In this document: in pieces, positions 1 to 23,864 of the stretch
How the letters are laid out: every line of letters begins with the position of its first letter
How positions within the stretch are numbered: position 1 is the first letter of the stretch
From: an uncultured Acidimicrobiia bacterium
Lineage (GTDB): Bacteria > Actinomycetota > Acidimicrobiia > Spongiisociales > JAENVV01
Reading direction: 5' to 3'
NCBI GenBank assembly: GCA_905480085.1
Contig: CAJQPD010000172.1
Location: 1 to 23,864, forward strand
DNA length: 23,864 bases
Program-made: the position numbers and the translations under genes
The notes under the pieces: model-generated
Database searches by the model: none
Told to the model about the DNA's origin: nothing
Seen by the model: the letters and a program-made list of their open reading frames with translations, nothing else

Positions 1-1
1 C

Positions 2-94
2 GCGCTCAGCGAGCGCGGCGGCGGCCTTGGCGCCGTATCCTTGTGTGGAGGCGGCGGACAAGGCGACGCCCTGATTTTGGAGGTCCCGGCATGA
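2..94 (+). CDS. Thiolase (acetyl-CoA acetyltransferase family), C-terminal fragment
   Basis: Reading frame 2 is open from the left edge to TGA at 92-94 and encodes about 30 residues ending in VSLCGGGGQGDALILEVP. The C-G-G-G-G-Q-G-D-A stretch is the C-terminal active-site block of thiolases, whose Cys acts as the general base in Claisen condensation or thiolysis of acyl-CoA. The rest of the gene lies left of the window. Its stop overlaps the glpX start as ATGA (91-94), so the two are probably cotranscribed and translationally coupled. The fragment cannot distinguish biosynthetic acetoacetyl-CoA thiolase from a beta-oxidation thiolase. The motif is seen directly; the family assignment rests on this motif alone. 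Confidence 0.82.
   Translation, partial: ALSERGGGLGAVSLCGGGGQGDALILEVPA
79..83 (+). promoter_or_regulatory. Ribosome binding site of glpX
   Basis: GGAGG lies 7 nt before the ATG at 91, inside the last codons of the upstream thiolase gene. It fixes the glpX start at 91 rather than at the in-frame upstream TTG (position 43). Confidence 0.7.
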
Positions 95-1077
95 CAGAGG
101 TTCCCGAACGAAACCTTGGCCTGGAACTGGCCAGAATCACCGAATCAGCCGCCATTGCCGGTGCCCGATGGCAAGGGCGGGGCGACAAGATAGCGGCTGA
201 CCAGGCCGCCGTCGACGCCATGCGAATCATCCTTTCAACCATCGATATCGACGGCACCATTGCCATTGGTGAGGGTGAAAAGGACGAAGCTCCGATGCTT
301 TACAACGGAGAGAAGGTCGGGACCGGGTTTGGACCCAAGGTCGATGTGGCTGTCGACCCGATCGACGGCACGTCACTGACCGCGGCCGGTCGACCCGGGG
401 CGCTGGCAGTTATCGCCTTAGCCGAGGCCGGCACCATGTATTCGCCGGGAAGCCTTGTCTATATGGACAAAATCGCCGTAGGCCCCGAAGCTGCCGGTTG
501 GATCGATATCGAGGCGCCGGTTGCACACAACTTGCGCCAGGTTGCCAAGGCCCGTGATAAAGACATTGATGACCTCACGGCGATCATCCTCGACCGCCCC
601 CGCAACCAGCCATTCATTGACGCAGTTCGAAAAGCCGGTGCCCGCATCCGGCTCATCTCGGATGGGGACGTTTCGGGGGCAATCGCCACCGCTGAGCCCG
701 ACTCGGGTATCGACATCTTGTTCGGTATCGGTGGATCACCCGAAGCGGTGATCGCCGCCGCCGCGCTGACGGCCATGGGGGGCGAGATTCAGTGCAAGCT
801 GTGGCCGCGCGACGAAAGCGAACACCAGTATGCCGCCGACAACGGGCACGATCTCGACAAAATCCTGACTCTCAAAGATCTGGTCAGCGGCAAGAACATT
901 TTCTTCGCAGCTACCGGTGTCACCGATGGCGAACTCCTCCAAGGAGTGGATTTCTTCGGCCACGGCGCAACCACCCATTCGGTTGTGATGCGTTCCAAGA
1001 CCGGCTCAATCCGCTTCATGCACGCCCGCCACAATCTGGATCGCCTTGACCGTCTCAAAGGCACGCTCGACGAGTAG
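91..1077 (+). CDS. glpX: Fructose-1,6-bisphosphatase class II (GlpX)
   Basis: The 328-residue protein hydrolyses fructose-1,6-bisphosphate to fructose-6-phosphate, the committed step of gluconeogenesis, in the cytoplasm with Mg/Mn. The sequence shows the GlpX metal-binding block GEGEKDEAPMLYNGE (residues 60-74) and the lithium-sensitive phosphatase signature DVAVDPIDGTSL (about 85-96), and the length is normal for the family. In many Actinomycetota GlpX is the main FBPase. The start was placed at ATG 91 because it has GGAGG at 7 nt spacing and overlaps the thiolase stop as ATGA; earlier in-frame starts would add an Arg-rich stretch unlike the family. Next to a thiolase it fits carbon flow from acyl-CoA or acetate toward sugars, which is inference. 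Confidence 0.95.
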   Translation: MTEVPERNLGLELARITESAAIAGARWQGRGDKIAADQAAVDAMRIILSTIDIDGTIAIGEGEKDEAPMLYNGEKVGTGFGPKVDVAVDPIDGTSLTAAGRPGALAVIALAEAGTMYSPGSLVYMDKIAVGPEAAGWIDIEAPVAHNLRQVAKARDKDIDDLTAIILDRPRNQPFIDAVRKAGARIRLISDGDVSGAIATAEPDSGIDILFGIGGSPEAVIAAAALTAMGGEIQCKLWPRDESEHQYAADNGHDLDKILTLKDLVSGKNIFFAATGVTDGELLQGVDFFGHGATTHSVVMRSKTGSIRFMHARHNLDRLDRLKGTLDE

Positions 1078-1084
1078 CTCACCG

Positions 1085-2179
1085 GTGCGAGTCTTCCTCA
1101 TTGAGCCCTACTACACGGGGTCACATCAGGCGTGGGCGGACGGTTGGAAAGCCGCCTCCCGTCACGACATACACCTGCTCACCATGGAAGGGCGGTTCTG
1201 GAAGTGGCGGATGCACGGCGGACCGGTCACGCTCGCCCACCAGGCGCTTGAACTGGCCACCGAAGTAGGCCCTCCCGACGTGATCGTGGCATCGTCCATG
1301 CTCGACCTGGCCACCTTCCTCGGACTGGCCGGATCGCAGCTCGGGAATCCACCGTCGTTGCTGTACATGCACGAAAACCAACTGACCTACCCGCTCTCAC
1401 CCCGGACCCGGGGCGAAGACCTGAGCTACGGATTCGTCAACTGGCGGTCGATGGTGGCTGCCGACCAAATCCTGTTCAACACGCACTACCACGAGGACAC
1501 CTTCTTTGAGGCAGTCGGGCCTTTCCTCAAGAATTTTCCCGACTACCGCCAACTTCACCTCATCGACCGGGTCCGCGACAAGACAGCGGTGATCGGCGTC
1601 GGAATCCCCATCCGGACTCCGGGTCAAGCTCCGTCACTCCCCCCGCTCGTGTTGTGGAACCAGCGTTGGGAGTACGACAAAGACCCGGTCGGGATGTTTG
1701 AGATCCTGTACGCGGTCGACGAGCAGGGGATGGATTTTCGCCTGGCCTTGACCGGCGAGAACTTCCGACAAACCCCGACCGAGTTCGAAACAGCCAAACA
1801 ACATTTCGGGGATCGAATCATCCAATTCGGCTACGCAGAATCCCACCAATACGACCGACTGGTCTCCGAGGCAGACATAGTCGTCAGTACTGCCAACCAC
1901 GAGTTCTTCGGGGTCGGAGTCGCCGAAGCCATCGCTGCCAGAGCGTTTCCCGTGCTGCCTCGACGCCTCTCGTACCCCGAACTACTTCCCGAACAGATCC
2001 ACCCCGCCTGCCTATACGACACGCCAGGCCAGGCAGTCGACTTATTGGCGGCGGCGTTGACCGATCCGCAACACCGGTCGACGATCACCGGTATCGCAGG
2101 ATCCTCCCTTGAGCGCTTCGCCTGGCCAATAATCGGTGAGGCCTACGACGAAGTCATCGACCATCTCGCCGGAACCTGA
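1085..2179 (+). CDS. tRNA-queuosine alpha-mannosyltransferase-like GT4 glycosyltransferase (DUF3524/QTMAN family)
   Basis: The 364-residue protein begins with the typical N-terminus of the DUF3524/GTDC1 family (FLIEPYYTGSHQAW), followed by RFWKWRMHGG (37-46), ASSMLDLATF (69-78) and MHENQLTYPL (95-104). The GT-B C-terminal half has LWNQRWEYDKDP (190-201) and an E-x7-E-like nucleotide-sugar block, HEFFGVGVAEAIAARAFPVL (272-291). Eukaryotic QTMAN transfers mannose from GDP-mannose to queuosine-34 of tRNA-Asp; the role of bacterial members is inferred by homology. The GTG at 1085 is preferred: the open frame extends to a TTG at 1046, but that would add 13 non-family residues overlapping glpX. The start is 8 nt after the glpX stop, so it probably shares that operon. 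A manC-type GDP-mannose synthase lies about 20 kb away at 21465. Confidence 0.85.
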   Translation: MRVFLIEPYYTGSHQAWADGWKAASRHDIHLLTMEGRFWKWRMHGGPVTLAHQALELATEVGPPDVIVASSMLDLATFLGLAGSQLGNPPSLLYMHENQLTYPLSPRTRGEDLSYGFVNWRSMVAADQILFNTHYHEDTFFEAVGPFLKNFPDYRQLHLIDRVRDKTAVIGVGIPIRTPGQAPSLPPLVLWNQRWEYDKDPVGMFEILYAVDEQGMDFRLALTGENFRQTPTEFETAKQHFGDRIIQFGYAESHQYDRLVSEADIVVSTANHEFFGVGVAEAIAARAFPVLPRRLSYPELLPEQIHPACLYDTPGQAVDLLAAALTDPQHRSTITGIAGSSLERFAWPIIGEAYDEVIDHLAGT

Positions 2180-2218
2180 GGACCGACCGCAAGAGTCGTC
2201 CAGACACCGGGCGACCGG

Positions 2219-2224
2219 TAGGGT
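2219..2224 (+). promoter_or_regulatory. Candidate leaderless promoter (-10 TAGGGT) for the HAD gene
   Basis: TAGGGT ends 6 nt before the ATG at 2231, so transcription would begin at or next to the start codon. No Shine-Dalgarno sequence is present. No convincing -35 is visible. Confidence 0.5.
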
Positions 2225-2230
2225 GCTCGG

Positions 2231-2890
2231 ATGCAACATGTCATTTGGGACTGGAACGGCACTCTGCTTGACGATATTCACGTCGTCGTCGACTCGGTGA
2301 GCGAGACAGTCGCCCCCTTCGGGGTTCCGACCCTGACCGTCGAAGACCATGCGAGACTCTTCACCCGTCCGGTATCGGTGTTCTACGAGAGAATGCTCGG
2401 GAGGCCGATCACCGGCACGGAATGGCGCCAACTCGACGATACCTTCCACGAGGCGTACGCCAGACGCATGATCGAAGCGGAGCTTTCCGCCGGCGCTCAT
2501 CAGATCCTCGGGGACCTCGCCGCGCAGGGAAAAAGCCAATCACTCCTCTCGATGGCCCCGCATGATCATGTCCTGGAACGGGCCGCCACGTTCGGGGTCG
2601 ACCGGTACATGATCCGCATCGATGGCCTGCGCGATGGCAGTGGGGCACTGAAGGAATCGTCAATGAGCGCTCACCTGAGCGCCCTCCTGGCTCACCCGAC
2701 CGCTCCGGATGATCCCGGCGCATACATCGTCATCGGTGACTCGCTGGACGACGCAAGGGCGGCGCGCGCCAACCGCGTTCCAGCGGTGATGTTTGCATCC
2801 GGGTCGCATCACCGGGCTGACCTCGTCGCCACCGGCTTTCCGGTTGCCGACACTTTGCACGATGCCGTTCGTATGGCCATGGACCAATAG
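2231..2890 (+). CDS. HAD-superfamily hydrolase (phosphoglycolate phosphatase-like)
   Basis: The 219-residue cytoplasmic HAD protein has motif I DWNGTLLDD (residues 7-15, nucleophile D7), a helical cap from about residue 16 to 90, motif II serine in LLSMAPHDH, a candidate motif III Lys in GALKESSM and motif IV IGDSLDDARAAR. Its length and cap resemble the phosphoglycolate phosphatase/beta-phosphoglucomutase branch. The residue two after the nucleophile is Asn (D-x-N) instead of the usual acid/base Asp, so the substrate and even phosphatase activity cannot be assumed. The ATG at 2231 has no ribosome site but a TANNNT box 6 nt upstream, suggesting its own leaderless transcript. It lies between the glycosyltransferase and ybaB without clear functional linkage. 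Confidence 0.85.
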   Translation: MQHVIWDWNGTLLDDIHVVVDSVSETVAPFGVPTLTVEDHARLFTRPVSVFYERMLGRPITGTEWRQLDDTFHEAYARRMIEAELSAGAHQILGDLAAQGKSQSLLSMAPHDHVLERAATFGVDRYMIRIDGLRDGSGALKESSMSAHLSALLAHPTAPDDPGAYIVIGDSLDDARAARANRVPAVMFASGSHHRADLVATGFPVADTLHDAVRMAMDQ

Positions 2891-2919
2891 CCCGCGACCG
2901 TCATTCACCCGGGACGTTC

Positions 2920-2925
2920 TACACT
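2920..2925 (+). promoter_or_regulatory. Candidate leaderless promoter (-10 TACACT) for ybaB-recR
   Basis: TACACT ends 6 nt before the ATG at 2932, with no ribosome site between. The spacing matches the boxes before 2231 and 10042. Confidence 0.55.
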
Positions 2926-2931
2926 CAGGCC

Positions 2932-3258
2932 ATGACTCAGCGACCACCCGACATGCGCCAACTCATGAAGCAGGCCCAGAAAATGCAAGAGCAACTCGCC
3001 ACCGCTCAAGCCGAGTTGGCCGAGCGTGAGTTCCTCGGCTCGGCCGGGGGCGGCGTGGTCACCGCCATCGTGAAGGGCTCCGGAGAGGTGCTCACGGTGA
3101 CTATCGACCCATCGGTCATCGACCCCGACGACCCGGAGATGCTCGGTGACCTGGTCGTAGCCGCTATCAACACCGCCCTTCGGGGCGTCAGCGACGTCGC
3201 CGCCGAACAGATGGGTGGGCTGACCGGTGGTTTGGACCTCGGCGGCTTGCTCGGCTGA
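2932..3258 (+). CDS. ybaB: YbaB/EbfC family nucleoid-associated protein
   Basis: The 108-residue small DNA-binding protein has the family layout: an N-terminal coiled helix (MRQLMKQAQKMQEQLATAQ), a central beta-rich part with GGGVVTAIVKGSGEV and TIDPSVIDPDDPEML, and a C-terminal helix with a Gly-rich tail. YbaB proteins are dimers that bind DNA and often sit directly before recR, as here: the TGA overlaps the recR ATG by one base (TGATG at 3256-3260), implying translational coupling. The candidate leaderless promoter at 2920 would serve both genes. Length and order are standard, so the assignment is secure. Confidence 0.93.
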   Translation: MTQRPPDMRQLMKQAQKMQEQLATAQAELAEREFLGSAGGGVVTAIVKGSGEVLTVTIDPSVIDPDDPEMLGDLVVAAINTALRGVSDVAAEQMGGLTGGLDLGGLLG

Positions 3259-3851
3259 TGTTTGAAGGACCGATCCAGAGACTCATCGACGAGCTCTCCC
3301 GGCTACCTGGTGTTGGGAGAAAGTCGGCCCAGCGATTGGCGTTTCATCTTCTCAACGGTGAGGAAGCCGACGCCCGTCGCCTCGCTCAGGCAGTCATCGA
3401 TGTCAAGGAACAAATCGGACTGTGCGCTCGCTGTTACAACGTGACAGCCGGAGACGAATGCAACATCTGCCGTGACGTACGACGGCTCCCGGATATCGTC
3501 TGTGTCGTCGAACGAGCCCAGGACATTCCGGTCATCGAGTCGACCAGAGAATTCGCCGGTCGCTATCACGTGCTCGGAGGCGCCTTGTCGCCGATTGATG
3601 GGATCGGACCAGGTCAGCTTCGCTTCAATGAGCTGAAACGACGGGTCGAAAACGAAGGCATCACCGAGTTGATCTGCGCTACGAACCCGACCATTGAAGG
3701 CGATGCGACGTCCATGTATATCGCCAGGGAATTCAAGCCGCTCGGAGTGAAGGTGAGCCGTTTGGCTTCTGGCTTGCCGGTCGGCGGAGATCTCGACTAC
3801 GCGGACACGGTGACGTTGGGTAGAGCACTAACCGGACGATCAGAGCTGTAG
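3258..3851 (+). CDS. recR: Recombination mediator RecR
   Basis: The 197-residue RecR acts with RecF/RecO to load RecA at gapped DNA. Visible features in order are the helix-hairpin-helix LPGVGRKSAQRLAFHLL (16-32), a four-Cys zinc site (C56, C59, C68, C71), a Toprim domain starting near VCVVERAQDIPVIE (about 80), and the Walker-like C-terminal region with NPTIEGDATSMYI and GLPVGGDLDYAD. Length is typical. It overlaps the ybaB stop by one base. It ends 18 nt from the convergent end of dnaX. Confidence 0.97.
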   Translation: MFEGPIQRLIDELSRLPGVGRKSAQRLAFHLLNGEEADARRLAQAVIDVKEQIGLCARCYNVTAGDECNICRDVRRLPDIVCVVERAQDIPVIESTREFAGRYHVLGGALSPIDGIGPGQLRFNELKRRVENEGITELICATNPTIEGDATSMYIAREFKPLGVKVSRLASGLPVGGDLDYADTVTLGRALTGRSEL

Positions 3852-3869
3852 AGGATCAACCGGACCCGG

Positions 3870-5672
3870 TTATGACTCTTCGATGACCTCGCCACCGAGA
3901 AGGTCCTCGACGAGACCGACCGGGTCGTCTACCTCGCCGGCTTCTGCCATTCGATCCTTATCAGTCTCTTCGTCATCTTCATCGTCGACCCCCAACTCCA
4001 CCGCAGAAGCCTGGTCGGCATTGTCAGCGACAAACCGAGCCGCGACCGACCCACCCAACAAGGAAGACGCTTCCGCAGATACTGCGGCGACGAACTGCGG
4101 GTCAGAGACCATTTGCTCAAGGTGAAAACCAAGATGGCTAGGGACGTGGATTACCAGCGTCGCCCCATCAACCAGTCCCGGGCGCGCCTCGCGGAACAGG
4201 GCATGGCGGCGATTCCCGAGCTCGTCTTTGATGCGGGCCGATAAGGCCGGCCAGATCCGTTTGAACGCGGCAAGATCGACGTCACCCGACGGTACATCAT
4301 CGCCACCCGCCACCGAAGCCTGAGAACCCGATGGCTCCGGGGTCGGAGTCTCAGGCTTGGATGATGCCGGAACCACGCCTGCGGGCGCCTCCGGCGTCCG
4401 GTCCTCGCCGGACTGGTCGGCGTCACCACTGGAACGAGGGGAACCGGCCGGAACGCTCGGGCGGGCGCTAGGAGCCGAAACTGCGTCGACTGGCAGGGTT
4501 GGGGCCTGCCGGGCGATGGCCGAAACCCGCCGCTCAAGGGTGTCGAGGCGGGCCTGTATCGACGGGACATCCGCGGCAATCTCGGGCCGGGTTAGCTTCA
4601 AGAGGGTGATCTCGGTCATGAGCCGCTCCTCGCGTCCTTCGCGCAACCGCAAAAGTCCGTCCGAAAGCACATCCATCGACCGGATGACATCGCCAACCGA
4701 AAGGGTGGCCGCGACCGCCCGCCAATCGGCAAGGATATCGGCTGGTTCGTCTGCCACCTCTTCCAGATTAGGCGCATAGTGCGCCAGGAAGACCCCGCGG
4801 AAAAAGGCAATGGCTTCCGAAATGAACCGCCGCAGATCGACGCCGTTGCCAGCCAGTGTCGCGACAAGTTCAAGAGCGGTCCGGGCATCGTGTTCGCCAA
4901 CAGCTACGGCAAGTCGGGCAAACACATCACGATCGGCCAGACCCAGCGCCCGATTTACGGCGGCTGGATCAACGGAGCCGTCTCCAAGGGCGGCCACCTG
5001 TTCCAGCAAGCTCAACGAGTCTCGAACGGAACCGGCCGCGTGACGGGCGACCAACTGAAGGGCGCCTTCGGCAACGGTATAGGACTCCAACTTGGCAACG
5101 CCGGCAAGATGATCGGTCAACGCCTCGACGGAGACCGGATGAAAGTCGAAGCGTTGGGATCGGGACCTGATCGTATCGAGCAGTTTGTAGGGTTCGGTCG
5201 TCGCCAACACAAAGTGCACGTGTTCAGGTGGTTCCTCGAGCGTCTTGAGAAGGGCGTTGGAAGCGGCCTTGGACAGCATGTGAGCCTCGTCCAGGATGAA
5301 CACACGCTTGGCTCCGCCAACCGACGCCACCGTCGTGACACTCACCTTGATGTCACGAATGTCGTCGACAGAGTTATGCGACGCGGCGTCAAGTTCCGTC
5401 ACATCAAACGACGACCCGTTGACAATCGCCAAACAGGAGTCACAGGCGTTACACGGTTCGCCGCCTCCCGGTGGGTTCTGACAGTTCAACGATTTGGCCA
5501 ACAGCCGAGCAGAGGTGGTTTTGCCCGTCCCTCGCGGACCCGCAAACAGGTACGCGTGGGCCACCTTGCCCTCGGCGATCTCTCTCACAAGGGTATTGGT
5601 GACATGACTCTGGCCGACCACCTCTTCGAAGAGTTGGGGCCGATATTTCCGATAGAGGGCTTGATATTCCAC
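3870..5672 (-). CDS. dnaX: DNA polymerase III subunit gamma/tau (DnaX)
   Basis: The 600-residue clamp-loader ATPase has Walker A GPRGTGKT (45-52), a zinc module (C64, C74, C77, C80), Walker B DEAH (128-131), the sensor ATTEPYK, and an SRSQRFDF arginine-finger region (170-177) where many relatives have SRC. A Pro/Ser/Thr/Glu-rich linker (about 425-505) is followed by a tau-like C-terminal domain with a strongly acidic tail. The start is the GTG at 5672 giving VEYQALYRKYRPQLF, the normal beginning of the family; 47 more in-frame residues lie upstream but resemble nothing in DnaX and cross the opposing promoter region. No A-rich slippery heptamer for gamma/tau frameshifting was seen. In many bacteria dnaX precedes ybaB-recR in the same direction; here it faces them. 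Confidence 0.96.
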   Translation of the reverse strand: MEYQALYRKYRPQLFEEVVGQSHVTNTLVREIAEGKVAHAYLFAGPRGTGKTTSARLLAKSLNCQNPPGGGEPCNACDSCLAIVNGSSFDVTELDAASHNSVDDIRDIKVSVTTVASVGGAKRVFILDEAHMLSKAASNALLKTLEEPPEHVHFVLATTEPYKLLDTIRSRSQRFDFHPVSVEALTDHLAGVAKLESYTVAEGALQLVARHAAGSVRDSLSLLEQVAALGDGSVDPAAVNRALGLADRDVFARLAVAVGEHDARTALELVATLAGNGVDLRRFISEAIAFFRGVFLAHYAPNLEEVADEPADILADWRAVAATLSVGDVIRSMDVLSDGLLRLREGREERLMTEITLLKLTRPEIAADVPSIQARLDTLERRVSAIARQAPTLPVDAVSAPSARPSVPAGSPRSSGDADQSGEDRTPEAPAGVVPASSKPETPTPEPSGSQASVAGGDDVPSGDVDLAAFKRIWPALSARIKDELGNRRHALFREARPGLVDGATLVIHVPSHLGFHLEQMVSDPQFVAAVSAEASSLLGGSVAARFVADNADQASAVELGVDDEDDEETDKDRMAEAGEVDDPVGLVEDLLGGEVIEES

Positions 5673-5680
5673 TGAGGCTG

Positions 5681-5686
5681 ATGGTA
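5681..5686 (-). promoter_or_regulatory. Candidate leaderless promoter (-10 TACCAT) for dnaX
   Basis: On the minus strand TACCAT ends 8 nt before the dnaX GTG at 5672. No ribosome site precedes the GTG. The 98-bp region 5673-5770 also holds the start region of the divergent ABC transporter. Confidence 0.4.
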
Positions 5687-5770
5687 GCCCGAACTGATCT
5701 CCACGAGTCCAATGGACGAGAAAAGGAATGGGGCACTCGCACATTCTCGGAACGCTGCCAGACTGACGCC

Positions 5771-6550
5771 ATGACGGACGGACAACCAGCGGTTTGGGCG
5801 CGTGGACTAACACGGCGTTTCGGAAACAAGGTAGCGGTAGATGGGATGAATCTCGCCGTAATGCCCGGGGAATTCTATGGTCTCCTCGGGCCCAACGGAG
5901 CTGGCAAGACCACGACCATCAAGATGATCGTCGGATTACTGCGGCCCGATTCGGGAACGGCCGGGATCGGCGATATCAACACGTGGGAGCATCCCACCGA
6001 TGCCAAACGCCGGATCGGCGTCCTGCCGGAAGAATTCAATCTCTACGAGCGCCTGACCGGTGCTGAACTCCTCGATTTCACGGCCGCCATTCACGGACTA
6101 CCCAAAGCCCAGGCAGCCTCACGGCGACAAGAGTTGCTTGCCCTTCTCGATCTTGAAGATTCCTCCCGGACCGTCATCGGCGACTACTCACGCGGCATGC
6201 GCAAGAAGGTGGCCCTGGCCGCCGCCGTTATTCATGCTCCCCCGGTGCTTTTCCTGGATGAACCATTTGAAGGGGTGGATGCGATAAGTGCCAGGCTCAT
6301 CCGTCAGCTTCTCCAGCGATACACCGAAAGTGGCGCCACCATCATCTTCTCGTCCCACGTGATGGAGCTTGTAGAACGATTGTGCACCCGCATCGGAATC
6401 ATGGTCGGTGGTCAACTCATCATCGAGGCGACTCCTCAAGACCTGCTGGCCCGATACGAGGCGAGCACGGTCGAAGATGCCTTTCTGGCGGCGGTCGGCG
6501 CTTCTGACACAACCGAAGGTCTTGAATGGCTCGCCAACTCGTCTGGCTGA
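5771..6550 (+). CDS. ABC transporter ATP-binding protein (CcmA/ABC-2 exporter type)
   Basis: The 259-residue cytoplasmic ATPase has Walker A LLGPNGAGKTTTIKM, signature YSRGMRKKVALA, Walker B VLFLDEPFEGVD and H-loop FSSHVMELVERL. The LLGPNGAGKTT plus YSxGM pattern is typical of ATPases that energise ABC-2-type exporters, including drug, lipid and membrane-stress systems. The start is the ATG at 5771 (MTDGQPAVWARGLTRRFGN); in-frame codons back to 5681 would overlap the divergent promoter region. Its 3' end overlaps the permease gene by 25 nt, so the two form one transporter. A CAGACT box 6 nt before the ATG is a one-mismatch version of the leaderless -10 seen elsewhere here. The substrate cannot be read from sequence. 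Confidence 0.92.
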   Translation: MTDGQPAVWARGLTRRFGNKVAVDGMNLAVMPGEFYGLLGPNGAGKTTTIKMIVGLLRPDSGTAGIGDINTWEHPTDAKRRIGVLPEEFNLYERLTGAELLDFTAAIHGLPKAQAASRRQELLALLDLEDSSRTVIGDYSRGMRKKVALAAAVIHAPPVLFLDEPFEGVDAISARLIRQLLQRYTESGATIIFSSHVMELVERLCTRIGIMVGGQLIIEATPQDLLARYEASTVEDAFLAAVGASDTTEGLEWLANSSG

Positions 6551-8130
6551 AGTGGCGACTCCTGGCGAACGGTCTTCGTACCGACCGGCAACGCCGTTGG
6601 GGCCTACCGGTCATCGCAGTAGGGCTGACAGTTATCGCCGCCCTCGGAGCCCAGTTCTACTACGACACGACTCGATCTCTCGATCCGGCCGCCGCCACCC
6701 AATTTGCCATCTGGCTCTCGGTTGTCGGTTGGGTTGGGTGGGCGACATTGCCAGTGCTCATCTTCCCGATTGACGAGACCCTCGATCCAGCCAAGTTCGC
6801 CACGTTGCCGCTGACGCGCCGGCAGATGATGATCGGCCTCACTGGAGCAGCCATGCTCACGCCACCCATCGTGGTTCCAGTTCTCGTCATCTTGGTCAAC
6901 CTTGTCTTGTGGAGCGGTTGGGTTCTGACGCCGATCACGATTATCGCGGTCGCTCTGCTCATCACCTCTTACGTGGTGGGCGGACAGGCCTTCACGACCG
7001 CCTTTTCGATGCTCATCAAGAGCCGGCGGGGCCGGGACCTCACCATGTTGTTCGTTGTGGGTCTCGGACTGGGGCTGTATGCCGCCCAGGCCGTTGGCGC
7101 AGATAAGATCGGTTCGCTTGGCCTGGAGGGAGCCCTGCTGGCCAACCCCGCCAGTTCATGGGCATGGGTACTGCCTCCCGGGGCGGCCCAATCGGCCATC
7201 CATGCCGCCGATCGTGGGGAATGGCTCTTGACGGCTGGATTGTTGCTTTGGTCGGCGCTGAGCCTCGTGGGTCTTGCCTATGTGTGGAACCGGATGCTCA
7301 CCCGCCTCATCACCCAACCGGAGGCCACCTCGACGAAGTCGGCTTCTCGCATGAAACCATTTACGGATCTCGCCGGATGGGGTCCGACCGCCGTCGTGGT
7401 CCGCAAAGAGTTACGCATGTATCTGCGCGATCCCCGCATGAGAATGGTCTGGACCGGGGGCGTCATCTTCATCGGCATTCTCGGCGCAACCCTCCTCCTC
7501 GGACAGACCCGCCTCGAGCGTCTCGGCGCCAGTCCGTGGCTCGTCCTGGCCGCCCCCAGCGCGGTGCTCTTCGTCGGCCTGCCGGTTGCCCTTAACCAGT
7601 TCGGATGGGAACGCCGGGCGGCCTCGTATCTCTTCGCTCTCCCGATCACACCCCGCCAGATGCTGGTCGGAAAGAACGTCGCCACGATGATTGCCCTAAG
7701 TCTTGAGACCGCCATTCTGACCGCGACCCTCGCTGCCATCACTGGCGGATGGTCCAGGGTGATCTACATGCCGGCCATTCTCCTCACCGCGGTTGCCTGT
7801 CAGTTGGCGGTCGGCAACCTGGCCTCGGTTCTGACCCCACTCCGATTGCCGGACATGGGTACCGATGTGTTTTCCCAGGCCAGCGAACACGGCTGCCTTG
7901 CGATCGCTTCTCAGCTGGTGTCGTTTTTCATGATTGGCCTCCTGATGATCCCACCGGCGGTTGCCTTCACCTTGGTCGAAGCATTCGGCGCCACCCGGTT
8001 TTCGCTCTGGCAGGTATCGGTCGGATCAGTCCTGTACGGCGTGATTATCTATCTTGTGGCGTTGAAGCTGGCTTCGATGTTGCTGAGACGTCGCCTGCCA
8101 GAGGTCCTCGACTGGGTTCGGATCAACTGA
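6526..8130 (+). CDS. ABC transporter integral membrane permease, substrate unknown
   Basis: The 534-residue protein has about 10-12 hydrophobic segments in two halves. A central polar stretch (about residues 265-300, including a cytoplasmic KELRMYLRDPRMRMVW) separates them, a pattern of large ABC-2-like exporters in which each half carries an LPLTRRQMM/LPITPRQML motif after a TM pair. That internal repeat (residues near 95 and 373) suggests an ancient duplication. No periplasmic substrate-binding protein is encoded beside it, which fits export. The ATG at 6526 has GAAGG 6 nt upstream, inside the ATPase gene, and the 25-nt overlap indicates coupled translation. No specific family name is claimed beyond ABC exporter permease. 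Confidence 0.8.
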   Translation: MARQLVWLKWRLLANGLRTDRQRRWGLPVIAVGLTVIAALGAQFYYDTTRSLDPAAATQFAIWLSVVGWVGWATLPVLIFPIDETLDPAKFATLPLTRRQMMIGLTGAAMLTPPIVVPVLVILVNLVLWSGWVLTPITIIAVALLITSYVVGGQAFTTAFSMLIKSRRGRDLTMLFVVGLGLGLYAAQAVGADKIGSLGLEGALLANPASSWAWVLPPGAAQSAIHAADRGEWLLTAGLLLWSALSLVGLAYVWNRMLTRLITQPEATSTKSASRMKPFTDLAGWGPTAVVVRKELRMYLRDPRMRMVWTGGVIFIGILGATLLLGQTRLERLGASPWLVLAAPSAVLFVGLPVALNQFGWERRAASYLFALPITPRQMLVGKNVATMIALSLETAILTATLAAITGGWSRVIYMPAILLTAVACQLAVGNLASVLTPLRLPDMGTDVFSQASEHGCLAIASQLVSFFMIGLLMIPPAVAFTLVEAFGATRFSLWQVSVGSVLYGVIIYLVALKLASMLLRRRLPEVLDWVRIN

Positions 8131-8172
8131 CCCGGCGGCGTCGACCGATCTTTGGTTTCGACCGAGACGCTC

Positions 8173-8178
8173 TATCCT
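8173..8178 (+). promoter_or_regulatory. Candidate -10 box (TATCCT) for the deoxyribonucleotidase gene
   Basis: TATCCT lies 28 nt before the ATG at 8207. A weak TTGGTT at 8152-8157 with a short 15-nt spacer is the only -35 candidate. A direct repeat TCGACCGA (8141-8148 and 8158-8165) flanks this region. Confidence 0.3.
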
Positions 8179-8206
8179 CGCTTGTCTATGGCCCTTGGAA
8201 GTACAC

Positions 8207-8758
8207 ATGCGTCTCGGTATTGACCTCGATGGAGTGGTCGCCAACTTCAACGGCGGGTGGATCACCTTCTACAACCAAGAGTTCGGCACCAATCTGACGC
8301 CCGAGGTAGTTGACACCTGGGACGGGATTCCGGCAGCCACCCACTTCCCGTCGATGCGTCAGTTCTGGGATTGGGCTCGTTATCTGAACGGCGCATCTCT
8401 GTTCCGTCACCTCGAACCCTACGACGGGGCGGTTGAGACACTGTGGGACCTGGCCAAAGAGGATCACACGATTGTGATCCTGACCTCAAAACCGTATTGG
8501 GCAACTCACGACACGTACGCCTGGATCGCCGAGCATCGGTTACCAACCCGGGAAGTCCATATTCTCGACGATAAGTGGCAGATCGACTGCGATGTCTACC
8601 TCGATGACGCTCCTCACAACGTCTACGACATCCATCACCACCGGCCCGATCGGGCAACGGTGCGGTACGTCCGACCCTGGAATCATCCCGTTCCGGGAAC
8701 ATTTGATATCTCGAACTGGGACGAGTTTCGGACGTTCGTCGATAGCCACCAGCCGTAA
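8207..8758 (+). CDS. 5'(3')-deoxyribonucleotidase-like HAD protein (NT5C family)
   Basis: The 183-residue protein belongs to the HAD-type 5'(3')-deoxyribonucleotidase family, which dephosphorylates (deoxy)nucleoside monophosphates. Motif I is IDLDGVVANF with both Asp residues, motif II is the Thr in VILTSKPYW, and the C-terminal acidic motif is CDVYLDDAPHNVYD. The ATG at 8207 is chosen because MRLGIDLDGVVANF is the family N-terminus and GGAAG lies about 5 nt upstream; a TTG 12 nt earlier is less likely. With the dGTPase-family gene 4.5 kb downstream it hints at dNTP pool control, although the two are not adjacent. Substrate preference is not determinable. Confidence 0.82.
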   Translation: MRLGIDLDGVVANFNGGWITFYNQEFGTNLTPEVVDTWDGIPAATHFPSMRQFWDWARYLNGASLFRHLEPYDGAVETLWDLAKEDHTIVILTSKPYWATHDTYAWIAEHRLPTREVHILDDKWQIDCDVYLDDAPHNVYDIHHHRPDRATVRYVRPWNHPVPGTFDISNWDEFRTFVDSHQP

Positions 8759-8771
8759 CGTTTTCGCGGTC

Positions 8772-8800
8772 TGGAAACCTTCGCCGCGCCTGGCTAGCCT
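8772..8800 (+). promoter_or_regulatory. Candidate promoter of the phnDCE operon
   Basis: A -35-like TGGAAA (8772-8777) is followed after 17 nt by -10 TAGCCT (8795-8800), giving a leader of about 57 nt before phnD. The 105-bp gap between the nucleotidase and phnD is the natural place for the operon promoter. No Pho-box-like direct repeats were recognised. Confidence 0.4.
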
Positions 8801-8863
8801 CGCCGTGGCGCCCGGGCGGAATCCACCCGACGTCAGTCCAATAACCCGACCAAGGGAAAACAA

Positions 8864-9970
8864 ATGAAAGCTCGTACCTGGGCAACTATGAGCGTCGTGC
8901 TGGCGCTTGTACTGACTGCATGCGGAGGGGCCGACCCGGCCGACACCACCACCGCTGCAGCCGACACCACCACCACCACCAAAGCCGAGACCACCACCAC
9001 GGTGGCCCCGACCACCACCACCGAAGCGATGGCCACGGTTGGCAGCCCTGAGAACCCGATCAAGGTGCTCTTCGTTCCGTCCGCTGAAGCGGCCATTATC
9101 GTGACCGGCGGTGAATTGATGGCAGCTGCCCTCAATGAAGCCACTGGTTTGACCTACGAGGTCGTCGTCCCGACCGACTACTCGGCAACCATCGAAGAGA
9201 TGTGCGCCTCCCCTGAAAACACCATGGGCTTCATCCCGGGTGCCGCCTACGTTGAAGCTTCCGCACTATGCGGGGTCGACGTAGCTTTCAAGGCAGTCCG
9301 TTTCGGATGGCCGGTCTACTGGGCCCAGATCCTGGTGCCCCGTGACAGCGACATTGCATCCATCGAAGACCTCGAAGGCAAGAGCTGGGCGTTCCCCGAT
9401 GACGGCTCCACCTCGGGATTCCGGGTGCCCAGCTTGATGTTCTCAGAAGCTGGCGTCACACCTGGCGAGCAGGTCGAGACCGGTGGACACCCGCAGGCCG
9501 CTTTGGCCGTGTACAACGGTGAAGCCGACTTCGCTACGACGTTCTTCAGCCCACCACTGTTGCCAGATGGCAACTGGGACGAGACGATGGCGCCAGAATT
9601 GGCTGATGACATCATCGCCACCTGTGGCCCGAACGAAGACGACTCAAGGTTGCTTTGTGGAGCCGACGGTGAGTATCGCATTTTGGATGCTCGCGCTTCG
9701 GCCCGCACCGACGCTCCTGACATCATGCAAAAGGTGAAGATCTTGATGATCTCGCCGGGTATTCCGAATGACACCTTGTCGTTCGGTCCCGATTTCCCAG
9801 CCGACGTGCGGGCCACGATCGCTGCGGCGCTCGTCGCCTTCGCCGAGACGGATGCATGGGCCGAGTCCATCGGAAACCAGGACTTCTACGGCTGGACGGG
9901 CATCGCCCCGGCCACCGATGACGAATACGACGGATTGCGCGCTATTGAGGCGCTGCTGGCTGACCAGTAG
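8864..9970 (+). CDS. phnD: Phosphonate-type ABC transporter substrate-binding lipoprotein (PhnD-like)
   Basis: The 368-residue protein starts with a lipoprotein signal peptide whose lipobox is LTAC (C20). A Thr-rich linker (about residues 28-55) follows, then a periplasmic-binding fold of the PhnD/phosphite-phosphonate type. The anion-binding STSGF (182-186) and the NTMGFIPGAAYVEA segment match the PhnD fold. It should be anchored outside the membrane and deliver substrate to PhnE/PhnC. AAGGG precedes the ATG by 7 nt. Extra Cys residues in SPENTMGF-ALCGVD and CGPNEDDSRLLCG could form disulfides. Phosphonate, phosphite, phosphate ester or another oxyanion are all possible; no C-P lyase or other phosphonate catabolic gene lies in the window. 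Confidence 0.87.
   Translation: MKARTWATMSVVLALVLTACGGADPADTTTAAADTTTTTKAETTTTVAPTTTTEAMATVGSPENPIKVLFVPSAEAAIIVTGGELMAAALNEATGLTYEVVVPTDYSATIEEMCASPENTMGFIPGAAYVEASALCGVDVAFKAVRFGWPVYWAQILVPRDSDIASIEDLEGKSWAFPDDGSTSGFRVPSLMFSEAGVTPGEQVETGGHPQAALAVYNGEADFATTFFSPPLLPDGNWDETMAPELADDIIATCGPNEDDSRLLCGADGEYRILDARASARTDAPDIMQKVKILMISPGIPNDTLSFGPDFPADVRATIAAALVAFAETDAWAESIGNQDFYGWTGIAPATDDEYDGLRAIEALLADQ
8943..9025 (+). repeat. Low-complexity ACC-rich tract encoding the Thr-rich linker
   Basis: Repeated ACC triplets in phnD encode runs of Thr with Ala, Glu, Pro and Lys. This is a coding linker that spaces the binding domain from the lipid anchor and is common in acidimicrobial lipoproteins. The tract may vary in length between strains. 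Confidence 0.7.
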
Positions 9971-9994
9971 CCAGAAACGCATATTGAAGTCGAT

Positions 9995-10022
9995 GTGGGG
10001 GCGGGACTTGTCCCGCCCCCAC
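9995..10022 (+). terminator. Perfect 12-bp GC-rich hairpin between phnD and phnC
   Basis: GTGGGGGCGGGA (9995-10006), loop CTTG, then the exact complement (10011-10022). It lies 24 nt after the phnD stop and has no U-tract. It can act as a partial terminator or as a 3'-end stabiliser that leaves more phnD mRNA than phnCE mRNA, as seen in other binding-protein transport operons. The hairpin is seen directly; its role is inference. Confidence 0.75.
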
Positions 10023-10035
10023 CCTTGTCTAAGGT
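10008..10035 (+). promoter_or_regulatory. Candidate leaderless promoter for phnC
   Basis: -35-like TTGTCC (10008-10013), beginning in the hairpin loop, is followed after 16 nt by -10 TAAGGT (10030-10035), which ends 6 nt before the phnC ATG. The AAGG/AGGG bases in the same stretch could alternatively serve as a ribosome site on a readthrough transcript. Confidence 0.45.
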
Positions 10036-10041
10036 AGGGCG

Positions 10042-10794
10042 ATGCTCAAAGTAGAACACCTCACCAAGGTGTATGACAACGGTACGGTGGCACTCGAAGA
10101 CGTGAGCTTTGAAGTTCCCAGCGGACAGTTCTTAGCTGTTATTGGCCTATCCGGGTCAGGGAAGTCCACGCTACTGCGGTGCATCAACCGTCTGATTGAA
10201 CCAACCGAGGGGGTCATCACTTGGAACGGAGTCGACGTCACGAACGCCGGTCCTGATGAGATGCGCCGAATCCGGCGCAACATCGGCATGGTGTTCCAAC
10301 ACTTCAACTTGGTCAATCGCTCGAAAGTAATCACCAACGTCTTGGCCGGGTCACTTGGCTACGTAAACCCAGTACTAAGCGTCATCAACCGTTTCCCGCA
10401 AGAGCACAAGACCCGCGCCATCGCCCAGCTTGAACGGGTCGGCCTCGCCGACAAAGCTTATGTGCGGGCCGACACCCTCAGCGGTGGACAGCAGCAGCGG
10501 GTCGGTGTGGCTCGCGCCATGATGCAAGAACCGGGCATGTTGCTCTCCGACGAACCAGTAGCCAGCCTCGACCCTGTCTTGGCTCATTCCATCATGCAAT
10601 ACCTCGAGCAAATCAACCAGCAAGACGATGTGATGGTGTTGTGCAGCCTGCACTTCCTCGACCTCGTGCATCGCTACGCCGATCGAGCAATTGCGCTCAA
10701 CGACGGCAAACTGGTCTTCGAGGGCCCACCGGCGTCGATCGACGACGCCAAGTTCAAAGAGATCTACGGCAAAGAGGCCGAACGTGTCGGCTGA
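10042..10794 (+). CDS. phnC: Phosphonate-type ABC transporter ATP-binding protein (PhnC)
   Basis: The 250-residue ATPase has Walker A GLSGSGKST (35-43), Q-loop Q86 (MVFQHFNL), the PhnC-typical stretch NVLAGSLGYVNPVLSVINRF (99-118), signature LSGGQQQRVGVARAMM (146-161), Walker B LLSDEPVASLDP and H-loop CSLHFLDLVHRYADR. The segment around GSLG and the SLDP after Walker B are characteristic of PhnC rather than general amino-acid importers. It powers uptake through PhnE with substrate from PhnD. It has an ATG start at 10042 and its end overlaps the GTG of phnE by 11 nt. The gene sits 71 nt after phnD, across the hairpin. Confidence 0.93.
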   Translation: MLKVEHLTKVYDNGTVALEDVSFEVPSGQFLAVIGLSGSGKSTLLRCINRLIEPTEGVITWNGVDVTNAGPDEMRRIRRNIGMVFQHFNLVNRSKVITNVLAGSLGYVNPVLSVINRFPQEHKTRAIAQLERVGLADKAYVRADTLSGGQQQRVGVARAMMQEPGMLLSDEPVASLDPVLAHSIMQYLEQINQQDDVMVLCSLHFLDLVHRYADRAIALNDGKLVFEGPPASIDDAKFKEIYGKEAERVG

Positions 10795-12691
10795 GCCTTC
10801 CACGACTCGAGGCGGCGATGCCAGCCAGCCCAAGCGACGCACGCGCCGCCAGTCGATCGTCCTGGGACTAGCCATCATCATCGGTCTGATCACCTACGCT
10901 TATGGCTTCCAGGTAACCCAGATCGACCTCGGCGAGATCAGTTCCGAGACTCGACGCGGTCAGCTCGTGCGGGTGCTGCGCGAGATCGCTCGCCCTGAGC
11001 TACTCACCTACGATCGCATTCCCACCAACACCGACAACCCCCTATACCTGCCGTGTCCCGCTGGTGGCTACACCGCACCCGACCCAACCGAGGACCGCTA
11101 CCTGACCGTCGAACCGGCATGCGCTGAGCCGGGAGACACCGTTGTCGTGACCGGGACCGGTTTCGCTGCCAACTCGCGAGGCTCGATCAACCAGGTACCG
11201 CCCGATGGCGTCCTCGAACTGAAGATCGGAGAATTCTTCGCCGATCAAGACGGTAACTTCCAAGTGGAAGTTGACACCCGCGAACGAGCCAACGAATCCG
11301 CCCAGCTCATCAGAGTCCAAACCAACGAGCGAGTGGGGTCGATCTTCTCGCCGGTCGACGTCGTGAGTAATGCCGGAGAACTCCGGGTCTCTCCGCGCAT
11401 CAGCAAAGCAAGCATAGACACCTGGGACAAGATCATTGAGACAGTGTTCCTCGCTCTGCTCGCCACCACGTTGGGTACCGCATTGGCGGTTCCACTCAGC
11501 TTCCTGGCTGCTCGAAACATCATGCAGGACATCACGACCAACGTCGCCAAGCTTGCCCTCCAACTGCTGGGGCTTCCGTTGGGCGTTGCCATTGGCATTG
11601 CTTTGTCTCGTACCGCGCGCCGCCTAGCCGACCAACTAACCGACAACGCGTTGTTGCTGATCCTGGGGTTGATCATCGTCCCAGCGGCCGCCTTCTTCGC
11701 GGCACGATTCGCGTTCCCGCCAGTGGACGACGACCCTCCCACCCCGTCAGAACGTGCCCAACGGGGGGCGGTCGCCCTGGTGGCGGCCATCGCCGGAATT
11801 CTTGGCATCCTGCTGGCGGCCGCAGCCCTCATGCAGGTAGGTGGTTGGCTAGACGACTCACTTGGCGCCTTCGGGTTCTTGGGCTCCTTCCTTGAGAAGA
11901 GCGGAGAAATCGCCGCGGCGATCACGACGCTGCTGTCAGCACTCCTCGGCGCAGCCGTCCTGGCGACGATGGCTGGCCGACTCGCCTCGTTCATCCAAGC
12001 CCACACGCCGGCGAAGGTAAGTCAGGCTGCCACCTACCCACTCGCCGCTCTCTCCGGAGCGGTGATTGCGGCGATTATCGGAGCGGGCGTCGCCTGGCTC
12101 TACCGGTTCACTGACCCGATGTCGGTCATCTGGTATCCGGCGATCACCGGGGCGATCATCGGGCTGTGGCTCACCTTCCGCAATCGAGGTCGATCAACGG
12201 TTCATATCGGGCTTGTTGTCTACTACATCTCGAGAACCATCTTCAACTCACTCCGATCAATCGAGCCGCTCGTGATGGTGATTGTGTTTGTCGTCTGGGT
12301 CGGACTTGGACCATTCGCAGGCGCTTTGGCCTTGGCCGTTCACACCGTTGCTGCCCTCGCCAAGCTCTACTCAGAGCAGGTTGAAAGCATTTCCGAAGGC
12401 CCGATCGAAGCGGTCAAGGCTACCGGCGCCACCAGGCTGCAAACCGTGGTCTATGCGGTCGCGCCACAAATCGTCCCGCCCTATATCGCCTTCACGCTCT
12501 ACCGGTGGGACATCAACGTCCGCATGTCCACCATTATCGGGTTCGCCGGCGGTGGTGGTATCGGGTTCGTCCTCCAGCAGAACATTCGACTCCTGAATTA
12601 CTCGGCAGCCTCGGTCAACATGCTGGCGATCGCCATCGTGGTGGCCTCCATGGACTATCTAAGCTCGAGCATTCGCCAGCGAGTCGTTTAG
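10784..12691 (+). CDS. phnE: Enlarged PhnE-type ABC transporter permease
   Basis: The 635-residue protein is about twice the size of an ordinary PhnE (roughly 260-290). Order of parts: Arg-rich N-terminus; TM about 25-42; a soluble segment about 43-215, predicted outside the membrane, containing a beta-sandwich-like PGDTVVVTGTGF (116-127); the first core helix with TVFLALLATTLGTALAVPLS (220-239); about 225 extra residues (246-470), mostly hydrophobic with several additional TM candidates; then the usual PhnE core with SLRSIEPLVMVIVFVVWVGL (489-508) and an EAA loop EAVKATGATRLQTVVYAVAP (542-561). The start is GTG 10784, with GAGG 6 nt upstream and an 11-nt overlap with phnC. TM counts are by eye. 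Function as the PhnCD partner is well supported by context; the insert roles are unknown. Confidence 0.88.
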   Translation: MSAEPSTTRGGDASQPKRRTRRQSIVLGLAIIIGLITYAYGFQVTQIDLGEISSETRRGQLVRVLREIARPELLTYDRIPTNTDNPLYLPCPAGGYTAPDPTEDRYLTVEPACAEPGDTVVVTGTGFAANSRGSINQVPPDGVLELKIGEFFADQDGNFQVEVDTRERANESAQLIRVQTNERVGSIFSPVDVVSNAGELRVSPRISKASIDTWDKIIETVFLALLATTLGTALAVPLSFLAARNIMQDITTNVAKLALQLLGLPLGVAIGIALSRTARRLADQLTDNALLLILGLIIVPAAAFFAARFAFPPVDDDPPTPSERAQRGAVALVAAIAGILGILLAAAALMQVGGWLDDSLGAFGFLGSFLEKSGEIAAAITTLLSALLGAAVLATMAGRLASFIQAHTPAKVSQAATYPLAALSGAVIAAIIGAGVAWLYRFTDPMSVIWYPAITGAIIGLWLTFRNRGRSTVHIGLVVYYISRTIFNSLRSIEPLVMVIVFVVWVGLGPFAGALALAVHTVAALAKLYSEQVESISEGPIEAVKATGATRLQTVVYAVAPQIVPPYIAFTLYRWDINVRMSTIIGFAGGGGIGFVLQQNIRLLNYSAASVNMLAIAIVVASMDYLSSSIRQRVV

Positions 12692-12694
12692 TCC

Positions 12695-13696
12695 ATGTAC
12701 AAGCGACTTCGAGCCGAGCGCGAGGCAGAGGAATTCAGTCGGCTGTCACCAGCCGCCACCAAGGCAGCAGATTCGCGCGGGCGGGCCATCGATGAGAAAC
12801 CCGACACCTACCGAACCGCTTTCCAACGCGATCGCGACCGCATCATGCACTCGAAGGCCTTCCGACGCCTCAAACACAAGACCCAGGTCTTCATGAACCC
12901 CGAGGGTGACCACTTTGTCACCAGGCTCACCCACACTCTCCAGGTCACCCAGGCGGGTCGGTCGATGGCTGCTGCGTTGGGCTTGAACGAAGACCTAACC
13001 GAAGCCATCTGTCTTGGCCACGATGTCGGGCACTCCCCGTTTGGCCACACCGGTGAGGATGCGTTGACCCCCTATGTGGAGGGTACCTGGCTTCACTCGG
13101 AGCAATCGGTCCGCATTATGACGGTCCTGGAGCCGCTCAATCTGACCTGGGAAGTCCTTGATGGCATCCGGGCTCATTCCTGGAAGATCGACCCTCCTCC
13201 GGCAACCCAGGAGGGCTATCTCTGTCGGTACGCCGACCGAATCGCCTACCTCACCCATGACGTCCAGGATGCATTGCGCGAAGGGGTGATCCGCTTCGAG
13301 GATCTTCCCAGCAAAGGGATAACCACCTTCGGTGACGAGCCGGGATCGGCCTGGATCCGCACCATGATCGAGGCTGTCGTGGACGGGTCAAATGAAGCGG
13401 GCCGGGTAACGATGCGAGCCGACGTTCTCGAGGCGATGCACGAACTGCGCGATTTCATGTTCGACCGGGTCTATCTACGTCACGACACGAATGGCCAACG
13501 GGAACGAGCGGTTCGAATCATCTCGCAACTCGTCGATTACTACGGCCGTCACCCTGACGAGATACCGGCCACCTATCAGGTCGATGATGCTTCGGACCTG
13601 ACGAAGGCGATCGACTACGTGTCCGGAATGACCGACCGATATGCCCTGCGCGAACACGACCGACTGTTCAAACCGCGGCTCTTTCCCGACGACTAA
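12695..13696 (+). CDS. dgt: Deoxyguanosinetriphosphate triphosphohydrolase-like HD-domain protein
   Basis: The 333-residue protein matches bacterial dGTPase-like proteins, which cleave dNTPs to nucleoside plus tripolyphosphate. Visible family features are DRDRIMHSKAFRRLKHKTQV (46-65), RLTHTLQV with H80, the HD block GHDVGHSPFGHTGE with H109/D110, and the C-terminal metal site CRYADRIAYLTHD. It starts 3 nt after the phnE stop, so it is probably read from the same transcript, although a functional link to phosphonate uptake is not evident. Substrate range cannot be judged; actinobacterial members are usually annotated dGTPase-like. No ribosome site is clear at the ATG. Confidence 0.93.
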   Translation: MYKRLRAEREAEEFSRLSPAATKAADSRGRAIDEKPDTYRTAFQRDRDRIMHSKAFRRLKHKTQVFMNPEGDHFVTRLTHTLQVTQAGRSMAAALGLNEDLTEAICLGHDVGHSPFGHTGEDALTPYVEGTWLHSEQSVRIMTVLEPLNLTWEVLDGIRAHSWKIDPPPATQEGYLCRYADRIAYLTHDVQDALREGVIRFEDLPSKGITTFGDEPGSAWIRTMIEAVVDGSNEAGRVTMRADVLEAMHELRDFMFDRVYLRHDTNGQRERAVRIISQLVDYYGRHPDEIPATYQVDDASDLTKAIDYVSGMTDRYALREHDRLFKPRLFPDD

Positions 13697-13701
13697 CTCC
13701 A

Positions 13702-13711
13702 TTACATGTAA
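13702..13711. promoter_or_regulatory. Palindrome TTACATGTAA, candidate operator upstream of fabH
   Basis: A perfect 10-bp palindrome that extends to CC/GG pairs beyond one A/A mismatch on each side (13699-13714). It lies 14 nt upstream of the fabH -10 box, where a -35 element would be, and 5 nt after the dgt stop. A dimeric repressor could block or position RNA polymerase here. No known regulator consensus was matched. Confidence 0.4.
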
Positions 13712-13725
13712 AGGGCCGCGGCGCG

Positions 13726-13731
13726 TAGAGT
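13726..13731 (+). promoter_or_regulatory. Candidate leaderless promoter (-10 TAGAGT) for fabH
   Basis: TAGAGT ends 7 nt before the ATG at 13739 and there is no ribosome site. It would start the lipid cassette separately from dgt. Confidence 0.5.
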
Positions 13732-13738
13732 CAATCAG

Positions 13739-14743
13739 ATGCGATCACGAATTACCGGGACCGGTTCGTTCACGCCTGACCGGGTGATATCCAATCTCGA
13801 ACTGGCTGATGCGCTTGGCACTACTGCCGACTGGATCGAGCAACGCAGCGGTATCCAGGAACGACACTGGGTGACCGGCCGAACGACGACCTCGGACCTG
13901 GCATTCGAAGCCTCCGTACGGGCCATGGAGGCCGCCGGCATCACCGCCCAGGACCTTGACATGATCCTGCTCGCCACGATCAGCCCCGACCATGACTTTC
14001 CGGGAACGGCCTGTTTCCTTCAACAGAAGCTCCACGCACCGGAGATTCCTGCGATTGATGTCCGGCAACAGTGTTCGGGCTTCATCTATGCGCTGTCAAT
14101 GGCTGATCTCTACATTCGGGCAGGTCAAGCAAAGACCGTTCTGGTCGTTGGTGCCGAAATCCACTCCAAGGGCCTCGACATCTCTCCGCGGGGGCGAGAT
14201 GTCTCGATCTTGTTTGGTGACGGCGCCGGAGCGATAGTGCTGGAGATGATTGAAGCCCCGTCGCCCGAGGACTCTCAGATCTACTCGACGCACATCCACT
14301 CAGACGGACGTGGCGCCAAGAGCCTGTGGGCCGAAGCCCCTGGGCAAGCGATGGCCGGTCACCGGATCACGGTTGAGGACATTGAAGCGGGCCGCCACTT
14401 CCCCATCATGGACGGACGGCGGGTCTTCATGAACGCGGTAAAGCGCATGCCTGAATCCATCAACGAAGCGCTCGATGCAAACGGTGCGAAGCTCGATGAG
14501 GTCGAATGGTTCTTCTTCCATCAAGCCAACCTGCGCATCAACGAAGCCGTTGCCAAACGGCTCGAAATCGACGGTGCCCGCGTGTTCAACACCATCGCCC
14601 GATTCGGGAACACCACCGCGGCCACCATCCCGCTCGGTATTGATACGGCCGTCGCCGAAGGCGCCCTCACCAAGGGACAACTGGTAGCGCTCTCAACGTT
14701 CGGAGCGGGTTATACGTGGGGATCGGCGCTCCTACGGTTCTGA
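13739..14743 (+). CDS. fabH: Beta-ketoacyl-ACP synthase III (FabH family)
   Basis: The 334-residue thiolase-fold synthase carries the FabH triad Cys112 (RQQCSGFIYAL), His261 (FFFHQANLRI) and Asn291 (RFGNTTAATIPL), plus LFGDGAGAIVLE (158-169). FabH condenses an acyl-CoA starter with malonyl-ACP to begin fatty-acid synthesis. Compared with short FabH it has a longer stretch between about 182 and 228 (HSDGRGAKSLWAEAPG ... MDGRRVF), a feature of a non-E. coli branch. It opens a run that continues with three lipid-modification genes, so it may supply a particular acyl chain for that pathway instead of bulk synthesis; this is inference. It probably has its own leaderless promoter with an overlapping palindrome. 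Confidence 0.92.
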   Translation: MRSRITGTGSFTPDRVISNLELADALGTTADWIEQRSGIQERHWVTGRTTTSDLAFEASVRAMEAAGITAQDLDMILLATISPDHDFPGTACFLQQKLHAPEIPAIDVRQQCSGFIYALSMADLYIRAGQAKTVLVVGAEIHSKGLDISPRGRDVSILFGDGAGAIVLEMIEAPSPEDSQIYSTHIHSDGRGAKSLWAEAPGQAMAGHRITVEDIEAGRHFPIMDGRRVFMNAVKRMPESINEALDANGAKLDEVEWFFFHQANLRINEAVAKRLEIDGARVFNTIARFGNTTAATIPLGIDTAVAEGALTKGQLVALSTFGAGYTWGSALLRF

Positions 14744-14778
14744 AGCCTTAATCCGGCCGATCCTTGGCAACGCATAAC

Positions 14779-16029
14779 ATGGTGCGTGTAGCAATAGTTG
14801 GAACCGGAATTTCAGGGTTGGGCGCCGCCCACCGTCTGATGGGGGTGGACCACGGCCTCAAGAATGATGTCGACCTGACCCTCTATGAGTCTTCTGACTG
14901 GGTCGGCGGACATAGCCATACTGTCGACATCGAGGTTGCCGGCACATCCCTGGCAGTCGACACGGGATTCATCGTCTACAACACCCGGACCTATCCACTC
15001 CTGACATCCTTGTTCGCCGAACTCGGCGTAGAGACGGAGCCGAGCAACATGTCGTTCGCAATCGCCGGATCTCCGGTCGAATACGAGGGAAGCCTGGCAG
15101 GGATGGCAGCCTCCCCGTCAGCCCTGTTGCGGGTCAGCCATTGGCAGATGATCAGAGATATCCTCCGCTTCAACCGCTACATTCAGACCGTCGACATTGA
15201 CGACCCCGAGCTTCGCCTCGGAGACCTCACCGCCGGTTACTCAACCGCGTTTCGCGAACGATACCTTCTCCCGATGGGGGCGGCGATCTGGTCAACGCCG
15301 GCGACCGAAATGGCCGACTACCCGGCCGCCACGCTCGCTCGATTCTTCCGCAACCACGGCCTCGTCCAGCTTCGCAACCGGCCGCAGTGGCGAACCGTCT
15401 CCGGTGGTAGCCGACGATACGTTGAGAAGCTGAGTGCATCCTTCTCCAACAAGATCCGCCTCGATGAACCAGTCGTCAGCGTTCGGCGCGACTCGTCTGG
15501 AGTCGAGATCCTTAGTAGCTCCGGCTCAGAACGGTTCGACCAGGTCATCTTCGCTACCCACGCCGACACCACCCTGGCTCTACTCGGATCCGAATCAACA
15601 TCACAGGAACAGTCGGTCCTCGGAAGTTTTGCCTACTCCCGGAACCGTGCGGTCCTCCACACCGATCCGCGCTTCATGCCAAAGCATCGCCGTGCCTGGG
15701 CAAGTTGGAACGTCAGGACCGGTCAGGAGGGTGACCTCCCGTCTGTCACGTATTGGATGAACCGTCTTCAGAATCTGCCAACCGACGTACCGGTGTTCGT
15801 ATCGCTCAACCCGTCGGAAGAACCCGACCACCAGTTGGGCTCGTGGGACTACGATCATCCTATGTTCGATCGGGCGGCCATTTCGGCACAAGCTGAACTG
15901 CCTTCCATACAAGGGACCAAACGTTCCTATTACTGCGGTGCCTATGCCCGCTACGGCTTTCATGAGGATGGTTTGATGTCAGGATATGCGGCGGCCGACG
16001 CCCTCCTTCGTCAACCGGCCTCCCAATGA
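14779..16029 (+). CDS. FAD-dependent amine-oxidase-like protein (COG2907)
   Basis: The 416-residue flavoprotein has an N-terminal Rossmann motif VAIVGTGISGLGAA (4-17), ribose-binding E37, GGHSHTVDIEV and VDTGFIVYNTRTYP (60-73), then NMSFAI, ILRFNRYIQ and a C-terminal YYCGAYARYGFHEDGLMSGYA FAD-closing segment. This is the COG2907 type, which is genetically tied to DUF1365 and a cyclopropane-synthase-like methyltransferase in many bacteria. A fatty-acyl desaturase or oxidase role on membrane lipids is suggested for such clusters but not certain. ATG at 14779 gives MVRVAIVGTG; no ribosome site is evident, and a TTG 15 nt earlier is possible. Its stop overlaps the next start as ATGA (16026-16029). 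Confidence 0.9.
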   Translation: MVRVAIVGTGISGLGAAHRLMGVDHGLKNDVDLTLYESSDWVGGHSHTVDIEVAGTSLAVDTGFIVYNTRTYPLLTSLFAELGVETEPSNMSFAIAGSPVEYEGSLAGMAASPSALLRVSHWQMIRDILRFNRYIQTVDIDDPELRLGDLTAGYSTAFRERYLLPMGAAIWSTPATEMADYPAATLARFFRNHGLVQLRNRPQWRTVSGGSRRYVEKLSASFSNKIRLDEPVVSVRRDSSGVEILSSSGSERFDQVIFATHADTTLALLGSESTSQEQSVLGSFAYSRNRAVLHTDPRFMPKHRRAWASWNVRTGQEGDLPSVTYWMNRLQNLPTDVPVFVSLNPSEEPDHQLGSWDYDHPMFDRAAISAQAELPSIQGTKRSYYCGAYARYGFHEDGLMSGYAAADALLRQPASQ

Positions 16030-16784
16030 ACTTGCTCTACGTCGGGAAGGTCAGCCACCGACGCGCCCGGCCAAAAGAACATTCGTTCTCCTATGGCGTG
16101 TACTGGATGTTGCTCGACCTCGACGACCTCGACAGCGCCAACAGGGTCAGCCGGCTGTTCTCCGTAGACAGACCAAATGTGTATTCGTTTCGACAGGGTG
16201 ACCATGGTCCGCGGGACGGATCCTCTTTGAAGGCATGGATCACCAGCCAGACCGCCCACGCAGGAATCGAAATCGGCCGGGTTCGTTTGTTGACGATGCC
16301 GCGCCTGTTTGGTTACGCCTTCAACCCGCTCAGCATATGGTTTTGTGACGATCCGTCCGGGAACCTGGCGGCCGTGCTGTATGAAGTACGCAATACGTTC
16401 GGGGAGTACCACAGCTATCTCCTTCCGGTCGACGACGCGTCCCCGGTCGTACACGAGTGGGACAAACAGTTCTTTGTCTCCCCGTTCATCGACATGGGGG
16501 CTCGCTACCGATTCGCGCTCTCGGCGCCCGGAGAACTGATGAAACTCACGGTTTCCGAGTCCGACATGAACGGTCACCTCTTCAGTGCCGTCATGTCTGG
16601 CCGACGGGCACCTCTGACCACCAGAACGCTCGTCCGGTTGCTCGTATCACATCCATTGATTACGTTCAGAGTGATGATCGGTATCCACTGGCAAGCTCTC
16701 CTTCTCTGGCGCAAGGGCGCCGAGTACCGCCGACGCCCGGAAGCTCCCTCGTCAGAGGTTTCAATGCCGTTGGTCGATCGATGA
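16026..16784 (+). CDS. DUF1365 (COG3496) family protein
   Basis: The 252-residue protein matches DUF1365, with the N-terminal VGKVSHRRARPKEHSFSYGV, the core RVRLLTMPRLFGYAFNPLSI, EVRNTFGEYHSYLLP, and KQFFVSPFIDMGARYRF. DUF1365 has no settled biochemical function. It almost always accompanies COG2907 and a Cfa-like methyltransferase, suggesting a shared lipid-modification pathway. A hydrophobic C-terminal helix (about 205-228) may touch the membrane. It overlaps both neighbours by 4 nt (ATGA at each end), so the three genes should be made in fixed proportion. The 3' end carries a near-perfect palindrome at the next start codon. Confidence 0.9.
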   Translation: MNLLYVGKVSHRRARPKEHSFSYGVYWMLLDLDDLDSANRVSRLFSVDRPNVYSFRQGDHGPRDGSSLKAWITSQTAHAGIEIGRVRLLTMPRLFGYAFNPLSIWFCDDPSGNLAAVLYEVRNTFGEYHSYLLPVDDASPVVHEWDKQFFVSPFIDMGARYRFALSAPGELMKLTVSESDMNGHLFSAVMSGRRAPLTTRTLVRLLVSHPLITFRVMIGIHWQALLLWRKGAEYRRRPEAPSSEVSMPLVDR

Positions 16785-16792
16785 TCGATCGA
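16774..16792 (+). repeat. 19-bp palindrome spanning the DUF1365/methyltransferase junction
   Basis: TCGATCGAT, central G, ATCGATCGA. As RNA it can fold into a 7-bp stem with the 5-nt loop AUGAU, which holds the start codon of the methyltransferase and the overlapping stop; flanking G-U pairs could extend the stem. This may set translational coupling. The symmetry is seen directly; any role is inference. Confidence 0.6.
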
Positions 16793-17962
16793 TTGGTGCT
16801 TCGCATTCTCGGCGCAGGCGTGGCGGTCGGGTCACTGAACGTGACCTTCGCCGACGGTTCGAAAGGAGCCTTGACGGGATCCGAGCCTGGACCGAATGCC
16901 ACCGTACGTCTCATCAAAGCCGGGTCGCTTCGACGGGTGTTGTGGGGCGGATCCAATGCCATGGTCGAGGCATACATGGCAGGCGAGTTCGAGCCGGACG
17001 ATCTCACCGGGTTCCTCTTCTTCGCTGCGCTGAACCAGAAGCATTGGGCCGAGCGACATCCGCTCCTCTATGCGCTTGGCCGCACAATGGGCGCCTGGTT
17101 GCCAACCAGCAATCGGACCGTGGCGGTTGACTCGATGGTCGATCACTACAACCTTGGCAATGAATTCTACGAAGCCTGGCTGGACCCGTCCATGACATAC
17201 TCGGCCGCCCGCTTCAGCCTCGCCGGCACTTCTGACGACGTCTCACTCGAAGACGCCCAGCAAGCAAAATACGCTCGCCTCGCAGAACTGGCCGACCTCC
17301 AACCCGGTCAGTCCGTGCTCGAGATCGGCACCGGATGGGGAGGGATGGCTCGGTACGCCGCCAGCCTCGGATGCAACGTGACAACGTTGACGATTGCCGA
17401 GGCTCAGGCCCAGTACGCCGTCGACAAAAATCGGATCGCCGAACTCGACGGCATGATCGACGTTCAACTACTCGACTACTCGAAGGTTGAGGGCCAGTTC
17501 GATCGAGTCGTCTCCATCGAGATGATCGAGTCGATCGACGACTCACGGTGGCCAGACTATTTCGACACGATCGCCAGGGTCCTCAAGCCGGGCGGCCGAG
17601 CCGGCCTCCAGGTCATAGTCATCAACGACGAGTTCTACGACTCCTACCGCACGAACGAAGACTTCATCCGCCGCTACATCTTTCCTGGGGGGATGGTTCC
17701 GAGCCCGCGAGTCCTCAAAGATCTCACCTCGAGGAGCGGCCTGACCTGGGAGATCGAGGAACGATTCGGGCTCGACTACGCCCGCACCTTGAAGGAGTGG
17801 CAGGAGCGATTCGAATCGGCCTGGCTCCAGATCGCCCCGCTCGGATTTGACGAAACCTTTCGGAAAATGTGGAAGACATACCTGTCCTACTGCGAGGCTG
17901 GTTTTCTTGCGGGTCGAATTGACGTAACGCAGTTCAGTCTCACGCGCCCCGCAAACATCTAA
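16781..17962 (+). CDS. Cyclopropane-fatty-acyl-phospholipid-synthase-like SAM methyltransferase (non-canonical)
   Basis: The 393-residue protein has the Cfa layout: an N-terminal lipid-binding part, DHYNLGNEFYEAWLDPSMTY (121-140), the SAM loop VLEIGTGWGGMARYAA (179-194), RVVSIEMIESI (242-252) and YIFPGGMVPSPR (299-310). Against E. coli Cfa (aligned from memory) the bicarbonate-site residues E239, I268 and Y317 correspond to E250, I279 and Y333, but C139 is A142 and H266 is Q277. Methyl transfer to an unsaturated acyl chain is likely; cyclopropane ring closure is doubtful. With COG2907 and DUF1365 it may make a methyl-branched or further oxidised chain, as in bacterial furan fatty acid pathways (analogy only). 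ATG 16781 overlaps the previous stop (ATGA). Confidence 0.9.
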   Translation: MIDRLVLRILGAGVAVGSLNVTFADGSKGALTGSEPGPNATVRLIKAGSLRRVLWGGSNAMVEAYMAGEFEPDDLTGFLFFAALNQKHWAERHPLLYALGRTMGAWLPTSNRTVAVDSMVDHYNLGNEFYEAWLDPSMTYSAARFSLAGTSDDVSLEDAQQAKYARLAELADLQPGQSVLEIGTGWGGMARYAASLGCNVTTLTIAEAQAQYAVDKNRIAELDGMIDVQLLDYSKVEGQFDRVVSIEMIESIDDSRWPDYFDTIARVLKPGGRAGLQVIVINDEFYDSYRTNEDFIRRYIFPGGMVPSPRVLKDLTSRSGLTWEIEERFGLDYARTLKEWQERFESAWLQIAPLGFDETFRKMWKTYLSYCEAGFLAGRIDVTQFSLTRPANI

Positions 17963-17980
17963 TCTGGGGCATCCAAACCG

Positions 17981-17986
17981 AGAGGA
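17981..17986 (+). promoter_or_regulatory. Ribosome binding site of the dodecin-like gene
   Basis: AGAGGA lies 8 nt before the ATG at 17995. A TAATCT at 17960-17965, across the end of the upstream gene, is a possible -10 box for separate transcription, with no clear -35. Confidence 0.45.
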
Positions 17987-17994
17987 CTGTCCGC

Positions 17995-18213
17995 ATGTCA
18001 GATTTCATCGAGCAGGGCGTCGTAAAGATCATCGAAGTCATCGGAATATCCGAAGTGAGCTTTGAGGATGCCATCCAGCGCGGGGTTGCCAAGGCGTCAG
18101 AGTCGGTCAAGGGCATCACCGGTGTCGAGGTACAGAACATGACCGCTCGCGTGAAAGACGGCAAGGTCACCCAGTATCACGCCAACATGAAGTTGGCCTT
18201 CGCCGTCAGGTAG
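17995..18213 (+). CDS. Dodecin-like protein lacking the flavin-contact residues
   Basis: The 72-residue protein follows the dodecin fold and length: VVKIIEVIGISEVSFEDAIQ (strand-turn-helix), a second half with GVEVQNMTARVKDGKV, and the closing strand YHANMKLAFAV. Dodecins form hollow dodecamers that usually bind flavins. Aligned from memory with the Halobacterium protein, Trp36, which stacks on the flavin ring, is Gly43 here, and Gln55, which contacts the ring, is His62. A standard flavin-storage role is therefore unlikely; a different ligand or metal, as proposed for some mycobacterial dodecins, is possible. It lies 32 nt after the methyltransferase gene, possibly in the same transcript. Confidence 0.85.
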   Translation: MSDFIEQGVVKIIEVIGISEVSFEDAIQRGVAKASESVKGITGVEVQNMTARVKDGKVTQYHANMKLAFAVR

Positions 18214-18233
18214 TGACGAACCACCGCTCCGAA

Positions 18234-20420
18234 CTACTGAAGAATCAGATCCAGATCAGCCGATTTGGAAGCCAGGATAAAAGCCACGGCCGGGATGGAT
18301 TCGGTTTGAAGGATCAAGGCATCCAGGACGTCCGCGAATCCGGCGACGTCGGCCGGGTCGGGGGTCGGCAACCCTAGAAAAGCGATGTCGGCCGTGCGGG
18401 AAGTGGACGAAATCACTTCTGGGGCAGGTCGAGGATCCACGATGATCTCGACCTCGGCATCGATTCGAGCCGACTTGATGAGGGCGGATAGGTTTTGGCG
18501 CGCTTCTTCTGCCCCGCCCGGGTTGACGACAATCATCCGCACGGTCACCGTTGCCCCGCGCCACTCCAGGCTGGTTGCCAACAGATGAGACAGCGTCAGC
18601 ATCAGGGCACCATTGCCCCGGATTCCGTGGAGCCACACATCGATTCGCTGGCGGCGACCAAAACTCTCCGACGGAACCGCCCGCACCAGCACGATGTTGC
18701 GGTTGGCGTGGTGGATGTTGGACAGCATCGTGGCGTACTCGGTGCGGTTGCCGGTCGTCTCACCGTCACCGAGCATGATCGTATTCGGGATCAACGTGCC
18801 AAGCCCATAGGCTTCGACCAGCAGGCCCACGCCGATGTAGGGCGTGGGGGCGGAGACGACCCGGACTAGCGCTTCGACGCTCTTCTCCTCGAGGTGGTCC
18901 CGGATCGTGGCGGCCAATTGGGTCTTGCGCTCACTCGTCACCGGATCGGGAAGGATCGTTGCAACGCTCAGGATTCCCCGGTCGTGCGAAATGGTGTTCG
19001 CCAGGTCGATGAGATACCAGCGTTTGGATGGACTGCCGGCCAGCACGAGGAAGTTGGGCCGCCAGGTTTTGGCGTAGCCCGAGGAGCGCAGGTTGATGAG
19101 TCCCCACCGGATCAAAGCTTGCCAGGCTCCCTCACGCGCATCACCCCAGGTGGTCTTGATACCGCGACGTTGAAGCCAGAGATAGATACCGAGAACAATG
19201 AAGGCCGCCACGACCGTTGCGACCGGGTTGATGAGAAACATGACGGCCGAACATCCGACCGCCCCGAGAGCCGACAGCGCCCAGTGCACCCGGAAGGTGG
19301 GTCGGAATGACGGCGAACGCAAAAAACGTTCCACGGCTGATACGACGTTTACAACAGCGTAGGTAGCCAGAAAGAACATCGTAAGTATCGGGGCTATTAC
19401 GTTCAAGTCTCCAAGAGCGATGGCGCCGAGGGCCACGGCCAACGAAACGTAGGTGCCGATGCGTGGTTCGTCGGACGGTCCGGAGCCCCTGCCAACAAAA
19501 CGCAGAGGTTTGGGAAGGATGTTGTCGCGAGCCAGCGCCTGCAAGATACGCGGGGCACCGAGAATGCTGCCAACGGCACTAGACAACGTCGCACCCCAGA
19601 CACCGACCAATATGGCATCACCCCATAAGGCGATTCTGCGCATGATGAGCGGATCGTTGATGAGGTCGGCGGTGGATGCGGATCGGGCCAGGACGAACGG
19701 AATGGTCATATAGATGAGGTAGCTGACCCCGATGGCCGCCATGGTGCCGCGTGGAATCGAACGCCTCGGGTCGACCAGGTCGCCGCTCATATTGACGCCG
19801 GCCATGATGCCGGTCACGGCGGGGAAAAACACCGCGAAGACCAACCAAAACCCGGCAGTCGGTTGAACGACGGTGGCCACGGCGGCGTCCGGCAGAGGGG
19901 CGCCGAAGAAGAACGACACGAGAGATATCACGATCCCGGCCATGATGAAGTACTGCACCCGTATGGCGGTGCGAGCCGAAATCAATGCCAAGGCGGTGAC
20001 CGCAATTGCGGTCACCGCTGCGACGATCTGCTGATCGAACGAGGGAAAGACAACGGTCAGGCTTTCAGCGAAACCGATGGTGTACAAGGAGACGGACAGC
20101 GCCTGAGCGATGTACAAGGGGATACCGATCGCCCCGCCGACCTCGATACCCAACGCCCGGCTGATCATGTAATAGGCACCGCCAGTTTTGATCCGCTGGT
20201 CGGTTGCTATCTGAGAAATCGATAAACCGGTAAGAAACGTGATTCCGGTGGCGATCGTCACGATGATCAGAGTTCCGGCCAGGCCGGCATTTCCCACCAC
20301 CCACCCGAACCGCAGGTACATGATGACACCGAGGATCGTCAGAATCGACGGGGTGAACACCCCACCGAACGTCCCAAGGCCCGCAGGAGCGGGCTTCTCC
20401 GCTGTGACAGCTTCAGTCAT
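18234..20420 (-). CDS. Cation-chloride cotransporter-family (SLC12/APC) permease with C-terminal soluble domain
   Basis: The 728-residue protein has about 12 TM segments (roughly 18-430) and a large cytoplasmic C-terminal half (about 440-728). The N-terminal FGGVFTPSILTILGVIMYLR, then GWVVGNAGLAG, and FFPAVTGIMAGVNMSGDLVD resemble the TM1 and TM6 regions of Na-K-Cl/K-Cl cotransporters, and GGAYYMISRALG matches TM3. A role in coupled K/Na/Cl transport and osmotic balance is the best guess; ion specificity is not readable and amino-acid transport is the alternative. The soluble half has WYLIDLANTISHDRGILSVA and other alpha/beta stretches as in bacterial CCCs. ATG 20420 is preferred over an earlier TTG at 20459. 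It is convergent with the dodecin gene, 20 nt away. Confidence 0.87.
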   Translation of the reverse strand: MTEAVTAEKPAPAGLGTFGGVFTPSILTILGVIMYLRFGWVVGNAGLAGTLIIVTIATGITFLTGLSISQIATDQRIKTGGAYYMISRALGIEVGGAIGIPLYIAQALSVSLYTIGFAESLTVVFPSFDQQIVAAVTAIAVTALALISARTAIRVQYFIMAGIVISLVSFFFGAPLPDAAVATVVQPTAGFWLVFAVFFPAVTGIMAGVNMSGDLVDPRRSIPRGTMAAIGVSYLIYMTIPFVLARSASTADLINDPLIMRRIALWGDAILVGVWGATLSSAVGSILGAPRILQALARDNILPKPLRFVGRGSGPSDEPRIGTYVSLAVALGAIALGDLNVIAPILTMFFLATYAVVNVVSAVERFLRSPSFRPTFRVHWALSALGAVGCSAVMFLINPVATVVAAFIVLGIYLWLQRRGIKTTWGDAREGAWQALIRWGLINLRSSGYAKTWRPNFLVLAGSPSKRWYLIDLANTISHDRGILSVATILPDPVTSERKTQLAATIRDHLEEKSVEALVRVVSAPTPYIGVGLLVEAYGLGTLIPNTIMLGDGETTGNRTEYATMLSNIHHANRNIVLVRAVPSESFGRRQRIDVWLHGIRGNGALMLTLSHLLATSLEWRGATVTVRMIVVNPGGAEEARQNLSALIKSARIDAEVEIIVDPRPAPEVISSTSRTADIAFLGLPTPDPADVAGFADVLDALILQTESIPAVAFILASKSADLDLILQ

Positions 20421-20540
20421 TCGGTGGAAACTCGTATCGTCGAAGGGCGCCCGAAACAACGACGGTGGTCGAATTCGTCACGCCCTCTTGCCCCCCCGCA
20501 TCAGCATGCTCTCTCCTCAGCGATCAATCGCAGCGGGGCC

Positions 20541-20546
20541 ATGATA
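20541..20546 (-). promoter_or_regulatory. Candidate -10 box (TATCAT) for the CCC permease
   Basis: Five of six bases match TATAAT on the minus strand. The -35 position is weak, so support is limited. Confidence 0.3.
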
Positions 20547-20630
20547 GGCGGCCGTCGCGCGGCGTATCTGGAGAGGAGGACAATTCGTGGTCGCTAACAC
20601 CCTGAGTCGTTCGAAGCCCGGCCAGTCCTC

Positions 20631-20636
20631 TACAGT
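20631..20636 (+). promoter_or_regulatory. Candidate leaderless promoter (-10 TACAGT) for the crotonase
   Basis: TACAGT ends 7 nt before the ATG at 20644, the start that best fits the crotonase family. It competes with a ribosome-site-led GTG start at 20587. Confidence 0.5.
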
Positions 20637-20643
20637 TCTCGCC

Positions 20644-21462
20644 ATGGATTTCGCAAGCGACGTCATCACCGTCGAACAAGACGGCCACATCGGCACGGTC
20701 TGGCTCGACCGGCCGGAGAAACTCAATGCGATGGGCCAGGCTTTCTGGACCGAGCTTCCCCTCGCCATGCAAGCCGTTGGAGAGGCGGAGGATATCCGGG
20801 TCGTCGTTCTGGCGGCGCGAGGGACTGCGTTCTCCGTCGGGCTGGATCTCGTCGAGTTCGCCGGGGTCAGCGTCGGTTCAGGGGACTCACCGGCCGCCAA
20901 GGCCAAGAGTGCCTATCAAGAGATCAAGCGCATGCAGGCCGCACTGTCGGCCGTGGCCGATTGTCCCAAACCGGTTATTGCGGCCATTCACGGCTACTGC
21001 CTGGGTGGGGGGATCGACCTCATTACAGCCGCTGACATCCGGCTTGCCTCCCGGGATGCCGTGTTCGCAATTCGAGAAACCAAGATTGCCATCGTGGCCG
21101 ATGTCGGAACCCTACAACGACTCCCGGCCATCCTTGGCTCCGGCCATGTCGCCGAACTGGCGTATACGGGCAAGGACATCGACGCCGCTCGCGCCGAGAA
21201 GATCGGACTGGTCAACGACCTATTCGACGACGTTGCCAGTCTGCACAAAGCCGCCAGGTCCATGGCTGAGGACATTGCCGCCAATTCTCCCCTGGTCGTA
21301 CAGGGAACCAAGCACATCTTGCGGGCCAACGAGGGCCGGACGGTCGCCGAGGCTCTCGACTACGTGGCGCTCTACAACGCTTCCCACCTCCAGTCGGCCG
21401 ACCTGATGGAGGCGATGGTCGCCTACGCGGAAAAGCGCTCTCCGATATTCACGGGGAAATAG
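20644..21462 (+). CDS. Crotonase-family dienoyl-CoA isomerase (ECH1-like)
   Basis: The 272-residue enoyl-CoA hydratase/isomerase-fold protein shows RPEKLNAM, oxyanion-hole segments GTAFSVGLDL (60-69) and HGYCLGGGIDLITAADIR (116-133), and ADVGTLQRLP (152-161). The acidic trio D125, E145 and D153 has the same spacing (20 and 8) as D176, E196 and D204 of mammalian delta3,5-delta2,4-dienoyl-CoA isomerase, which shifts conjugated double bonds during oxidation of unsaturated fatty acids. The isomerase is therefore favoured over a plain hydratase. ATG 20644 matches the family N-terminus and has a TANNNT box 7 nt upstream; an alternative GTG at 20587 with AGGAGG would add 19 residues. It is followed after 2 nt by manC. 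Confidence 0.88.
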   Translation: MDFASDVITVEQDGHIGTVWLDRPEKLNAMGQAFWTELPLAMQAVGEAEDIRVVVLAARGTAFSVGLDLVEFAGVSVGSGDSPAAKAKSAYQEIKRMQAALSAVADCPKPVIAAIHGYCLGGGIDLITAADIRLASRDAVFAIRETKIAIVADVGTLQRLPAILGSGHVAELAYTGKDIDAARAEKIGLVNDLFDDVASLHKAARSMAEDIAANSPLVVQGTKHILRANEGRTVAEALDYVALYNASHLQSADLMEAMVAYAEKRSPIFTGK

Positions 21463-21464
21463 CC

Positions 21465-22514
21465 TTGATCATTCCCATAATCCTGTCGGGTGGATCTGGC
21501 ACCCGTTTGTGGCCACTCTCTCGCAAGACGATGCCGAAGCAGTTTCGATCCCTCACGGGGACCAATACCCTGATTCAGGACACCGCCTCACGGCTCACCT
21601 CCCTGAGCAACGTCGGCAGACCGCTGGTCGTATGCGGGGCGGCCCATGTCGATCGCGTCATTGAACAATTGGGCGCCCTCAACACTGTTCCTTCGATCCT
21701 GATCGAACCGGCGGCCAAAAACACGGCTCCGGCAGTCGCCAGCGCCTGTTTGGCGGCGGTCGAACAGGACCCGAACGCCATCGTGGTTGTTCTACCGTCC
21801 GATCACGTCCTCGGGGACGTCGCCGAGTTCGCCCGCATGGTGAGCCTGGCCACCATTACGGCCGACCAAGGCTACTTGACAACATTCGGGGTGATCCCCA
21901 CCTATCCGGCGACAGGATATGGATACATCCAGCCCGGCGAACCCATCGCGAACGGAGCGAGCCGGATTGCGGCCTTCGTTGAAAAGCCGGATGTCAATAC
22001 GGCGACCCGATATCTCGAGGAGGGATTCCTGTGGAACGCGGGGATCTTTGTGTTTAGAGCAGCGGACTTCCTCACAGAGCTGGAGATACATTCCCCGGCG
22101 ATGTACGAACTTGTGACAACCGCATACGAAAGATCCACAATCACGGGCAACACTCGCCTCCTCGACGACGACAGTTGGAGCGCCATCGAGCCACAATCAG
22201 TCGACTACGCCGTAATGGAGCCGACGACGCGAGGTGCCGTACTGCCGTTGTCGTGTGGATGGAGTGACATCGGGTCCTGGGCGACGTTGCACGACCTCGG
22301 AAACGCCGACGAAGACGGGAACGTCGTCGGTGGTCAGGTGTACCTGTCGAACGTGACAAACTCGTATGTACGGTCGGAGTCGAAGCCGGTGGTGGTTCTG
22401 GGCGTTCACGACTTGATCATTGTCGAAACCGACGACTCTGTCCTCGTGATGCATCGCGATTGCGCCGAAGACATCAAAACCGTCACCGAACGGCTGCCAG
22501 ACGACCTGAAATGA
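21465..22514 (+). CDS. manC: Mannose-1-phosphate guanylyltransferase (GDP-mannose synthesis)
   Basis: The 349-residue enzyme makes GDP-mannose from mannose-1-phosphate and GTP. It has the nucleotidyltransferase loop GGSGTRLWPLSRKTMPKQF (9-27), EPAAKNTAPAVA, LPSDHV, PATGYGYIQ, FVEKPD, FLWNAGIFVF and VDYAVMEPT, all typical of ManC/AlgA pyrophosphorylase domains. No phosphomannose isomerase domain is fused. The start is TTG at 21465, 2 nt after the crotonase stop, with GGGGA 7 nt upstream. GDP-mannose feeds cell-surface glycans and could supply the mannosyltransferase at 1085. It overlaps the next gene by ATGA (22511-22514). Confidence 0.94.
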   Translation: MIIPIILSGGSGTRLWPLSRKTMPKQFRSLTGTNTLIQDTASRLTSLSNVGRPLVVCGAAHVDRVIEQLGALNTVPSILIEPAAKNTAPAVASACLAAVEQDPNAIVVVLPSDHVLGDVAEFARMVSLATITADQGYLTTFGVIPTYPATGYGYIQPGEPIANGASRIAAFVEKPDVNTATRYLEEGFLWNAGIFVFRAADFLTELEIHSPAMYELVTTAYERSTITGNTRLLDDDSWSAIEPQSVDYAVMEPTTRGAVLPLSCGWSDIGSWATLHDLGNADEDGNVVGGQVYLSNVTNSYVRSESKPVVVLGVHDLIIVETDDSVLVMHRDCAEDIKTVTERLPDDLK

Positions 22515-23353
22515 GCGCGCTGCTCGCCCTGGCGTCGGCGGTCAGTTTCGGGTTCTCAGACTACTTCGGTGGATACGCATCGAAGCAAATGGCTGCCACC
22601 AGAGTGGCCTTTCGGGCGGCCCTGACGGCTCTGGCTCTTGCCACGGCTGGTTGGCTGATCATGGGCGGCGAAATCACGCTCCGGGACACGCTATACGGAG
22701 CCAGCTCCGGACTGGCCGGCATGCTCGGCCTGGTGTTCCTTTTCAAAGCCCTGGCCGTCGGGCCCATGGCTGCCGTGTCGCCGTTGACCGCGTTCGTCGG
22801 AGCCATCGTGCCGTTCTCCGTCGGCTTGCTTGCCGGGGAGCGGCCCTCGGCGCTGGCACTGACCGGGGCGGCGTTTGGCCTCATTGCCGTTCCGCTTGTC
22901 TCCGGCTTTGACAGGGCGCCTGAACACCGACCGGCCCGGTCCACGCTGGTCATGGCTGCCCTGGCGGGACTTGGCTTCGGCGCGTTCTTCGCGTTCATCG
23001 CGCAGATCGACGAAGCGGCAGGGCTCTGGCCGCTCATCCCGGCCAAGCTGACCGCCATCGTGGTCCTCGGCACAATCCTTCTGGCCAGCCGCGATCAGCC
23101 GGGTGTGCCGCCGGCGGCGGCCCGATGGGCGTACGCATCCGGTTTCATCGACATGCTGGCCAACATCTTTTTCCTGTTGGCCAGCCAGATCGGGCTACTG
23201 TCCATCACGGGCGTTATCTCGTCCCTGTACCCGGCTATAACGGTTGGACTCGGTCGTGTCTTTCTTAAGGAGCGGCTCAGCTTCGTTCAGGTCGCCGGAG
23301 TGGGGTTGATCATCGCGGCGCTCAGTCTCATCGGCTACGCCCCCTCGACCTGA
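22511..23353 (+). CDS. EamA-type (DMT superfamily) inner-membrane transporter
   Basis: The 280-residue protein has about 10 TM segments in two EamA repeats, with SFGFSDYFGGYASKQM in the first, AVGPMAAVSPLTAFVGAIVP in TM3-4, and ISSLYPAITVGLGRVFLKER in the second repeat. The substrate of such drug/metabolite transporters is rarely predictable; amino acids, sugars-nucleotides or small metabolites are all possible. ATG 22511 overlaps the manC stop as ATGA, so it is coupled to GDP-mannose synthesis in expression; a functional connection is only suggestive. It faces guaB1 across 25 nt without a clear terminator. Confidence 0.88.
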   Translation: MSALLALASAVSFGFSDYFGGYASKQMAATRVAFRAALTALALATAGWLIMGGEITLRDTLYGASSGLAGMLGLVFLFKALAVGPMAAVSPLTAFVGAIVPFSVGLLAGERPSALALTGAAFGLIAVPLVSGFDRAPEHRPARSTLVMAALAGLGFGAFFAFIAQIDEAAGLWPLIPAKLTAIVVLGTILLASRDQPGVPPAAARWAYASGFIDMLANIFFLLASQIGLLSITGVISSLYPAITVGLGRVFLKERLSFVQVAGVGLIIAALSLIGYAPST

Positions 23354-23378
23354 CCGTATCCAGGATGATTTCGAACGC

Positions 23379-23864
<486 letters not shown>

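What the first reader, a model, noticed from the sequence alone, without database searches (positions are those of the whole stretch)
13739..17962. FabH plus COG2907, DUF1365 and a Cfa-like enzyme: a candidate unusual-lipid pathway
The COG2907-DUF1365-Cfa-like trio is fused translationally by two ATGA overlaps and starts downstream of a dedicated FabH. Together they look like synthesis of a modified membrane acyl chain: a FabH that may set the chain type, a flavin oxidase, an unknown protein and a methyltransferase. The trio recurs in many bacteria, but its product in actinobacteria is not settled. Alphaproteobacterial furan fatty acid synthesis is one precedent with related enzyme types.
Basis: partly seen in the sequence, partly recalled or inferred. 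Interest (0 to 1): 0.7.

Follow-up and report, generated by a model that had tools for sequence, protein, structure and literature searches.

The report
Actinobacterial furan fatty acid operon
Three overlapping genes in this likely actinobacterial genome match, in family and order, the three known bacterial furan fatty acid enzymes (UfaD, UfaO, UfaM), and are predicted to build oxygen-ringed membrane lipids that would protect against singlet oxygen; the FabH gene beside them is likely an ordinary chain-starting enzyme.

Summary
In detail: FabH (13739-14743), a flavin oxidase (14779-16029), DUF1365 (16026-16784) and a Cfa-like protein (16781-17962), with two ATGA overlaps. The trio is the UfaD-UfaO-UfaM set, and matches Cereibacter johrii orthologues at 42, 36 and 41% identity. 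In 44 of 50 related UfaO-bearing genomes the three genes lie together in this order; in 4 the UfaM lies elsewhere; 2 are cut by contig ends. The third gene is not a typical cyclopropane synthase: the bicarbonate ligand His266 of E. coli Cfa is Gln, as in C. johrii UfaM and all 44 trio-linked copies that could be read, while E. coli Cfa and four unlinked or second copies keep His. A likely monoene source, a soluble acyl-ACP desaturase, is in the same genome. A furan fatty acid pathway is the best reading; no product has been shown. The FabH idea is weaker: it is a second, E. coli-like FabH, beside the trio in all 5 held genomes of the genus, but outside the genus the two do not co-occur more than chance (2 genomes, 3.6 expected). 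A dodecin gene just downstream was missed. New member of a known pathway, not a new kind.

The parts
13739..14743 (+). second FabH (beta-ketoacyl-ACP synthase III), E. coli type, catalytic Cys/His/Asn kept; neighbour, role in the pathway unproven
14779..16029 (+). UfaD-like FAD-dependent acyl desaturase (COG2907 type, Pfam Amino_oxidase)
   Evidence: 42% to C. johrii UfaD
16026..16784 (+). UfaO-like furan-forming oxygenase (DUF1365); AlphaFold2 model, pLDDT 92
   Evidence: (36% to C. johrii UfaO)
16781..17962 (+). UfaM-type SAM-dependent methylase of monounsaturated acyl chains (CMAS family), Gln277 in place of E. coli Cfa His266
   Evidence: (41% to C. johrii UfaM)
16026..16029 (+). ATGA stop/start overlap ufaD-ufaO
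16781..16784 (+). ATGA stop/start overlap ufaO-ufaM
17609..17611 (+). CAG codon, Gln277 of UfaM, position of the bicarbonate ligand His266 of E. coli Cfa
17995..18213 (+). dodecin (flavin-binding family), beside the trio in all five held genomes of the genus

Best explanation
The genes at 14779-17962 are relatives of ufaD, ufaO and ufaM, and are predicted to turn a monounsaturated acyl chain of membrane phospholipid into a methylated furan fatty acid in three steps. Inferred step 1: the UfaM-type enzyme puts a methyl group from SAM on the cis double bond, and the double bond moves over as trans instead of closing a cyclopropane, perhaps because a bicarbonate ligand is missing. Inferred step 2: the flavin enzyme UfaD adds a second, conjugated double bond, with O2 as likely electron acceptor. 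Inferred step 3: the DUF1365 protein UfaO puts one oxygen from O2 across the diene and closes the furan ring. The substrate would come from the soluble acyl-ACP desaturase found in the same genome; if that enzyme makes 9-cis-18:1, the product would be a 7M7-type furan fatty acid rather than the 9M5 type made from vaccenate. The likely use is a membrane scavenger of singlet oxygen. FabH is likely a second chain-initiating enzyme and a passenger of the locus; dodecin might buffer flavin nearby.
For: 42%, 36% and 41% identity to UfaD, UfaO and UfaM of Cereibacter johrii, whose ufaD operon has downstream frames of 401, 186 and 245 aa, against 402, 186 and 245 aa given for RSP1089, 1088 and 1087. 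Function of the C. sphaeroides and R. palustris enzymes: PMC7380195. Same gene order as the consecutive R. palustris numbers RPA2571, 2570, 2569. Contiguous UfaD-UfaO-UfaM in 44 of 50 UfaO-bearing genomes; 4 lack an adjacent UfaM, 2 are cut by contig ends; all 4 have a Gln-type UfaM elsewhere. Gln at Cfa His266 in 44 of 44 trio-linked copies read, in C. johrii UfaM, and in all of the 120 nearest homologues listed; His in E. coli Cfa and 4 unlinked or second copies. His266 is one of three side chains that hold the catalytic bicarbonate (PMC11387697, passages). UfaD/UfaO tree: the window's order groups with four alphaproteobacterial loci, C. johrii among them, apart from the other class members, local support 0.989. 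Acyl-ACP desaturase in all 4 genus genomes tested, the window's own included. Three alphaproteobacterial relatives lie beside ECF sigma and ChrR genes.
Against: No product, expression or enzyme assay. UfaO identity to a tested family is only 36%. Gln at 266 is not exclusive: second CMAS copies in L040 and L041 carry it yet branch beside His-type enzymes, and the UfaM clade (46 of 53 tree members, monophyletic) has local support of only 0.60. The window has Ala at Cfa Cys139; of 44 trio-linked copies 31 have Ser, 10 Cys, 3 Ala. Three of four order members outside the genus that were checked (G066, G078, G098) carry UfaO with no PF00487, PF03405 or FabA hit, so the substrate source is unclear there. 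No ECF/ChrR lies beside the window's trio.
Confidence: 0.75

Rival explanations
1. The pathway is a UfaD-UfaO-UfaM relative that ends differently: it makes a methyl-branched trans-monoene, a conjugated diene, or another oxidised chain because the DUF1365 protein has drifted from UfaO.
For: DUF1365 identity to C. johrii UfaO is only 36%; PMC7380195 leaves open what other DUF1365 proteins do.
Against: The three genes are contiguous in 44 of 50 genomes; the window groups with alphaproteobacterial UfaDO.
Confidence: 0.15
2. The Cfa-like gene makes ordinary cyclopropane fatty acids and the two partners are accessory.
For: CMAS family; best solved relative is E. coli Cfa; Glu239 and Tyr317 kept.
Against: The bicarbonate ligand His266 is Gln in the window, in C. 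johrii UfaM and in all 44 trio-linked copies read; separate CMAS copies in three related genomes (L094, L095, L096) keep His.
Confidence: 0.05
3. The set makes 10-methyl saturated chains like tuberculostearate (BfaAB/TmsAB).
For: Likely actinobacterial setting; a methylase beside a flavin enzyme (PMC7791843, passages).
Against: The flavin partner matches Amino_oxidase and shows no FAD_binding_4 hit (that BfaA belongs to FAD_binding_4 is recalled); the bfa operon is described as two genes, without DUF1365, and its methylases were chosen for a conserved bicarbonate site, which is altered here.
Confidence: 0.03
4. FabH is a true part of the pathway and supplies the acyl chain type used by the trio.
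For: Adjacency on those contigs was not seen.
Against: The whole neighbourhood, dGTPase included, is syntenic in the genus. Of 133 order genomes outside it 19 have this FabH and 25 have UfaO; 2 have both, on different contigs; 3.6 expected (hand count). It keeps the E. coli triad and Phe87.
Confidence: 0.12

Closest known systems
UfaD-UfaO-UfaM furan fatty acid pathway of Cereibacter (Rhodobacter) sphaeroides and Rhodopseudomonas palustris (PMC7380195, passages and section 4)
   Same: Same three families, same order as R. palustris RPA2571-2570-2569 by number; Gln at Cfa His266 as in the C. johrii UfaM.
   Different: Likely Acidimicrobiia host; 36-42% identity to C. johrii; Ala at Cfa Cys139 (Ser in C. 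johrii); FabH and dodecin flank it, no ECF/ChrR; the substrate is likely made by an acyl-ACP desaturase.
Halomonas sp. YLGW01 ufa genes (PMC12089945, passages)
   Same: Three consecutive ufa genes; annotated as cis-vaccenate 11-methyltransferase plus ufaD and ufaO.
   Different: Gammaproteobacterial (recalled); sequences not compared here.
E. coli Cfa cyclopropane synthase (6bqc)
   Same: CMAS family, 35% identity, Glu239 and Tyr317 ligands kept.
   Different: His266 ligand replaced by Gln, Cys139 by Ala; linked to UfaD and UfaO.
Arabidopsis UFAMD1 / UFAO1 (PMC10940516, passages)
   Same: Proposed plant counterparts: one protein matching both UfaM and UfaD, and a DUF1365 protein.
   Different: Three separate genes here; assignment in the plant rests on sequence similarity in the passages seen.
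LkcE amine oxidase (6f7l)
   Same: Nearest solved relative of the flavin protein (E 7e-34).
   Different: Acts in lankacidin synthesis, not on acyl chains (recalled).

Membership tests
UfaD-UfaO-UfaM furan fatty acid pathway | All three families present and full length | tested here: met
   Pfam and BLASTP against C. johrii orthologues
UfaD-UfaO-UfaM furan fatty acid pathway | Genes co-localised in order D-O-M as in R. palustris | tested here: met
   in the window; 44 of 50 related genomes; R. palustris order taken from locus numbers
UfaD-UfaO-UfaM furan fatty acid pathway | UfaM-type Gln at Cfa His266 (marker proposed here) | tested here: met
   Gln277 in the window, Gln in C. johrii UfaM
UfaD-UfaO-UfaM furan fatty acid pathway | Makes methylated furan fatty acids from a monounsaturated chain with O2 | not testable with these tools
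   needs GC-MS
UfaD-UfaO-UfaM furan fatty acid pathway | A source of monounsaturated chains in the genome | tested here: met
   FA_desaturase_2 in G000, contig C66; its regiospecificity is unknown
Cyclopropane fatty acid synthase | Three bicarbonate ligands Glu239, His266, Tyr317 | tested here: not met
   His266 is Gln; ligand roles
BfaAB/TmsAB 10-methyl pathway | FAD_binding_4 type reductase partner (recalled) | tested here: not met
   partner hits Amino_oxidase and Rossmann-type families, no FAD_binding_4 at E 0.001
RpoE-ChrR singlet-oxygen regulon | ECF sigma and ChrR genes beside the trio | tested here: not met
   none among 20 window frames scanned with Pfam; present in L052-L054. The rest of the genome was not searched for ChrR
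FabH (KAS III) | Cys112, His244, Asn274 triad (E. coli numbers, recalled as catalytic) | tested here: met
Calycin-type barrel (nitrobindin, fatty-acid-binding protein) for UfaO | Clear fold match | tested here: inconclusive

The most novel reading that the evidence does not exclude
In this acidimicrobial genus the locus is a photo-oxidation shield: UfaM, a cyclopropane synthase turned into a double-bond-shifting methylase by losing a bicarbonate ligand (His to Gln), feeds UfaD and a barrel-shaped oxygenase UfaO to make a new 7M7-type furan lipid from 9-cis chains, while a dedicated FabH supplies chains and dodecin holds free flavin, a source of singlet oxygen.
Probability: 0.15. Interest if true: 0.65.

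Novelty: new member of a known kind. Interest (0 to 1): 0.42.

Why it matters
It gives a likely product class to a gene trio that databases name oxidase, DUF1365 and cyclopropane synthase, in a likely Acidimicrobiia lineage for which my one search found no furan fatty acid paper. It offers a single-residue marker (Cfa His266 to Gln) that could tell UfaM-type methylases from true cyclopropane synthases, and the marker is testable by point mutation in laboratory enzymes. UfaO has no solved relative by sequence, and the confident model gives a first structural handle on an oxygenase whose cofactor was unknown in 2020 (PMC7380195).

Tried and rejected

Dropped before counts. Residue table, 54 rows: frames under 250 aa were not read; L130 gave 224 aa and L150 51 aa because of a stop inside the matched stretch; L053 (Azospirillum) is broken into two frames, reads Arg and is not among the 44. 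The 44 trio-linked copies are 42 class loci plus the R. tropici and Streptomyces plasmid loci; the window itself is counted apart. L039 and L053 were left out of the UfaM tree. L032, L036, L039, L047, L091 and L146 were left out of the UfaD/UfaO tree. For the UfaO model I used 63 of the 120 proteins listed, picked by hand, the window's included. Only 8 of the genomes were searched for desaturases and FabA. Confidence went from 0.76 to 0.75 on re-check, for the weak support (0.60) of the UfaM clade.
Full report
What is there. The window is one contig of a 2.17-Mb, 393-contig, 68% complete genome. Its order is likely Acidimicrobiia (Actinomycetota): order member G245 has a contig of 14420 bases, the length listed for UfaM homologue P0294, which its source names Acidimicrobiia, and hits P0019, P0061 and P0263 bear the same class name. 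This is inference; no taxonomy of the window was given. On the + strand run dGTPase (12695-13696), FabH (13739-14743), an Amino_oxidase-family flavin protein (14779-16029), DUF1365 (16026-16784), a CMAS-family protein (16781-17962) and dodecin (17995-18213); a K-Cl cotransporter-like gene follows on the other strand. Both ATGA overlaps are real.

What the trio is. PMC7380195 (passages; section 4) reports that UfaM methylates cis-vaccenate to 11Me-12t-18:1, UfaD desaturates this to 11Me-10t,12t-18:2, and UfaO, a DUF1365 protein, makes the furan with oxygen from O2; the R. palustris genes RPA2569, 2570 and 2571 sufficed for these products in a C. sphaeroides triple mutant. To compare letters I fetched Cereibacter johrii, a named relative of C. 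sphaeroides: its ufaD operon carries downstream frames of 401, 186 and 245 aa against 402, 186 and 245 aa given for RSP1089, 1088 and 1087. The window proteins are 42% (UfaD), 36% (UfaO) and 41% (UfaM) identical to it over nearly full length. That C. johrii stands in for C. sphaeroides is an assumption; the C. sphaeroides sequences themselves were not fetched.

Conservation. DUF1365 occurs in 29 of 198 class genomes and 30 of 138 order genomes, 50 different genomes in all (9 shared). In 44 of 50 loci UfaD, UfaO and UfaM lie together on one strand in this order; 2 loci are cut by the contig end before UfaD; 4 (G098, G160, G264, G265) have no UfaM beside them. Each of those four has a Gln-type UfaM elsewhere (in G265 a partial one), like C. 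johrii. A tree of UfaD plus UfaO (48 sequences) puts the window's order in one clade with four alphaproteobacterial loci, C. johrii among them, with the other class members outside (local support 0.989). This fits transfer between these groups and raises the chance that function is shared.

Methylase or cyclopropane synthase. In E. coli Cfa a tightly bound bicarbonate touches Glu239, His266 and Tyr317 and is thought to take the proton that closes the ring; mutating the ligands lowers activity (PMC11387697, passages). With the E. coli sequence as ruler, 48 of 54 rows have Gln at 266: 44 trio-linked copies, two unlinked UfaMs (G098 and C. johrii) and second CMAS copies in L040 and L041. Five have His: E. 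coli Cfa, the unlinked copies L094, L095 and L096, and a second copy in R. tropici. One (L053, broken) reads Arg (recount). All of the 120 nearest homologues listed for the window protein, itself included, have Gln. The window has Ala142, Glu250, Gln277 and Tyr333 at Cfa 139, 239, 266 and 317. Cautions: Gln is not exclusive to the UfaM clade (L040, L041); that clade is monophyletic but weakly supported (46 of 53 tree members, 0.60); and that Gln causes methylation instead of cyclopropanation is my inference. I saw no report of this difference, within these limits: 'bicarbonate' and 'residue' do not occur in PMC7380195, 'UfaM' and 'glutamine' do not occur in PMC11387697, 'bicarbonate' does not occur in PMC12089945 or PMC10876521; searches were read as listings otherwise.

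Substrate. No FA_desaturase (PF00487) hit in 8 genomes tested; FabA in one of 8, inside a 901-aa frame of G152. A soluble acyl-ACP desaturase (PF03405) is in the window's genome, in the three other genus genomes tested and in G090, but not in G066, G078 or G098. Its frame holds two E-x-x-H motifs as in di-iron desaturases (motif recalled). If it makes 9-cis chains, the steps of the known pathway give a furan between C8 and C11, 7M7 in the paper's naming; this is inferred.

FabH and dodecin. Genus member G046 has another FabH inside a FabD-FabH-FabG-ACP-FabF-type cluster (L088); the window's FabH is 39% identical to it and 43% to E. coli FabH, with Cys112, His244, Asn274 and Phe87 of E. coli kept. 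It lies beside the trio in all 5 held genus genomes, with dodecin downstream of the trio (G050 split over two contigs). Outside the genus, of 133 order genomes 19 have this FabH (E 1e-100 or better), 25 have UfaO and 2 have both, on different contigs (3.6 expected; hand count). In the stretches fetched round those 19 FabH genes (5.5 to 10 kb, some cut by contig ends) no trio gene or dGTPase was found. Against this, of 15 FabH hits with 65% identity or more and a longest contig of at least 5 kb, 8 share an exact contig length with a listed UfaO or UfaM hit (hand count), so a wider linked clade may exist that I could not fetch. FabH stays a possible, unproven partner.

Setting and use. Three alphaproteobacterial relatives lie beside ECF sigma and ChrR genes (L052, L053, L054). 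PMC7380195 states that cells lacking ChrR make more 9M5-FuFA, that it vanishes on exposure to singlet oxygen and that cells without it die from singlet oxygen. In the class, 48 wide loci were compared for recurrent neighbours: SDR in 15, SRPBCC-type in 8, a B12-binding HTH regulator like CarH (name recalled) in 8, RskA-type anti-sigma in 7, MFS in 6, ECF sigma in 5, fasciclin in 4; each family was named from one member. None of these was found beside the window's trio. Light or singlet-oxygen control is plausible for the wider group and untested here.

Verdict. A furan fatty acid operon of the known Ufa kind, in a likely Acidimicrobiia genome, with a useful residue marker.

Noticed in passing
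17995-18213: Dodecin gene directly downstream of the trio, 93-97% identical in the four other genus genomes; no paper held both 'dodecin' and 'furan fatty acid'.
   Followed up: partly
L139 12520-13341 and seven loci clustered with it: A B12-binding HTH regulator like CarH recurs near the trio in the class, with ECF sigma, RskA-type anti-sigma and fasciclin genes: a possible light or oxygen-stress setting (Pfam run on one member of each family).
   Followed up: partly
L040 4514-5824, L041 4793-6085: A second CMAS copy next to the trio with Gln at Cfa 266 but branching beside His-type enzymes; perhaps a further methylation step.
   Followed up: no
G066, G078, G098: Genomes 95-98% complete with UfaO but no PF00487, PF03405 or FabA hit: the source of unsaturated chains is unknown.
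   Followed up: no
L055 (Streptomyces sp. NBC_00158 plasmid): Complete trio plus DUF1295 on a linear actinobacterial plasmid.
   Followed up: no
L053 (Azospirillum thermophilum plasmid): The UfaM gene beside UfaD and UfaO is broken into two frames.
   Followed up: no
8864-12691: Phosphonate-type ABC transporter genes upstream of dGTPase, syntenic in genus members G046, G050 and G152.
   Followed up: no
1046-2179: tRNA-queuosine alpha-mannosyltransferase domain (QTMAN_N).
   Followed up: no
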